From the NCBI GenBank assembly GCA_003577165.1, contig QEUM01000005.1, positions 62,001 to 126,000 of the forward strand: DNA of 64,000 nt, read 5' to 3'. Below, in pieces: positions 1 through 64,000 of the stretch. Position 1 is the first letter of the stretch, and every line of letters begins with the position of its first letter. Source of the stretch: Armatimonadota bacterium (lineage in GTDB: Bacteria > Armatimonadota > Fimbriimonadia > Fimbriimonadales > ATM1). Below the pieces are notes generated by a model that had not been told where the DNA came from, ran no database searches, and saw only the letters and a list, made by a program, of their open reading frames with translations. The position numbers and the translations under genes were made by a program.

Positions 1-244
1 CTTCAGCCGCCTCCTTGGTCGCCTTCTCGATGCCATCCACAAGGCGAGTCACCCAGTCCGGCGATTGCCTGCTGCCAGACGACTTCGCGTCGGCGGTTTC
101 CCCATCCGCGCCTCCCTCCTGCGAGCCCTCTTGTCTCTCTGCTTCTTCCAGGTGCAGGAAAGAGTCCATGAGGTCGAGAGCGTCGCTGGGCGACAGCCGT
201 CCTTCCGCGACCATCTTCAAAATTCGCAGAACCTGCTCTTTCAA
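1..244 (-). CDS. SHOCT-like N-terminal domain protein (partial, runs off left edge)
   Basis: This frame is open from a TTG at 244 to the window edge, giving 81 codons. A GGAGG lies 7 nt before the TTG, and the TTG overlaps the TGA stop of the upstream DUF2089 gene (TTGA), so the two are probably translationally coupled. The first 30 residues (KEQVLRILKMVAEGRLSPSDALDLMDSF) match the short helical module found at the start of many DUF4097/YvlB-like proteins. A low-complexity acidic and Gly-rich linker follows. The rest of the protein, perhaps a DUF4097 adhesin-like domain, lies outside the window, so the function is not assigned. Confidence 0.7.
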   Translation of the reverse strand, partial: MKEQVLRILKMVAEGRLSPSDALDLMDSFLHLEEAERQEGSQEGGADGETADAKSSGSRQSPDWVTRLVDGIEKATKEAAE

Positions 245-651
245 CTCTGTGCCTCCTTCATCGCCTTCTTGGCTTCCTCCGGCGACAGTTCGCCGGCCTC
301 GAGCCGATCGAGGATCTCCTTGTGCTTGTCCGATACCTTGGTCCTAAGCCCATTCTCCGGTATGTCAGGAGCGGTCAATTCAAGCGCGGCCAGCAATGCA
401 TCGAGCCGGGAACGGACAGTCGGGTAACTGATTCCTAGTTCTTTCTCCACTGCTGAAAGCACGCCCCGGCAACGCAGAAACGTCACGAGAAAACTCTCCT
501 GCTCGGAGGTCAGCCGCTGGAATCTTGAGATCTCAAACTTGCCTCGAACCGACAAAGGCGGATCTGAACAGGTGAATTCGCTGATGTGCCAGTCACCAAG
601 GTCGGCAAGACCATCGGGCAATCCTCGGAGTGGCTCCCGCTGTCGGCTCAT
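241..651 (-). CDS. DUF2089 family protein (putative DNA-binding regulator)
   Basis: 136 residues from the ATG at 651; an in-frame ATG at 669 would add six residues. The core (GKFEISRFQRLTSEQ, FLVTFLRCRG, EKELGISYPTVRSRLD) is the DUF2089 signature, including a helix-turn-helix-like segment at about residues 70-95. Family members usually begin with a CxxC zinc-ribbon half; here the N-terminus has only one Cys and the pairs are missing. The C-terminal 30 residues (LDRLEAGELSPEEAKKAM) form a SHOCT-like helix pair like the one that opens the next gene. It is divergent from trmFO and probably co-transcribed with the downstream SHOCT-like gene. It may regulate an envelope-stress operon, but this is inferred from family context only. 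Confidence 0.82.
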   Translation of the reverse strand: MSRQREPLRGLPDGLADLGDWHISEFTCSDPPLSVRGKFEISRFQRLTSEQESFLVTFLRCRGVLSAVEKELGISYPTVRSRLDALLAALELTAPDIPENGLRTKVSDKHKEILDRLEAGELSPEEAKKAMKEAQS

Positions 652-701
652 GTCTCGGTTACGTCTCAACCGAGCGGTGGGTTGCGGGGTACCTTGCGGC
701 C

Positions 702-2051
702 GTGAATTCAGGCCGCGTTACCGTCGTCGGAGGCGGATTCGCCGGATGCGAAGCCGCGTGGGCGGCCGCCCACCTCGGCGCCGAGGTCACCCTCTACGAG
801 ATGCGCCCGACCGTCATGACGCCGGCGCACTCGACCCACTTGCTGGCGGAACTCGTTTGCAGCAACAGTTTCAAGTCGAACGACCCAGAGTCGCCACCCG
901 GCCAGCTGAAATCGGAGATGGTCGCCCTTGGGTCCGTCATGATCCCATCGGCGTTGCGAAACTCAGTGCCGGGTGGCTCGGCGCTCGCTGTCGACCGGGA
1001 GAAGTATGCGGCCGAGGTCACAAGCCTCATCGAGGGGCATCCCAGAATTGAGGTCGTTCGCCGCGAGTGGACGCCCGATCTCGCGAAGGGAGAGCCGACT
1101 GTCATCGCCACGGGCCCTCTCACGTCACCTTCTCTGTCCGACTGGATCGCGAGCGTCACGGGCGAAAAGCACCTGTACTTCTATGATGCTGTGAGTCCAA
1201 CCGTCATGGCGGACACAGTCGACCGGTCCGTCGTCTGGGAGCAGAGCCGCTACGACAAAGGTGAGGCTGCGTACCTCAACTGTCCGATGACGAAGGAGGA
1301 GTACGAGCGGTTCGTGGATGCCCTCCTCGCTGCTGAGCAAGTAACGCCACATGACTTTGAAGAGGGCAAGTATTTCGAGGGATGCATGCCGATCGAAGAG
1401 ATCGCGCGACGCGGAAGGAACTCGCTCTCATTCGGCAACTTCAAGCCGGTGGGCCTGACAGACCCTCGCACGGGTCGGAGGCCCCACGCGGTGATTCAGC
1501 TGCGCCCCGAGAACCGCGAGAAGACGATGTACTCCCTCGTCGCGTGCCAAACGCGCATGAAGTGGGGCGCGCAGGCGGAAGTGTTCCGACTGGTGCCCGG
1601 CCTCGAATCAGCCGAGTTCGTGCGCTTCGGCGTGATGCACCGAAACACCTACCTCGACTCCCCGCGCCTCATCGACCAGAATCTCCGTTTCGGCTGGCGG
1701 GGGGGCGAGGAGCCGTTTCCATTGTTCTTCGCCGGCCAGATTACAGGTGTGGAGGGCTATGTCGAGAGCGGCGCAACCGGCATCCTCGCTGGCATCAACG
1801 CGTTCAGAGCATCTTCGAGCCAGCCTCTCGTCTCGCCCCCGAGGACCACGGCGCTCGGATCTCTCCTCGCCCACGTGACGAACTCCGAAGCAAAGGAGTT
1901 CTCGCCGATGAACATCAACTGGGGGTTGTTCCCCCCCCTTCCAGACCCGCCGCGCGATAAAGCCGTGCGAAGGAAGATGCAAATCGAGTTGGCACGCCGG
2001 TCGTTCGAAGATTGGGCGGCTGCCATCTCCTTCGTGCCTGCGCTTAGATAG
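702..2051 (+). CDS. trmFO: Methylenetetrahydrofolate--tRNA-(uracil-5-)-methyltransferase TrmFO
   Basis: Folate- and FAD-dependent enzyme that makes m5U54 in the T-loop of tRNA. The chosen GTG start at 702 gives 449 residues, the usual family length. It places the FAD-binding GGGFAGCEAA motif near residue 9, whereas the longer frame from 630 has an implausible leader. The conserved Cys of CSNSFKSN falls near residue 53 and the second conserved Cys (CMPIEEIARRG) near residue 228, agreeing with the two catalytic-site cysteines of characterised TrmFO. GQITGVEGYVESGATG, a family hallmark, is present in the C-terminal third. The 3' end overlaps the convergent oxidoreductase gene by 8 nt. Confidence 0.96.
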   Translation: MNSGRVTVVGGGFAGCEAAWAAAHLGAEVTLYEMRPTVMTPAHSTHLLAELVCSNSFKSNDPESPPGQLKSEMVALGSVMIPSALRNSVPGGSALAVDREKYAAEVTSLIEGHPRIEVVRREWTPDLAKGEPTVIATGPLTSPSLSDWIASVTGEKHLYFYDAVSPTVMADTVDRSVVWEQSRYDKGEAAYLNCPMTKEEYERFVDALLAAEQVTPHDFEEGKYFEGCMPIEEIARRGRNSLSFGNFKPVGLTDPRTGRRPHAVIQLRPENREKTMYSLVACQTRMKWGAQAEVFRLVPGLESAEFVRFGVMHRNTYLDSPRLIDQNLRFGWRGGEEPFPLFFAGQITGVEGYVESGATGILAGINAFRASSSQPLVSPPRTTALGSLLAHVTNSEAKEFSPMNINWGLFPPLPDPPRDKAVRRKMQIELARRSFEDWAAAISFVPALR

Positions 2052-3207
2052 TCAGCGGCTCCACGTTGAGTTTGCCTTCCTTAAATCGGTGCGGCGAAAA
2101 GCAATCGATGTAGGAGAAGCTCGAGTTTCGCCCCAGCGCCATTTCGGCGGCTGCCGCACCAACGGCAGGCGAGTGCATGACGCCGTGGCCTCCGAAGCCG
2201 ACAGCGGCGAGCACGCAGTCGTCAATCCAGCCGATGATTCCGTGCTTGTCGGGAGTGTCCGCGTAGTAGCCCGTCCACGACCTGTCGGTTGCAAATCCAA
2301 CGGCTTCAAGGAGCGGCAGTCTGTGAAGCGCGGGGATTGCCAGGGCTTCGAGAAATCCATCGGAGAATTTCGGCGGATCTTCCTCAAACGGATCGCGCGA
2401 TGCCTCGACCTCCCCCCCGTCGAATCCGATGAGAAGCCCCTCCCCTTCTCTACGGAAGTGAAAAGTCGTATCTGCATCGACCACCATCGGCAGATCTCCC
2501 GGAAGCCCGGGACATCGCTCCGTCATCGCCAATTGATGCAGGCTCGGATGAATCGGCAAGTCGTAACCGAGGTTCCCGGCGTTCGATGCAGACCAGTGCC
2601 CTGTTGCGAGCACGAAAACGTCCGCTTCCAGGCTATGGGTTTGCGAGTTCTGGCAAAACTCGACGACGCGTCCACCGAGGGACGTGACCTCCGCTCCATA
2701 TTCCGCGTGCACGCCCGCTGCCCTCGCCTTCCTTTCGTATCCCACGCACACGCTGAATGGATCGAGGAACCCGTCGGAACTCGAGAACGTCCCGCCAACT
2801 AAGTCTCTGACATTCAAGATTGGAACGAGTTGCTGGATCTGTTCGAGGTCCAAGATGCGGGACGGAACGTCCAGGTCGCGCTGCACTGCGACGAGGTCCA
2901 GCATTTGGGCAAGCCGGCTTCCCTCTGCGGTTACGAACAGGTATCCGCATTGTCGGAATCCGCAGTCCACACCAGTCAGGCGCTGAAAGGATTCAAATTC
3001 CCGGATGGACCGGACCGAAAGTTCGACGTTCGCCCTCGTCCCGAATTGTGCCCTTACCCCGCCGGCCGCTCGTCCTGTCGAGCCCATTCCACACCTCGGC
3101 TGCCTTTCCAGGACGACGACCCTCGCCTCGGGTCTGATATCCACGAGGTGAGACGCGATGGACCATCCGATCACCCCTCCTCCCACGATCGCAACGTCGT
3201 AGCTCAC
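2044..3207 (-). CDS. FAD-dependent oxidoreductase, DAO/sarcosine-oxidase-beta-like
   Basis: 387 residues from a GTG at 3207. The N-terminus carries the Rossmann dinucleotide motif GGGVIG (residues 8-13) followed by VVLERQ, and STGRAAGGVRAQFG is the FAD-loop typical of the DAO family. The C-terminus has RSWTGYYADTPDKHGIIG and AVGFGGHGVMHSPAVG, closely resembling sarcosine oxidase beta subunit or glycine oxidase-like proteins, which oxidise secondary or tertiary amino acids. No alpha, gamma or delta sarcosine oxidase subunit is nearby, so the substrate is unknown. A CATAAT hexamer lies 6 nt before the GTG, consistent with a leaderless transcript. Confidence 0.88.
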   Translation of the reverse strand: MSYDVAIVGGGVIGWSIASHLVDIRPEARVVVLERQPRCGMGSTGRAAGGVRAQFGTRANVELSVRSIREFESFQRLTGVDCGFRQCGYLFVTAEGSRLAQMLDLVAVQRDLDVPSRILDLEQIQQLVPILNVRDLVGGTFSSSDGFLDPFSVCVGYERKARAAGVHAEYGAEVTSLGGRVVEFCQNSQTHSLEADVFVLATGHWSASNAGNLGYDLPIHPSLHQLAMTERCPGLPGDLPMVVDADTTFHFRREGEGLLIGFDGGEVEASRDPFEEDPPKFSDGFLEALAIPALHRLPLLEAVGFATDRSWTGYYADTPDKHGIIGWIDDCVLAAVGFGGHGVMHSPAVGAAAAEMALGRNSSFSYIDCFSPHRFKEGKLNVEPLTI

Positions 3208-3239
3208 TCTCGCATTATGCGGCCGGGTAAAAGCGGCGC

Positions 3240-3623
3240 ATGCTCAAGGCGCTCAACGTTGCGTTCTGCGGGACAACGGATATGGAGGCTAGCGTCGCCT
3301 TTTATCGGGACGTCCTGGGAATGAGTGAGACGATGGTCACGCCGTACTGGAGCGAGTTCCGGTGCGGGGATCTGCGGATCGGCATTCACCCCTCCGATGG
3401 TTTGGTGCCGTTGGTAGATCTCGGCCGCGGGTGGACGGTCTGTTTCGAGACCGCCGACTTGTCCGCCCTGCGCCAAAGCGTCGAGGAGCACGGTTGCGCG
3501 GTCCTCGCGGAGTACCACCAAACTCCCTCAGGGGTCATCCTCACGTTCGCGGACCCACAGGGCAACCCACTCCAAGCGATCCAACTTGGGACGAAAATCG
3601 AAGACTTCCAGAGAAATCCCTGA
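3240..3623 (+). CDS. VOC (glyoxalase/bleomycin resistance) family protein
   Basis: 127 residues, one vicinal-oxygen-chelate module pair. TTDMEASVAFYRDVLGM at residues 12-28 is the typical first beta-alpha-beta motif, and GVILTFADPQGNPLQAIQ near the C-terminus matches the second half (DPdGN). Metal-ligand positions are only partly conserved to the eye, so enzymatic activity and substrate are not assigned. It lies 34 nt before the prepilin-like gene and could share its transcript, though no functional link is evident. Confidence 0.85.
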   Translation: MLKALNVAFCGTTDMEASVAFYRDVLGMSETMVTPYWSEFRCGDLRIGIHPSDGLVPLVDLGRGWTVCFETADLSALRQSVEEHGCAVLAEYHQTPSGVILTFADPQGNPLQAIQLGTKIEDFQRNP

Positions 3624-3657
3624 ACACGTAGCTGCCCGGTTCTTCGTATGGAGGTTT

Positions 3658-4326
3658 ATGAGGGCGCGGGGCGTCACGCTGGTCGAGGTGCTGGTCGTGG
3701 TCGTGGTTGTAGCGATCTTGGCGGCCATTCTGTTCCCAGTCATCGTAAACGCCAAGATGTCTGCGAACAAGTCGGCATGCATCAGCAACCTGCGCCAGAT
3801 CGGGAGCGCCTTCAGTCAGTACATGGCAGACTACGACGACCGGTGGCCTTTGGGTCTCGACCCAGCAGACAAGTGGACGCCGGAGATTTGGCAGAACTAC
3901 CCTGAGTTTCAGGCAATGATTCCTTACCTTCCGCTGATGCCGGACCTGCTGAACCCATACCTGCCTTCAACAGGCGTGTGGCGCTGCCCCTCCGATCGCG
4001 GATACGTCATCGATGAAGTCTCCTTCCTGCCTCTCGATGCCGAGCCCAGCAGTTTCGAAAGATTCGGTTCGAGCTACTACTATCGAACGGAAGTGACGGT
4101 GCGCAGGTTGTACAGCACTTCAATTCCTGATCTCACTTCTGTAAACATCTATTTCGACGGTTCGGGCGCATGGCACAGCAAGAGCGACGTGCTGCGTCCC
4201 TGGGACGACTACGAAACCGTCCGAGAGAAACTCAGAAGTTATCGCTACACAGTTCTATTCGGCGACTGGCACGTGAAGAGCCTCACCGACGCGCAGTACC
4301 GCGAAGCATGGGCGACTGAGTTTTGA
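3658..4326 (+). CDS. Type II secretion/pilin-like protein with prepilin cleavage signal
   Basis: The start is ATG at 3658, preceded by GGAGG; the frame stays open upstream but carries no recognisable leader. Residues 1-30 read as a class III prepilin signal: short basic leader ending in Gly, then VTLVEVLVVVVVVAILAAILFPV. A PilD-type peptidase would cleave after the Gly and methylate the Val. The body contains NLRQIGSAFSQYMADYDDRWP and a C-terminal VLFGDWHVKSLT, as in the DUF1559-related secreted proteins abundant in Planctomycetes and Armatimonadota. The protein is predicted surface-exposed or a pseudopilin. It overlaps the next gene (TTGA), suggesting co-translation. Confidence 0.88.
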   Translation: MRARGVTLVEVLVVVVVVAILAAILFPVIVNAKMSANKSACISNLRQIGSAFSQYMADYDDRWPLGLDPADKWTPEIWQNYPEFQAMIPYLPLMPDLLNPYLPSTGVWRCPSDRGYVIDEVSFLPLDAEPSSFERFGSSYYYRTEVTVRRLYSTSIPDLTSVNIYFDGSGAWHSKSDVLRPWDDYETVREKLRSYRYTVLFGDWHVKSLTDAQYREAWATEF

Positions 4327-5528
4327 TCATTCGGCCCGATGCGGTGTTGCTCGATTCGGGGGAGATCGTCCCCGGCGTGGAAGTGTGCATCCTTGAAGGC
4401 ACGATCGATCGGATTCGGCCGTGGACGAAGGCGGCTCGCGAAGAGAGCGGCCTTCTGCTTTCGTGTGCGTTCGTTAACGCGCACTCGCACCTTGAGTACT
4501 ACGATCTGATCGGGCAAGTTGAAGCCGACGACTATTGGGCGTGGATCCAGGAGATCGTTCGGCTCAAACCTCTGAGACCGATGCACCAAGTCGCGGAAGC
4601 GGCGGAACTCGCGGCACACGCGAATCGCGCAACAGGAGTTTCGGCGATCGGCGAGCACTCCGATTGGCCCGTAAGCGGCGACGCGATCCGGGACGCTGGA
4701 CTCGGCGGTCGAATTTTCCAGGAAGTCATCACGATGCGCGAGTGGGCGGACCCTGAGGAGAAAGTCGCTCGCGTCGCGGAGGCGGCCACGATCAACGCAA
4801 AGTCTTCAGGACTTCCGGTTCACTTGGCGCCGCACACTCCCTTCACCGTCCACCCCGACGCTCTGCGCGCGATCTTTCAGTCCGGTTCGCCGACGAGCAT
4901 TCACGTTGCAGAGAGCCGCTACGAACGAGAGTTCTTCGAAAGGGGCGAGGGGCCGATTGCAGGTTTGTACCGCCAACTCGGGGTGCCGATCGAGCCTCCG
5001 GGCATTTCTCCTGTGGCGTACATTGCCGCCCTTGGCGGACTTACGGAGTCAACCCAACTCGTGCACGCTTGCGACCTCGATGAGGAGGACGTTTGGCGCA
5101 TTGGCAGCGCGCGGTGCAAAATTGCGCACTGTCCCCGCAGCAACGTTGCGCTCGGATGCCCCCCCGCTCCGATTCGCGAACTTCAGTCAGCGGGAGCGAC
5201 CGTCGGATTGGGAATGGACAGCGCGGCTTCCAGCGGCCCGATCGACATGTTTGCGGAGATGCGAGCAGCGGTTCATGTCGCCGAGGGCCGTGGCGACGTT
5301 CTCGGCGCAGAGTCCGTGTGGAGGATGGCGACGACTGACGCCGCAATCTCAATCTTCAGCGAGCGTCGCTGGGAGATGATCGAAGGCGGTCAACCGGATC
5401 TGATGCTCATGGATACCGAAAGATGGACACGCCTACCTGAAATCATCGCGAATTGCGCGCCGCGCTCCGTCATGCGAGTCATCAACGTTGCAAAACGCGA
5501 GGAGCCGGCCTCGCAGCCGGCTCCATAA
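4323..5528 (+). CDS. Amidohydrolase, aminodeoxyfutalosine deaminase-like
   Basis: 401 residues from a TTG at 4323 that overlaps the preceding stop. Metal-binding motifs of the cytosine deaminase/ATZ-TRZ branch are visible: HSH in FVNAHSHLEYYD (about residue 53), HTPFTVHPD, VHACDLDEED, a catalytic HCPRSN and LGMDSAASSG with the metal-binding Asp. This architecture fits MqnX, which deaminates aminodeoxyfutalosine in the futalosine menaquinone route. mqnC is in this window (21319), which supports but does not prove that role. Alternatives are guanine/cytosine-type or S-adenosylhomocysteine deaminases. A 9-bp hairpin overlaps the last codons. Confidence 0.8.
   Translation: MIIRPDAVLLDSGEIVPGVEVCILEGTIDRIRPWTKAAREESGLLLSCAFVNAHSHLEYYDLIGQVEADDYWAWIQEIVRLKPLRPMHQVAEAAELAAHANRATGVSAIGEHSDWPVSGDAIRDAGLGGRIFQEVITMREWADPEEKVARVAEAATINAKSSGLPVHLAPHTPFTVHPDALRAIFQSGSPTSIHVAESRYEREFFERGEGPIAGLYRQLGVPIEPPGISPVAYIAALGGLTESTQLVHACDLDEEDVWRIGSARCKIAHCPRSNVALGCPPAPIRELQSAGATVGLGMDSAASSGPIDMFAEMRAAVHVAEGRGDVLGAESVWRMATTDAAISIFSERRWEMIEGGQPDLMLMDTERWTRLPEIIANCAPRSVMRVINVAKREEPASQPAP
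5501..5524. terminator. Perfect 9-bp GC hairpin at convergent gene ends
   Basis: GGAGCCGGC (5501-5509), loop CTCGCA, GCCGGCTCC (5516-5524). It covers the last codons of the amidohydrolase and lies between two convergent genes. There is no strong T-run on either side, so it is terminator-like rather than a classical intrinsic terminator. Confidence 0.5.
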
Positions 5529-5546
5529 CACTCGCGATTTCAGTTT

Positions 5547-8243
5547 CTAACGGCCGATCATGACCGAATCGAGGGCTTTCTGAATCCTCCGAGTCGTATC
5601 CCGAAGGTGTACGGCCGTCATGTCGTCCGTCGATGACGCAGTACCGAATCGGCCGCGCAGTCGTCGAAGTGTGTCCATAGCGATCGCGCGGACATCCTCC
5701 TGCACTTGCCCGGGCTGAGCGAGCGCTTGGGTGATCAAGGCTTCCACGACGAACCTTTGCAGGTCTCTGCGCAGAGGCCCGATCTGCCTGCCGGTACCCA
5801 CCTCCGAGAACACCTTTCCGACGATGGTCGAATAGAGTTCCGCAAGGGTGAACCGCTTCGGATCGGACGCGGTCTTGTACGCGTTGTTCGCCACAAGGTC
5901 CGTCGTGTTCGCCGACATTAGCATGGAGACAACCATCTGCTGCATGCTCGACAAGGCGTCCTTGATGGGAGCCGGACTGTACATCGGCGAGTTCGCGTCA
6001 CCACTCAAGTTGAGGAGCACCTTGTCGCTCAACTTGAAGGAGGTCTCGCTCAGGAGTTCCTTGGCCAAATACTGAATCGCCTTACGCTGCATCGAGCTGT
6101 CCACTGGGGCGAGCGTGTTCCGCTCGTTCGGATCGCCCTTGAAGTTTCTGCTTCCTGAGACGCCTCCCACGAAGCGCGCCATTGTCAGCGCTTCGCGCAC
6201 CGTCATGTTGAGGCTCAAGTTCACGACTCGAGTGAGATCCGAGTACGGTCTTCCCTTCTTCGGATACCGTTGGTCGGCTTTGGCCAAGAGGTTCTTTGCG
6301 ACTCGCATCGTGAGCGCGGAGCCCTCGATCGGGTCCTTCGAGATGTCGAACCGAACGACGTACGGATCGAAACTATCGGCGTTTTCATCGGTCATGTACC
6401 GGTGCCCCGGAAGGCTCGCTCTCGACGCAATCTGCATCAGATTCGAGTACTCCTCGATCGGATTGTCTCCCGTCACATCTTTGTAACCGTATTCAATCGC
6501 AAAGACGTCGTAGGGTCCAATGGTTCGGTTCCAGTAGTGGCCCCGTCCCTGGGCGACTGCCGCGATGTTCGCCGGGTTGTAGTCCATCACGCTTGCGCTC
6601 GTTCCAAATGCTTCCGTCGTCTTGTCATCTCGAAGCTCCTCAAGCGTGATCGCAGTGGAAGCGATGAAATTGTGACGCAAGCCGAGGCAGTGCCCCATCT
6701 CATGGGAGACGACATCCGCAAGGAACTCGTTGATGTACTCGTCCATGTTGATGCTCGTCCGATCGGGGATGAGCGTCTCGAGCGCGGTCCACGCGAAAGC
6801 GGCCTGCTTCATGGCCTGCTGCGGGTAGTCGCACGTGAACGACGTGTACCGCTCCTTGAGCGCCTTGGCCAGTTTCGCTTCCGGCGTATCGTCGCCCGCT
6901 CCTCGAAGCAACCGACTCGACGAGGACGTCCAACTCTCCTTTGACGGCTTAACGATCAGCTCCCACTCAAGTGGCCCCGCAACCCACACCATGTTCGCAT
7001 CGCAGGTAATGGCCGCGTTGATGATCTCGCCTGTGAACGGATTCGTTCGAAAGAGAGCGACTGCATACCCGGCGTTCTCGGACGCGGTGAAGCGGAGCAC
7101 GTTGTGCCGCATATCTGCGTGATCCCAGTCCGCATCTGCCGGCTTCATTCGAACTTCAATCGCGTTCTTGATTCCGAGCCGCTCGAATGCCTTGTTCCAA
7201 CGAAGAATTCCCTCGGCACACGCATCCCGCCACTTTGGGGGAACGCTGTCGTCGATGTACCAAACGATCGGCTTTTCCGGTTCGCTCAGTTCCGCTGTCG
7301 GGTCCTTCTTCTTCACATTCCACCGCGTGATCAGTCTCGAGGTGCGTTCGAAGTTCATGAACTTGCCGTGATCGTAGTAATCCTGCGTGAAGTAACCGAC
7401 GCGAGGATCCGAGTACCGGGGCATGTAGTTCGACTCTTTGTCCGGATACAGCGAATATGTGACCGAGAGTGGCAGACTTCGCGGATCGGCCAGATGGCTC
7501 TTTCCTCCGAGACCCAGCATCTCGAGCAACTCGCTCATCATGCCGCCGCCTGCGCCAGGAGGCGACATGAAGTGCAAATCGGCGCGAACGACGACGTTCT
7601 CAGGGAAGCCGAGAATCTCCGACACTCGCGATTTGTCACGATCTAACTGATAGGGCCTACCTAACGTCTGCGTAGCGAGTTGCTGCAGGTCGTAAAGTTC
7701 TCCGTGGAATAGCGTGGTGACGTTGACGAGCAGCTTCTTCGAGTCCGGGTGTTCCGCTTCGATCTTGAAAGAGTCTAAGATCGCTTCCGGATAGGATCGC
7801 GAAGCGCTCGTGGCCATCGGGTCATCCTGACTCCATCGCCAAGCGAGATTGGGATAGTACAGCCACACTTCCTCTTTGTTGCGTTGCCAGCGATAGGCAT
7901 CCACCGACAGGAAGTCTTTTGAAACCGGATCGCCCGCTTGAAGACCGGGTCCCGCGCCCGTGCGCAGGGTCACTTGGAAGAACCAGTACTTACCTAACTG
8001 GCTGGGATCGAGTTCCCAATAGACGTCGTCCTCCTTCTGATAAAAGGTGAAGACGCCTTCGATCTTCTTGGCATCTTTGATCGCTTCTTCCCACTTCTTG
8101 AGTTGCTTCTCGCGCTCCTTCTGCGGGTCGTCCTCTCCCTGCCCGGCTCCGGCGGTCTGTCCTTCGTCGGGGATGAACTCGTCCTGCGCGATCACAGGCT
8201 GCGACACAACCAAAATGGCCAAGGCGGCCAATAATTTCCTCAT
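5547..8243 (-). CDS. Secreted zinc-dependent metalloprotease (DUF5117 / Met-zincin type)
   Basis: 898 residues from ATG 8243, chosen because it begins a clear signal peptide (MRKLLAALAILVVSQPVIAQ) and has AAAGGAGAG upstream; the frame stays open to 8594 but that extension is Arg-rich and implausible. A charged linker is followed by the DUF5117 region (VFTFYQKEDDVYWELDPSQLGKYW). The protease centre HEMGHCLGLRHNF lies near residue 513, an HExxHxxGxxH zinc site, with a downstream Met-containing turn SVMDYNPAN typical of metzincins. Such proteins (DUF5117-DUF4953) are exported in Bacteroidota, Acidobacteria and Armatimonadota and probably degrade extracellular protein. Convergent with the amidohydrolase. 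Confidence 0.92.
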   Translation of the reverse strand: MRKLLAALAILVVSQPVIAQDEFIPDEGQTAGAGQGEDDPQKEREKQLKKWEEAIKDAKKIEGVFTFYQKEDDVYWELDPSQLGKYWFFQVTLRTGAGPGLQAGDPVSKDFLSVDAYRWQRNKEEVWLYYPNLAWRWSQDDPMATSASRSYPEAILDSFKIEAEHPDSKKLLVNVTTLFHGELYDLQQLATQTLGRPYQLDRDKSRVSEILGFPENVVVRADLHFMSPPGAGGGMMSELLEMLGLGGKSHLADPRSLPLSVTYSLYPDKESNYMPRYSDPRVGYFTQDYYDHGKFMNFERTSRLITRWNVKKKDPTAELSEPEKPIVWYIDDSVPPKWRDACAEGILRWNKAFERLGIKNAIEVRMKPADADWDHADMRHNVLRFTASENAGYAVALFRTNPFTGEIINAAITCDANMVWVAGPLEWELIVKPSKESWTSSSSRLLRGAGDDTPEAKLAKALKERYTSFTCDYPQQAMKQAAFAWTALETLIPDRTSINMDEYINEFLADVVSHEMGHCLGLRHNFIASTAITLEELRDDKTTEAFGTSASVMDYNPANIAAVAQGRGHYWNRTIGPYDVFAIEYGYKDVTGDNPIEEYSNLMQIASRASLPGHRYMTDENADSFDPYVVRFDISKDPIEGSALTMRVAKNLLAKADQRYPKKGRPYSDLTRVVNLSLNMTVREALTMARFVGGVSGSRNFKGDPNERNTLAPVDSSMQRKAIQYLAKELLSETSFKLSDKVLLNLSGDANSPMYSPAPIKDALSSMQQMVVSMLMSANTTDLVANNAYKTASDPKRFTLAELYSTIVGKVFSEVGTGRQIGPLRRDLQRFVVEALITQALAQPGQVQEDVRAIAMDTLRRLRGRFGTASSTDDMTAVHLRDTTRRIQKALDSVMIGR

Positions 8244-8328
8244 CGTGGAATGCACTCTCCTTTGGTGAACTTGAGTCCCTCTTCGGCCCGCGCGCACTAT
8301 ACACCTTCCAATCGCACCCCAGGGCAAG

Positions 8329-8341
8329 TAAACTCGGCCCG
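8329..8341 (+). promoter_or_regulatory. Candidate leaderless promoter -10 for galE
   Basis: TAAACT (8329-8334) is followed by seven nucleotides (CGGCCCG) and then the ATG at 8342. No Shine-Dalgarno sequence is visible, and the predicted transcription start coincides with the start codon. No -35 match was seen. Confidence 0.4.
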
Positions 8342-9331
8342 ATGGTTCTGGTTGCCGGGGGCGCGGGGTACGTTGGATCCCACGTCGCAAAGGCCCTTCG
8401 CAACGCCGGACGACAGTACGCGGTTCTGGACAACCTTGAGAAGGGCCACGAGGCAGCCGTTCTGGGCGCGCCGCTGCTCCACGGAGACCTCCGCGACCAA
8501 GACGGTCTTCGGGCCGCGCTCCGGTCAGCACAGCCTTCGGCCGTGATGCTCTTCGCCGGGTACACGAGCGTGGGGGAGAGCGTCCGGAACCCATCCAAGT
8601 ACTGGGCGAACAACGTCCTCGGACTGATCAACCTCCTCCAGGCGGCGGGGGAGGTGGGAGTGCGGAGGTTCATATTCAGCAGCAGCGCGGCCGTCTACGG
8701 CGAACCCCAATCCATACCCATCCCGGAGGACCACCCGAAGGAGCCAACCAATCCGTACGGCGAGTCCAAACTCTTCGGAGAAAAACTGATCCGGTGGCAC
8801 TGTGAGGCTGCGGGCGCAGGGGCCATCAGCCTCCGCTACTTCAACGCTGCGGGCGCGGATCCGGACGGCGAATTGGGGGAGGACCACCGTCCCGAGGAAC
8901 ATCTCATTCCTCTCGCGATTGACGCCGCACTTGGGCGCAGGCCGGAACTGACCATCTTTGGGGACGACTACCCAACGCGCGACGGCACCTGCGTCCGAGA
9001 CTACGTACACGTCACCGACCTCGCCGCTGCCCATGTTCTGGCGCTCGACCACTTGGAGGACTCGACCGGCCACGTCGCCTACAACCTCGGATCGGAGCGC
9101 GGCTTCACGGTGCGGGAGGTGGTCGAGACGGTCGCCAGCGTCGCCAGCCGACCCGTGCCGCATTCTGTCGGCGCCCGACGAGCCGGGGACCCAGCGGTTC
9201 TCGTCGCGTCCAACGCGCTCGCGAAGGAACGACTCGGCTGGACTCCGCGCTACGCGGACCTGTCCACCATCGTCGAGCACGCGCTCAAGTGGCGCGCCGC
9301 CCATCCCAACGGGTACGGCATCGAAGCCTGA
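8342..9331 (+). CDS. galE: UDP-glucose 4-epimerase
   Basis: 329 residues, typical GalE length. Extended SDR features are complete: GGAGYVGS NAD-binding loop at residues 6-13, LDNLEKGH, the SSSAAVYG strand with catalytic Ser, the YGESK motif (Tyr/Lys pair near residue 141), LRYFNAAGAD and GTCVRDYVHVTDLA. It interconverts UDP-glucose and UDP-galactose for surface polysaccharide synthesis or galactose use. It is monocistronic by position, flanked by a divergent protease and the nuoB-nuoI pair. Confidence 0.93.
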   Translation: MVLVAGGAGYVGSHVAKALRNAGRQYAVLDNLEKGHEAAVLGAPLLHGDLRDQDGLRAALRSAQPSAVMLFAGYTSVGESVRNPSKYWANNVLGLINLLQAAGEVGVRRFIFSSSAAVYGEPQSIPIPEDHPKEPTNPYGESKLFGEKLIRWHCEAAGAGAISLRYFNAAGADPDGELGEDHRPEEHLIPLAIDAALGRRPELTIFGDDYPTRDGTCVRDYVHVTDLAAAHVLALDHLEDSTGHVAYNLGSERGFTVREVVETVASVASRPVPHSVGARRAGDPAVLVASNALAKERLGWTPRYADLSTIVEHALKWRAAHPNGYGIEA

Positions 9332-9409
9332 ACCCTTCGCGTTTTGCCACTCGTCCCGTTCTTGTCGCCGCGACCGCTCTTTAGCCGAGAGTAGAATTGG
9401 ACTAAGCCC

Positions 9410-9973
9410 ATGCCGAAGCGCATCGAGACCGTCGTCCTACACGACAGCGCCACGCCGAAGATCGGCTCCATCGAGAAGGGTGGAAGCATCTTGCTGGCGT
9501 CCAAGGACCAACTGCTCAACCTGGCGAGGGAGTACGCCCTGTGGCCGCTCACCTTCGGCCTCGCCTGCTGCGCGATCGAGATGATGAGCACGGTGGCCAG
9601 CCGATTCGACATCAGCCGCTTTGGAAGCGAGGCCTTCAGGGCAACGCCTCGACAGGCCGACGTGATGATCGTCGCAGGAAGGGTGAGCAAGAAGATGGCG
9701 CCGGTGGTGCGGCAGATTTACGACCAGATGCCCGAACCCAAGTGGGTCATCAGCATGGGGGCATGCGCGAGCAGCGGCGGCGTCTACAACAACTACGCGA
9801 TCGTCCAGGGCGTTGACCAGATCGTGCCGGTCGACGTTTACGTCCCCGGGTGCCCGCCGTCGCCTGACGCCCTTCTCTACGGGATCTTGAAACTTCGCGA
9901 GAAGATCAAATCGCGCCGGTTCAACGAGGTGATCGAATTGACGCCGCGCGAACTCGACCAGGTGACGGTGTAG
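9410..9973 (+). CDS. nuoB: NADH-quinone oxidoreductase subunit B
   Basis: 187 residues. It carries the N2 iron-sulfur cluster ligands: the tandem Cys in [10 protein letters not shown] near residue 52, the Cys in [10 protein letters not shown] near 117 and that in VPGCPPSPD near 147. [20 protein letters not shown] is also family-diagnostic. NuoB passes electrons from the peripheral arm of complex I to quinone, presumably menaquinone here given mqnC. The stop codon shares one nucleotide with the GTG of nuoI. The usual neighbours nuoA, nuoC, nuoD and nuoH are absent, so complex I genes are dispersed in this genome. Confidence 0.94.
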
Positions 9974-10434
9974 TGATTACCGAAATCGTCGGCGACGTGA
10001 TTCGGCCCATCCTCGGTGGCTTGAGCCTCACCGCCAGGCGGCTTCGCAGGGACAAGGCGACCGTCATGTATCCCGAGGAAAAGCGGGAGCTGCCGCCGCG
10101 CACGAGGTGGCGCCACGTGCTGGCCCGCTACGAGAACGGACTCGAGAAGTGCATCGGATGCTCCCTCTGTGCCGGTGCGTGTCCAGCCCGCTGCATCTAC
10201 GTCGAGGCTGCGGAAAACACCGACGAGGAAAGGTACAGCCCGGGCGAGAGGTATGCGAAGCGATACGAGATCAACATGATCCGCTGCATCTTCTGCGGCT
10301 TCTGCCAGGAAGCTTGTCCGACTGGAGCCATCGTCCTCAGAAAGGACTTCGAACTCGCAAACTATCACCGCGACGACTTCATCTACACGAAGGAGATGCT
10401 GCTCGAGCCCCTCGCCATCGCGGGAGAGCAGTAG
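9973..10434 (+). CDS. nuoI: NADH-quinone oxidoreductase subunit I (8Fe ferredoxin)
   Basis: 153 residues from a GTG that overlaps the nuoB TAG by one base. Two complete 4Fe-4S motifs are visible, [12 protein letters not shown] (about residues 57-68) and [12 protein letters not shown] (about 100-111). The N-terminal [23 protein letters not shown] is the NuoI TYKY-type lead-in. It bridges the N5/N3-type clusters and N2 in complex I. The tight nuoB-nuoI coupling without other nuo genes is unusual. Confidence 0.94.
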
Positions 10435-10443
10435 AAGGCCGAC

Positions 10444-11436
10444 GTGTTGCGTCTGCCCGACGCGCCGCTTTCCGTCCAGGACCAAGCCCTTTTCTTTCGG
10501 CGTTGGCACGTCCTCGCCTCTGGAGGTTTGGGGCAGGTGGACGCCATGTCCCACATGGCGGAGCACCCAGCGTCACCGGCTCTCGTTGAACCAGCGCGTA
10601 GGCTCGCACGCGCGGCGGCGGAAGGACGGTTCCTGAGTGACGAAATGGCGAAGATGGGCCGCGTCTTCTCGAGGCTCCAGGTGGGAATGGTCGAGGCGGG
10701 CGAAAAGTCCGGCGGGCTCGTCGAGACTCTCGCCCTTCTCGCAAGATTCGCCGACGAAGAGCTCTCCCTGCGGCAGCAACTCCGAGCCCAGACCTTCTAC
10801 GTGAAGATCGTCGTCGTGTTCTTCATCTTGACGGTCGCGATCGTCGCCAACTTCCTTCCTTACGCCGCGAATCTCGGCTACGTCCGTTTCGTCCTCGTGC
10901 TGGGAACGATGGCGCTTCTCCTGTGGCCGACTCTCAAAATCATGAAGTGGGCGGGAATCGGCGAGGAGTTCTCCCACACCCTTGCGCTCACCGCACCGAT
11001 GTTCGCCCACGGAAACAGGCTGGCCGCGACCTCAAAGTTCCTCTACGGCGTTGGGTTCGCTTACCGAGCGGGGATTCCGGTTTCTCAGGCGATGGAACTC
11101 GCGGCAGAGGCGACCGGGAACGTCGTATTCGCCCAGTCGGTCGCGAAGGTCAGCCACATGCCTCGTGAAGGGGTCGGCATTGCGCAGGCCCTCGAATTCT
11201 CCGGCATCCTGGACCCGTCGACGCTTGCCATGATGCAGACGGCGGAACTAAGCGGAACCGTCGATGTATCCACAGAGCGGCTCGCGCGTCATTACCACGA
11301 ACTCGCCGTGATAGAACTCGGCCGGAATTACCGCGTCCTGGCCGTTATCATCGGCGGCCTCATAATGCTCGCAGTGGCGATCTGGATCATTCTGTTCTGG
11401 TTGTCCTACATGACCCGAGGTCCTCTCAGCATATGA
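10444..11436 (+). CDS. Type II secretion / type IV pilus inner-membrane protein, GspF/PilC-like
   Basis: 330 residues from a GTG at 10444. The two GspF repeats are visible: FFRRWHVLASGGLG...GRVFSRLQVGMVEAGEKSGGLVETL in the N-terminal half, and KFLYGVGFAYRAGIPVSQAMELAAEATGN...MMQTAELSGTVDVSTERLA in the C-terminal half. Three membrane stretches (about residues 120-140, 145-165 and 300-320) fit the family. At 330 residues it is shorter than typical PilC/GspF (about 400). It lies 9 nt after nuoI and overlaps the next gene by ATGA, but no secretion ATPase or PilM-Q cluster is adjacent. Confidence 0.85.
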   Translation: MLRLPDAPLSVQDQALFFRRWHVLASGGLGQVDAMSHMAEHPASPALVEPARRLARAAAEGRFLSDEMAKMGRVFSRLQVGMVEAGEKSGGLVETLALLARFADEELSLRQQLRAQTFYVKIVVVFFILTVAIVANFLPYAANLGYVRFVLVLGTMALLLWPTLKIMKWAGIGEEFSHTLALTAPMFAHGNRLAATSKFLYGVGFAYRAGIPVSQAMELAAEATGNVVFAQSVAKVSHMPREGVGIAQALEFSGILDPSTLAMMQTAELSGTVDVSTERLARHYHELAVIELGRNYRVLAVIIGGLIMLAVAIWIILFWLSYMTRGPLSI

Positions 11437-12176
11437 CAAGAGCAAAGAAGAAGATCAGGCAGGGAATGAAGAGCAAGTTGCTGCTCGGCATCGCGTCTGT
11501 CTTCTCTGCGCTCAGCGTGCTGCTCATCGCTCAGTGCGCACGCTTCCCGGCGGTGCCGCCAGCGCTCAACAAGCGCATCCGCATCACGTTCTTCCTCGAT
11601 GGCCCAGTCAATCCGAACTACGTCTACATCGTCGCCCTGAACGACGCGAACGACGCGTCAGGAGCCAACGGAGGGCCCCTGCCCGTCGTCGCCCCGCCGT
11701 GGGGAAACGGCTTCGTCGCAGGTAGGGCGACGCACTTCGTGCGATACGACGGTTTCCAGCCGAACGGCGGCTACAGCGTTAACCGGTTCACCGATCTACA
11801 GAACCTGCTCTCGTGGGTCTTCGTAGGTGTGCCAGTGAACTTCACGACGCCGACGGGCAACTCGAACAAGATCGAATTCGAACTCGACTTCTCTCAACTC
11901 CGACCGCCGCCCGACGACCCGAACGCGATCTTCGCGCTACAGGTCAACCTCTTGACGATGGATCGCGTCCCGACCAATCCGGGCGACACAAACCCGAAGT
12001 TCTGGGACGCTCTCGGCGACAGCACCGATCCCGGCAGCATCAACGATTTCATCACCATCGACACGACTCAGTCGCGCATCTATAGGAATTCCGACTCGCA
12101 ACTCGAGCCGCAGGGCGATGCGCCAGACCCCGGTCTCGACATCATCGACTGGCAGATCGAAGTGCGACTTCCCTAA
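11433..12176 (+). CDS. Secreted protein of unknown function
   Basis: 247 residues starting at the ATGA overlap with the PilC-like gene; an internal ATG at 11466 with a weak purine-rich site could be the true start. A basic start and a hydrophobic stretch (LLLGIASVFSALSVLLIAQC) form a signal peptide; the Cys could be a lipobox variant, though Gln at -1 is unusual. The mature part has no family I recognise. It is rich in Asn, Pro and Asp, with repeated short beta-like segments. Translational coupling to the PilC-like gene suggests co-expression and perhaps a substrate or accessory of that system. Confidence 0.7.
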   Translation: MTRAKKKIRQGMKSKLLLGIASVFSALSVLLIAQCARFPAVPPALNKRIRITFFLDGPVNPNYVYIVALNDANDASGANGGPLPVVAPPWGNGFVAGRATHFVRYDGFQPNGGYSVNRFTDLQNLLSWVFVGVPVNFTTPTGNSNKIEFELDFSQLRPPPDDPNAIFALQVNLLTMDRVPTNPGDTNPKFWDALGDSTDPGSINDFITIDTTQSRIYRNSDSQLEPQGDAPDPGLDIIDWQIEVRLP

Positions 12177-12307
12177 CTGTACTGATCGGTTCAAAACGTG
12201 ACGGGCCGACCGGTTTTACGCCCCAGAAAGGGGGTCCCAAGTTTCCTTACCGTGGGTATACTTCCGATCCCCGCCACGGAGGGCGGCGCCCGTCACAGGA
12301 GCAAGCC

Positions 12308-13453
12308 TTGGCCAAGGACAGTACGACCGTTACAGAGCCCGATTCACAAGCGCCCAGCACAGAAACACAATCCGCAGCTAACCGCGCCAGAGACCTGCTG
12401 ACACCCGAAGATCATCTCGAAATCCTCCGGCAACTCTATCTGACTCGGTACTTCGACGTAAGGCTGATCAAAGAGAAGCGGCGCGGCCGACTTCGGGGGA
12501 CGCTCTATTCGAGTCACAACCAAGAGGCGATCCTCGTCGGAACCATCTTCGGCCTCCGCCCCACGGACTGGCTCTCCCCCATTCACCGAGACATGCCCGC
12601 CTTCTTCCTCAAGGACCTGAAGAGCGGCTGGGACGACCCGAACCGCATGGGAATGTCCATCCAGGAAGTCTGCGCGCAGGTGTGGGGCAAAGCGACTGCG
12701 CCTGGGAGGGCGAGGGACAATTGGTCGCACATCGGCGATGCCGAGAAGGGCATCATCTGCTCGACCTCGATGCTGGCAGGCACCATCCCCGTCGCCGCAG
12801 GAATCGCATACGACTTCAAGCTGCGCGGCTTCGACGGAGTTGTCCTGACTTACAACGGCGAGGGAGCAACCGCACAAGGCATCTTCCACGAAGCAATCAA
12901 CTTCGCCGCCATCCATAAGTTGGGCGTCATCACGATTATCGAAAACAACCAGTGGGCGTATGGCACGCCGGTTGAACTGGAGTGCCCCACGAAGGACGTT
13001 GCCGACCGTGCGAAGGGCTACGACATTCCCGGACTCATCGCTGACGGACAGGACGTTCTCGACGTTTACGACAAAACGATGTGGGCCGTCGAGCGCGCTC
13101 GACGGGGCAAGGGGCCCTCGCTCATCGAGTGCAAGACGTTTCGCGCCTACGGCCACGGCGACCATGACGATGACCGAGCCGCCAAATATCGAAACTCTGA
13201 TGACGTGGACAAGGGTCGCAGCCGGGATCCGATCGCCGTTTACAAGGCGGAACTCGTCCGTCTGGGAATCTTGAGTCAGGCCGAGGCAGACGCTTACAAG
13301 CCCGAAGGCAAGCACGCCATCGAAACGACCGACGAGGACTTCCCCCCCGCGGTCGTAGCGGCCCTCAAGGAAGCCGTCGAGTTCGCGGTCAACTCACCAA
13401 TGCCGGAACCGGACGAAGCTTTCCGCTGGGTGTTCGCGGAGGATCAGCCATGA
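12308..13453 (+). CDS. 2-oxoacid dehydrogenase E1 alpha subunit (branched-chain type)
   Basis: 381 residues from a TTG at 12308 with AGGAG upstream. The thiamine-diphosphate motif GEGATAQG...NFAAIHKLGVITIIENNQ spans about residues 178-215; GEG rather than GDG is what branched-chain E1 alpha subunits carry. The phosphate-loop region FRAYGHGDHDDD is near residue 278. It decarboxylates 2-oxoacids and reductively acylates the E2 lipoyl arm together with the beta subunit encoded next (ATGA overlap). The first 25 residues are low-complexity and unlike the family, so a later start is possible. Substrate (branched-chain versus pyruvate) is inferred from motifs only. Confidence 0.92.
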   Translation: MAKDSTTVTEPDSQAPSTETQSAANRARDLLTPEDHLEILRQLYLTRYFDVRLIKEKRRGRLRGTLYSSHNQEAILVGTIFGLRPTDWLSPIHRDMPAFFLKDLKSGWDDPNRMGMSIQEVCAQVWGKATAPGRARDNWSHIGDAEKGIICSTSMLAGTIPVAAGIAYDFKLRGFDGVVLTYNGEGATAQGIFHEAINFAAIHKLGVITIIENNQWAYGTPVELECPTKDVADRAKGYDIPGLIADGQDVLDVYDKTMWAVERARRGKGPSLIECKTFRAYGHGDHDDDRAAKYRNSDDVDKGRSRDPIAVYKAELVRLGILSQAEADAYKPEGKHAIETTDEDFPPAVVAALKEAVEFAVNSPMPEPDEAFRWVFAEDQP

Positions 13454-14454
13454 GCGTCGTTGCTGAGCAGGCAGCCAAGAAGAACTATCTCGCCGGCCTT
13501 CGAGAGGCGCTGCTCGAAGAAATGGAGGCTCGGCCCGACATGGTCTGCATTGGCGAGGACATCGGCCTCCTGGGAGGAGCCTTCGGCGTAACGGAAGGCT
13601 TGATGGAGCGCTACGGCCCTCAGCGCGTAATTGACGCTCCCATCAGCGAAGCTGCAATCGTCGGTGTGGCAATAGGCCTCGCGATGCAAGGCAGGCCAGT
13701 GATGGCCGAGATGCAGTTCATCGACTTCATATCGTGCGGGTTCGATCAGATCGTCAACAACGCTGCGACCATGTACTACCGCACTGCGGGCAAGGTGAAC
13801 CTGCCAATCGTCATCCGGGGGCCAAGCGGCGGATACGGGGGGGGTGGTCCCTATCACAGCCAGCAGAACGAGGCTTGGTTCGCTCATTCCCCTGGACTCA
13901 AAGTTGTCTGTCCTAGCACCCCTGCCGACGCCAAGGGCCTCCTCACCGCTTCGCTCCGCGATCCGAACCCGGTCATCTTCTACGAAGTCAAGGAACTCTA
14001 TCGGAAGCGTGACATCGAAGAACCTATCCCCGACAACCACTTCGTCCCGCTCGGCAGCGCTTCCATTCGACGGCCCGGAAACGACGTGACCGTCGTCACC
14101 TACGGCAATCCCGCATACCTTTGCTTGCAAGCGAGCGACGAGTTGTCGTCCGAAGGCATCGACGTCGAAGTCATAGACTTGAGAACCCTCGTCCCGATGG
14201 ACGACGAGACCGTGATCCAGAGCATTCGCAAGACGAACCGCGTAGTCGTCGTGAATGAGGCCAGCAGAACGTGCGGATTTGCGGCCGAAGTCATTGCGCG
14301 AATCAACGAGATGGCGTTCGAGTACCTCGATGCGCCGCCCCTCCGCGTAACACGGGCCGACACTCCGGTGCCGTGGGTCAAGCCTCTCGAGACCGCGGTG
14401 CTGCCGTCGGTGGAGAGCATCTGCGACGCCATACGGCGGGTCGCCCGGTTCTAA
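13450..14454 (+). CDS. 2-oxoacid dehydrogenase E1 beta subunit (branched-chain type)
   Basis: 334 residues. Hallmarks are CIGEDIGLLGGAFGVTEGL, DAPISEAAIVGVAIGLAMQGRPVMAEMQFIDF (the Glu of APISE activates the thiamine cofactor), GPSGGYGGGGPYHSQQNEAWFAHSPGLKVVCPSTPADAKGLL, and the C-terminal transketolase-like half DLRTLVPMDDETV. It forms the alpha2-beta2 E1 with the preceding gene, with which it shares an ATGA overlap. It lies 8 nt before the E2 gene. Confidence 0.95.
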   Translation: MSVVAEQAAKKNYLAGLREALLEEMEARPDMVCIGEDIGLLGGAFGVTEGLMERYGPQRVIDAPISEAAIVGVAIGLAMQGRPVMAEMQFIDFISCGFDQIVNNAATMYYRTAGKVNLPIVIRGPSGGYGGGGPYHSQQNEAWFAHSPGLKVVCPSTPADAKGLLTASLRDPNPVIFYEVKELYRKRDIEEPIPDNHFVPLGSASIRRPGNDVTVVTYGNPAYLCLQASDELSSEGIDVEVIDLRTLVPMDDETVIQSIRKTNRVVVVNEASRTCGFAAEVIARINEMAFEYLDAPPLRVTRADTPVPWVKPLETAVLPSVESICDAIRRVARF

Positions 14455-14462
14455 ACACGAAT

Positions 14463-15740
14463 ATGGCAACTGAAATCCTGATGCCGGAACTGGGCGAGAG
14501 CGTGCACGAGGGCACGGTGAGCAAGTGGCTCAAGCAGGTCGGTGACTCCGTCAAAGAAGACGAGCCGGTCGTCGAAATCATGACCGACAAGGTGAACACC
14601 GAGCTCCAGGCGCCAGCGTCAGGAGTGCTCCTGAAGATCCTCATCCCCGAGGGTGAAAATGTTAAAGTCTTCCAGCCGCTCGGCCTGATCGGTGCCCCGG
14701 ACGAAGCGGGAGCATCTGTGCCGGCTGAGCGCACCGCCCCCCCTCGCGAGGAGCCGAAGGTAGTTCCGCAGCCCGTTGCAGCGGCCCCGGCAGCCGCACC
14801 GACGTCCGGCCGCCGATGGTACACGCCTGTCGTGCGCTCGATCGCAAAGAAGCACGGCTTGTCGGTCGACGCGCTCGAACGAATTAACGGAACCGGCGAA
14901 GGTGGCCGCGTCACGAAGCGCGATGTTGAGAACTACCTCGGCACCTCTGCTGCGTTGTCTGCGCCGCAGCCGTCCCCCCCCACACCGACCATCGAGCCGC
15001 AGGTCTCGGTTGCGACACCGCCGGCTCCGTCCGCTCCCACGACTGCCGAGGAGGTGATCGTTCTCACGGGAATGCGCAAGGCCATCGCGGAGACCATGAC
15101 GAAAGCACAGGCGATCCCGGCAGTCACCACGATCACGGACGTGGACTGCAGCAAACTCGTCGCCTTCCGAACCGCGAACCGAGACTCCTTCCAGGAGATG
15201 TACGGGGTCAAGCTGACCTACACTCCGTTCTTCATCAAAGCGGCGGTCGACGCGCTCCTCGAGCTCCCAATTGTCAACGCGTCCTATCAAGATGACGCCC
15301 GCCTCGTGATCCATCACGACGTCCACGTCGGAGTCGCGGTTGCGCTCGGGGATGGCAGCCAGGGGCTCATCGTTCCTGTTATCCGCGATGCCGATAAGAA
15401 GTCGCTCATCGAAATCGCGCGAGACCTCGACTCCATCGCCTCCAAGGCTCGCGAGAACAAGCTATCGCTGCCGGAAGTTCAGGGCGCCACGTTCTCGATC
15501 ACCAACCCCGGCACCTACGGCGCCCTGTTCGGCACGCCCATGATTCCCCCCGGCCAGGCGGGCATTCTCGGGACGTACGCCATCCGGGAGACGCCCGTCG
15601 TCGTAAACGGCATGATCGCCATCCGCCCTGTGATGCACCTCGTGCTCACGTACGACCACAGGATCATTGACGGCATGGTGGCCGGCAGATTCCTCAAATC
15701 CATCCGGGGTCGGCTCGAGAACTTCGACTTCTTCCGCTAA
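14463..15740 (+). CDS. Dihydrolipoamide acyltransferase (E2) of 2-oxoacid dehydrogenase
   Basis: 425 residues from ATG 14463. Domain order: lipoyl domain (residues 1-76, lipoyl Lys in MTDKVNTE near residue 42), Pro/Ala linker, E1/E3-binding domain (YTPVVRSIAKKHGL...GRVTKRDVENYL, about 120-160), a second Pro-rich linker, then the acyltransferase core from about residue 200 ending in LTYDHRIIDGMVAGRFL with the catalytic His and Asp. It completes an E1a-E1b-E2 operon; an E3 (lipoamide dehydrogenase) gene is not in the window and must be supplied elsewhere. Confidence 0.95.
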   Translation: MATEILMPELGESVHEGTVSKWLKQVGDSVKEDEPVVEIMTDKVNTELQAPASGVLLKILIPEGENVKVFQPLGLIGAPDEAGASVPAERTAPPREEPKVVPQPVAAAPAAAPTSGRRWYTPVVRSIAKKHGLSVDALERINGTGEGGRVTKRDVENYLGTSAALSAPQPSPPTPTIEPQVSVATPPAPSAPTTAEEVIVLTGMRKAIAETMTKAQAIPAVTTITDVDCSKLVAFRTANRDSFQEMYGVKLTYTPFFIKAAVDALLELPIVNASYQDDARLVIHHDVHVGVAVALGDGSQGLIVPVIRDADKKSLIEIARDLDSIASKARENKLSLPEVQGATFSITNPGTYGALFGTPMIPPGQAGILGTYAIRETPVVVNGMIAIRPVMHLVLTYDHRIIDGMVAGRFLKSIRGRLENFDFFR

Positions 15741-15794
15741 CCGAAACGGGCCAGGGGGGCGGATTCGTGCCAAAATCCGCGCTCCACTTCTCTC

Positions 15795-17309
15795 ATGGCG
15801 AACCTCGGAATCACTCCTCGCAGCCAAGGATTTAGCGATTGGTACAACGACTTGGTCGTCAAGGCGGACCTGGCCGACTACTCGGCAGTGAAGGGCTGCA
15901 TGGTGATCAAGCCGCACGGCTACGCCATCTGGGAGTTGATGCAGCGCGCTCTCGACGACATGTTCAAAGCAAGCGGGCACTCGAACGCGTACTTCCCTCT
16001 CTTCGTGCCGAAGTCGTTCCTTAGCAAGGAAGCGGAGCACGTCGAAGGCTTCGCCAAAGAGTGCGCGGTCGTCACGCACCACCGCTTGATGAACAATCCC
16101 GATGGGCCTGGCGTCGTCGTAGATCCGACTGCGAAACTCGAAGAGGAACTCGTCATCCGCCCAACGAGCGAGACGATCATCTGGAACTCGTTCAAGAACT
16201 GGATTCAGAGTTATCGTGACCTACCCCTGCTCATTAACCAGTGGGCAAACGTTGTGCGTTGGGAGATGCGCACGAGGCTCTTCCTCCGGACGGCGGAGTT
16301 CCTTTGGCAAGAGGGACACACGGCGCACGCGACGTTTGAAGACGCGGAAGCGGAGGCCCTCACGATCCTCGACATTTATCGTCGCTTCGCCGAAGAGTGG
16401 ATGGCCGTGCCCGTTTTGACAGGAGTCAAGTCCGAGAACGAGAAGTTCGCGGGCGCAGATCACACCTACTGCATCGAGGCCCTCGTTCAAGACCTTCGGT
16501 GCGTACAGGCGGGCACCTCGCATCATCTCGGACAGAATTTCGCAAAGGCATTCGACGTCAAGTTTCAAACCGACAAGGGCGCGCTGGAGTACGTCCATGC
16601 GACGAGTTGGGGCGTCTCCACACGCCTCGTAGGAACTCTCGTCATGGCGCACAGCGATGACAAGGGCCTCGTCCTGCCACCCAGGATGGCGCCTGTTCAG
16701 TGCGTCATCGTGCCGATTTGGGGTGGCAAGGCGGAGTTGCGTGAAAAGGTCGTTGCCGCTTCGGAACGACTAGCCGAACGCCTTCGAGCCACTAAGTGGT
16801 CCGACTCGCCCCTCCGTGTTCGCGTGGACGCGCGGGAGCACGAATCGCCTGGATACAAATTCAACGACTGGGAGCTTCGGGGGGCCTGCGTTCGGCTCGA
16901 ACTTGGGCCACGCGACCTCGAGGCGAACCAAACCGTTCTCTCACAGCGCACAGGCGGCGAGAAGGCGCCCGTCTCGGTGGACAACGTCTGCGACGAAGTC
17001 TGCCGGCGACTGGATGATCTTCAGCGTCTTCTCTACCGGTCGGCTCTCGACTTCCGCGAGGCGAACACAAAGCGTGTCGACACCTGGGAGGAGTTCAAGG
17101 CAATCTTCGAACCGGAGGGGGGGGCGGGCTTCGTCGTCGCGCATTGGGACGGCACCGTCGAGACCGAGAAGGCCATCGCCGAACAGACGAAGGCGACGAT
17201 TCGGTGCATCACACTCGATCCTCTCGATCCCGAAGATGACAAGCCTGGAAAGTGCGTGTACTCCGGCAAGCCGTCATCGCGGCGTGTCGTCTTCGCGAAG
17301 GCGTATTAG
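15795..17309 (+). CDS. proS: Prolyl-tRNA synthetase, type 3 (archaeal/eukaryotic-like)
   Basis: 504 residues, much shorter than the roughly 570-residue bacterial type with its editing insert. Class II core motifs are visible: [20 protein letters not shown], the TSETIIW segment, [31 protein letters not shown], and [14 protein letters not shown]. An anticodon-binding domain with VIVPIWGG follows, and the protein ends in AKAY, the conserved C-terminal Tyr of the type 3 form. It charges tRNA-Pro. It is convergent with the ABC-2 permease with only 7 nt between stops. Confidence 0.96.
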
Positions 17310-17316
17310 ACCCGGG

Positions 17317-18120
17317 CTACATCCCTACGCCGGTGTACTGTCGCAACCCCGGCTTCCACAAGAGGGTGGCAACCCAAAAGTGCGCGAAGATCCAACCCGC
17401 CTGCACAAGAAGTAACGGCAGGCAACCTTCGACAGGCACGCGGCCGACCGCGAGGTCCGTTGGCAGGGCCGTCGTGTAATAAAACGGCAAATATGTGGCC
17501 GCTCGCGACGCCCATTCCGGCAAAAGGTGAATCGGGAATAACTGGCCCGAAAGGAACAGCATCGGGAAGTAGTAGAACTCAAACACCGCCCTGGCTTCCT
17601 CGAGGAAAAGCGCGAGCATTGAGAGCATGTACACGAGCGAATAGCTCACGAGGTGTCCGAGGAATACCGAGAGCCACACTTGCCATCCAAAGTAGGATCC
17701 CGTAAAGTCCAGATTCCTCCAATAAGCAAAGAGCAAGAGTCCGAAGATCGGTGCGAACAGTGTGGTGCGCAGCAGCCTCCACACGAAGTTTCGGATGGAG
17801 CAAACCTGAAAGTAGCTCACCGGTCTGAGCAGATGGATAGACAGCGTCCCGTTCTTGATGTCCTCTGCCAGCTCCCACATCAGGTGGCTCGTGATGAAGT
17901 TGGAAAACAGGAGCAACACGAGATAGTAGAGGACGAACTGCTGGGCAGTAAATCCCCCGATCGTGCCCCCCTCTGGAACTGCCGCAATCCAGACCAGGGG
18001 CATAATCATGGCCGGCACGCCGTCGGCGAGGATCCAGATTACGCCCGCCGCCCGATAGGCGATACCGTCCTGCATCCACACCCGAAACAGCGCCAGCGCC
18101 TTTCTCAGGCTGAATCCCAC
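17317..18120 (-). CDS. ABC-2 type transporter permease (DUF990-like)
   Basis: 267 residues with about six hydrophobic segments. The pattern WILADGVPAMIMPLVWIAA...FVLYYLVLLLFSNFITSHLMWELAEDIKNGTLSIHLLRPV matches the ABC-2/DUF990 permease family; the ELAEDIKNGTLSIHLLRP loop is diagnostic. Members usually sit beside an ATPase and a second permease. Neither is present here, so the partners must be encoded elsewhere. The exported substrate is unknown. Confidence 0.85.
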   Translation of the reverse strand: MGFSLRKALALFRVWMQDGIAYRAAGVIWILADGVPAMIMPLVWIAAVPEGGTIGGFTAQQFVLYYLVLLLFSNFITSHLMWELAEDIKNGTLSIHLLRPVSYFQVCSIRNFVWRLLRTTLFAPIFGLLLFAYWRNLDFTGSYFGWQVWLSVFLGHLVSYSLVYMLSMLALFLEEARAVFEFYYFPMLFLSGQLFPIHLLPEWASRAATYLPFYYTTALPTDLAVGRVPVEGCLPLLLVQAGWIFAHFWVATLLWKPGLRQYTGVGM

Positions 18121-18139
18121 CCCTCGAATCTACCTCGCT

Positions 18140-18191
18140 GGATATTCTGTGAACCCTCCGCCCTCTGCATGACACAGAATCAACAGAATCA
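18140..18191. promoter_or_regulatory. Cluster of ACAGAAT elements between divergent permease and sigma genes
   Basis: ATTCTGTG (18144-18151) and CACAGAAT (18173-18180) form a perfect 8-bp inverted repeat. ACAGAATCA occurs twice in tandem at 18174-18182 and 18183-18191, the last placing CAGAAT 7 nt before the sigma ATG. GGATATTCTGTGAA (18140-18153) recurs exactly, on the other strand, at 22813-22826 upstream of another gene. The arrangement suggests operator and/or promoter elements. Confidence 0.45.
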
Positions 18192-18196
18192 TCGAA

Positions 18197-18706
18197 ATGG
18201 ACCCTCTTGAGCAGAGAGCCGCTTCGGGCGACCTGGAGGCGATGGGCGAAATCGTTCGTCGCCATTACGGGGACGTCTACCGCTTCCTGCTCAACAGGAT
18301 GCCGTTGCTCGACGCTGAGGACGCAACCCAGGAGACTTTCCTCATCGCCGGAAAGCGCCTGCGTTCGTTTCGATGGGACTCGACAATGAAGACTTGGCTG
18401 TTCGGTATCGCAATCAACGTAGCGCGCAATCGGTCTCGCAAGCGAGAGAATCCCCTGCCGAACGTTTCGGACGTTGAATGCCCAGACCCTACGGACGGCC
18501 TGATCGCAGCAGGTGTGCTCAAAGGTGCCCTATCAAAACTGTCAAGCGAGCACCGCGAGGTGGTACTTCTCCACGAGATGGACGGCCTCAACTACGAAGA
18601 GTGCGCGCAAGTACTTGGAGTCCCCGCCGGAACAGTGAAGAGTCGCCTGCACCATGCCTTCCGACGCCTTCGCGAATTGATCGAGCCCGGAGTGACCGCA
18701 ACATGA
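18197..18706 (+). CDS. ECF RNA polymerase sigma factor
   Basis: 169 residues. Region 2 is clear (VYRFLLNRMPLLDAEDATQETFLIAGKRLRSFR...KTWLFGIAINVARNRSRK), as is region 4 (LSSEHREVVLLHEMDGLNYEECAQVLGVPAGTVKSRLHHAFRRLRE) with its helix-turn-helix. It is coupled by an ATGA overlap to a gene for a single-span membrane protein that probably acts as its anti-sigma factor. CAGAAT lies 7 nt upstream of the start and no ribosome-binding site is visible. Confidence 0.93.
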   Translation: MDPLEQRAASGDLEAMGEIVRRHYGDVYRFLLNRMPLLDAEDATQETFLIAGKRLRSFRWDSTMKTWLFGIAINVARNRSRKRENPLPNVSDVECPDPTDGLIAAGVLKGALSKLSSEHREVVLLHEMDGLNYEECAQVLGVPAGTVKSRLHHAFRRLRELIEPGVTAT

Positions 18707-19866
18707 CGACAAGCGACATCAGATCGGATCTGAAGGCCTTCCTCGATGGAGAAGTCGCCCCCGAAAGGGCGAGGGAGATTCAAGAGGCGGTCCAATCACA
18801 GCCCGACCTCAGGGCGGAAGCGGATTTCTTCACTCGGTTGTCGAGAAGCCTGAAGGCGATTAGCGCATCCGATGTGGAGTCGCGTGCTTCTGCCGAACGA
18901 CTTGCAACTCGGTTCGAACGGCGAGGCTTTCTGCCTTTCTTCCGGCGATACGCGTGGCAACTTGCCGCAGCCGCTGGAATTCTGTTCGTTGCAGTTCTCG
19001 TGGCCCCACGGCCAAGGAGCGCGTATGAACAGGCCGACGCGGGCAGGCTGATCACGGCCAGTCCGCCGCCCGCGGGTTCCGCTGCCGTGGGTGGCGGGAA
19101 GGCGGAGTCCAGCCTTGACGCGACTTCGGCCGAAGGCGAGCTTGCCGAGGGTCGCACGAGAATGGGATCCGAGGTCCCGCCCAGTGTTGCAGGAGATTTC
19201 CAACTCGACCGCATGGTCATTCGCACCGCTGTTCTCCGCGTGAGAGTTGAGAATGTCGCATCCGCCGAGAAATCCGTTCGCAAATGGGTCGCAGGGTCGA
19301 ACGGATTCATCGAGGACGAGCAGAGCAGCCGGTTGGATGGCTCCGAACCGTCGACGCTCTTCGTCGTTCGCGTCCCCGAGAAACTCTTCGACGCCGCCCT
19401 CGACTACTTCCAGTCGCTTGGCGTGACGGCGGACCGAAGCATCGACGGACAGGATGTCACGTCTCAAATCGTTGATCTGGAGCAGAGAGTCAAGACACTG
19501 AAGGCCCAAGAAGAGACTTACCGGAACATCCTTCGCCAAGCGCGCCGGGTGGGGGAAGTTCTCGAAGTGCAGGATTACTTGACGAGAATCCGGACGGAGA
19601 TCGAGAGCATCGAGGCACAGGCAAAGCAGTTGAAGTCACTCGCCCGTCTCTCGACGATCACTCTCACGCTTCAGCAGCGCGTCGGATCGGAGAAGCCGGG
19701 TGAAGATCCGAACTGGGCGTCTGAGGCTTGGGCGAAGGCGGTGCGCTCCCTCGGTTCCGTGCTGCAAGCGTTAGCCACCGCAATCATCTACGTCTTCGTC
19801 ACATCGCCGATTTGGCTCCCGGCAACCCTCATTCTCTGGTTTGTTGTTCGAAGGCTTAAGCGATAA
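18703..19866 (+). CDS. Membrane DUF4349 protein with anti-sigma-like N-terminus
   Basis: 387 residues from the ATG overlapping the sigma stop; the frame is open upstream but only through the sigma gene. Residues 1-75 (DLKAFLDGEVAPERAREIQEAVQSQPDLRAEADFFTRLSRSLKA) resemble the cytoplasmic helical domain of anti-sigma factors but lack the zinc HxxxCxxC motif. A transmembrane helix follows at about 88-103, then a Pro/Ala/Gly linker and a DUF4349 domain (MVIRTAVLRVRVENV...LFVVRVPEKLFDAALDYFQSLG...TSQIVDLEQRVKTL) with a coiled coil. A second C-terminal membrane helix ends in RRLKR. The fusion suggests that an extracytoplasmic DUF4349 sensor controls the sigma factor. Confidence 0.85.
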   Translation: MTTSDIRSDLKAFLDGEVAPERAREIQEAVQSQPDLRAEADFFTRLSRSLKAISASDVESRASAERLATRFERRGFLPFFRRYAWQLAAAAGILFVAVLVAPRPRSAYEQADAGRLITASPPPAGSAAVGGGKAESSLDATSAEGELAEGRTRMGSEVPPSVAGDFQLDRMVIRTAVLRVRVENVASAEKSVRKWVAGSNGFIEDEQSSRLDGSEPSTLFVVRVPEKLFDAALDYFQSLGVTADRSIDGQDVTSQIVDLEQRVKTLKAQEETYRNILRQARRVGEVLEVQDYLTRIRTEIESIEAQAKQLKSLARLSTITLTLQQRVGSEKPGEDPNWASEAWAKAVRSLGSVLQALATAIIYVFVTSPIWLPATLILWFVVRRLKR

Positions 19867-19899
19867 CCTGTTGATAGGTGATTCCGGAATCCGGCAGGT

Positions 19900-21282
19900 A
19901 TGCTCGGACCGGATCTCGTGGCCGACCCGACTCGAACTACGCCGGATGTAGAACTGCTGGAGGCCCTTCTCGACCAGGGCCGGACGGCGGACGCTGTCGG
20001 CCTACTTGTGCCTTTGCACACGGCAGATGCTGCGGCGGCGATTACGGAACTTCCGCCCGAACATCGCGCCGTCGTGCTTGCCAATCTCGAGCCGGACCTC
20101 GCCGCAGAGATCGTCGAAGACCTTCCCTACGACGTTGTTGTCCGAACCTTCGAAGACCTCGATCCGGAAATCGCCGCCGCTATTCTGAAGGAAGCCAAGA
20201 CCGACACGGAGGCGGACATTCTTCAGGACATCCCCGAGGAGAGGGCCGAGGCAATTCTCGCGCGCTTGGATGTCGCGGAGGCTGCGATTGCTCGCGAGAT
20301 GCTCGCATACGACGAGGACTCGGCTGGCGGCCTCATGGGAAAGGAGTACGTCGCCATCCCCCCCGGTCTCACGTCGCGGGAGGCTGTCCGAGTGCTCCGA
20401 TCTCGAAGAGCGGAAATTCGTGAATTTCCAGTGGGCTACATCTACGTTGTCGACTCGCACGGCAAACTGAGGGGCGTCGTTGGCCTCCGCTCATTGCTCC
20501 TCTGCGATCCGGATGCCACGATCGCGGACTTGATGAATCCACAACCGGTCACAGTACCGCCCACCATGCCCGGCGAGGAACTCGTCAAAATCTTCCGGCG
20601 CTATCACTTCATCGCAATACCTGTCGTGCACGACGATGGACGCCTGCTGGGAATCGTCACTCAAGAGGACGCCTTAGCGTTCGAGAAAGAGGAGAGCGAC
20701 GAAGAACTGCTGCAGATCAGCGGCATCGTCACAGGCGAGGAACTTCGCGAGATGCCGACGCTTCAGCGCGCGTCGCGAAGGCTGTACTGGCTGTCGCTCA
20801 AAATCGTGCTGAACGTGGCGGGCGCGGCCGTCATCGCGAAATACGAATCAACGCTCGCACAAATGGCGGCGATCGCCGTTCTTCTCCCCATCGTCAGCGA
20901 CATGGGGGGCTCAGCGGGCAGCCAGGCTGTCGCAGTCAGCATTCGCGAACTCGCGCTCGACCGAGTCCGACCCAAGGAGTTTCTCGAAGTCCTCGGCAAG
21001 GAGATCGCCGTCGGCCTCTTCAACGGCCTCGTCCTCGGGGCAATCGTCGCGCTGGGCGCTTGGATCTGGAAAGGCAGCCCCATGCTGGCAGCGCTTGCGG
21101 CCATCGCGGTCGGCTTCAACACCATCCTGGCCGTCTCAGTTGGAGGTCTCCTGCCGCTGGTTCTCAGGCGCTTCAAGTTCGACCCTGCGATTGCGTCGCT
21201 TCCCCTGCTCACGACCATCACCGATTTCTGTGGCTTCCTGCTCACGCTTTCTCTCGCCTCACGCTGGATCGACTCATTCTGA
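19900..21282 (+). CDS. mgtE: Magnesium transporter MgtE
   Basis: 460 residues. An N-terminal superhelical MgtE N domain (residues 20-130, with LPPEHRAVVLANLEPDLAAEIVEDLP and YDEDSAGGLMGKEYVAI) is followed by two CBS domains (about 140-260) and a five-helix membrane domain. The last contains the pore-region VLLPIVSDMGGSAGSQAVAVSIR. This is a Mg2+ channel gated by cytoplasmic Mg2+ binding to the N and CBS domains. No M-box or other magnesium riboswitch is visible in the short upstream gap. Confidence 0.95.
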   Translation: MLGPDLVADPTRTTPDVELLEALLDQGRTADAVGLLVPLHTADAAAAITELPPEHRAVVLANLEPDLAAEIVEDLPYDVVVRTFEDLDPEIAAAILKEAKTDTEADILQDIPEERAEAILARLDVAEAAIAREMLAYDEDSAGGLMGKEYVAIPPGLTSREAVRVLRSRRAEIREFPVGYIYVVDSHGKLRGVVGLRSLLLCDPDATIADLMNPQPVTVPPTMPGEELVKIFRRYHFIAIPVVHDDGRLLGIVTQEDALAFEKEESDEELLQISGIVTGEELREMPTLQRASRRLYWLSLKIVLNVAGAAVIAKYESTLAQMAAIAVLLPIVSDMGGSAGSQAVAVSIRELALDRVRPKEFLEVLGKEIAVGLFNGLVLGAIVALGAWIWKGSPMLAALAAIAVGFNTILAVSVGGLLPLVLRRFKFDPAIASLPLLTTITDFCGFLLTLSLASRWIDSF

Positions 21283-21318
21283 GCCTAAGTGCCGTTTAGG
21301 TACACTTTCGCGCCGTAC

Positions 21319-22413
21319 ATGGCAACCCTGGCCGCCGCTCCCAGCCCCTCGAATCTCCGGCCCATAGTCGACAAAGTCCTCGCCAACGAGCGCATCGACG
21401 CCGAGGATGCCCTCACGCTGTTTAGCACACCCAACCTCAACCTTCTCGCTCACCTCGCGCACACAAGAAGGCAGCAACTCGTTCCCGGCAACACCGTCAC
21501 ATACGTCATTGGGCGGATCCTCAATTACACGAACGTCTGTTGGGTTCGCTGCAAGTTCTGCGCGTTCTACCGTGTGCCCGGACACGATGAGGGCTATCTG
21601 CTTTCCGACGACGAAATCCTTCGGAAAGTCAAAGACACCGTAGACCAGGGCGGCGTCGAGATTCTCTTCCAGGGCGGCCTCAATCCGAAACTCAAGATTG
21701 ATTACTTCGAAGGGATATTCAGAAAAATCACCGAAGCCTATCCGAACGTCATATTGCACGCCCTCAGCCCCGCGGAGATCATCTACATCGCGCACATTAG
21801 CAAACTCACACTGCGCGAATGCCTGAAGAGACTCCACGCGGCCGGCCTCCACAGCATTCCCGGCGCAGGCGGCGAAATTCTGGTAGACCGCGTGCGGAAG
21901 ATCATCGCGCCGTACAAGGACACCACAGAGGAGTGGCTCGACTGCATGCGCACCGCCGCAGACCTAGGCATCCGCTCCACGGCGAGCATGATGTTTGGCC
22001 ACGTGGAGACGATCGAAGACAGGATCGAACACCTTCAGAGGATTCGCGACCTGCAGGACGAATGCTCGCCGTTCCGTGCGTTCATCACATGGAACTTCCA
22101 ACCCGAAGACACGCAACTTCCGATCCCGAAGAAGGCGAGCGGGTTCGACTACTTGCGAACTTTGGCGGTTTCGCGGATCTTCCTCGACAACATCGCCAAC
22201 GTGCAGGTCTCCATCCTAACTCAAGGACCGAAGGTCGCACAACTCGGGCTGCGTTTTGGCGCGAACGATTTCGGTAGCGTGATGATCGAGGAGAACGTCG
22301 TGTCCGCGGCAGGAGACAAGTTCATCCTGAGCGCTGATGAGTTCGAAAGACTGATCGGCGACGCAGGCTTCGAGCCACGCCGCCGAAACACAAGATACGA
22401 AATAGTTGAGTGA
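21319..22413 (+). CDS. mqnC: Cyclic dehypoxanthinyl futalosine synthase (radical SAM)
   Basis: 364 residues from ATG 21319; an in-frame ATG at 21289 would add ten residues. The radical SAM motif is CWVRCKFCAF (CxxxCxxC, near residue 75-82), followed by FYRVPGHDEGYLLSDDEIL, GGVEILFQGGLNPKL, LHALSPAEI and IPGAGGEILVDRVR, all MqnC-specific. It converts dehypoxanthine futalosine to the cyclic form in the futalosine pathway to menaquinone. No other mqn gene adjoins it. TACACT lies 12 nt upstream of the chosen ATG. Confidence 0.95.
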   Translation: MATLAAAPSPSNLRPIVDKVLANERIDAEDALTLFSTPNLNLLAHLAHTRRQQLVPGNTVTYVIGRILNYTNVCWVRCKFCAFYRVPGHDEGYLLSDDEILRKVKDTVDQGGVEILFQGGLNPKLKIDYFEGIFRKITEAYPNVILHALSPAEIIYIAHISKLTLRECLKRLHAAGLHSIPGAGGEILVDRVRKIIAPYKDTTEEWLDCMRTAADLGIRSTASMMFGHVETIEDRIEHLQRIRDLQDECSPFRAFITWNFQPEDTQLPIPKKASGFDYLRTLAVSRIFLDNIANVQVSILTQGPKVAQLGLRFGANDFGSVMIEENVVSAAGDKFILSADEFERLIGDAGFEPRRRNTRYEIVE

Positions 22414-22430
22414 GTGTCGCTCGAACGGAC

Positions 22431-22766
22431 TCAGAGGCCCTTTTCGCGCATCGCCTGCTTGAGCCTCTTGGTCTCGCCCATCAACTTGAGGCAACGCTCC
22501 ACTTGTTCGCGGCCATAGAGAGGCTGCACGAACTTCGAATTCTTCTCGAACGCCTTTGCGACTCGAAATCCTGCGTCCGCAAGAGCCTTCCGCACTGAAG
22601 TTAGGTCCTTCCTCTTGTCCATCACGAATCGAAGTTCGAACCCCTTCTTGTAGGCCTCGTGGCCCTCATCCATGCGGTCGGGATTAGGAACTCGCAGGTA
22701 CGCCCGGTCGTTGAAGTGAGCCTTCAACGTCGAAACGGCTGAATTGAGATTGCTGCTTGTTTTCAT
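22431..22766 (-). CDS. Small basic protein of unknown function
   Basis: 111 residues from ATG 22766, preceded by GAAGAAGG; the frame also opens at a GTG at 22817, which would add a Gly/Arg-rich leader. The sequence is Lys/Arg rich and helical (HFNDRAYLRVPNPDRMDEGHEAYKKGFELRFVMDKRKDL...VRKALADAGFRVAKAFEKNSKFVQPLYGREQVERCLKLM). I do not recognise a family. The PLYGREQVERCLKL end suggests a folded domain, not an antisense artefact. It lies convergently after mqnC, with a GGATATTCTGTGAA element upstream on its strand. Confidence 0.7.
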   Translation of the reverse strand: MKTSSNLNSAVSTLKAHFNDRAYLRVPNPDRMDEGHEAYKKGFELRFVMDKRKDLTSVRKALADAGFRVAKAFEKNSKFVQPLYGREQVERCLKLMGETKRLKQAMREKGL

Positions 22767-22963
22767 CTGCCTTCTTCGTCGGACCCATATCCGGGCCCTC
22801 CCGCCTCCTTCTTTCACAGAATATCCGAACTCGCCTGCGCGAATGTGGGATTCAGGCCCATAAGGCCACCGCTCGCCGTCAGACGACCGATTTTAGGCCA
22901 TTCCCTGGGCGAGATTTCCACCTCGGAGTCACCCCCCCGAAGAAATTCCTGTCACCGTAGCGA
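22767..22963. other. Intergenic region of 197 nt
   Basis: This holds no convincing open frame. It carries the element at 22813-22826 that is shared with the sigma-gene upstream region, oriented toward the small basic protein gene. Nothing else is recognisable. Confidence 0.6.
22813..22826 (-). promoter_or_regulatory. Second copy of the GGATATTCTGTGAA element
   Basis: An exact 14-nt copy, on the minus strand, of the element at 18140-18153. TATTCT could act as a -10 with transcription starting near 22811, leaving a leader of about 45 nt before ATG 22766. Confidence 0.4.
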
Positions 22964-24529
22964 CTATCGGAGGCGGAAACTGCCGATCCACGTCACCCAG
23001 GAACCCGACTCGTCGGCCGTTTCACCGATCGCCCAGAACAGGCCGGCCTCGACAGGGTCCGCCTGCACCGAAAAATAGTCCCCCCACCGCTCGACGCCCT
23101 CCTCGAAGGCATCGAAGTGCCGCACCGAGCTTCTCAGTTCAGCAGGTCCTGCCACCGACCCGGGCGGGTCGCTTGCCAGGCGGCCGGTTACGTAGACGGC
23201 GGGATAAGTGTCGTCCGAAGACGCCGAGACCACGAACCCGAGCGAGCCATCGCTGCCAAATGCGAGCGCAGATGCGCTGGTGAACGAGTCTCGCGTGCCG
23301 GTTATCGAACCGACTTGAACAAGTGTGGGTGTCTCAAAATCGCTGAGGTCGGCTTCATACCATCGGGCCGAAGTCCGATCGCTGTCAGGCTCCTTCATGA
23401 CGTGGAGCGTAGCGAGCCGATGTCCCTGCCGACTGGAGCTGATCAGACGGAATCCGCACGGGTCGATGCGGTCGTCCGTACCCCGCATCGGAATCCCTCT
23501 CGGCGGGCGCGCTGCTTCTGGAACCCCGATTTCTGTGCGTTCCACTTGGAGATTGCCGTCCGTGTAAACCAGTTTGTGGAATGTCACCAGGTCATCCGCG
23601 AACGCATAACTTGCTCCCAGCGCGAACTCTTCCCCGCCGTCGCCCTGTGCGAGTTGTACTGTGAAGTGATCTCCAGACGTGTCCAGCACGTCAACCCACC
23701 GGACTGGCTTCCCCGCATACGCGTCGTCTTTCGGGAGCGCGCGGTAGATAACTCCCGACCAGTCGCCGGCCTCATAGTCGTACAAGTTCCCCGTGACGAC
23801 AATTGCATCCCTCGTAACCGCTACGGTCGCGTAGTCGACCCAGAGCGACTCTTTCTCTTGTTTGACCAGCGAGTCCATTTTCAGCAGATTCCAAGTTCCA
23901 ACCGGATCCTCGTCGTCTGAGATTGCGAGGAGGATCGAGCTCTGCTTCTTTGTCTCGCTCCGGTGCAGCACCAAAAGCACATGGCGCTTTGCGGAGGCAT
24001 CGTAAACGAGTTTCGGATCGAAGAGATCGCCTTGCAACCCGAACGGCTTGAAGAACGAGTTCGCCTGATCGGGCCCAAGCGGCATTTCGAACAGTTTTTC
24101 ACCCGCCTTGCTGTAACCTGCGAGGTCCGTGTTGGTCGCGATCACCAGATTTGTCGGGCCTACCGAGAGCGCAGGATCGGGTGGCAAGTATCCAGTCGCA
24201 CGCAGTCCGGAAAACGACGAGACCACTTTCGTCTCGTCCTCCCATCGGACGCCTCCGACGCGCATGGAAGCGGTCTTCAATCGTCCTCGCGACTTGATCT
24301 GAGGGAGTTCGTGCTCCGGTCGCGGTGTTCCCACCGTCTTCGGCCGTGCAAGGCCGGATTTTATTCGATTTGTGTCGATCTTGCCCACAACTGCTCGCAC
24401 ACTCGCACTCTTCGGCAGGTTTCCAGCCAGCGTTCGAAGTCTCCGAACCTCTTGCGCCTGCAGTGATGATGTGCTTACCATCAGCGCCCCCGCCAAGGCC
24501 CACCAAATCCTATTGACCGAAATCATCAT
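22964..24529 (-). CDS. Secreted protein of unknown function (possible beta-propeller)
   Basis: 521 residues with a signal peptide (WWALAGALMVSTSSLQAQE). After a basic linker the sequence has repeated blade-like segments: GYLPPDPALSVGPTNLVIATNTDLAGYSKAGEKLF, DPKLVYDASAKRHVLLVL, SVQADPVEAGLFWAIGE. These resemble bacterial secreted proteins annotated only as hypothetical or exo-alpha-sialidase-like. No catalytic motif was recognised. It lies 6 nt downstream of a lipoprotein gene, so the two are probably one operon. Confidence 0.78.
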   Translation of the reverse strand: MMISVNRIWWALAGALMVSTSSLQAQEVRRLRTLAGNLPKSASVRAVVGKIDTNRIKSGLARPKTVGTPRPEHELPQIKSRGRLKTASMRVGGVRWEDETKVVSSFSGLRATGYLPPDPALSVGPTNLVIATNTDLAGYSKAGEKLFEMPLGPDQANSFFKPFGLQGDLFDPKLVYDASAKRHVLLVLHRSETKKQSSILLAISDDEDPVGTWNLLKMDSLVKQEKESLWVDYATVAVTRDAIVVTGNLYDYEAGDWSGVIYRALPKDDAYAGKPVRWVDVLDTSGDHFTVQLAQGDGGEEFALGASYAFADDLVTFHKLVYTDGNLQVERTEIGVPEAARPPRGIPMRGTDDRIDPCGFRLISSSRQGHRLATLHVMKEPDSDRTSARWYEADLSDFETPTLVQVGSITGTRDSFTSASALAFGSDGSLGFVVSASSDDTYPAVYVTGRLASDPPGSVAGPAELRSSVRHFDAFEEGVERWGDYFSVQADPVEAGLFWAIGETADESGSWVTWIGSFRLR

Positions 24530-24535
24530 AAGCCA

Positions 24536-25396
24536 TCACTCCTTGATAGAAACCACCGTCTTCGCCGTCATCAACGCCGGAATCTCACCCCTCGTCGGAT
24601 GCGTGGCTCGGTCGGTTCTGGCCTTTTGTGTCAATTCAGCCGAGATCAGCATTCCATCGCTAACATCCACGAAGTACGTCCCCTCCATCGAGATGCTGCC
24701 ATCTTGGCTTTTGGCAACCATCTTGATCCTGTAGGCGTCTCGGCCATGACGCTTTTCCCTTCCGACGAGAGTGTAAGTCTCTTCGATCTCGGCGTCCCCG
24801 GCCACAGAACTGCGCACGCTCGTAGTAGACCAGGCGCTCCCGGCTTCGAGGCCGGATTCCGGGAACGGCAACACTCCGACCAACAGCAGGCCGGCGAGCA
24901 TCCCTGTCGGCGCCGTGATGGGGCGACCTCGGTCATCGATCTTGATCTGCGCTCCCTGCGGCGGACTTTGTCCCCCGTTTTCCAAAGTGATCGGACCGGA
25001 GACGAAGCGCAGCGTGCGGACTTCTTTCGCTGCTTCGCGCACGTCCACCTCGAACCCCACGTCGAAACCCGTCTTGACATCCTGCATGTCACTCGGCCTT
25101 AGGTAGGCGGCGTCGAAGGCCACGACCACGTCTGAACGCAGCTCGTACTTCCAGATCTTCCCCTTCTCGGGTCTGAATCGAAGCCGTACTCCGTCCTCAA
25201 CGGGCCTGCTGGGTTCGCTGACTGGCTGAGGCGCGACTTGCTCACCGATCTCCGGCGCGTCGCCCGTATCCTCCTGAAGGGTCGGCTCGTTCTGCGCCGG
25301 CTTCGAAGGCGGCGGGCTTGCCGTCTTGCCCGTGCAGCCGAACAGCACAGCAAGCAGGATGGCCGCCAGAAATGAGGAAAGGAGAGGCCGCTTCAA
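24536..25396 (-). CDS. Lipoprotein of unknown function
   Basis: 286 residues. A type II signal peptide ends in the lipobox VLFGC (Cys near residue 21), followed by a Pro/Glu-rich tether to about residue 65. The body (RLRFRPEKGKIWKYELRSDVVVAFD...DDRGRPI...ETYTLVGREKRHGRDAYRIKMVAKSQDGSISMEGTYFVDVSDGMLISAEL) has the alternating-strand look of a beta-barrel or lipocalin-like fold seen in DUF6263-type proteins. Function is unknown. It heads a two-gene unit with the downstream secreted protein and is divergent from the flavin reductase-like gene. Confidence 0.8.
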   Translation of the reverse strand: MKRPLLSSFLAAILLAVLFGCTGKTASPPPSKPAQNEPTLQEDTGDAPEIGEQVAPQPVSEPSRPVEDGVRLRFRPEKGKIWKYELRSDVVVAFDAAYLRPSDMQDVKTGFDVGFEVDVREAAKEVRTLRFVSGPITLENGGQSPPQGAQIKIDDRGRPITAPTGMLAGLLLVGVLPFPESGLEAGSAWSTTSVRSSVAGDAEIEETYTLVGREKRHGRDAYRIKMVAKSQDGSISMEGTYFVDVSDGMLISAELTQKARTDRATHPTRGEIPALMTAKTVVSIKE

Positions 25397-25454
25397 CGAG
25401 GCTCAGATTGTACAGCCTATCGGACCGCGGCCGAGCGCCAGCCATAATCACGCC

Positions 25455-26075
25455 TTGCCCCACGAAAGCCTGGACCCGGCGCAGATGGACAGTCAGGACC
25501 TGTATCGCCTGCTCGTTTCCGCCGTCGTTCCGCGCCCGATCGCCCTTGTCAGCACCGTGGACGCCGACGGACGCCCGAACCTCGCGCCGTTCAGTTTCTT
25601 TCAGCTCGGGGGCGTTGCGCCAGCCAGCCTCGTCGTCAGCATCACGGCAGGCTCGGAAGGCTGGGAGAAGGACACGCTCGCCAACCTAAGGGCCACGGGC
25701 GAGTTCGTCGTCAACCTCGTCACGCGAGAGATGGTCGAAGGCATGAACCTGACGAGCAGGCGACTGCCCAAAGGCGACGACGAATGGCAACTGACTTCCT
25801 TCAGTCACGTGTCGTCTGACGTCGTCCGGCCGGACGGCGTAGCCGAGAGCCCCATGCGATTCGAGTGCCGAGTTCATACGATCGTCGAACACGGAACGGA
25901 AAAGGGATCGGCGCGATATGTCATCGGGGAGATACTGAGAATCCACACCCACGTGCGAGAGGACGGCACAGCGTTTTTACCGGTAGGAAGAATGGGCGGA
26001 GCCTGGTACATTGATACGGCTGTGCCGGAACTGTTTCACCTGGAGCGACCATCAGACGAAGAGCGCCGTCCTTAA
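25455..26075 (+). CDS. Flavin reductase-like domain protein
   Basis: About 206 residues from a TTG at 25455; ATG 25485 is an alternative, and the frame opens at 25326 but overlaps the divergent lipoprotein gene. YRLLVSAVVPRPIALVSTVDADGRPNLAPFSFFQLGGVAPASLVVSI is the classic FMN-binding split-barrel start, with GEFVVNLVTREM downstream. These proteins bind FMN and reduce flavins or act as oxidoreductases of unknown substrate. No partner monooxygenase is nearby. Confidence 0.87.
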   Translation: MPHESLDPAQMDSQDLYRLLVSAVVPRPIALVSTVDADGRPNLAPFSFFQLGGVAPASLVVSITAGSEGWEKDTLANLRATGEFVVNLVTREMVEGMNLTSRRLPKGDDEWQLTSFSHVSSDVVRPDGVAESPMRFECRVHTIVEHGTEKGSARYVIGEILRIHTHVREDGTAFLPVGRMGGAWYIDTAVPELFHLERPSDEERRP

Positions 26076-26123
26076 GCCCAGGCACGCGTTGACTTACGTA
26101 TCCGGCCTCGGGAATCACCGAAG

Positions 26124-29100
26124 TTGAAACTCAAGCACGTCAAAATCTACGGCTTCAAGACATTTGCTGACCGCACTGAATTCGAGATGGACGGCAACCT
26201 CATCGCCGTCGTCGGCCCGAACGGATGCGGCAAGAGCAACATCGTCGACGCCATCATGTGGGCTCTTGGCGAGCCCAGCCCCAAGAACCTGCGCGCACAC
26301 AACTCCGCCGACATCATCTTCGCAGGCAGCAGCCTCCGCAAGCCGCTCGGATTCGCAGAAGTCACTCTGACCTTCGACAACTCCGAGGGCCGACTGCCCA
26401 TCGACACGACGGACGTCGTCGTCAGCCGGCGGGTGGATCGAAGCGGTGAAAGCCACTACGCCATCAACGGCCGCGCCTGCCGGCAGAAGGACGTCTACGA
26501 ACTCTTCGCCGACTCAGGACTGGGCCGAACCGGCTACGCGATCGTAAGCCAGAGCGACATCGACGCGGCCCTGAGCGCCTCAGCGGAAGAGCGCAGAACT
26601 TGGCTGGACGAGGCGGCAGGTGTGCAGCGGTACAGATCACGGAAGAACGAGGCGCTGAAGCGCCTCGACAGCGCCCTGGTGCACCTCCAGAGGGTCAACG
26701 ACGTGATCCAGGAGATCGAACTGCAGCGCGAGCCTCTGCGGGAGCAGGCGGAAGCGGCCCGAACCTACAAGGGGCTGGTCTCTAGCCTCCGTGAGATCGA
26801 ATCGGGTCTTCTCATCGTCGAAGCGGTCGAGGCGAAGGAGCAGGTTCGAGTGCTCGGAGCCAACGTGTCGGAGAAAAGACGCGAGGCAGAGGAGGCCCGC
26901 AAAGCAGCCCAAAAGGCTGAATCGCTGAGCGACGAGGCCTCGAGCGCACTCCTCGGCATCGAGAAGAGCCTCGACGCAAAGACGACGGAATATCACGCGG
27001 CGTCGTCGAACCTCGAACGCGCGGTCGCCCGGGTCGCCCTGGCAAAGCAGAGGCTCGAAAGCCTCGACGAATTGGACGCGAATCGAGACGCAGAAGCGCA
27101 GGCGGCGTCCGAACGAATCGAACGCGCCAAGAAGGCGCTCGAGTTAGCGGAACGAGAGTTGACCTCGGCGACCGAGGCCGTCGACATGCTCGTCCAGGTG
27201 CTGAGCGGCAGCGACGAGATGGCGCAACGGCTGCAGCAGAAGCTTGCGCAGGCGGAGTCCGCCCTCGCCCAGGCCCGCCTCGCGTCCGTGGATCGAATTC
27301 ACCGCGAGGCGCGCATCACGCATCTCCGAGAACGCCGATCCGCCATCGACCGCGAACTTGAGGGCGCAGAAGCCGCACTCCCGCAGTTGCAGCAGGGAGT
27401 GCAGGACGGGGAGGCGAAACTGCAGGCCGAGCGCGCGTCTCTCGATGCCGCGCGACACCGCCTCGCTGAAGCGCGTGAGAGCCTGGCCTCGCTCCAGGAC
27501 GCCGCAAAGGGCCTCGAAGGAAGGCGAAGGACGCTGCTGGCCGAGCAGGCCGGGCTTGAAGGAAAAGCGTCCGCCCTCCGGGCAACGCTCGAAGCCGGTG
27601 AAGGAATGCCCGCCGGCGTGCGAGCGATCCTCGCTGCGCACAGTGAGGGCGCGCTTGAGGGAGACTTCATCCCAGTTTCGGCCGCCATCCACGTCGAGTC
27701 CACTCTGACGAAGGCGATTGAAGCGGCGCTCGGACCTTCAGCAGGCGATCTCATCACCTCTCGAATTGACTTAGCCCGTGAGGCGATCGAGTACCTCAAG
27801 AGTGAGGGGGCGGGACGAGCCACATTCCTTCCTCTTGACACTCTCCGGCAAAGGGAGCGGCCAGAGGGTCTGACTCGCCTGGCTGCCCGACCGGGCGTGC
27901 TCGGCATCGCCGCCGACCTCGTCGGGTGCGATCCAGTCCACAAGCCGGCCGTCGAGTTTCTCCTCGGGTCCGTACTCATCGTCGAAGACTCGAAGGTCGC
28001 GGCGTCTCTGGCGCGCGAGACCGGCTACCGCAGCATCGCAACGCTCGATGGAGAACTACTCCGCGCTGGAGGTTCACTCACGGGAGGATCGTATCGCCGC
28101 GAAGTCGCGGGCCCGATCCAAAGAGCGAGCGAATTGGAGGAAACCCACGCGCGGCTGACCGAGTTAGCCGAAGCGCTGCAAGCAATCCATCAGGAATCGG
28201 AACGACTGAGCGCATCCGCCTCCGAGCTCAGTGGCGACGAGGCAAAGGCCCTCAAGGAGGTCTCCGAATTCGAAGTCTCGGTTGCGGAGATCGTCCAGTG
28301 GCTCACTGCACTTCGCGAAGAACTGAGCGCGACGGATCGCGCAATCGAGCGACTCCGCGCCGAACGCAATCAGATCGAATCGGAACTGGCTGTGTCGCAC
28401 GGCGACGACGCTGCCACGGAAGCCACCGTGCAGCACGCTGAGACAGAGCGCAACGAACTGCTCTCGCTCGTGGCCGCTAAGTCGGCGGACGCGGACCAAG
28501 CGCGAAGAGCGCTCGCAGATGCGCGCGAACGTAAGGATGCAGCGCAAGCGCGAGTCAACCTCGCAAGGGCGGACTACGAGGACGCAACCGCCTACACGCA
28601 AACGAGGTCGCAGCGGCTGGAGAACCTCGGCCAAGAGCGCGAAAGGCAACTCGCCGCCATTCAGCAAAGCGAAGCCGATCGCGCCAAGTGCGAGGAAGCA
28701 GTCGCATGGGTCACCAAAGAGCTCGAAGAACTGCGCAACCAGAGGCAGACTCTCGAGGAGCAGCGAAGCGCGATGCTGCTTCAGGCTCGCCAACTTCACG
28801 AGCGCGCCAGAGAACTCGACGACGCTTCGTATCGAGACGACATCCTGCGAGCGAGGTCCGAAACCAAACTCGCGTCAGTATTGGCTCGGCTTCTCGAAGA
28901 ATACAACGTCTCGGAAGAAGAAGCGGAACAGTTAGCGCCTACGGTGGAGTTGCCGGATGACGCGCCGAAAATCGCGGGGCGCCTCCGCAGGGAGATCCGA
29001 TCACTCGGCGACGTAAACATTGGCGCAATCGAGGCGTACGACATACTCTCCGAGAGATACGAAACGCTCACCACTCAACGTGAGGACATTCTGGAGTCCA

Positions 29101-29639
29101 AGGCAGAACTCGATCGCACAATATCTGAACTCGATCGCCTCACGCGTGGCGCGTTCACCAAGACCTTCGACGAAGTGAACGAAGCGTTCCGCGAAATGTT
29201 TGCGCGGCTCTTTGGAGGGGGGGATGCCGTTCTCCGTCTTACGGACCCCGAGAGAATCCTCGAAACAGGCGTGGAGATCGAAGTTCAAGTGCCTGGCAAA
29301 GCCAAGCAGCGCCTCGAACTCTTGTCAGGCGGCGAGAGAGCCCTTTCCGCGTGCGCGTTCCTTTTTGCCCTGTTCAAGGTGAAGCCGAGTCCGCTGTCGG
29401 TGCTCGACGAGTTGGACGCCCCCCTCGATGGACGCAATGTCGAAAGATATGTCGATCTCCTGCGCGACTTCGCGGCAGAGAACCAATTCATCGTCATCAC
29501 TCACAACCCGACCACCATTGCAGCCGCGCCGATCTGGTTCGGCGTAACGATGCAGGAGCCCGGCGTGTCCACCGTCATCCCGTATCGAGCGGCCGAGCAC
29601 GTCCCAAGTTCCAACGGGAAACGGGCGACCGTCCTTTAG
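26124..29639 (+). CDS. smc: Chromosome segregation protein SMC
   Basis: 1171 residues from a TTG at 26124, a full-length SMC. Walker A is GPNGCGKSN (about residues 32-40). A Q-loop region and two long coiled-coil arms (about 165-490 and 680-980) flank a hinge at about 510-660 (VESTLTKAIEAALGPSAGDLITS...FLLGSVLIVEDSKVAASL, with the Gly-rich GGSLTGGSY). The C-terminal signature is LLSGGERALSACAF with Walker B LSVLDELDAPLD. It organises and segregates the chromosome with ScpA and ScpB, which are not in the window. Confidence 0.97.
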   Translation: MKLKHVKIYGFKTFADRTEFEMDGNLIAVVGPNGCGKSNIVDAIMWALGEPSPKNLRAHNSADIIFAGSSLRKPLGFAEVTLTFDNSEGRLPIDTTDVVVSRRVDRSGESHYAINGRACRQKDVYELFADSGLGRTGYAIVSQSDIDAALSASAEERRTWLDEAAGVQRYRSRKNEALKRLDSALVHLQRVNDVIQEIELQREPLREQAEAARTYKGLVSSLREIESGLLIVEAVEAKEQVRVLGANVSEKRREAEEARKAAQKAESLSDEASSALLGIEKSLDAKTTEYHAASSNLERAVARVALAKQRLESLDELDANRDAEAQAASERIERAKKALELAERELTSATEAVDMLVQVLSGSDEMAQRLQQKLAQAESALAQARLASVDRIHREARITHLRERRSAIDRELEGAEAALPQLQQGVQDGEAKLQAERASLDAARHRLAEARESLASLQDAAKGLEGRRRTLLAEQAGLEGKASALRATLEAGEGMPAGVRAILAAHSEGALEGDFIPVSAAIHVESTLTKAIEAALGPSAGDLITSRIDLAREAIEYLKSEGAGRATFLPLDTLRQRERPEGLTRLAARPGVLGIAADLVGCDPVHKPAVEFLLGSVLIVEDSKVAASLARETGYRSIATLDGELLRAGGSLTGGSYRREVAGPIQRASELEETHARLTELAEALQAIHQESERLSASASELSGDEAKALKEVSEFEVSVAEIVQWLTALREELSATDRAIERLRAERNQIESELAVSHGDDAATEATVQHAETERNELLSLVAAKSADADQARRALADARERKDAAQARVNLARADYEDATAYTQTRSQRLENLGQERERQLAAIQQSEADRAKCEEAVAWVTKELEELRNQRQTLEEQRSAMLLQARQLHERARELDDASYRDDILRARSETKLASVLARLLEEYNVSEEEAEQLAPTVELPDDAPKIAGRLRREIRSLGDVNIGAIEAYDILSERYETLTTQREDILESKAELDRTISELDRLTRGAFTKTFDEVNEAFREMFARLFGGGDAVLRLTDPERILETGVEIEVQVPGKAKQRLELLSGGERALSACAFLFALFKVKPSPLSVLDELDAPLDGRNVERYVDLLRDFAAENQFIVITHNPTTIAAAPIWFGVTMQEPGVSTVIPYRAAEHVPSSNGKRATVL

Positions 29640-29677
29640 GCTCTCTTGCGCGCAGGTGGTGGGAGACGACGTCCCGC

Positions 29678-30967
<1,290 letters not shown>

Positions 30968-31004
30968 TTAAACGTCCCTTCTGTAGGCCATCGCCGAGTC
31001 ATCA

Positions 31005-32534
31005 ATGGGAATCGCACGAACAACCGTCGGAATCAACAGGTTCTTCGAAGACTTCGCGTCGGGTAAGCCCGGACGACGCGCGTTCGCCAACTTCCTCATC
31101 GTAGCCGCCGGAATACAACTCGTCCTGATGGGCTTGTTGCTCGCGTTCGGCGCGGATATGAAGTGGGCCGGAGTCGCGGGTGGGGGATTCATTGGCCTAA
31201 CGCTGCTGTTCCTCATGCTCGTTCGGCACGAGTACTTGTATCTGCTTGGCTTCATCGCAGGCCACACGATTTTTTACGGTCGCTTCCCCAACCAACTTGG
31301 CATGCGCGTGCTGAACGCGGTCGGCCCTGCCGAGTTCCTGTTTTTCCTTGCGTTTGTCGCGGGCCTCATCTACTGGTACGGACACAAAGATAGACCAAGC
31401 GTGCCGTTCAGTCTTTGGATACCAGCGCTCATTCTCTTCCTCTACGCCGCCGGTTACACTCTTGTCGGTTACTTCTTCTACGAGCGAACCGACAACGCGC
31501 TCGAGCAGGCCACCGGATGGATGTACTTCACCCTCGCGCTGCCGACCTACCTTTGTCTGACGACGGGCCGCAGTTGGAAGGCGTTCTTCGTCGTCATCTT
31601 CGGGGCTCTGATGATCGGCGCGCTCTTCTCCATGATGTTGGAAGTCGGTGTGGGTGAGTCCCTCATCAACAGGACAGGCTACGGAGGCCTCGGCTTCCGA
31701 ACCTGGGGCGACCTCTCCGTGAAGACCAACATGCTCGGCACGACGGTCGTGGGCACTCTCCTCGCGATCATCGTCGCGGCATTCGCGAAGCGCACCGTAT
31801 GGAAAACCGCGGGCGTTGCCGCAACTCTCGCAGGCCTCGTCATCATCTTCCTTGACAGAGGACGAATCCACTATGCGGGCCTCGGAGCGGCAATCGTCTT
31901 CCTACTCTTCTTCCTTCCGACGCTCAACCGCTGGCGGGTGCTTTATTACGGAGCGCTGTCGGTGATCCTCGGAGTCGTTATAATCGTCTTCGTCGGCGGC
32001 AATCTGGAAGACAAGGCGGTCAGCGCGCTCGAGAAAGCGCAAGAGCGAATCGAACTCGCGCAAGGAAAGGCTGTTCAAGTCGACCCCGGTTTGACATTGC
32101 GGTATTACCGTAACCGTGAAGCTGAAGCGATCTTCCTGCAAAACCCCCTCATCGGCGGAGGTCCTGGAATTCGATTCGGATATGAGTTCGATTGGACGAT
32201 TCTCCAAAACGTGCCGATCACTCAGCTCGACAACTCATTCCTGTACCCCCTTGCCGTGGGTGGCCTCATCGGACTTGGATTGATCCTGTTTACCTACACC
32301 GCGATGATCATCGTAACCGTTCGTGCGATGATCCGGCTGCGCAACCCGCTACACAAGGCTCTGGCGTTTGTACCATTGGGGTCATTCATGTTCATGGCCA
32401 TCTGCAGTTGGGTGACCTGGTGGCTCGTGGACCGCTTTCACGTTGCGGCCTTCGCGGTGATGGTTGGTGTTGCCGTCGCGCTTGTGCGGCATGAGGAAGT
32501 GCACGGCAGCGAAACTCCGGTCGTAAACTTCTGA
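31005..32534 (+). CDS. O-antigen ligase/polymerase-like membrane protein
   Basis: 509 residues with about 11-12 hydrophobic segments and one large exoplasmic loop (about residues 340-400). That loop holds LRYYRNREAEAIFLQNPLIGGGPGIRFGYEF and QLDNSFLYPLAVGG, the pattern of the Wzy/WaaL family (PF04932-like). Such proteins polymerise or ligate undecaprenyl-linked glycans at the outer face of the inner membrane. Nearby galE, a GT2 and an acyltransferase make a polysaccharide role plausible, but they are not in one operon. Confidence 0.8.
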   Translation: MGIARTTVGINRFFEDFASGKPGRRAFANFLIVAAGIQLVLMGLLLAFGADMKWAGVAGGGFIGLTLLFLMLVRHEYLYLLGFIAGHTIFYGRFPNQLGMRVLNAVGPAEFLFFLAFVAGLIYWYGHKDRPSVPFSLWIPALILFLYAAGYTLVGYFFYERTDNALEQATGWMYFTLALPTYLCLTTGRSWKAFFVVIFGALMIGALFSMMLEVGVGESLINRTGYGGLGFRTWGDLSVKTNMLGTTVVGTLLAIIVAAFAKRTVWKTAGVAATLAGLVIIFLDRGRIHYAGLGAAIVFLLFFLPTLNRWRVLYYGALSVILGVVIIVFVGGNLEDKAVSALEKAQERIELAQGKAVQVDPGLTLRYYRNREAEAIFLQNPLIGGGPGIRFGYEFDWTILQNVPITQLDNSFLYPLAVGGLIGLGLILFTYTAMIIVTVRAMIRLRNPLHKALAFVPLGSFMFMAICSWVTWWLVDRFHVAAFAVMVGVAVALVRHEEVHGSETPVVNF

Positions 32535-32535
32535 A

Positions 32536-32874
32536 CTACAGCGCCGCGTCACCCCGTTCTCCGGTCCGAATTCGCACGGCGTCAATCACGTTGGAAATGA
32601 ATATCTTGCCGTCTCCGATTTCCCCCGTTCGGGCGGCGTCACAAATGATTTCAACGGCTCGCTCCACTTGGTCGTCCTTGAGAACGATCTCGATCCGAGC
32701 CTTGGGCAGCAGGTTGACAGAGTAGGTGCTCCCTCGGTACAGTTCCGTGCGACCGAGTTGCCGTCCGTGTCCGCGGACGGTTTCCGTCGACATACCGAAG
32801 ATCCCGGCCTCCTCGAGGGCAGCCTTGACCTCCTCCAACTTGTTAATCCGAATGATGCAGTCGAGCCTCTTCAC
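32536..32874 (-). CDS. Nitrogen regulatory protein P-II
   Basis: 112 residues from GTG 32874. The full PII fold is present: MKRLDCIIRINKLEEVKAALEEAGI, the T-loop GHGRQLGRTELYRGSTYSVNLLPKARIEIV (the uridylylatable Tyr in the position of Tyr51), the B-loop AARTGEIGDGKIFI and C-terminal VIRIRTGE-like VRIRTGERG. It senses ATP, ADP and 2-oxoglutarate and controls glutamine synthetase or ammonium uptake in relatives. There is no adjacent amtB or glnA, so glnB and glnK cannot be told apart. Convergent with the preceding gene, with one base between stops. Confidence 0.95.
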   Translation of the reverse strand: MKRLDCIIRINKLEEVKAALEEAGIFGMSTETVRGHGRQLGRTELYRGSTYSVNLLPKARIEIVLKDDQVERAVEIICDAARTGEIGDGKIFISNVIDAVRIRTGERGDAAL

Positions 32875-32954
32875 GCCTCTCGCAGTTTGGCACGGAGCCG
32901 CCTCGCCGAAAGGCGTAGACCTGTGCCCTGCCGGCTCAAGGCAACGGAGTTCCG

Positions 32955-33674
32955 ATGCAGTCTGAGGCTCGAACTGACGTCTTATGCACGATCATCGTTC
33001 CGGCATTCAATGAGGAGGACACCATACGCGAGGTGGTCGAAAGGCTGCTCGCCCTCCCCGGCCGAAACCAGATCATCATAGTGGACGATGCTTCGACGGA
33101 CGGCACTCCCTCCATCGTCGAGGAGTACGTCCCGAGAGTCACGCTCTTGCGCCATGCCGCCAATCGCGGCAAGGGAGCGGCTATCCGCACCGCGCTCGCC
33201 GCCGCCGAGGGAGAGGTGAGCATCATCCAAGATGCCGATCTCGAATACGATCCCAATGAGATTCCTAAACTGATCGAGCCGATTCTCAGGGGCGAGACGA
33301 ACGTCGTTTACGGAACGCGATTCGCGCATGGCATGCACAAAGGCATGGCTCTTCCCAACAAGGTCGTAAACGTGCTGCTCCGCTGGGCCGTCGCCCTCCT
33401 GTACTTTCGCCGCATCTCTGATGAGGCCACCTGTTACAAGGCTGTTCGAACGCAGTTGCTGCGGGACATGAACCTCGTCTGCGAGCGCTTCGAGTTCTGT
33501 CCCGAAGTGACGGCGAAGGCGATTCGGATGGCGCAGCCCATCCTCGAAATTCCGATCGCCTACACGCCGCGCGGCAAAAGCGCAGGAAAGAAAATCCGGT
33601 GGACGGATGCCGTCGAAGCCTTCTGGACGCTCCTCCGCCACCGCTTCAGTCGCTTTAGGCGATCATCTGATTGA
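32955..33674 (+). CDS. Glycosyltransferase family 2
   Basis: 239 residues with a GGAG site before the ATG. CTIIVPAFNEEDTIREVVERLLALP opens the GT-A fold, followed by IIVDDASTDGT, GKGAAIRTALAAAEGEVSIIQDADLEYDPNEI (the DAD/DLEY metal-binding motif) and VVYGTRF. The length and lack of C-terminal membrane helices resemble dolichyl/polyprenyl-phosphate sugar synthases of the DPM1/GtrB type. The sugar donor is unknown. Its 3' end overlaps the convergent acyltransferase by 20 nt. Confidence 0.9.
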   Translation: MQSEARTDVLCTIIVPAFNEEDTIREVVERLLALPGRNQIIIVDDASTDGTPSIVEEYVPRVTLLRHAANRGKGAAIRTALAAAEGEVSIIQDADLEYDPNEIPKLIEPILRGETNVVYGTRFAHGMHKGMALPNKVVNVLLRWAVALLYFRRISDEATCYKAVRTQLLRDMNLVCERFEFCPEVTAKAIRMAQPILEIPIAYTPRGKSAGKKIRWTDAVEAFWTLLRHRFSRFRRSSD

Positions 33675-34680
33675 GGACCCTCACGCGCCTGATTACGTGC
33701 CGTTTGATGAGGACTGGGATGGCGATCCCGGCAACGAATAGAATCGGCAGGAACAACAGAAACATCCAGCCGTCCCAAGAAACCCACTTTAGCATCACCC
33801 CCTTCACTCCGCCAATCGCGAGCGTGTTCATTAAGTAGATCGGGAACGTGTAGTCCCCGAGCGAGCTGAGGAGCGTCCAGCGCGATGCCGCGGGGTGCCG
33901 TACCAGGGCGAGGAGCGCAGGTATGGACAGCGCTCCCATCAGCAGCTTCGGAGCATTCGCGTACCAGTGTCCGGCAACCGACTCCTGCATGTCCGTAAGC
34001 ACCAAATAGCACAGGATCAGAGCAGCGAGAAAGGCTGCGAGGCTCATCGCTCCCAGTCGATCGAGCGACTGCGATACGGCTTTCCAGCGGCCCGCGAGAA
34101 CCGCGCCGAACAGGAAGAACGGAAGATAGAAGAAGAAGCGATCCAGAGCGAGGTATTCCGTCATCGGCAAGAAAGCCAGACCGATACAGGGCGCGATGAA
34201 CCAAGCCCAACGCCGCATCGGGAGCGCGAAGAGCGGCGCACATGCCACGGTGAGGAAGAAAAGCACGTAGACGTACCAGAGGTACTCCGAGAAACTCTTC
34301 CCTGGGCGAATGAAGATGTCCCAGAACTGCTCGAAGGACTGAACTGGATTGTCGACGTGCAGAACTCGTCCACCGTAGTACTTCGCGAGGAAGACGATAA
34401 TGCTGAACAAGAGGTAGGCGGGTATCAGCCTTACAAACCTGCGCCACACATACGTTCCATAGTCGCGGACGCTCGATAACGGCTTGAACGCGTAGTAGGT
34501 GACGAAACCACTGAGGAACATGAAGAAGGGCATGTGGAACAAGTACACGACACCCTTCACGCGCTCGAACCACTCCGCATCCTTCGGCGGCTCGCGCGCC
34601 ACGACATGCCCAAGTACGACGAGGGCGATGGCAAGGCCCTTCGCGCGATCGATGTCTACGAGCCTTTCCCGCGCCATCAA
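33655..34680 (-). CDS. Membrane acyltransferase (acyltransferase 3 family)
   Basis: 341 residues with about ten hydrophobic helices. The N-terminal RLVDIDRAKGLAIALVVLGHVVA contains the conserved catalytic-region His typical of the OatA/OafB/WecH family, and FHMPFFMFLSGFVTYYAF is also diagnostic. These enzymes O-acetylate or succinylate surface polysaccharides or peptidoglycan. Its start overlaps the selB stop by ATGA, so it is probably read from the selB transcript, although no functional link is expected. Confidence 0.88.
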   Translation of the reverse strand: MMARERLVDIDRAKGLAIALVVLGHVVAREPPKDAEWFERVKGVVYLFHMPFFMFLSGFVTYYAFKPLSSVRDYGTYVWRRFVRLIPAYLLFSIIVFLAKYYGGRVLHVDNPVQSFEQFWDIFIRPGKSFSEYLWYVYVLFFLTVACAPLFALPMRRWAWFIAPCIGLAFLPMTEYLALDRFFFYLPFFLFGAVLAGRWKAVSQSLDRLGAMSLAAFLAALILCYLVLTDMQESVAGHWYANAPKLLMGALSIPALLALVRHPAASRWTLLSSLGDYTFPIYLMNTLAIGGVKGVMLKWVSWDGWMFLLFLPILFVAGIAIPVLIKRHVIRRVRVLNQMIA

Positions 34681-36536
34681 GGCTCCACAACGACCCTTTC
34701 TTCACCCACTCGACGAGTCACTTTCGCTTCGTCGAAGTACTGGAGCAGAGGCAGAGCGAATTTTCTCGAACTCCCTGTGGCGTCCCGGAACTGCGCAACC
34801 GTGAATCGAGGTCCCAATTGACGCACTGTCGTCTCCAACTCCTCAATCGTCCTTCGCGAGTAGTACATCCCCTCCTCGACCCGAACGATCTGACCCGTCT
34901 CCACTCCGAGTCGCCAGATCTCCTCGATGGCCTGCGGGGGGGCCCCAGCCTCGCCCGCCAACTCCTTAGCATCTGGCGCTACCGCGCCGAATTTCTCCAT
35001 CACTTCCAACACCCGCGACAACAGTTCTTGCTGCTTATCGGTAAGACGTATCGCAAAGTCCGGGTGCCGCATTCCGGATCCCTGCACGAGCACACGACGC
35101 TCCTCGGCCAGCCGGGAAATCAAGCGGTCCACGGGCTTAGGATCCCAATCCACGCCCGCCTCCTGGAGGACCGTGGCCTTCGGATGATAACTCGAGCGCG
35201 GATTCGCCTCGTGGAGTTTGGCAAGCGCGCTCCGGATCCTCTCCGCGAGGGAGTCGAACTGCTCGGGCGTGAGCCAGACACCGGCGAACCCGAGGGCGCG
35301 CTCCGATTTCTTCAAATCTTCGAACGCGTCGCCGAGCGCGTTCGCGTTCATACCGAGCGCCTCGCACACCTCCTCCGTCTTGGTCCCGGAGGGTTTGCTC
35401 GAAAGCACGCGCAGGATGCGCTCCGCGATGGGTTCGTCCGAAGTTGGTTGAACGATTTCGGCGATCTTTGAATCCGACTTCCGACGAGGCTTCGCTGATG
35501 GAGTGACAACTTCGCCGCCCGCCAGCAAGTCCGGCGGCGAGTACCTCCGAAGCACCAACCTCTGCCCCTTGCCGCACGCCGCTGGCGACTCCAACCGCAC
35601 TTGCGCGATTCCTCGCGCGTTGTCGAACAAGAACACCTTGCCGATGAACTCGCCGGATCCAATGTGCGCGCGAACTCTCTCCCCGTGCTCGATCTCCGCC
35701 ACCTCCACCAAGCGGATGTTGATGCACGTCGTCTCCTCCAACGTTCCCGGCGCGCATAGCGCCTGTCCCCTGTGCAGCAGTTCCTTCTTCGTCCCAACGA
35801 TGTTCAGCGCGGTGCGCTGACCGGCTTCCGCATGGTCGGACGCGCTCCCGTGGGTCTGGATAGATCGAACCCGCACACGATCCCCGCCAGGCAGCAGTTC
35901 CGCCTCGTCCCCGACATGAACGGCGCCCCGCGCAAGCGTGCCTGTAACGACGGTTCCGTGGCCGACGATCGTGAACACTCGATCGATCGGCAGAAACCAA
36001 TCCTTGCCCGTCGTGTCCCGGGGGGGCAGAGCACGAATCACCTCTCCGAGGACATTCTTTAGCTCGTCTACCCCCACCCCCTTCGACGCCGCGACCTCGA
36101 CGTTCGGGCACCCTTCGTATGGCGAACCCTCCAGGAGCGCCGCCACGTCGAGTTTCGCGTACTCGATCATTTCCCTGTCGGCGAGGTCGCACTTCGTCAG
36201 AGCGACCACCATCCGTTTCGCTTCGAGGAGCCGTAGGATTAGAAAGTGTTCACGTGTCTGCGGCATGACTCCTTCGTCCGCAGCGACACAAAGCAGGGCC
36301 ACGTCGACACCCGAGGCGCCCGCCAGCATGTTCTTGATGAATCTCTCGTGACCCGGTACGTCCACGATGCTCACGCGGCCGACGCCCTCCACGTCCACAT
36401 AAGCGAAACCCAAGTCGATCGTCATCCCGCGTGCCTTCTCTTCCGGCAGCCGGTCAGGATCGATTCCGGTCAACGCGGCAATTAGCGTCGTCTTTCCGTG
36501 GTCGACGTGGCCGGCAGTCCCGATCAGATACGCCAT
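34677..36536 (-). CDS. selB: Selenocysteine-specific elongation factor SelB
   Basis: 619 residues, full length. The GTPase domain has GHVDHGKT (residues 9-16), [20 protein letters not shown] and TKCD. Beta-barrel domains follow ([23 protein letters not shown]). The C-terminal third has the winged-helix repeats that bind the SECIS element, including [34 protein letters not shown]. This is SelB rather than EF-Tu or IF-2. It delivers Sec-tRNA to in-frame UGA. selA, selC and selD are not in the window. TAGAAT lies 7 nt before the ATG, consistent with leaderless transcription. Confidence 0.95.
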
Positions 36537-36549
36537 CGGCCGTATTCTA
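36537..36549 (-). promoter_or_regulatory. Candidate leaderless promoter -10 for selB
   Basis: On the minus strand TAGAAT (36549-36544) is followed by seven nucleotides (ACGGCCG) and then the ATG at 36536. No ribosome-binding site and no -35 match are visible. Confidence 0.45.
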
Positions 36550-36635
36550 CGCCCCCCGCCCTTGCTCGATTAGCCTCGCGTCACAAGGGCCCAGCGAGCG
36601 AAGCATCTCATAAGAGTCAATCGTCATGGCTACGT

Positions 36636-37715
36636 ATGGATTCGCTGGGCTTCGGTTCCCTTGCTTCGCTCCCCCATCTCCGCAGTTACCGTTCCCGCCG
36701 ATCGAGCAGTTACCACAGATCGGGGAACAACAACGACTGGGTGACGATCGAGCCGGGTCATTCGGCGACCCTTCTCGCCACCGAGTCTCCAGGTTGCGTT
36801 CGCCACATTTGGCTCACCGTCGGCTGTGATTCACCGCACTTCGCGAGAGAGCTTGTCCTGCGGATGTTCTGGGACGGCGAGAAGATGCCCAGCGTCGAGG
36901 CGCCGCTTGGCGACTTCTTTGGAATCGGCCACGGCATCCTCAAGTCCTTCGTCTCAACCCCGCTCCAAATGAGCCCCGAGAACGGGAGGGGGATGAACTG
37001 CTGGTGGCCCATGCCCTTCGATACGGCGCTGATTTCGATGGAGAACCAGTCCTCGAGTGCTGCGAATCTCTACTTCTATGTGGACTACGAGGAGTTCGCG
37101 GACCGCCAGCCCCCCTCCGTCGCGCGGTTCCACGCCCAATGGCGAAGGGAGGCTCAGACGGAAGGCTGGCTCACAGAGCGCCTCCACTCAGGAAACATCG
37201 CCGAAATCTGGTCGCGCAAACCGAACCTGAGTGATGAGGACAACTACGTCATTCTGGAAGCGGAAGGGTCAGGCGTGTACGTGGGCTGCAACCTGAACAT
37301 TGACTGCTTTCAGCGACAGGGGAACGACTGGTATGGCGAGGGCGATGACATGATCGTGATCGACGGTGAGCCTTGGCCGCCACGCCTTCACGGAACGGGA
37401 ACCGAAGACTACTTCTGCATGGCGTTTTGCCCCACCCAGGAGTACTGTGCGCCCTTTCACGGACTGACCCTCTACTCCGGCACGCGCGACTGGAAGTGGA
37501 AGGGAAAGAACTCAATGTATCGATATCATGTGCTCGATCCGATTCGATTTGAGAAGAGCATTCGAGTGTCCATCGAGCACGGTCACGCCAACAAACTGTC
37601 GAACGACTACTCTTCTACAGCGTACTGGTATCAGCTGGAACCTCACGCTTCTTTTCCCCCGCTGCTGCCTGCGCATGAGCGCCTACCTCGTCCGAATGAA
37701 CCGCCCTTCCCGTAG
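36636..37715 (+). CDS. GH172-family glycoside hydrolase (DUF2961)
   Basis: 359 residues from ATG 36636; the frame is open from 36498 but the leader is Arg/Ser-rich and non-conserved. Family features are GCVRHIWLTVGCDSPHFARELVLRMFWDG, APLGDFFGIGHG, NCWWPMPFDTALISMENQS, NLYFYVDYEEF and the catalytic-region GTGTEDYFCMAFCP. GH172 enzymes act on difructose dianhydrides or D-arabinofuranosides; the substrate here cannot be told. There is no signal peptide, so it probably acts on imported oligosaccharide. It converges with the asparaginase gene. Confidence 0.9.
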   Translation: MDSLGFGSLASLPHLRSYRSRRSSSYHRSGNNNDWVTIEPGHSATLLATESPGCVRHIWLTVGCDSPHFARELVLRMFWDGEKMPSVEAPLGDFFGIGHGILKSFVSTPLQMSPENGRGMNCWWPMPFDTALISMENQSSSAANLYFYVDYEEFADRQPPSVARFHAQWRREAQTEGWLTERLHSGNIAEIWSRKPNLSDEDNYVILEAEGSGVYVGCNLNIDCFQRQGNDWYGEGDDMIVIDGEPWPPRLHGTGTEDYFCMAFCPTQEYCAPFHGLTLYSGTRDWKWKGKNSMYRYHVLDPIRFEKSIRVSIEHGHANKLSNDYSSTAYWYQLEPHASFPPLLPAHERLPRPNEPPFP

Positions 37716-37726
37716 AGCGCTTCTCT

Positions 37727-38599
37727 CTAACGCGCGCCTGGAATTGCGCGGCTTTCGATGACTCCGTCTCTGCAAGTCCATGCGACGAAACCGTCCTTCG
37801 ACGCGGCGGCTCCCCAGTCGCCGTCCCGTGAAACCGCAAACACGACGCTGCAGTGATCGCGTGTCGCGGGCGAGCGATCCACCATGATCCCGACAGCGCG
37901 CTCGCAAGCCGCTTCTGCGCTCATCCCGCTCCTCATGAACTCGACGGCTCGAAACGACAACATGAAGCGCCAGATGTCTTCTCCGACACCGGTCGCGCCC
38001 GCTGCTCCAGCGTCATCATCAGCGTAGTAGCCCGCGCCGGCGATCGGCGAATCCCCCACTCGCCCGGGAACCTTCCAAGCCATCCCGCTTGTGCTGCAGG
38101 CAGCGACCAGGTGCCGCGTCTCAGATTCCCATCCGATGATCGTGACCGTATCGTGGACAAGATGCGCGACCTCGGCGCCGCGTCGGTTAGCTCGCCACTC
38201 TTCGTAAGCCCTCAGGCTGTGTTCGCTGTTGAGATTCCGCACCTCGAATCCATGGCGCTCGGCAAACCTTCGCGCGTTCTCGCCCGCCAGCATGTTGTGC
38301 GGAGTTTCCTCCAAGACTTTGCGCGCAACGGAGATCACCGGAATCACGCCGCGAACCGCGCACACGGCTCCGACCTCGAGCGTCCGTCCGTCCATCATCC
38401 CCGCGTCCAACTCCTGATCTCCCTCCGAGTTGGGCAAGCCACCAAAACCGATGGCCTGATAGCGTGGGTCCAATTCCACGTGGGCCAAGCCAGCCTCGCA
38501 CGCGGTCAACAGGCATCCTGTGGATTGGTAATTTTCGTAGGCCGCGCGAACGGTTGGCTCGCCGGCATCTTTCCAAGTCGAGACGAACAAAACGGACAC
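37727..38599 (-). CDS. Isoaspartyl peptidase / glycosylasparaginase family Ntn hydrolase
   Basis: 290 residues from GTG 38599. ACEAGLAHVELDPRYQAIGFGGLPNSEGDQELDAGMMDGRTLEVGAV is the alpha-subunit signature. The autocleavage site is the HDTVTIIG segment with Thr near residue 150 as the new nucleophile, followed by STSGMAWKVPGRVGDSPIAGAGYYAD. The order matches N4-(beta-N-acetylglucosaminyl)-L-asparaginase more than plant-type asparaginase. There is no signal peptide. CATACT lies 6 nt before the GTG. It faces a 370-nt intergenic region. Confidence 0.9.
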   Translation of the reverse strand: MSVLFVSTWKDAGEPTVRAAYENYQSTGCLLTACEAGLAHVELDPRYQAIGFGGLPNSEGDQELDAGMMDGRTLEVGAVCAVRGVIPVISVARKVLEETPHNMLAGENARRFAERHGFEVRNLNSEHSLRAYEEWRANRRGAEVAHLVHDTVTIIGWESETRHLVAACSTSGMAWKVPGRVGDSPIAGAGYYADDDAGAAGATGVGEDIWRFMLSFRAVEFMRSGMSAEAACERAVGIMVDRSPATRDHCSVVFAVSRDGDWGAAASKDGFVAWTCRDGVIESRAIPGAR

Positions 38600-38637
38600 G
38601 CGCGGAGTATGCCCGGACTACGGTCCGTTTCGCAGAC

Positions 38638-38646
38638 TGTGGATAA
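38638..38646 (-). promoter_or_regulatory. Single consensus DnaA box
   Basis: TGTGGATAA on the plus strand, which is TTATCCACA on the minus strand, an exact consensus match. It sits inside a small inverted repeat, GTGG-ATAA-CCAC. Only one copy was found here, so this is not an origin. Confidence 0.35.
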
Positions 38647-38728
38647 CCACGTGCCTCGCTAAATATCTCGTTTTTGTCCAGAAATACGTGGCATTCCTCA
38701 TGCGGGCATCGTTAGAATGATAAGAGGA

Positions 38729-38824
38729 GGAGTTCGAAGGAACGGCTCCCCCAAATAGGTGAGGTAATCACCAGGCCTCCCAGAAAAATGAGGCAAGGCC
38801 GGACGGCTCAGTAGGCGTCCGGCC
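38729..38824 (+). ncRNA. Candidate structured RNA, four consecutive hairpins
   Basis: Stem A: GGAG/CTCC enclosing GTTC-GAAG-GAAC (38729-38749). Stem B: GGTGA-GGTAA-TCACC (38758-38772). Stem C: GCCTC/GAGGC with loop CCAGAAAAAT (38775-38794). Stem D: GGCCGGACG/CGTCCGGCC, 9 perfect pairs (38797-38824). TAGAAT at 38713-38718 would place a transcription start at about 38725, just before stem A. The MBL gene downstream has its own -10-like TACATT next to its ATG, so this may be a free-standing small RNA rather than a leader. It does not match SRP, 6S or tmRNA patterns, or riboswitches I know. Confidence 0.4.
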
Positions 38825-38957
38825 GCTTAACTGTGGCGAGATGCCAGGATCCGTAACGACATCCCGATCATGGGTTGCCATACCGCCGATCTGCCCAATT
38901 CCGGACCGTTCGTTTCTGCCAGCGCGTCGAGCCCTCGCCGGACAAGGCCGATTGGTG

Positions 38958-38970
38958 TACATTTCCCCCA
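38958..38970 (+). promoter_or_regulatory. Candidate leaderless promoter -10 for the MBL gene
   Basis: TACATT (38958-38963) is followed by seven nucleotides (TCCCCCA) and then the ATG at 38971. No Shine-Dalgarno sequence is visible. Confidence 0.4.
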
Positions 38971-40635
38971 ATGAAAGTCACCGTCTTCGGCGGCGTCTGC
39001 GAAATCGGCGGTAACAAGATCCTCGTCGAAGACGGCGGTTCGGCCCTGTTGCTGGATTTCGGGCTCCCGATGGGGCGCTTCAACTCGTTCTTCGACGAGT
39101 TCGTTAGGCCCCGCACCTCGAATCATCTCCTCGACGTCGCACGGCTCGGGCTCGTGCCCGAGATTGACGGCATTTACCGAAACGACATGCTGGCCAACGC
39201 GGTCCGGTGGCACGCCGCGTCGTCGATGGGGGTCCCCCCCGAAGCCGAACGCATGTATCGGCTCGACTGCGCGAACTACGACGATCACATCGCTTCGTCG
39301 GGATCGCCCCGCGTCCAGGCCGTTCTTCTCACGCACGCCCACGCAGACCACTACGGCCAGATCGGTTACTTAGACCAACGCATTCCGATCGTCTGCTCGC
39401 CCGTCACGCGGATCCTTTGCGAGGCGATTCAGGCGGTGTCGCCGGCATCACCGGACTCCGAGATTTATGAGGTTCGGGCCAAGTCGGTCGGAACCTCGAG
39501 CGACCGAGCGACATTTCCGGAGGCCCCATCGAGGGTCAACGACCGAGACCCGCAGGTGCGGCCGTACCAACTCTTGGACGCCCACGCGCCAACGCAGATC
39601 GGCGCCTTCTCCGTCGAGGCCATCCCCGTAGACCACAGCCTCGCCGGCTGCTGCGCATTCCTAATTCGCGGGCCGTCCGGCAGGACTCTCTTCTACACCG
39701 GCGACGTTCGCTTCCATGGCCTCTACAGCCTCGGGCCAAACAGCATCTCGGAGCGCCTCCGCGGGCGCACCACCGATCTCAGACCGGACATCCTCATCAC
39801 CGAGGGCACTCGCATTACCGAAGCGACCACCGACGATGAGAGCGACGTCAGGCGAAGACTCCACGAGGTGGTCTCCTCCACTCCAGGGCTTGCGATCGTG
39901 GACTGGGCCTGGAAGGACACGGCCCGATTTCAGACGGTCGCCTCCGTCGCGAAGGAAACGGGCCGCATCCTCTGCGCAAATCCGAAACTCCTGGCCCTTT
40001 GGTCAACCCTGTCCGCGCATGATCCGAACGAGTTTCCGCCGCTTGACACGCTCGGAGACATTCGCGCCTACCTCGAACGCAGCGACACACTCACATACTC
40101 CCCTGCGGACTACCAGGCGTCGCCGCACAAACTCGGGCCGTTCCTCCGCTGGGATTTGGACGATAAAGAACTGGCACGGCGTGCGTGGGAGTCACGCAAC
40201 TCTGGCGGCCTGATCGGCTGTTCCCAACTTGAATACCTCACGAACGCCGTTCGCGCGTATGACATCGCAAGAGATCCGAGTAAGTACATCCTGCAAGCTG
40301 GCTACTTCGACATTCAGGAACTGATCGACATCGACCCCCCACCCGGCAGCGTCTACGTGCGGGCAGCGACGGAGCCGTTCTCCGACGAGATGCGCCTCGA
40401 CGAAGCGAAGTTGAAAAACTGGCTTCAACGCTTTGGCGTGATCGCCTCGGACGAGCAGTTCCCCAGAACGCACGTGTCGGGTCACGCGTCGGGCACAGAC
40501 CTCCTTGAATGGATTCGTGAGATGCGGCCCTCGAACGTCGTTCCAGTCCACACGGAGCATCCTGAAGTCTTCACCAACGAACTCAGCGGAATGGCCGTCA
40601 TTCCGCCCACCTATGGTGAAACCCTCGACTTCTGA
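38971..40635 (+). CDS. MBL-fold metallo-hydrolase, beta-CASP / RNase J-like
   Basis: 554 residues from ATG 38971; the frame opens earlier but the leader is not conserved in character. VTVFGGVCEIGGNKILVEDG and LLLDFGLP open the metallo-beta-lactamase fold. LTHAHADHYGQIGYL is the HxHxDH zinc motif (about residue 120). Later come VDHSLAGCCAFLI, FYTGDVRFHG and THVSGHASGTDLLEWIREMRPSNVVPVHTEHPE, which is the RNA-specificity-domain-like end. The length and end fit ribonuclease J relatives, but the N-terminal insertion (PRTSNHLLDVARLGLVPEIDGIY) is atypical, so RNase activity is inferred. Confidence 0.85.
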   Translation: MKVTVFGGVCEIGGNKILVEDGGSALLLDFGLPMGRFNSFFDEFVRPRTSNHLLDVARLGLVPEIDGIYRNDMLANAVRWHAASSMGVPPEAERMYRLDCANYDDHIASSGSPRVQAVLLTHAHADHYGQIGYLDQRIPIVCSPVTRILCEAIQAVSPASPDSEIYEVRAKSVGTSSDRATFPEAPSRVNDRDPQVRPYQLLDAHAPTQIGAFSVEAIPVDHSLAGCCAFLIRGPSGRTLFYTGDVRFHGLYSLGPNSISERLRGRTTDLRPDILITEGTRITEATTDDESDVRRRLHEVVSSTPGLAIVDWAWKDTARFQTVASVAKETGRILCANPKLLALWSTLSAHDPNEFPPLDTLGDIRAYLERSDTLTYSPADYQASPHKLGPFLRWDLDDKELARRAWESRNSGGLIGCSQLEYLTNAVRAYDIARDPSKYILQAGYFDIQELIDIDPPPGSVYVRAATEPFSDEMRLDEAKLKNWLQRFGVIASDEQFPRTHVSGHASGTDLLEWIREMRPSNVVPVHTEHPEVFTNELSGMAVIPPTYGETLDF

Positions 40636-40701
40636 TCGTCGGGCTGCCCGCCGATCTTTCTCGCAGGAGCGAAGGCCCAATCCGTCGAACTCTCACATGG
40701 A

Positions 40702-42198
40702 ATGAAGGTCGGAATCATCACGTTTACGGACGGAAGGAAGCGGGTTGCCGAGATGTTGGAGAGGCAGTGCTTCGACTTCCAGGAGAGGGTTGCGAATTGG
40801 CTGCGAGCGAACGGCCACGAGCCCGTCGGGGGAGAGTCAATCTCCTGGAACTACAGGACTGCGATCGACAACGCGCAGCGGATGATCGAGAAGGAGTGTG
40901 ACGCAGTCATCTTCAACTTCTGCGTCTGGGCTTATCCGGACTTCGTAGCACAGTCTGCGAGAGACCTGCACGCAGCCGACGTCCCGATCTGCTTCCTGGG
41001 AAACATAAATCCAGGTTTCCCGGGCTGGGTTGCCTTTTTCGCGTCCTCCGGGACGCTCAACGAGATCGGCATCTCATTCGGCCGAGTCCTCGGCGACTTG
41101 GACGGCGAGGCGGGCGGCGAGATGCGCCGCTGGCTTGCAGGTCACGAAACCGACCCACGAGTGCGCGGCAGAATCGCGGCTGAACGCCTTCACGGTCTGC
41201 GTTACGGTGAGTTCGACGGCCCGAGCATGGGGATGTACACGGGCCACGTCGATCCCAGCCAGTGGATGGAGCAGTTCGGCGTCCACGTGTTTCACCGCTC
41301 GCAACTCACTCTCGCGTGGCTGTGCGATACCATCGCAGAGGAACGAGTCATGGCAGGCGTTGAGTGGCTCAAGCAGCATTGCAGGGAGATCCTGTGGAAT
41401 GACGATCGCTTGGCCGACGGCCTGAATGGACACCTGGCAAAACAGTGCCGGTTCTATCTAGCGTGCAAGGATTACTGCCGAGAAGAAGGGATCGACTTTC
41501 TCGGACTGACGGGTCAATTGGATTACACGGAGTGGAAGGACGGCATCACCATGGACGTCCCCGAAGCGCTCCTCAACGACACGGCAGATTGGGAAAACGA
41601 AAGCAAGAGGCCCTTGATTTGCGCGACCGAATGCGACTCCAACGGCGCGCTCACGATGCAAATCCTGCATCACCTCGCGGACACACCGGCGCTGTTTGCA
41701 GACCTGCGACATTTCTTTTCGCAGCGAAACATCGCCGATGCGGGGGGGCGGTTCGACGGCGACGGCGTCTACGACCTCGTGAATTCCGGACAGCACGCGC
41801 CCTGGTTCTCTCATCGATCGGATGACTTCCGCAAGAACTGGGGCGAGGTTCGCTTGCATCCGAGCAATCCGATGTACTTCCCTAACGGCGGAGCATCAGT
41901 TGAGTTCTTCAGCGAGCCGGCCGACAGGGTCACCTTTGCACGCCTCACGCGCAAGTCGGGTCGCTTCGTGATGCACTACTTCACGGGCTCCTTCGTCCGC
42001 TTCGGGGAGGAAGTCGACCGAAAACTTGCGGGCCAGACGACGCCCGAATGGCCTCACGCCTGGGCGGTCTTCGACTGCTCCCGGAAGGACCTCGCGGCCC
42101 AGTACGCCTCAAACCACATCCACGCCGTCTTCGGCGACTGGACGGCGGAGTTGGAGGCCTGCTGCGAGGCCCTCGCGATCGATCCGGTCAGGCTGTAG
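40702..42198 (+). CDS. L-fucose/L-arabinose isomerase-like protein
   Basis: 498 residues. KVGIITFTDGRKRVAEMLERQCFDFQERVANWLRANGHEPV begins a Rossmann-like domain. DAVIFNFCVWAYPDFVAQSARDL, CFLGNINPGFPGWVAFFASSGTLNEIG and GPSMGMYTGHVDPSQWMEQFGV match the L-fucose isomerase-like superfamily. GLTGQLDYTEW with ATECDSNGALTMQIL contributes the metal-binding Glu/Asp region. It probably isomerises an aldose or sugar acid in the cytoplasm; the exact sugar is unknown. It sits 66 nt after the MBL gene, with no kinase or aldolase alongside. Confidence 0.82.
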   Translation: MKVGIITFTDGRKRVAEMLERQCFDFQERVANWLRANGHEPVGGESISWNYRTAIDNAQRMIEKECDAVIFNFCVWAYPDFVAQSARDLHAADVPICFLGNINPGFPGWVAFFASSGTLNEIGISFGRVLGDLDGEAGGEMRRWLAGHETDPRVRGRIAAERLHGLRYGEFDGPSMGMYTGHVDPSQWMEQFGVHVFHRSQLTLAWLCDTIAEERVMAGVEWLKQHCREILWNDDRLADGLNGHLAKQCRFYLACKDYCREEGIDFLGLTGQLDYTEWKDGITMDVPEALLNDTADWENESKRPLICATECDSNGALTMQILHHLADTPALFADLRHFFSQRNIADAGGRFDGDGVYDLVNSGQHAPWFSHRSDDFRKNWGEVRLHPSNPMYFPNGGASVEFFSEPADRVTFARLTRKSGRFVMHYFTGSFVRFGEEVDRKLAGQTTPEWPHAWAVFDCSRKDLAAQYASNHIHAVFGDWTAELEACCEALAIDPVRL

Positions 42199-42241
42199 CC
42201 CATCGGCGGCGCATAAAGGCGGAGCACCCCGTCTCGCGGTG

Positions 42242-42253
42242 TATAGTAGACAT
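42242..42253 (+). promoter_or_regulatory. Candidate leaderless promoter -10 for the DinB gene
   Basis: TATAGT (42242-42247) is followed by six nucleotides and then the ATG at 42254. No ribosome-binding site is visible. Confidence 0.4.
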
Positions 42254-42727
42254 ATGACGAGTAAAGACATCATCATCAGACTGACCACCGACTCCGTGGA
42301 CTCGCTCTTCTCAAACGCCCGGGCGATGCCGGTCGACCGGCTGACTTGGGAGGTGGCCGCCGGTGCAAGGACGCCCTTGCAGATCCTGCAGGAGTGCGCT
42401 CAGGCTCCGATGTGGGCCGTGAAGATGCTGACCGACCGAGCGATTCCCGACTTCTCCCCGGAGGCGTTCCAGGAGGCGCTCTCGGAGCGCGCACAGTGGG
42501 ACAGTGTCGACTTGTGCGAGCAGGTGTGTCGGGAGCGCATCCAGAGCCTCATCGAGACCATCCGTGACTTTCCCGAGGAGGACATGGAAAAGACCCTCTT
42601 CCTCCCCTTCACTCATCAGGATCATCCCTATTGGGACCTCATGATGTACCCCTACTGGAACAACATCTGGCACACGGGCCAATTGGCGTTTGTGCAGACG
42701 CTCTACGGAGATAAAGACATGCACTAA
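42254..42727 (+). CDS. DinB/YfiT-like four-helix bundle protein
   Basis: 157 residues from ATG 42254; the frame is open from 42026 inside the previous gene, but TATAGT lies just before this ATG. RTPLQILQECAQAP and HPYWDLMMYPYWNNIWHTGQLAFVQTLYG fit the DinB fold, with a His near the C-terminus (NIWHTGQ) as one of the usual three metal ligands. A full His triad is not clear: the first His is replaced in LQECAQ. It may be a thiol S-transferase relative or non-enzymatic. It lies directly upstream of tRNA-Gln. Confidence 0.8.
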   Translation: MTSKDIIIRLTTDSVDSLFSNARAMPVDRLTWEVAAGARTPLQILQECAQAPMWAVKMLTDRAIPDFSPEAFQEALSERAQWDSVDLCEQVCRERIQSLIETIRDFPEEDMEKTLFLPFTHQDHPYWDLMMYPYWNNIWHTGQLAFVQTLYGDKDMH

Positions 42728-42772
42728 GTGCTCGGCAACGGACCCGCTCGCGGGTATCCTCACTGCCGCCGC

Positions 42773-42846
42773 TGCCCCCTAGTTTAATGGCAGAACGACT
42801 GACTCTGGATCAGTTGGTTGGGGTTCGAATCCCTGGGGGGCAGCCA
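42773..42846 (+). tRNA. tRNA-Gln (anticodon CUG)
   Basis: The acceptor TGCCCCC (42773-42779) pairs with GGGGGCA (42836-42842), discriminator G at 42843, and CCA is encoded. The anticodon stem ACTGA/TCAGT encloses loop CTCTGGA with CTG at 42805-42807. The T-arm is TGGGG-TTCGAAT-CCCTG. All cloverleaf parts fit, and CUG with a G discriminator is as expected for tRNA-Gln. Confidence 0.95.
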
Positions 42847-42941
42847 TCTTCCCTCCCCCAGCCGCAGGAGTTCGTCGCCACGTGTCGAAACTCCTTGAGA
42901 GATCGGCGTCGCCCAGGATGCCCATCAAAAGGAGTTGACCG

Positions 42942-44276
42942 ATGTCCAAGAAGCGCGCAATCACGAGACGAGATTTCCTGCAAAAGACCGCTGCCGCTTC
43001 GACAGCTGTGTACGGCCTCGGCGCCAGCGCGTTTTCGTCTGCAGGCGCGAGTTCTCGACAAGCGTCGCCGAACGACACGATCGTGTTTGGCCTGATCGGC
43101 TGCGGGGGCATGGGTGCGTCGAACATGCGCAGTTTCATGGGACACCCGGACGTCGCCGTAGCGGCGATCTGCGACGTGGACTCGAATCGCATTCCAGGCG
43201 ACGCAAAAGCCGTCCAGGACAAATATGGGAAAGCGCCCGACATCTATTCCGACTACCGCCGCATCCTTGATCGGAAGGACATCGATGCCGTAATCGTCGG
43301 CACTCCGGATCATTGGCACGCGCTGAACCTGATTCATGCTTGCGAGGCCGGAAAGGACTCCTATTGCGAGAAGCCGATCAGCCACAACATCGTGGAAGCG
43401 AAGGCGATGGTCGCCGCGGCGAAAAAATTCAAGCGTGTCGTGCAGGTCGGGACGTGGCAGAGAAGCAACCGAGAGTTCACCGACGCCATAGACTTCGTCC
43501 GGTCCGGCAAACTCGGAAGAGTCGTCTTGACCCGCGCGTGGATCTCCGACGGAACGCGAATCGGCAAGAAGCCCCCCACTGCTCCGCCTGCGAATCTCGA
43601 CTACAACTTCTGGATCGGCCCTGCGAAAATGGTGCCCTACCAAGACAACAAAGTCCACTGGAACTGGCGCTGGGTCATGAACACCGGCGGAGGCTTGACG
43701 ACCGACTGGGGCGTTCACATGATCGACATAGCCCTCCTCGGAATGAGCAAGGGACAGGACTTGGTCATGCCCGTCGAAATCGCGACCGTCGGAGGACAGT
43801 GGGCCATTCGCGATGACGACCGAGACGCACCCGACACGATCACCTCGATCTGCCGATTCACCGAACCGGACTTCGCTCTCGAATGGTCTGTCGGACGCGA
43901 CCACCCCTCAAGACCCGGCCACGGGACGGAGTTCGTCTCCGAGGATGGCAGAACCCTCCGCGTGTGGAGAGGAGGATGGACCCTCCTCGACGCTGACGGG
44001 AACGAACTTCCCAAGGAGCAGGCGCCGCCTGCGCCGACCGATCACTGGCGCAACTTCCTCGACTGCGTAAAGAACCGCCGAACGCCGCGCGCGGACCTAC
44101 ACTCGGTGGCCCAGACGACCATCGTTTGTCATCTGATCAACGCGGCCCTGATGTCCGGGGATACCGTCCGGTGGGACAAGAAGAAGATGGACATCGTTGG
44201 GGGAGCGGGAAAGAACACGATGGCCTACAGCCGTCCATATCGGCGTCCCTGGTCTCTGCCGATGCACGGCATCTGA
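42942..44276 (+). CDS. Tat-exported Gfo/Idh/MocA family oxidoreductase (sugar dehydrogenase)
   Basis: 444 residues. The N-terminus (MSKKRAITRRDFLQKTAAAS) is a twin-arginine signal, so the folded NAD-bound enzyme is exported. The Rossmann motif FGLIGCGGMG starts near residue 49 and the catalytic-region EKP occurs in YCEKPISHN. TTDWGVHMIDIALLG is the conserved His region. The fusion of a Tat signal to Gfo/Idh is typical of enzymes that oxidise glycosides to 3-keto sugars in the periplasm. It lies 12 nt before a DUF1080 gene, with which it forms an operon. Confidence 0.92.
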   Translation: MSKKRAITRRDFLQKTAAASTAVYGLGASAFSSAGASSRQASPNDTIVFGLIGCGGMGASNMRSFMGHPDVAVAAICDVDSNRIPGDAKAVQDKYGKAPDIYSDYRRILDRKDIDAVIVGTPDHWHALNLIHACEAGKDSYCEKPISHNIVEAKAMVAAAKKFKRVVQVGTWQRSNREFTDAIDFVRSGKLGRVVLTRAWISDGTRIGKKPPTAPPANLDYNFWIGPAKMVPYQDNKVHWNWRWVMNTGGGLTTDWGVHMIDIALLGMSKGQDLVMPVEIATVGGQWAIRDDDRDAPDTITSICRFTEPDFALEWSVGRDHPSRPGHGTEFVSEDGRTLRVWRGGWTLLDADGNELPKEQAPPAPTDHWRNFLDCVKNRRTPRADLHSVAQTTIVCHLINAALMSGDTVRWDKKKMDIVGGAGKNTMAYSRPYRRPWSLPMHGI

Positions 44277-44288
44277 TATCATCCGCAC

Positions 44289-44948
44289 ATGATCGCCCTG
44301 GTTCTCGCAGCCTCCCTTTCCGGGACGCCCGTCCCTTCGCCAAGCGTCGGCGAGGGATTCGTGCCACTCTTCGACGGCAAATCGCTCGCCGGATGGCGCG
44401 GCTACCTTCGCGGTTCCGCGCCGAAGGGTTGGAGCGCGAAGGATGGCGAGCTGGTCATCACACCTGGCGTGGAAGGTGGTGATCTCATCACCACGGAGTC
44501 GTTTGCCGACTTCGATCTCCGACTGGAGTGGAAGGTATCTAAGGGTGCGAACAGCGGAATCTTCTTCCGGGCCTCCGAAGACACGCCGTATATCTGGCAG
44601 AAATCCCACGAGTATCAACTGCTCGACGACGCGTCGAATCCGAACACCGGCCCGATGTACACGGCGGGCGCGTGCTACGACCTCTACCCCGTGAAGGCAA
44701 AGGTCGCGAGGCCGGCTGGCGAATGGAACGAGTCCAGAATCGTCGCCATAGGCCCGAAGGTGGAGCATTGGCTCAACGGCACAAAGGTTTGTGATTACGT
44801 CGTCGGCTCGGAAGACTGGCTGAAGCAACTCGAACGCAGCAAGTTCAAGTCGTACGACGGCTTCGGCCGCCTTCCCTCTGGAAAGATCGGGCTGCAAGAT
44901 CACGGACACCTCGTTTCCTTCCGCAACATCCGGATCAAAAAACTTTAA
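44289..44948 (+). CDS. 3-keto-glycoside hydrolase/lyase domain protein (DUF1080)
   Basis: 219 residues. A short signal peptide precedes the DUF1080 domain: FVPLFDGKSLAGWRGYLRG, FDLRLEWKVSKGANSGIFFRASED, YEYQLLDD-like HEYQLLDDASNP, WNESRIVAIGPKVEHWLNG and GLQDHGHLVSFRNIRIKKL. It folds as a concanavalin-like jelly roll. Members act on 3-keto-glycosides by elimination or hydrolysis after a Gfo/Idh dehydrogenase has made the ketone. Adjacency to such a dehydrogenase strongly supports this. It ends 16 nt before a strong bidirectional terminator. Confidence 0.92.
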   Translation: MIALVLAASLSGTPVPSPSVGEGFVPLFDGKSLAGWRGYLRGSAPKGWSAKDGELVITPGVEGGDLITTESFADFDLRLEWKVSKGANSGIFFRASEDTPYIWQKSHEYQLLDDASNPNTGPMYTAGACYDLYPVKAKVARPAGEWNESRIVAIGPKVEHWLNGTKVCDYVVGSEDWLKQLERSKFKSYDGFGRLPSGKIGLQDHGHLVSFRNIRIKKL

Positions 44949-44964
44949 GCCGTACACAAACGAG

Positions 44965-44993
44965 AAGCGAGGAGCGCATCGCGCTCCTCGCTT
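44965..44993. terminator. Bidirectional intrinsic terminator
   Basis: AAGCGAGGAGCGC (44965-44977), loop ATC, GCGCTCCTCGCTT (44981-44993): a perfect 13-bp stem with short T-rich flanks on both sides. It separates the convergent plus-strand dehydrogenase-DUF1080 pair from the minus-strand transporter operon. Confidence 0.85.
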
Positions 44994-45013
44994 TCGTCCC
45001 TATTCGCAGCGAC

Positions 45014-46000
45014 CTAAAAGATGCTCTCCGGGAAGTAGTACTCCTTCGCGTTCTCCGGAGTGATCAGTTCCACATCGATCATCAAGTGCTTCGGCATATA
45101 CTGGAGCGCCTCTGCCTTGCCTGCTCTCAAGATTCCGGCCGCTGTCTGAATACCGACTGCGATCATCGAAGGTGGATAGGTGATGTCCGCCGGGAACAGC
45201 GGATCGCCATCCATAACTCGCTTCACGATGTCCTTCATTCCTGCACCGCCGAGAATCCAGATGTTCTTATCTCGCCCTGCGGCACGGAGCGCGTTCTCCA
45301 CGCCGAGCGCCATGTCGTCGTCGCTGGCCCAGATGGCGTCTATCTGCGGGTGCGCGGTGAGAATGTTCTGCATCACCTGTTCGGCCTTTTCTCGGTTCCA
45401 ATAACCGCTGTCCTGCGCCACGATCTCGATGCCGGGATGCGACCGGAACACTTCCATCGCCGCGGCGACTCGGTCGGTGTTGACCGTGCTGGGGATGCCC
45501 TCCAACACCACGATCTTGCCCTTGCCGTTCAGCTTCTGCACCATGTACTCCGCAGATTTCCGACCGAACGCTTTGTTATCGCCTTCGATAAACACATCGG
45601 CAACCGGCTTCGTGAAGCCACGGTCCACGTTTACGATGAGAATGCCAGCCTCGTGCAGTTTCTCAGCGATTGGTGTAATCGGAGCGCTCTCGGTCGCAAG
45701 AATGACCAGGGCGTCCACACCCTGGCTCTGCAGGTTCTCAAGATCGGTGATCTGCTCGCTCGGCTCTTTCGCGTCCTCGATGATCCACTCGATATCGGGA
45801 TGCAGGCTCGCCGCCTTGTCGGCCCACCACTTCACGCCCGCGGTCCAACCGTGGTCGGCGGCGGGAATCGACACGCCAACCTTGAACTTGCCACCGCCCG
45901 GCTTCGTCGCAGTGCCACCCGTCGGCTGACTGCCGGACGAGCAACCAATCGTCGCCGCCGCGATTGCGGCCGCAACCGGCATCCATGTCCATCGTTTCAT
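45014..46000 (-). CDS. Sugar ABC transporter substrate-binding lipoprotein (RbsB type)
   Basis: 328 residues from ATG 46000; the frame extends upstream but this ATG begins a lipoprotein signal (WMPVAAAIAAATIGC, lipobox Cys near residue 20) followed by a Gly/Thr tether. The mature type I periplasmic-binding fold shows FKVGVSIPAADHGWTAGVKWWADK, LQSQGVDALVILATESAPITPIAEKLHEAGI, VNVDRGF, ILTAHPQIDAIWASDDDMALGVENAL. It is the last gene of a minus-strand CUT2 transporter operon; the ligand is probably a monosaccharide. Confidence 0.93.
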   Translation of the reverse strand: MKRWTWMPVAAAIAAATIGCSSGSQPTGGTATKPGGGKFKVGVSIPAADHGWTAGVKWWADKAASLHPDIEWIIEDAKEPSEQITDLENLQSQGVDALVILATESAPITPIAEKLHEAGILIVNVDRGFTKPVADVFIEGDNKAFGRKSAEYMVQKLNGKGKIVVLEGIPSTVNTDRVAAAMEVFRSHPGIEIVAQDSGYWNREKAEQVMQNILTAHPQIDAIWASDDDMALGVENALRAAGRDKNIWILGGAGMKDIVKRVMDGDPLFPADITYPPSMIAVGIQTAAGILRAGKAEALQYMPKHLMIDVELITPENAKEYYFPESIF

Positions 46001-46019
46001 TCTTCTGTGACCCTCCTCG

Positions 46020-47021
46020 TCAGTCGTTCGCGCGCGCCCCTCGCTGCAGCAGAACTGCAATTAGAATCACGGCGCCGCGCACCACACCTTGCCAATTCGT
46101 GTTGACTCGATATGTCGTCATTGTCGCGGTGATCAGCGTCAGCAGTACGACACCGACGACTGTCCCCCAAATTCTACCCCTCCCTCCTCGCAGGCTCGTT
46201 CCGCCGATCACGACCGCCGCAATGGCATCCAGTTCATAGTAGAGCCCCGCGCTCCCGGTACCGATCGAGTTCTGCTTCGCCGAAAGAGTGAACGCCGCGA
46301 TTCCTGTTAAAGCGCCGGTCAGCGTGTACACGAAGACCTTCACGCGCCTCGTGTTCACTGCGGAGTAGTGGGCAGCGCGCTCGTTCGCGCCCACCGCAAT
46401 CACATGCCGCCCGAACGCCGTGCGATTCAGAAGAAAGCTCGCAAAGCACGCGATCAAGAGGAAGAGAATCGCGTGCCAATAGAAAATAAGCGGATCGCCT
46501 ACTGCGGTTTGCAGGCCGGGAATTGGGATCCCTCCGAACCCAATCTCCTTGTACGACTCGACGGTCGACCGAATCTCACCGCCGTTACCGAGCACGAGCG
46601 CCAAGGAGCGAAAGGCAGCCAGCCCCGCCAGGGTGACGATGAACGGCGCAACTCGGCCGTACGCGATGGTGAAACCGTTCAGGAATCCAGCCACCGTCCC
46701 GACGGCGAGCGACGCGCATCCGGCAAGCGCAATCGCAAGTGTGGTCGACGCCTCATTGGCGCCAACGCCGTTGAGCACGATGATTCCGACGGCGCCGCAA
46801 AGCGCAACAAGACTTCCAACCGAAAGGTCGATGCCTCCGGTCATGATCACCAGCGTCATCCCAATCGCGATGATCCCCGTGTACGCGTTCTGGCTGACCA
46901 TGTTGCGCAGGATCTCCGGCTGAAGGAACTCGGTTCCGCGCTCCAGCAGGTTCACGCCAAAGAGCGCCACGAGCGCGACGATGACGCCGTATTCCTGGAG
47001 AAACACACCCAAGCGCTTCAC
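46020..47021 (-). CDS. Sugar ABC transporter permease (RbsC type)
   Basis: 333 residues from GTG 47021, which overlaps the ATPase stop (GTGA). About ten hydrophobic helices, with the CUT2 permease signatures IAIGMTLVIMTGGIDLSVGSLVAL and GRHVIAVGANERAAHYSAVNTRRVKVFVYTLTGALTGIAAF, and DAIAAVVIGGTSLRGGRGRIWGTVVG near the end. It forms the membrane channel of the sugar importer. Confidence 0.94.
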   Translation of the reverse strand: MKRLGVFLQEYGVIVALVALFGVNLLERGTEFLQPEILRNMVSQNAYTGIIAIGMTLVIMTGGIDLSVGSLVALCGAVGIIVLNGVGANEASTTLAIALAGCASLAVGTVAGFLNGFTIAYGRVAPFIVTLAGLAAFRSLALVLGNGGEIRSTVESYKEIGFGGIPIPGLQTAVGDPLIFYWHAILFLLIACFASFLLNRTAFGRHVIAVGANERAAHYSAVNTRRVKVFVYTLTGALTGIAAFTLSAKQNSIGTGSAGLYYELDAIAAVVIGGTSLRGGRGRIWGTVVGVVLLTLITATMTTYRVNTNWQGVVRGAVILIAVLLQRGARAND

Positions 47022-48511
47022 GCTGCATCCACCCCGGCAGCCAAGCGCATGATCGCCTCTTCCGTCAGCAGCGGTTCCGGCACCTCGCCCACGATCCTCC
47101 CGTTGCGCATCACGAGCGCTCGATGGCACAGTCCAATAATCTCAGGAAGTTCGGATGACACGACGATGCATGCCATCCCTTCTCGCGCCAGTCGCGCGAT
47201 GAGTTCGTACAGTTCCCTCTTCGCGCCGACGTCCACCCCGCGGGTCGGCTCGTCCAAGATCAGGACTCGAGGCTCAACTTCGAGCCACTTGGCGAGGCAG
47301 ACCTTCTGTTGATTTCCGCCACTAAGATACAAGGTCGGCGCCTGAACGTCCCCCACCCGGATGTCGAGAGTCTCAATCCAGTTCGATACGACCGCCTTCT
47401 CCCTCTTCTTGTCTATGAACGGGCTCGCGAACTTTCGCAGCGTCGGGAGAGTGACGTTTTCGACCGTGTTCATGTCGAGAACGAGCCCCAACCCCTTGCG
47501 GTCTTCACTCAAATAGCAGACGCCGCGCTTCATCGCGTCCTTGGGGCCCCGTAACTTGCAGCACTCGCCCTGGATGTAAACCTCGCCTCCCACCAAGGGC
47601 CGAAGGCCGACCAGGCTCTCGCATAGTTCAGTTCTCCCGGAGCCGACCAGCCCTGCAATTCCGACGATCTCACCGGGAAGAATCTCGAAGGACGCCCACT
47701 CGACCTTATCGCGTAAGCTGACGTCACGCACCTGCAGGACAGGCGCGTCGCCGTGCACATGCGACTTCGGCGGGAACACGTCTTGAAGCGGCCGGCCCAC
47801 CATCAGACTGGCAAGTTCAGACTCATCTGCTTCCCCGCGCTCGAGCGTGCGGACGACCCGACCGTCGCGCAGCACCGTGATGCGGTCACAAATCTGAAGC
47901 ACCTCAGAAAGACGATGCGAGATGTACACGATCGCCACGCCCTGGCTCTTCAACTTTTCAATCACGCTGAAGAGTGCGTCGGCCTCGTGCTCGCTCAACA
48001 CCGCTGTCGGCTCGTCCATGATGAGCACTTTCGCGTTCAGCGAGAGAGCCTTCGCGACTGCCACCAGTTGCTTTCCCGCAACAGACAGAGATTCGACGCG
48101 AGTGTCGGCCGAGAACTTCGCGCCAAGCTGAGAGAGCAGAGCCCGGGTCTCCTCCTTCATCTTCGTGGAGCACAAAATCCCCCGCTTCGTGATCTCTTCG
48201 CCCAGGAAGATGTTCTCGGCGACCGTCAACTCGTCGACGACGTCGAGTTCCTGATGGATCATCGCGATCCCTCGTCCAATGGCGTCGCGGACGCCATGAA
48301 GCCGGACAGGCTGCCCAGAGATGAACACCTCGCCGGACGTTGGTGTCTGGATGCCGCTCAAGATGCGCATGAGAGTGCTCTTGCCTGCGCCGTTCTCTCC
48401 AACGACTCCGTGAACCTCACCCGACTTGAAACTCACGCTGACACTGTCCAGCGCCAAAACGGCCGGGAACTGCATCGAAAGGTCCCGAGATGCGAGGGTG
48501 AAGGCCGACAT
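47018..48511 (-). CDS. Sugar ABC transporter ATP-binding protein (RbsA type, duplicated)
   Basis: 497 residues, two fused ATPase domains. The first has Walker A GENGAGKST, signature LSVAGKQ (in place of LSGGQ) and Walker B VLIMDEPTAV. The second has the degenerate Walker A GLVGSGRTEL, signature LSGGNQQK and Walker B VLILDEPTRGVD. This is the normal RbsA/MglA pattern. It powers the CUT2 importer and starts 6 nt after the TIM-barrel isomerase gene. Confidence 0.95.
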   Translation of the reverse strand: MSAFTLASRDLSMQFPAVLALDSVSVSFKSGEVHGVVGENGAGKSTLMRILSGIQTPTSGEVFISGQPVRLHGVRDAIGRGIAMIHQELDVVDELTVAENIFLGEEITKRGILCSTKMKEETRALLSQLGAKFSADTRVESLSVAGKQLVAVAKALSLNAKVLIMDEPTAVLSEHEADALFSVIEKLKSQGVAIVYISHRLSEVLQICDRITVLRDGRVVRTLERGEADESELASLMVGRPLQDVFPPKSHVHGDAPVLQVRDVSLRDKVEWASFEILPGEIVGIAGLVGSGRTELCESLVGLRPLVGGEVYIQGECCKLRGPKDAMKRGVCYLSEDRKGLGLVLDMNTVENVTLPTLRKFASPFIDKKREKAVVSNWIETLDIRVGDVQAPTLYLSGGNQQKVCLAKWLEVEPRVLILDEPTRGVDVGAKRELYELIARLAREGMACIVVSSELPEIIGLCHRALVMRNGRIVGEVPEPLLTEEAIMRLAAGVDAA

Positions 48512-48516
48512 AGACT

Positions 48517-49431
48517 CTAAAAGTCGTCACACTGGCGATAGGCCGCTATCAGCGCGCTTTCGCCATCTTTGCCAGGCTTCGAGTTGCCGTGCTCCATTCC
48601 GAGGATGCCCGTGAAGCCCTTTTGATGGATGTGTCGGAAGATGTTCTTGTAGTTCATCTCGCCGGACGTGGGTTCACACCTGCCAGGATTGTCCCCGATC
48701 TGAAAATAGGCAACCTCTTCCCAGGCATAGTCGATATTCGGAATGATGTTCCCCTCCGTAATCTGCTGGTGGTACATATCGAAGAGAATCTTGCAGCTCT
48801 GCGAATTGACAGCCTTGCAAATCATGTATGCCTGCGGAATCCGACTGAGAAACATCCCCGGATGGTCTCGATAAGGGTTCAGAGGTTCCAGCACCATCAC
48901 CAACCCAGCCGGCTCGGCGATTTCAGCCATCGCTTTCAAACAATCAACGACATTCGCCGTCTGATAGTCCCATTGCAGCCGAAGGTCGAATGGCCCTGGC
49001 ACCACAGTGCACCACTTCGCATTCACTCGCTTCGCAGTTTCGACGGCTGATTTCATTTGCGATTGGAGCGCAGTCCGGGCCTCTTTGCCTCCCAACGCGT
49101 AAATCGGCTGTCCCCACTCGGCGTGAGCGACGAACACGCCCATTTTCGTGCCGAGTCGTCCCATCTCATGCGCGATGCGCTCCTGCTCGGCCGTCGGCCT
49201 GCCCATCATGCCGTTGTCTTCCCAAGCCGTAAAGCCCTGATCCGCGGCGAACTTCAGTTGGTCGACGGGGTCTTCGCCGCCCGAGTGACGAAACATGCCG
49301 AAGTGCGGCGCGTAGTTGAGTTTGAACTTGGATTGCATCGCGGCGAGTCCTCCCCGTGGCGTACCAACGGCAAGGGCTGCTCCCGCAACAGCCCCTGCCT
49401 TGATGACTTCTCGTCGGGTGAGGTCACCCAT
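48517..49431 (-). CDS. Tat-signal TIM-barrel sugar isomerase/epimerase
   Basis: 304 residues. The N-terminus (MGDLTRREVIKAGAVAGAALAVG) is a twin-arginine signal. The TIM-barrel AP-endonuclease-2-like domain resembles hydroxypyruvate isomerase: WEDNGMMGR, VFVAHAEWGQP, MVLEPLNPYRDHPGMFLS (metal Glu), KILFDMYHQQ (Asp/His) and GILGMEHG (second Glu). It probably isomerises or hydrates the keto-sugar product made by the cluster's oxidoreductases. It lies between the oxidoreductase (stop abutting its start) and the transporter ATPase in one operon. Confidence 0.9.
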   Translation of the reverse strand: MGDLTRREVIKAGAVAGAALAVGTPRGGLAAMQSKFKLNYAPHFGMFRHSGGEDPVDQLKFAADQGFTAWEDNGMMGRPTAEQERIAHEMGRLGTKMGVFVAHAEWGQPIYALGGKEARTALQSQMKSAVETAKRVNAKWCTVVPGPFDLRLQWDYQTANVVDCLKAMAEIAEPAGLVMVLEPLNPYRDHPGMFLSRIPQAYMICKAVNSQSCKILFDMYHQQITEGNIIPNIDYAWEEVAYFQIGDNPGRCEPTSGEMNYKNIFRHIHQKGFTGILGMEHGNSKPGKDGESALIAAYRQCDDF

Positions 49432-50682
49432 CTACGATGTTCGACCGGGGATCGCAACCGGCGGAACCGGTACCGGACCAAACGCGAGATGGTCAGGAGC
49501 CAACACGACTTTATCGTTTAGCGCCTGCTCGTACGTGATCTCTTGGCCTGTGTAACCGGCCATGCGGCCCATGATCGCGGTCATCGTCGTTTCGGCAACC
49601 TGTCGGCCCTCGTTGATCAAGTTCCCAGACCGAATGGACTGAATCAGATTCCGGTGCTCGAGCATGTAGGGGTTCGGCCGATCGCCATCGAATCTCCATG
49701 CGCCCTCACCGCGAATCACCGTGTTTGCGTTGGACGTGCCCTTCGTTCCGACCACCAGCTCTTCAACCCGGCTCGCTGTGCCATCGATCTGTCGGCACAT
49801 GCTAATTAACTTCGACCCGTCGTCCCATTCGAACTCCGTCGCGAAGTGGTCAAACACGTGCCCGTAGGCCGGATCGGTTCGAGCCTGCCGGCCCGCCAAA
49901 CTGATCGCTTTGACCGGCAGTTTCCCCTTCGCCCAAAGGCAGACGTCGATGTTGTGGATGTGTTGCTCCACGATGATGTCGCCCGATAGCCATGTGAAGT
50001 ACAGCCAGTTGCGCAATTGCCACTCCATGTCAGTCCACTCGGGCCGTCTTGTGTGCATCCACAGTCCGCCCTGATTCCAATACGCGTAGCACGCGACTAC
50101 GTCTCCGATGGCTCCGTCGTGGATGCGGTGCATGCACTCTCGGTACGCCACATCGTGACGTCGCTGAGTTCCGGCCACGATCGCCAGCCCTTTCTGCCGA
50201 GCCATTTCCGAAGATCCAAGAACGGAACGCACACCGGGCGCGTCTGTCGCGATCGGCTTCTCCATGAAGACGTGCTTCCCGTGCTCGATGGACGCTCTCA
50301 AGTGCGCAGGCCGGAATCCGGGGGGGGCTGTCAAGATCACCACGTCGACGCCGCTCATCAGAACGTACTCGTATGCGTTGAAGCCAACGAATTTTCGATC
50401 GTCCGTGACCTTGTACCGGTCCTTTAGGTTGTCGCGCAGCGTGTTCGCCGAACCGTCAATGCGATCTTTAAACACGTCCGCCATCGCCCAAAGTACGACG
50501 CCCGGATCTGCATTCGCTGCATCGATGACGGCTCCCGTTCCGCGCCCGCCGCAGCCGATCAGGCCGACTTTGATCGTATCGGAACCCTGGGCGAACACGT
50601 TCTTCGGCAAGACGAGGGTCGCGCCAACGGCCGCCGAGGCGCCGAGGAACTCGCGACGTGAGTAGGTCCCCTTCCGTCCCAT
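49432..50682 (-). CDS. Tat-exported Gfo/Idh/MocA family oxidoreductase
   Basis: 416 residues with the Tat signal YSRREFLGASAAVGATLVL. Rossmann motif VGLIGCGGRG near residue 38, FMEKPIATD for the conserved EKP, and IIVEQHIHNIDVCLWAKG with the catalytic-region His. It heads the minus-strand operon (oxidoreductase, TIM-barrel isomerase, ATPase, permease, binding protein). It is only distantly related to the plus-strand oxidoreductase at 42942, so the two probably act on different steps, for example one oxidising and one reducing. Confidence 0.92.
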   Translation of the reverse strand: MGRKGTYSRREFLGASAAVGATLVLPKNVFAQGSDTIKVGLIGCGGRGTGAVIDAANADPGVVLWAMADVFKDRIDGSANTLRDNLKDRYKVTDDRKFVGFNAYEYVLMSGVDVVILTAPPGFRPAHLRASIEHGKHVFMEKPIATDAPGVRSVLGSSEMARQKGLAIVAGTQRRHDVAYRECMHRIHDGAIGDVVACYAYWNQGGLWMHTRRPEWTDMEWQLRNWLYFTWLSGDIIVEQHIHNIDVCLWAKGKLPVKAISLAGRQARTDPAYGHVFDHFATEFEWDDGSKLISMCRQIDGTASRVEELVVGTKGTSNANTVIRGEGAWRFDGDRPNPYMLEHRNLIQSIRSGNLINEGRQVAETTMTAIMGRMAGYTGQEITYEQALNDKVVLAPDHLAFGPVPVPPVAIPGRTS

Positions 50683-50708
50683 AATGCGAAGAGGATAGCC
50701 CTAAAGGG

Positions 50709-51482
50709 CTACGGTTCGCAAACGACTCTCATCCCGACGAATGGCCCGTCTGAGAGCCACCACTTGCTCTTGGGAACATGGGCGTCCGCCTCCTGCCACT
50801 TGGGGAGGTACGGCTGCCGAGCGGAGAAGCCCACCTTGGGCGGGCGATCCATGTACGACCCGCCGCAAGTCACCGGCTGCCCGTCCAGTCCGATCGTCCA
50901 CTCCATGACGTTCCCGAGAACGTCGTAAAGGCCCCAGGCGTTCGGCTTCTTCTTGCCGACCGGGTGCGCCACGTCGTCGGCGTTCTCCCAATACCAGGCG
51001 ACGTCCTTGAGGTTCTTTGGATCTTCGACCGCCCCGGCGCGCGCTGCGTACTCCCACTCCGCCTCCGTTGCCAGACGGTACTTCTTCCCCGTCTTCTTTG
51101 AGAGCCAATTGCAGAATTGCTGCGCGGCGTTCGCGGTCATGCCCAGCGCGGCATAGCCCTTGTGCCCAAATCCGCGGTCTGGCGCGCCATAAGGCTTGCT
51201 CGGTCTCGACTCCGCGTCGACGCCCTGAGCCTGCTCCTCAGGTGTCAGGTCGAGCCGGAAGGCGTAGATGTCGTATACATCCCAGGTGACTTCGGTTTCT
51301 CCAATCCAAAACGGCCGGATCTTCACCGTCTGGCCCCTCACGGTGATCTCACCCTCAGGGATCCTGATCATCCTGAACTCGGCCAGGTGACCAGGTATCT
51401 TCTCAACGAAAGCCTCTTGAGCCTGCGCAGGTGGCGAGTTCCAACCCGCGATGATCATCCCAAACATTTGCGCTGTGAACAT
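50709..51482 (-). CDS. SUMF1/formylglycine-generating-enzyme-like protein
   Basis: 257 residues from ATG 51482. A short hydrophobic leader precedes MIRIPEGEITVRGQTVKIRPFWIGETEVTWDVYDIY, the typical FGE-sulfatase domain start, with RLATEAEWEYAARAG, GLYDVLGNVMEWT and GPFVGMRVVCEP. The active-site Cys pair of true formylglycine-generating enzyme is not evident, so it is more likely a non-catalytic SUMF1-type secreted protein. It is co-directional with the sugar operon, 26 nt upstream of the oxidoreductase. Its start overlaps the divergent apbE start. Confidence 0.85.
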   Translation of the reverse strand: MFTAQMFGMIIAGWNSPPAQAQEAFVEKIPGHLAEFRMIRIPEGEITVRGQTVKIRPFWIGETEVTWDVYDIYAFRLDLTPEEQAQGVDAESRPSKPYGAPDRGFGHKGYAALGMTANAAQQFCNWLSKKTGKKYRLATEAEWEYAARAGAVEDPKNLKDVAWYWENADDVAHPVGKKKPNAWGLYDVLGNVMEWTIGLDGQPVTCGGSYMDRPPKVGFSARQPYLPKWQEADAHVPKSKWWLSDGPFVGMRVVCEP

Positions 51483-52422
51483 GGTGCTCTTGGGTTACTT
51501 GACGCCGGTGGCGCCCCAGGGTGTCACGAAGCCGACGCCTCTTCCACCCGAACGGTTCCAGTATAGCCAGGTGCACATGGGTGTACGGGTGTCCATCACC
51601 CTCTACGCCGCGGACAGCACTCGCGCTGAAACGGCGGCTCGGGCTGCGTTCGACCGCTTCGCAGAACTCGACGCCGCTCTCAGCGACTACCGCCTGGACA
51701 GCGAGTTGATGGCCCTCTGCCGCCGAGCCGGCACCGGGCCCGTTCCCGTGGGCGGAGACCTCTTCGAAGTCCTCTCCGTGGCACAGCGCATTTCAGAGGC
51801 GACCGGCGGTGCGTTTGACGTCACAGGCGGCCCTGTCTTCAGGCTGTGGAAGGAGGCGATTCGAGAACGTCGCGCCCCAACGCAAGCGGCGATTCAGGAC
51901 GCGCGAACGAAGGTCGGCTGGCGACTCGTCGAACTCGACGCTGAAGCAAGAGCCGTCACACTGAAATCGCCCGGGATGCAAATCGACTTGGGCGGTATTG
52001 CGAAGGGCTACGCCTGCGACGAAGCCATCGAGTCCCTGGCCGCGAGCGGCATCAGCCGGGCAATGGTGGAGGCCGGAGGCGACATCGTCGTCAGCGGGCC
52101 ACCACCAGGCAAACTCGGATGGACTATCAGCGTCCGAGGGCTCGCCGGTCGCAAGTTTCTCCTCGCCCGCTGCGCGATCTCGACGTCAGGCGACGCCGAG
52201 CAATACGCGCAGCTCTCCGGGAGACGCTACTCGCACATCGTCGATCCCCGTACCGGATGGGCCCTCGACAACCGCATTCAATGCACGGTGATCGCGAAGC
52301 ACGGCGTAATCTCCGACTCGCTCGCGACGGCCCTGTGCGTTCTCGGCCCTGAAGATGGTGCGGCCGTTGCAAGCGCGTTCGGCGCGGAGCCTCACTTCGT
52401 CTTTCCATCCGCGATTAAGTGA
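51481..52422 (+). CDS. apbE: FAD:protein FMN transferase (ApbE)
   Basis: 313 residues if starting at ATG 51481; ATG 51451 is an alternative that overlaps the divergent SUMF gene further. MGVRVSITLYAAD, FDRFAELDAALSDYRLDSELMALCRRAG, DLGGIAKGYACDEAIESL, AMVEAGGDIVVSG and SHIVDPRTGWALDN are the ApbE motifs, including the Mg2+-binding Asp near the C-terminal half. It transfers FMN to Thr in NqrB/C or RnfD/G-type proteins, or other periplasmic flavoproteins. No Rnf or Nqr genes are in the window. Its 3' end overlaps kynureninase by 8 nt. Confidence 0.93.
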   Translation: MVLLGYLTPVAPQGVTKPTPLPPERFQYSQVHMGVRVSITLYAADSTRAETAARAAFDRFAELDAALSDYRLDSELMALCRRAGTGPVPVGGDLFEVLSVAQRISEATGGAFDVTGGPVFRLWKEAIRERRAPTQAAIQDARTKVGWRLVELDAEARAVTLKSPGMQIDLGGIAKGYACDEAIESLAASGISRAMVEAGGDIVVSGPPPGKLGWTISVRGLAGRKFLLARCAISTSGDAEQYAQLSGRRYSHIVDPRTGWALDNRIQCTVIAKHGVISDSLATALCVLGPEDGAAVASAFGAEPHFVFPSAIK

Positions 52423-53734
52423 CGGCGGCGAAATCGCGCTCGAACTTCTCGAACACGCGCGAATCGATCACTCGCGCCGTCGCCTCCACAGCGCGCTGCA
52501 CCTCGCAATACGATGTGTAGAGGGGCGAGAGACCGTATCGGATCATGTCTGGCGTTCTGAAGTCGGGAATCACAGACTCCTCTTCGATGAGGGCTCGACA
52601 GATACGGTACGCGTCAGGATGAGCCAAGGACACATGCGATCCGCGATCTGCGGATTGCTCCGGTGATCGAAGCGACATTCCGCGGGGCACGAGTTCTCTT
52701 CGCGCGAGGTGGATGAAAAGGTCGCCCAGTCGCTCCGACTTTTCGCGAATTGCCGATAGCCCATAGCGAGCCACCAGGCGCACTCCCTCCTCGACAGCGG
52801 TCATTGAAATGATCGGCGGCGTTCCCACAAGGAACTTCCGGACTCCGCTCGCCGGCTCATAGGTCGGCTCGAACGCGAAGGGGTCCCTCGATCCGAGCCA
52901 TCCGAACAGCGGGCACTGGACTTTCTCCAGGTGCCGCGCATTAACGTACAGAAATGCAGGCGAACCCGGACCCCCATTGAGGTACTTGTAAGTACAGCCG
53001 ACTGCGGCATCCACGCCCCATTCCGATACCCGCGATGGTACGGCGCCAACGGAGTGGGAAAGGTCCCAGATGATCAGGCAGCCCGCGGAATGCGCCGCCG
53101 CGGTCAGTTCGTTCATCGGCAGCAGTCGGCCCGTGCGAAAGTCCACATGAGAAAGCACGACAATCGCCGCACCGTCTTGAATCGCATCGACGACGGCACC
53201 CGTCTGGGTCCATCCGTGCGGGCCGGGCTCGATGTATTGGATTTGCCTTCCACACGCCGAGGCGCAACTCTGAAGAGCGTACAGGTCAGACGGGAATGCC
53301 CTCCCTTCGGCGACGATCGGGCCGCCTTTCGCCAACGCTCCGAGCGCCGACACGATCTTGTACAAATTCACGGTCGTCGAATCGCAGCAGAGGGTCTCCC
53401 CAGGCGTCGCGCCGATCAGTTCGCCGATCTGATCGCCGACTTCGACCGGCAGTTCATACCAACCCTCGTTCCATCCGCGGACGAGGCGACGACCCCACAT
53501 CTCTTCGACCTCCGCTCCTGTTCTGCGCACAGTGGCCTTTGGCAAGCGGCCGAGAGAATTGCCGTCCATATACACGACCGACTCGTCCACCATGAAGTCG
53601 GCACGGGCCGCCACGAGCGGGTCCAACGCGTCGAGTTCCTCAGGGGTCATCCGGAGCCAATCGGCCACGCGAACAGGATATCCCAATGCTCCGTCACGGC
53701 CTCGCGGACCGGCGAATCTTTGCCGATACTCCAT
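52415..53734 (-). CDS. kynU: Kynureninase
   Basis: 439 residues, preceded by GAGAGG. VVYMDGNSLGRLPKATVRR, ALGALAKGGPIVAEGRAFPSDLYALQS, VVLSHVDFRTGRLLPM, CLIIWDLSHSVGAVP and the PLP-lysine segment GCTYKYLNGGPGSPAFLYV identify kynureninase. The C-terminus has RYGLSPLYTSY. It cleaves kynurenine to anthranilate and alanine, or 3-hydroxykynurenine to 3-hydroxyanthranilate. No tryptophan dioxygenase or kynurenine formamidase gene is nearby, and the genome also has nadA for de novo NAD, so a catabolic role is likely. Confidence 0.93.
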   Translation of the reverse strand: MEYRQRFAGPRGRDGALGYPVRVADWLRMTPEELDALDPLVAARADFMVDESVVYMDGNSLGRLPKATVRRTGAEVEEMWGRRLVRGWNEGWYELPVEVGDQIGELIGATPGETLCCDSTTVNLYKIVSALGALAKGGPIVAEGRAFPSDLYALQSCASACGRQIQYIEPGPHGWTQTGAVVDAIQDGAAIVVLSHVDFRTGRLLPMNELTAAAHSAGCLIIWDLSHSVGAVPSRVSEWGVDAAVGCTYKYLNGGPGSPAFLYVNARHLEKVQCPLFGWLGSRDPFAFEPTYEPASGVRKFLVGTPPIISMTAVEEGVRLVARYGLSAIREKSERLGDLFIHLARRELVPRGMSLRSPEQSADRGSHVSLAHPDAYRICRALIEEESVIPDFRTPDMIRYGLSPLYTSYCEVQRAVEATARVIDSRVFEKFERDFAAVT

Positions 53735-53812
53735 AGTGGTCCTCTCGTTGCCGGACGGGCTCGGGCGAAGCCGAATGGCCGCTCAACTGCCTCGCGTACT
53801 TTGAATTAGATT

Positions 53813-54244
53813 ATGGTGACCCTCCGCGCGCTTGTTATTGACGACTCCTCGACAATGCGTCGGCTTATCATGAAGACTCTCATGAAAGCGAACGTCGCAG
53901 ACTTCCTCTTCGACGAGGCGGAAGACGGAATCGAGGCGGTACACAAATTCCTCACGTCTCCACCCGACATGATCTTCTGCGATTGGAATATGCCGAGGAT
54001 GAACGGCTACAACTTCGCGCGAAGGGTTCGTGCGGACTCCCGATACGATCATATCCCGATTGTGATGATCACGTCCGAAAAGGTCCTCAAGAGAATCGAA
54101 GAAGCATTCAACCGCGCGCGAGTGGATCGATACATCACGAAGCCTTACACGGTCGAGGAAGTCAGGTCAAGAGTATTGCCGCTCGTTCGCCGGATCGAAG
54201 AGGGCGGCAAAGGCAAGGGCGGACAGCAAAAGAAGGCGGCGTAG
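53813..54244 (+). CDS. CheY-like response regulator receiver protein
   Basis: 143 residues, a stand-alone receiver. LVIDDSSTMRRLI (acidic pocket Asp pair), phospho-acceptor Asp in FCDWNMPRMNGY, Thr/Ser in VMITSE, and the Lys in DRYITKPYTVEEV. The C-terminal Lys/Gly tail has no output domain. The sequence is most like CheY or PilG/PilH-type regulators. No histidine kinase is adjacent. It lies 43 nt upstream of an ECF sigma gene. Confidence 0.93.
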   Translation: MVTLRALVIDDSSTMRRLIMKTLMKANVADFLFDEAEDGIEAVHKFLTSPPDMIFCDWNMPRMNGYNFARRVRADSRYDHIPIVMITSEKVLKRIEEAFNRARVDRYITKPYTVEEVRSRVLPLVRRIEEGGKGKGGQQKKAA

Positions 54245-54287
54245 TTGGTCGCCCAGCAGAAGAGCCCCCTCGCCTGCCACACTTGTT

Positions 54288-54782
54288 GTGGCAGTGGAGT
54301 TCGAACGGCTCGTCGCCAAGCATCAAGATGCCGTTTACCGTCAGATGGTCAAGGTCTGCGGAAATCGGGAGGATGCTGAAGATGTGCTCCAAGAGGCGCT
54401 CCTTCGAGCCTACAAGGCCTTAGGGCAACTCAGTGATCCAATCGCATTCCGAGCCTGGCTCGCTCGCATCGGCCGAAACGTCTGCTATCGCCTCCGCACG
54501 AAGGCCGCGCTGCTCCCCATCACAGCACTTCCCTCCACCCATCCGGATGGTCGGCCCCTCCCCGAAGACGAGGCGATCCTCGAAGACCTCGTCGATCGCG
54601 TTCACCGGGCGATCGATTCCATGGCTCCGCTGCATCGGGAGATCTACTGGCTGCGCGACGTCGAGGGACTCAGTACGGACGAAGTGGGGCGGCGCCTAGG
54701 AATTTCTGTGGCCGCCGTGAAGTCGAGATTGCACCGGGCGCGCTCCGAACTTCGAAAGACGCTTAACGCAGAATTTTCTTAG
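54288..54782 (+). CDS. ECF RNA polymerase sigma factor
   Basis: 164 residues from GTG 54288; GTG 54294 is equally plausible. Region 2 is FERLVAKHQDAVYRQMVKVCGNREDAEDVLQEALLRAYKALGQL, and region 4 is LHREIYWLRDVEGLSTDEVGRRLGISVAAVKSRLHRARSELRKTL with its helix-turn-helix. Unlike the sigma at 18197, it has no anti-sigma partner; a receiver gene lies upstream and a rhodanese downstream. It may be regulated in another way, such as through the receiver protein. Confidence 0.93.
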   Translation: MAVEFERLVAKHQDAVYRQMVKVCGNREDAEDVLQEALLRAYKALGQLSDPIAFRAWLARIGRNVCYRLRTKAALLPITALPSTHPDGRPLPEDEAILEDLVDRVHRAIDSMAPLHREIYWLRDVEGLSTDEVGRRLGISVAAVKSRLHRARSELRKTLNAEFS

Positions 54783-54825
54783 ACACGCGAAACTTTGCGC
54801 CCGATTCGCGACTCTTCTCCAGTGT

Positions 54826-55386
54826 ATGGCTTCGGCAGACCACATTTCGCCAACAGACTTGAAGCGCCGCATCGAGGCCGGCGAGCACCTGCAGATCTTC
54901 GACGTGCGGACACCGAGCGAGTTCGCTTCGGGACACGTGCCCGGCGCGGCAAACCTTCCCATGGACGAAGTGGAAGCGCGCCTCGATGACCTTTCGACCG
55001 ACCGCCCCGCGGTGCTTGTATGCCAAAGCGGCCAGCGCGCAGCCATGACTTGCGAACTAATCGGCGCGTCCCATCCAAATGTCCTCGTCCTCGAAGGGGG
55101 GACGGACGCCTGGGTTCAGGCAGGGCTGCCCACCGTTCGCTCGACGAAGACTCGGTGGAGTCTCGACCGCCAAGTCCGACTTGGCGCTGGAGTCCTCGTC
55201 CTCACAGGACTAATCCTCGCGAAGTACGCGCATCCCGGCTGGATCTTCCTCACCGGCTTCGTTGGCGCGGGCCTGACGTTCTCGGGCCTTACAAACTTCT
55301 GCGGCATGGCCCTTCTGCTCAGCCGCATGCCTTGGAACCAGCCGAAGAGGCTGTCTTCAGGCCCGGCCGCGTCCTCCTCCCCTTAG
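54826..55386 (+). CDS. Rhodanese domain with C-terminal DUF2892-like membrane domain
   Basis: 186 residues. The rhodanese domain (residues 1-110) contains LQIFDVRTPSEFASGHVPGAANLPMDEV and the active-site loop VLVCQSGQRAA with Cys near residue 67. Two hydrophobic helices follow (GVLVLTGLILAKYAHPGWIFLTGFVGAGLTFSGLTNFCGMALLL), matching the DUF2892/YgaP-type arrangement in which a membrane rhodanese handles sulfur transfer at the membrane. Its 3' end overlaps the convergent BNR gene by 4 nt. Confidence 0.9.
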   Translation: MASADHISPTDLKRRIEAGEHLQIFDVRTPSEFASGHVPGAANLPMDEVEARLDDLSTDRPAVLVCQSGQRAAMTCELIGASHPNVLVLEGGTDAWVQAGLPTVRSTKTRWSLDRQVRLGAGVLVLTGLILAKYAHPGWIFLTGFVGAGLTFSGLTNFCGMALLLSRMPWNQPKRLSSGPAASSSP

Positions 55387-58287
55387 TTCGGGGCCCGGAC
55401 CTCGAAAGTCGCCTCCGCCCGCGAGCCACCCGACTCGAGCACGAGGCGGTAGGTGCCCGGCCCTAAGTACTTCGGGCGGTAGTCCTCATACGGATCCTTC
55501 AGGATGTCTTGGAGGGTCGTAGGCTTCCAATCGATGCCTCCCGGCGGGATCGGCCTGCCTTCAGAGATTTGAAGGCTGACCCTGCCGAAGTTTAACCCGT
55601 GTTCGCCGGGGTCGGGACGTCCGCCTTCGCCAGTGATCGGCTCCGACTTGACGGCCCTCCCTTGACTGTCCATGATCGTCGCCGTCACTGACCCGGCTGA
55701 TCTCAACCAGTATGTTACGGCGATGCTGCCGCCCGAGCCCCTCGCACCACGCCCCCCCGTTCGGTACGCCCACATCCGATCGTACACAACGGACGCGATC
55801 GGGAAGATGTGAACTGGCACGCGGCGAACTTCCGGTGTGACGCTGCGAAGGACGGACACACTCGCAACCCACACGCTCCGGCCGTGAGTGCCAAGCACGA
55901 GATCACCTTCTCGCGGATGGACTACCAGATCGTGAACCGGAGTGTGGGGCAGGCCCCCCTCCAAGGCTTCCCACGTCGCGCCCCGATCTAGGCTGACGAA
56001 AACGCCCATGTCGGTTCCAACAAAGACGATGTCAGGACTGACAGGGTCCTCTGCGACGACGTTGATGGGTTCCGCAGGGAGTCCTGCGGAGATGTCTCTC
56101 CAAGTGGTTCCGCCGTCGTCGGACCTCCAGAGATAGGGCGCGAAGTCATCCTCTCTGTAGCCGGACTTCGCCAAGTACACGCAGTCTCGGCGGTGCGCCG
56201 ACGCCGCAATTCGGCTCACCCACTTTCCCGGCGCAAGCGATTGGCCGATCTCGATCCAATTCGCTCCCGAGTCCGAGGACCTCCAAACCCGACCGTCGTC
56301 CGTTCCGACGTAAAGAACTCCGAAAGCCAGCGGGCTTTCGCTCAGAGACTTGATCGTTCCATAAGGAACGTCTCCCTGCGGTAGGTTCTTCGTCAAGTCG
56401 GGAGAAATGGCAAGATACGACCTTCCCTGATTGAAGGACCGATACACTCGATTCGCGCCGTAGTAGAGGACATCGGGATGGTGAGGAGAAAGCAGGAATG
56501 GCGTCACCCAGTTGTATCGAAGGCGCGATTCTCCGAATTGCGGTCTCGGCATCGCATTCCACGACTCGCCGGTCTTTCGATTGCGGCCGGACGTAAATCC
56601 GAACTGGCTGGACGTGATGACCGTCTCGTTGTCCCGAACGTCAATGGCAACCGTCCCTCCGTCGCCCCCCCCGATGTCTTCCCACTCCCAAGGATCGGAT
56701 GCTCCGGCCGTAAATGCGATACGGCTGCGCCATGTCTACGGCGATCGTCGTGAATTGACCGACGGGCAGGTTGTTCACCTTTTGCCAGGTGCGCCCACCA
56801 TCCCATGAGAGATTCAACCCCCCATCGTTGCCGAGCGCGACGCGATCCGGCCAACGGGGATCGATCCAAAGAGCATGGTGATCTGCGTGCACACCGCGTC
56901 CCCCCACCGATGCGAACGATCGCCCACCGTCGGTCGACCGCATGATCGGCACGCCGAGCAGAAACACCGTATCGGGGTCCGTGGGCGACACGCGCACTTG
57001 TCCGAAGTAGTAGCCGTAAGTGTTGTACAGCGAATCCAATCTGGCCGTCGTCGTCTGCTTCCAAGACGCCCCCCCGTCGTCCGATCGATACAACTGTGCT
57101 CCCTGGATTCTCGCCTCGAATAGGTCCGCGTTCGCATCACCAAGCATGCCCAAGAGTTTCTGCACGCTCATCGTGCCCTCGCGCACCATCGCCTTGAGCC
57201 TTGCGGCCGTCAAGTCGGGAGGAAACGTCTGCGAGAGGAAGCGCTGAAGCACATCATCCGGAATTTCGAGCAGCTGGCTGTCCGTCAGGAATCGAAGCCG
57301 TCGTTCGGTGAGTTCTCCCGACGGCACGCCTTCGTCCTGTCGGTCGAATCCAGGCGCAGGCGCCTGATTGTCGACTACGACGTACACAGTGCTTGGATTC
57401 GTCGCGCAGATCGAGATGCCGATGCGACCGAGGTACTCCCCTTCCGGCAGTCCGGTCCTCAGTTTCGTCCACGTTTCACCGCTGTCCGTGGACTTGTACA
57501 GCCCGCTCCCGACGCCACTCTCGAGAAAGTTCCACGCTCGCCGATCACGCTGCCACATCGCCGCGTACAGCACATTCGAATTCGTGGGATCCATCGCCAG
57601 GTCAATGCCGCCTGTCATGTTGTCGACGAACAGCACCCGCTTCCACGACTTGCCGCCGTCCGTCGTCCGATAGATCCCTCTCTCGTCGTTCCAACTGTAG
57701 AGGTGCCCGACGGCAGCGACGAACACCCTGTCCGCGTTCTTCGGATCTACGACGATGCGGCCGATGTGGTGCGATTCGTGGAGCCCTGTGTTGACCCAGG
57801 ACTTCCCGCCGTCTGTGGACTTGAAGACTCCGGTGCCTGCGTAACTCGTCCTGCTGGAGTTGCTCTCGCCACTCCCCAGCCAGAGGGTCGTCCCCCCTTC
57901 GCCCGCGAGGGCGATGTCGCCGATCGTCATCGCGCTCTCGCGATCGAACAGCGAGGTCCAGGTCGTCCCCATGTTGTCCGTTCGCCACAGTCCGCCTGTC
58001 GCGAAGGCCACCAGAAGAGAACTTCGCGTCCCATCCGGAACCTCGATATCCACGATCCGGCCCCCCTGAATCTCAGGGCCCACGCAGCGGAAGCGGATGT
58101 TGCGAAAGGGCGATCCCGCCTCCAGAGTGAGGCGCTTCTCGTAGCCCGCCATCCGCACAGAGGCGGACATGCCCTGCACAGGCTTGTGAAATCGCTCTAA
58201 CTCCTCCTTCTTGCTGAGTTGCGAGAGCGATGGGACCGGGGAGAGGAAGGCAAGCGCGAGCGTAGAGAGAAGTAGGCAGATTCTCAT
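55383..58287 (-). pseudogene. Secreted BNR/sortilin-like beta-propeller protein, frameshifted
   Basis: From ATG 58287 (signal peptide MRICLLLSTLALAFLSPVPS) the frame carries repeated BNR/Asp-box blades (STDGGKSW, TTDGGKSW, STDSGETW, RSDDGGASW, STDGGRSF) to IAVDMAQPYRIYG near 56710. After that it turns into a basic run and stops at 56641. The next frame reads ASDPWEWEDIGGGDGGTVAIDVRD and continues through SESPLAFGVLYVGTDDGRVWRSSDSGANW to a stop at 55383. The LQDNG segment that normally follows the IYGG of this family is absent, so an out-of-frame deletion rather than a single-base error is likely. Two fragments of about 550 and 420 residues would result. Confidence 0.8.
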
Positions 58288-58438
58288 CGCGGATTCGGTT
58301 CGACCTGAGATGCGAGATTCCTCCGCCCTAGTCTCAGCCAGCGCAGCGGCCCGCCGGCCGGAGTAGAATGAATTGGACGTTGCGGTCAACATCCCCGTCC
58401 CGAATTGAGGACTGTCGCAGCGACCCTGAGAATCGCTC

Positions 58439-59545
58439 ATGTATCAGGCGCCACTGCCCGAGGAGTACGTCTCTCGCTCGCCCGAAGAGACCCGTCGAAA
58501 GATTCAGGATGCCAAAGCAGCGCTCGGCTCACGAGTCGTCATCTTAGGCCATCACTATCAGCGCGACGAGATCATCGAACACGCCGACTACCGCGGCGAC
58601 TCCTTCAAGCTTGCGAAGGACGCGAATCGCCATCCCGACGCTGAGTTCATCGTCTTCTGTGGCGTCCACTTCATGGCCGAAAGCGCGGACATCCTCACTC
58701 CCGACTCCATGAAGGTCATCCTGCCCAACCTCGCCGCTGGCTGCAGCATGGCCGACATGGCGAACCTCTTCCAAGTCCGATCCGCGTGGAGGCAGATCGA
58801 AGAGATCGTCGGCTCGGGGTCGGGTTCGCGCCCGGCGCTCGTTCCCGTCACCTACATCAACTCCGCAGCCAATCTCAAAGCGTTCGTCGGAGAGAGAGGC
58901 GGCACCGTGTGCACGAGCACCAACGCGCCCATGGCGGTGAAGTGGGCCCTCGATCAGGGCGACCGACTCATCTTCTTCCCCGATCAGCACCTCGGAAGAA
59001 ACACGGGGGCGAAGCTCGGTTACGACCCGGACGCGGACATGTGCGTGTGGGATCCTTTCAAGCCGCTCGGCGGAAACTCACCCGAACAGCTTCTGAGTTC
59101 GAAATTCATTCTCTGGAAGGGCCATTGTTCCGTGCATCAGCGATTCACCGTCGAGCAGGTCGAGATCGCCAAGCAAGCCGACCCACAGGTGAACATCATC
59201 GTCCACCCAGAGTGCCCGATCGAAGTCGTTCGCCTCGCGCCTTACGTTGGCAGCACCGAGTACATCATCCGCACCGTCACCGAGGCGCCTTCCGGCACAT
59301 CATGGGCCGTTGGAACAGAGATCAACTTGGTGAATCGTCTCGCGAATGAGAACCCGGACAAGAAGATCACCTGCCTCGACCCGATGATCTGCCCATGCTC
59401 CACGATGTACCGAATCCACCCTTCGTTCCTTTCATGGGCGCTCGACTCGATTCTCGCTGGAAATCCCGTAAACGTCATCGAGGTCCCGCCGAAAGTCAAG
59501 CATTTCGCGAAACTCGCTCTCGACCGAATGCTCTCGCTGATTTAG
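58439..59545 (+). CDS. nadA: Quinolinate synthase A
   Basis: 368 residues. VVILGHHYQRDEIIEHADYRGDSFKLAK, FIVFCGVHFMAESADIL (first cluster Cys), PNLAAGCSMADMA, GTVCTSTNAPMAVKWAL (second Cys), FFPDQHLGRN, HPECPIEV and CLDPMICPCSTMYRIHP (third cluster Cys region) are all NadA. It condenses iminoaspartate with DHAP to quinolinate using a 4Fe-4S cluster. nadB and nadC are not in the window. The protein ends 16 nt before the convergent M61 gene. Confidence 0.96.
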   Translation: MYQAPLPEEYVSRSPEETRRKIQDAKAALGSRVVILGHHYQRDEIIEHADYRGDSFKLAKDANRHPDAEFIVFCGVHFMAESADILTPDSMKVILPNLAAGCSMADMANLFQVRSAWRQIEEIVGSGSGSRPALVPVTYINSAANLKAFVGERGGTVCTSTNAPMAVKWALDQGDRLIFFPDQHLGRNTGAKLGYDPDADMCVWDPFKPLGGNSPEQLLSSKFILWKGHCSVHQRFTVEQVEIAKQADPQVNIIVHPECPIEVVRLAPYVGSTEYIIRTVTEAPSGTSWAVGTEINLVNRLANENPDKKITCLDPMICPCSTMYRIHPSFLSWALDSILAGNPVNVIEVPPKVKHFAKLALDRMLSLI

Positions 59546-59560
59546 CGACGGCAGAAACCG

Positions 59561-61327
59561 CTATAACCCGGGCCGATACCAAGCGCGGCGCAGAGCCCTC
59601 TGTTCCTGCGTGCAGTTCTGAGACTCCACAATCTTCGTCACAGTTCGCGTTGCGAAAAAAGGAATCACAGTGACTTCGACTTCGCCTCCGCCACGAACGA
59701 CAAGCAGTTTCATGGAAACTCCAACGCCGGCCTTTGAAAACGTTTGCGACAGGGCTGTCGCGATGTTCTTGTTCGTGTCGGACGGCAGTCTCGTGCCGTC
59801 TACGGAGACGATGATGTCGCCCTCCTGCAGGCCGCCCACGGCCGCCTCCACGCGAATCCGCCGAACTCGCGCTCCCTTCGCCTCCTTGTCTGCGCTCCAG
59901 TCGAAGCCAACGTCCGCGAACGGCTCCTCTTTCTGTTCAATCGCCACGCCGAGTTTTGCGAGTTGACTCTCCACGTTGATGTCACCCGGTTTCATGACGA
60001 TCTGGTCGTAGTACGCGCCGAGCCGCTCCCCCCCGAACCTCACTAACTGCTTGCGAATCTCGTCCTCTTCGAACCCTGGCTTGCTGTCCTTGCACAGCTC
60101 CCAAAGAGCCCGCGTCACATCATCGAGCGTGTGCTTTCCTCCGGTGACGGAACGAAGTTCTGCATCGAGGCAGAATCCAACGATCCACCCCGTGTTGTAG
60201 TAACTCACTCCAAATCCTTGGCTGTTCCCTCTCCCGTTCGCGGCCTCCGAGACCCGCCAACTCGACTCATATGGACTCACCTCCAGCCTCTCCCTCCGAG
60301 CGCGCACGCTTGTCAGATTCGAAATCAGCGCGTCATGGAGTTGATTCGCATCCCACAGCCCGCTCCGAACCAGCAACACGTCCGCGTAGTAATCCGTTAC
60401 CCCTTCGAGCCACCACAAAGCGCCGGTTCGCGGCAACTTCAAATAGTCAAAGGGGCCGAGCGGCTTCGACCGAATCCGCTTTACGTTCCAAAGGTGGAAG
60501 AACTCGTGTGAGATCACGCTCACCACTCTCGGCCCCAAACCGCTCGCAAGAGTGATCTGTGTGGAACTTAGGTGCTCGAGTCCGCCGCCGCCGTCAACGG
60601 AGTCCGTCACGTTGAAGTGCCAAACGTATTTGTTATAGGGCAAGCCACCGAAGAATGCGCCCTGCGTGTCCGTGATGCTCTTGCAGATGTTGATCAGCCT
60701 CGGCCTGTCTACGTCCGCCCGGGTCGCTCCTCTCAACACGATGAAGTGCGGCTTTCCGTACGATCTGTACTCGTCGAGCAGAAAGTCGCCCAGGGTCACC
60801 GGGTTGTCCGCGAGCACGTCGTAATCGTCCGCACGAAACTCGTTCGGCGCGTCCGCGACCTCATCGAGTCCGACAGCGACGCGCCAGCCCTCGGGAACCG
60901 CAACTCTCAGGCGGCACTCCTCGCTGATGCGGCCGACGACGTAAAGATACGTCGAAGGGCCGCTGTAGTGCATGGCGCCTGCCGTGTAACTGTTCGGAAT
61001 CGAATAGGACACGACAACGGACGATTGACCGCTCGTGCGAACGCGCCACGTGTTGTTGTCCGGTTTCTCTGTCGCGAGCGCTGCGCCGTTCGCCCCTCTG
61101 GCAGAAAACGACTGCACGTTTCTGTAGTTGTCCACGAGCCGATAACTTCCCGGAGCCCAATTCGGCATCTGAAGATCCAGCGCGTCGCCCTTCGTCGATA
61201 GGGTCATTCTCACGTGAAGGAGATTGGACTCAGCCGAAGGCGCGACTTCGTACCGGATGACTGAATTTGCGCCGCAGGCAAGGAAAAGGACTACGGCAAA
61301 GAGGACAACTTTCGGACGATCGAGCAT
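59561..61327 (-). CDS. M61 family peptidase with C-terminal PDZ domain
   Basis: 588 residues from ATG 61327, which begins a signal peptide (VVLFAVVLFLACGAN; the Cys could be a lipobox). The M61 N-terminal beta domain (MTLSTKGDALDLQMPNWAPGSYRL) is followed by the gluzincin site SHEFFHLWNVKRIR (HExxH, about residue 290) and LWWLEGVTDYYADVLLVRSG with the third zinc ligand Glu. A PDZ domain occupies about residues 480-570 (GARVRRIRVEAAVGGLQEGDIIVSVDG). It acts on peptides in the periplasm or outside the cell, typically with Gly-aminopeptidase-like activity. Confidence 0.93.
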   Translation of the reverse strand: MLDRPKVVLFAVVLFLACGANSVIRYEVAPSAESNLLHVRMTLSTKGDALDLQMPNWAPGSYRLVDNYRNVQSFSARGANGAALATEKPDNNTWRVRTSGQSSVVVSYSIPNSYTAGAMHYSGPSTYLYVVGRISEECRLRVAVPEGWRVAVGLDEVADAPNEFRADDYDVLADNPVTLGDFLLDEYRSYGKPHFIVLRGATRADVDRPRLINICKSITDTQGAFFGGLPYNKYVWHFNVTDSVDGGGGLEHLSSTQITLASGLGPRVVSVISHEFFHLWNVKRIRSKPLGPFDYLKLPRTGALWWLEGVTDYYADVLLVRSGLWDANQLHDALISNLTSVRARRERLEVSPYESSWRVSEAANGRGNSQGFGVSYYNTGWIVGFCLDAELRSVTGGKHTLDDVTRALWELCKDSKPGFEEDEIRKQLVRFGGERLGAYYDQIVMKPGDINVESQLAKLGVAIEQKEEPFADVGFDWSADKEAKGARVRRIRVEAAVGGLQEGDIIVSVDGTRLPSDTNKNIATALSQTFSKAGVGVSMKLLVVRGGGEVEVTVIPFFATRTVTKIVESQNCTQEQRALRRAWYRPGL

Positions 61328-61364
61328 CGGAGTTAGAAGTTCGACGGGGCGGACGCACTTCCTG

Positions 61365-61820
61365 TTACCGGCGCCGGTGCTCTTCAGCGTTCCCCGTGAA
61401 CTCCACCCGGTGCGTGGGCATGTTCTCTGCGCGCTCCCACCCAACGTCCGGCGGCGCGACGTGGTCGAGCACGGAGGCGAGCATCACTTGCACCACCCGG
61501 TCGTTCGGGTTCTCCCGCCGGAGTTTTTGGGCCAACCCCAGCGCGTCCTCCCATCGGCCGAGGTCCATCTTCGCCCTCAGCAGCATCACGCCGACGTCGT
61601 ACTGTGAGTCGTCGATCGCGTACGCCAGAGCCAGGTGCCGCTCAGCGTCGACGAAGCGGTCGATCTGGGCATAGGCGACACCCGCGAGTTTCTGCGCCTC
61701 TGCATCGCCCGGGTATTTGGACAGGTACGATTTAGCCGCCTTGGCGGCGGAACGCGCATCACCGGAGCCCAACTTGGCCCGTATCTCACTCAAGCGAATC
61801 TCACGATCTTCGGCCGACAT
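61365..61820 (-). CDS. TPR-like protein of unknown function
   Basis: 151 residues. KLGSGDARSAAKAAKSYLSKYPGDAEAQKLAGVAYAQIDRFVDAERHLALAYAIDDSQYDVGVMLLRAKMDLGRWEDALGLAQKLRRENPND forms three tetratricopeptide-like helix pairs. There is no signal peptide or membrane segment. It lies 37 nt upstream of the M61 gene and is probably in the same unit. It may be a scaffold; function unassigned. Confidence 0.8.
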   Translation of the reverse strand: MSAEDREIRLSEIRAKLGSGDARSAAKAAKSYLSKYPGDAEAQKLAGVAYAQIDRFVDAERHLALAYAIDDSQYDVGVMLLRAKMDLGRWEDALGLAQKLRRENPNDRVVQVMLASVLDHVAPPDVGWERAENMPTHRVEFTGNAEEHRRR

Positions 61821-61897
61821 CTCACTTTCTCTCGGAGGCGCGCCTCCCAGCTGCCCAGCGTCTTATATCATATGACCGCACGTCCAGGACAATCGCT

Positions 61898-64000
61898 ATG
61901 ACGTCTTTCCTGCCGATTCTGGTTTGTTGTTTCGCAGCCCAGAGCGGCCCCCTGGACGACCCCCGGCTCGCCGCGCCCGTGACCCTGGTCGCCCCGGCCG
62001 AGACCGTCGAGAAGGTGCTCGCCGCGGTCGGACGACAGTGTGGGGTCACGCTCGAAGCCTCTGGCGCGATCGAGGAAGACCTGGTCATCGTAGCCGTCAA
62101 GGACGTGAGTGCGGCGCAGTTCCTTTCCAGGCTTGCGAGCCACTTCGGCTGGCAATGGACCAAAGCCGGCTCCACCCTCCACCTGGAGCGCTCCGCAGAA
62201 GCCGCCAAGAACGAGGATCGTCTGGCAGACGAGGCACGCCTCAGGCCTTTCGTTGAGATTCAAAGGAGACTTCGTGAAACACCGGTCGAACTCTCTCCGG
62301 AAGAGCGGGCTCGGATCGAAGCCGAGCTGGAAGCTGTTCGGAAGAAGATGACCAAACTGGCAGAAGCCGAAGATGACGAGTCCTGGCGTGAATACGACCG
62401 GCTCAGCACACTCCACTCTCTGCTCTTCCGGAAGCTCGACCCAGGCCTAAAGCTCGTTGAGCAAGTCGTGCGCGACCTCTCTGCTGAGCAATTGCGCGGG
62501 CTGGTCACTCGCGGGAGACTCGTCGTCAGCACAAAGCCCACTTCCGCACAATTCCGAATGTCCGCCAAGGCTGCGCGGTTCGCTGCCGAACACGTGAAGC
62601 AAGCGGCTCAGGATGGCGTCGATCAACTCAAGGCGTTCGAGGCGGAGGGTGCACTAAAGGCGCAGGATCGCGAGAATTTCTTCACATCTCCCCAGTTTGC
62701 GACGGCTGTCCGGGTCACGTTGCAGGCCGTGGAACGGACCGGTCCCGCCTTCGCGGAACAGACCGAGAACTTCTCGGGGATCTCGGTAGACGTCGCGATC
62801 CTCGGCGACCCGGGCGAGGTGCTCACGTCACACGGCAACTGGGTTGACAGAAGTTCCGCGTCCTTCTCCCCGGCAGATGCTCCCCCGACGGGTCTCGAAA
62901 CACCTGCGCCATTTGCGGCCTTCGAAGACGCCCGATTTCAGGTGAGCATTGACGGCAATGCCGGCCTCAAGGCGCAACTCATTCCGTTCGCCTTCCCAGA
63001 TGATGATTTCACTGCGGTCGTGGGCATCCTCGGCTACATCGCAGGTTTGGTGCGAGACGCCCGTGACCCACTCTATCCGATTGCGCAAATCCTCACCGAA
63101 TCGGCGGCCGCTTCCGGCTCCAACCTCATCGCCGACGGCTACGACTCGAACATCATTGGTTGCGTCTCGCGACCGCTGTCTGGTCGCCTTAGAGACGTAA
63201 AGTCCGTCCTCACGGCCGTGTGCAGGGCTGCTGGCTGGTCGCCATCCCTTAAAGAAAACTGGCTGATGCTTCGGACCCGCGACTGGGCGCTCGCACGCAG
63301 ATCGACGGTTCCGCGGGGGTCGCTCCGTGAATTGGCCGATCTTCACCAGCGACAGTCCGGCTTCTCGATGGACCAGGTCGCCGGCCTTGTAGCGCGGATG
63401 ACCGATGAACAGGCCACCTCACCGCTCCTCGAACTGACTCTGATTGAGAGTTGGCCCATCACAACTGAGAACGTGTGCCTCGTCCGTGCCTACGCGGGCC
63501 TGGGCATCGTCCAGAAGGAACTCCTCGGGCGCGGCGACCCCATCTCCTTCGCGACGATTGCGCCCGGACCACGGACACTGCTCGGCGAGCACCTGTTCCG
63601 CACAGGAACGATGCAGCCTCCGGAGGCTGCACTCTCGAGCGACAAGGCACGGTTGCAGCAGTATCAACTCGAAGTCGAATCTCTCGGCGGTCGCCACCGT
63701 GACTGGGAAGTGACGCAAATCCTCCCCGGCGGCCCAACGGCCGCGACTATCCTTCGGCTTGGCGTGAAGAGCGAACCCGGCATCGCCTTCAAGGTCAGCA
63801 TCGGCGGAAACACGCTTCAGGCTGGACTCACTATGCAGGAGTTCGCCGAAGTGTCCATGAGCATGGCCGAAGAGTCCGAACTGCCGTTTGAATTCCGAAT
63901 CGAGGCAGTGCGAGCGGGCACCACCGATTCTTGGGATTTCGCAATCGTCCACCCGGACCTGTTCTCCAGCCCGACCAGTTTCAGGCAAATCTACTGCAGC
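61898..64000 (+). CDS. Large secreted protein with secretin-like N domains (partial, runs off right edge)
   Basis: The frame is open from ATG 61898 through the window end, 701 codons. A signal peptide (MTSFLPILVCCFAAQSG) is followed by an STN/N-domain-like alpha-beta unit at about residues 20-100 (VTLVAPAETVEKVLAAVGRQCGVTLEASGAIEEDLVIVAVKDVSAAQFLSRLASHFGWQW). A charged helical stretch (about 110-190) comes next. A second similar unit follows at about 395-460 (IAQILTESAAASGSNLIADGYDSNIIG...VLTAVCRAAGWSPSLKENWLMLRTRD). I do not recognise the whole protein. The modules resemble those of secretins and TonB-receptor sensors, but no secretin beta-barrel appears within the window. Confidence 0.75.
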   Translation, partial: MTSFLPILVCCFAAQSGPLDDPRLAAPVTLVAPAETVEKVLAAVGRQCGVTLEASGAIEEDLVIVAVKDVSAAQFLSRLASHFGWQWTKAGSTLHLERSAEAAKNEDRLADEARLRPFVEIQRRLRETPVELSPEERARIEAELEAVRKKMTKLAEAEDDESWREYDRLSTLHSLLFRKLDPGLKLVEQVVRDLSAEQLRGLVTRGRLVVSTKPTSAQFRMSAKAARFAAEHVKQAAQDGVDQLKAFEAEGALKAQDRENFFTSPQFATAVRVTLQAVERTGPAFAEQTENFSGISVDVAILGDPGEVLTSHGNWVDRSSASFSPADAPPTGLETPAPFAAFEDARFQVSIDGNAGLKAQLIPFAFPDDDFTAVVGILGYIAGLVRDARDPLYPIAQILTESAAASGSNLIADGYDSNIIGCVSRPLSGRLRDVKSVLTAVCRAAGWSPSLKENWLMLRTRDWALARRSTVPRGSLRELADLHQRQSGFSMDQVAGLVARMTDEQATSPLLELTLIESWPITTENVCLVRAYAGLGIVQKELLGRGDPISFATIAPGPRTLLGEHLFRTGTMQPPEAALSSDKARLQQYQLEVESLGGRHRDWEVTQILPGGPTAATILRLGVKSEPGIAFKVSIGGNTLQAGLTMQEFAEVSMSMAEESELPFEFRIEAVRAGTTDSWDFAIVHPDLFSSPTSFRQIYCS

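Follow-up and report, generated by a model that had tools for sequence, protein, structure and literature searches.

A candidate lineage-specific small RNA between two divergent genes of an Armatimonadota bacterium

Computational analysis of a 64-kb stretch of an Armatimonadota genome (hereafter the window) points to a segment of about 100 nucleotides on its plus strand, 38725-38824, as a candidate independent, lineage-specific small non-coding RNA, a reading to which we assign a probability of roughly one half. The limits of the candidate are set by the spacing of the leaderless promoters of this genome and by the limits of the stable fold. The prediction is made because four aspects of the anatomy of the locus converge on it: a -10 hexamer TAGAAT of a type used by other genes of the genome, a predicted start at the base of the first hairpin, stable folding restricted to 38725-38824, and a separate promoter belonging to the downstream gene. 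The initial annotation had left the choice between an independent RNA and a leader of that gene undecided, and as far as anatomy goes it falls to the independent RNA. Counted against a small RNA are the lack of any homologue, of a recognisable -35 element and of a U-tract after the last hairpin, and the equally good folding of the minus strand. A plausible description of the element is that of an orphan small RNA candidate, at best an ordinary lineage-specific one.

The element is situated in a gap of 371 bp (38600-38970) flanked by genes that point outward from it. Upstream, on the minus strand, lies a beta-aspartyl-peptidase-like gene identified by its match to the Asparaginase_2 domain (Asn2; 37727-38599), and downstream, on the plus strand, a gene for an RNase J/beta-CASP-like metallo-hydrolase (MBL; 38971-40635). 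The MBL protein combines Lactamase_B_2 and RMMBL domains and matches RNase J chains of the PDB by sequence, with a score far below the NCBIfam cut-off for RNase J; its earlier designation as RNase J-like is sound in the sense of a divergent member of the beta-CASP/RNase J family that falls below the family cut-offs. Its gene is patchily distributed in the phylum, being present in 2 of 291 genomes, and was perhaps acquired horizontally. No annotated protein-coding gene terminates inside the gap, and no open frame on the plus strand runs across the whole element. The description of this gap as the longest between genes in the window is roughly correct: by the list of open reading frames the gap at 32535-32954 is longer, at about 420 bp, and two further apparent gaps that exceed it (22414-22963 and 53735-54287) contain small open reading frames. 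The gene for the selenocysteine-specific elongation factor, selB (34677-36536, minus strand; above the NCBIfam cut-off), is found 2 kb from the element. The lineage appears to use selenocysteine, since both selB and tRNA-Sec are present in most genomes of the family. The proximity of selB led us to consider the element as a tRNA-Sec, an identity ruled out by the location of this genome's tRNA-Sec on a different contig (G000:C17:31693-31783).

Re-reading of the sequence at 38713-38824 bears out the anatomy first described there, namely a TAGAAT hexamer followed by four hairpins, which are real and unusually stable. Hairpin 1 (H1; 38726-38749), recovered in both the minimum free energy (MFE) and centroid structures, consists of two 4-bp helices separated by a GA/GG internal loop and closed by a GAAG loop. 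Its pair probabilities are about 0.6, with competing registers, and it is formed in only about 60% of the ensemble because its G-rich arm can slide along the C-run opposite. It is followed by the unpaired linker CCCAAATA (38750-38757), the longest single-stranded stretch outside the loops. Hairpin 2 (H2; 38758-38772), GGTGA-GGTAA-TCACC, has 5 bp with pair probabilities of 0.98-1.0, and hairpin 3 (H3; 38775-38794), GCCTC-CCAGAAAAAT-GAGGC, has 5 bp with probabilities of 0.95-1.0 and a 10-nt loop. Hairpin 4 (H4; 38797-38824) is GC-rich and contains the nine perfect pairs noted earlier, followed by a 1x1 mismatch and two further pairs. Nearly all pairs of H2 to H4 have probabilities above 0.95, and these hairpins are almost fixed in the ensemble.

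The segment 38713-38824 as a whole has an MFE of -47 kcal/mol and a folding z-score of -4.83, with none of 200 shuffled sequences folding equally well, and the predicted transcript 38725-38824 has a z-score of -4.4. The flanking parts of the gap fold like random sequence (z of -0.24 for 38600-38712 and -0.29 for 38825-38970), and stable folding is confined to a sharply bounded unit of 100 nt. Since the segment had been picked by eye, a scan of the 64 kb in 1598 windows of 112 nt was also run, in which the element ranks about 8th by z-score and is hence rare, not unique. Two plus-strand segments with stronger folds, 18921-19032 and 52041-52152 (z near -6), apparently lie within coding genes. 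The minus strand of the element folds as well (-46.4, z of -4.3), and folding alone gives no strand because the stems are composed purely of Watson-Crick pairs, without G-U pairs.

The hexamer TAGAAT (38713-38718, plus strand) is the sole one on the plus strand of the gap that matches TATAAT in at least five of six positions. A consensus scan called no sigma-70 promoter, and TAGAAT has no good -35 element. In Deinococcus-Thermus a TANNNT -10 motif located 6-7 bp before open reading frames has been described (PMC12340547, PMC3160421), as has the leaderless arrangement of genes (PMC12340547). In the window the same motif occurs 6-7 nt 5' of the start codon in 5 of 35 gene starts, against 25 of 4799 control codons (0.5%; P ~1e-6), where the 35 starts were called by eye from the list of open reading frames rather than taken from mapped transcripts, so that some of the five (8342, 18120, 36536, 38971 and 44289) are possibly mis-called. 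The selB start is among these and is preceded by the identical hexamer, TAGAAT, 7 nt 5' of its ATG; the MBL start is another, with TACATT (38958-38963, plus strand) 7 nt 5' of its ATG, which substantiates the earlier observation that the downstream gene has a -10-like element of its own close to its start. Leaderless transcription is therefore probably common in this organism, judging from these gene starts, and the genome seems to use a minimal promoter type. Motif and spacing are thus shared with Deinococcus-Thermus by several genes, in contrast to which the TAGAAT of the gap precedes a non-coding stretch. Placing the start 6-7 nt from it, by the spacing of the leaderless-type promoters, gives a predicted first nucleotide at 38725/38726, exactly where H1 begins; a feature of the genome's own -10 type is hence found directly upstream of the putative RNA gene. 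Furthermore, among the 18 genomic sites of the form TAGAAT-N7-GG, the 100 nt that follow are most stable here (-48.0 as against -20 to -42).

At the other end of the element H4 forms a strong, GC-rich hairpin with no U-tract behind it. Only five perfect stems in the 64 kb, H4 included, reach 9 bp or more with a loop of no more than 14 nt, and 1.75% of shuffled gaps contain a stem of at least 9 bp. Two of the other four lie at the ends of convergent genes (5501-5524 and 44965-44993) and two inside genes; none of the five has a U-rich tail, except for a mild enrichment at 44994. The hairpin at 44965-44993, a 13-bp perfect stem of the form AAGCGAGGAGCGC-ATC-GCGCTCCTCGCTT, ranks with the most stable local folds found in the window and is probably a bidirectional terminator. 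That a hairpin of this rare type, otherwise met between genes at convergent ends, should stand in a divergent gap is counted in favour of a small RNA: divergent genes need no terminator-type hairpin between them, and the simplest reading of H4, and a reasonable one, is that an unannotated RNA of about 100 nt ends there, with H4 as a putative terminator lacking a U-tract. A published survey reports that a poly-U stretch is often missing at intrinsic terminators and is not a necessary trait of them, and describes clusters of hairpins as intrinsic terminators without a U-tract, 98% of them lying downstream of, and within 80 bases of, a stop codon (PMC8355165). The element resembles these clusters in its closely spaced hairpins, the GC-rich last one and the absence of poly-U, and differs from them in that its gap lies between divergent genes and contains no gene end.

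The search for relatives of the element was uniformly negative. In agreement with the initial failure to recognise a riboswitch or other known RNA in it, no Rfam family reaches its gathering score in the gap (the entire 64-kb window yields only a tRNA), and at E-values up to 10 the best match in the gap is a viral frameshift element on the minus strand, with an E-value of 0.49. No homologue was detected by blastn in 101 relatives, and a covariance-model search of 291 genomes of the phylum recovered only the element itself above noise. The flanks of selB and Asn2 orthologues, searched with the model with its filters off, likewise gave nothing below an E-value of 0.1 except the element itself, and two scans of a collection of genome contigs were also negative. 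Three weak covariance matches are taken as chance: those in G002 (E = 1.8e-4) and G008 (E = 8e-4) fall within protein-coding frames, which by translation are response-regulator-like and lipoprotein-like, respectively, and the third, in G093 (E = 0.003), corresponds to a bidirectional terminator hairpin of A-rich/U-rich type that follows a DinB-like gene. The element is present in a single copy in its genome and has no plasmid match, which disposes of a repeat or mobile element. The novel conserved structured RNA originally envisaged thus finds no counterpart, and on conservation in relatives, one of the two points on which that proposal had been staked, there is none at the distances available, those of the phylum and the family. 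The genomes searched included seven of the same family, none of them listed as belonging to the same genus. The absence from 291 genomes argues well against a family of wide conservation but not against a genus-level one, because a covariance model built from a single sequence is weak for diverged RNAs. A new family of regulatory RNAs of about 100 nt, confined to one genus and with a conserved structure visible in close relatives, is a tentative prospect that we regard as somewhat doubtful.

The main rival of the small RNA is the absence of any functional RNA, the gap being a recently formed or rearranged divergent spacer with chance GC-rich inverted repeats, of which H4 is perhaps an insulating or stray terminator. 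The lack of conservation at every distance tested speaks for such a spacer, as does the arrangement of the neighbouring genes, which is unique to this genome: the relative G004 has selB and the Asn2 gene side by side, without the DUF2961 gene, Asn2 is preceded there by different genes, and the gap lacks synteny. About seven other windows of the 64 kb also reach an equal or stronger z-score. Against this, the promoter, the start of the hairpins and the abrupt limits of the fold all fall together, with z-scores near -0.3 on both sides, and we hold a mere spacer to be rather unlikely, if the most serious contender. The hairpins could alternatively act on the other strand, as a leader or antisense RNA directed toward the Asn2 gene, or as palindromic regulator sites for both divergent genes. 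The stems are indeed perfect palindromes with an equally good fold on the minus strand, and H2 resembles an operator (GGTGA-N5-TCACC); however, this palindrome occurs no more than six times in 2.7 Mb, with unrelated spacers, so that no regulon is apparent and one built on H2 as operator is rejected. The one minus-strand -10-like site, TATCAT (38717-38722), is on the wrong side of the hairpins and hence would not transcribe them, leaving these minus-strand or operator roles improbable.

A 5' leader or attenuator through which the RNase J-like gene regulates itself, as the initial annotation had suggested, is equally hard to sustain. The MBL gene does follow the element on the same strand, H4 could serve as an attenuator, and an 8-codon frame, ATGAGGCAAGGCCGGACGGCTCAGTAG, extends across H3 and H4, but with neither a Shine-Dalgarno sequence nor a run of regulatory codons. 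In contrast, the start-proximal TACATT, exactly 7 nt before the ATG, argues for a leaderless MBL mRNA and, being the gene's own -10 element, makes autoregulation through H1-H4 unlikely on present sequence grounds; moreover, the 146 nt between H4 and the ATG are unstructured. Nor is structure kept upstream of MBL orthologues: in G002, whose copy of the gene (50% identity) is the only further one in the phylum, an open reading frame ends just 5' of the start, with no upstream gap and no RNA there. With so narrow a distribution of the gene, we give the leader little credence.

For the independent small RNA the following course of events may be proposed. RNA polymerase would start at 38725/38726 from a promoter of which the -10 TAGAAT is the only clear element, and the transcript, whose existence we infer from this arrangement, would immediately adopt its four-hairpin fold, in which H1 begins right at the 5' end and the GC-rich H4 closes the 3' end, providing both termination and protection there. 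The most likely mode of action would be base-pairing in trans through the unpaired linker CCCAAATA, a possible seed, together with the H3 loop. Computation establishes the fold, its limits and the type of promoter in this genome, whereas transcription, the position of the 3' end and the whole of the targeting are inferred. Bacterial trans-acting small RNAs with 3' ends formed by intrinsic terminators include a C-rich type in Gram-positive bacteria. The linker adjoins the C-rich arm of H1, CTCCCCC, and the RNA might in the manner of this type cover the Shine-Dalgarno sequence of its targets, which would be mRNAs with a G-rich Shine-Dalgarno sequence complementary to CTCCCCCAAAT. The candidate resembles the C-rich trans-acting RNAs in its length of about 100 nt, its putative promoter, its several hairpins with a GC-rich terminal one, and the C-rich unpaired stretch beside H1; unlike them, it has no U-tract after the last hairpin and no homologue.

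Neither a small RNA nor a spacer at this locus overturns anything known, and if the element is not an RNA gene the gap is an ordinary intergenic spacer. If it is transcribed, it would be a lineage-specific small RNA in a little-studied phylum, for which a limited literature search found no dedicated study of small RNAs, and would strengthen the case that non-coding genes, too, are driven by -10 promoters of the leaderless type in this phylum.
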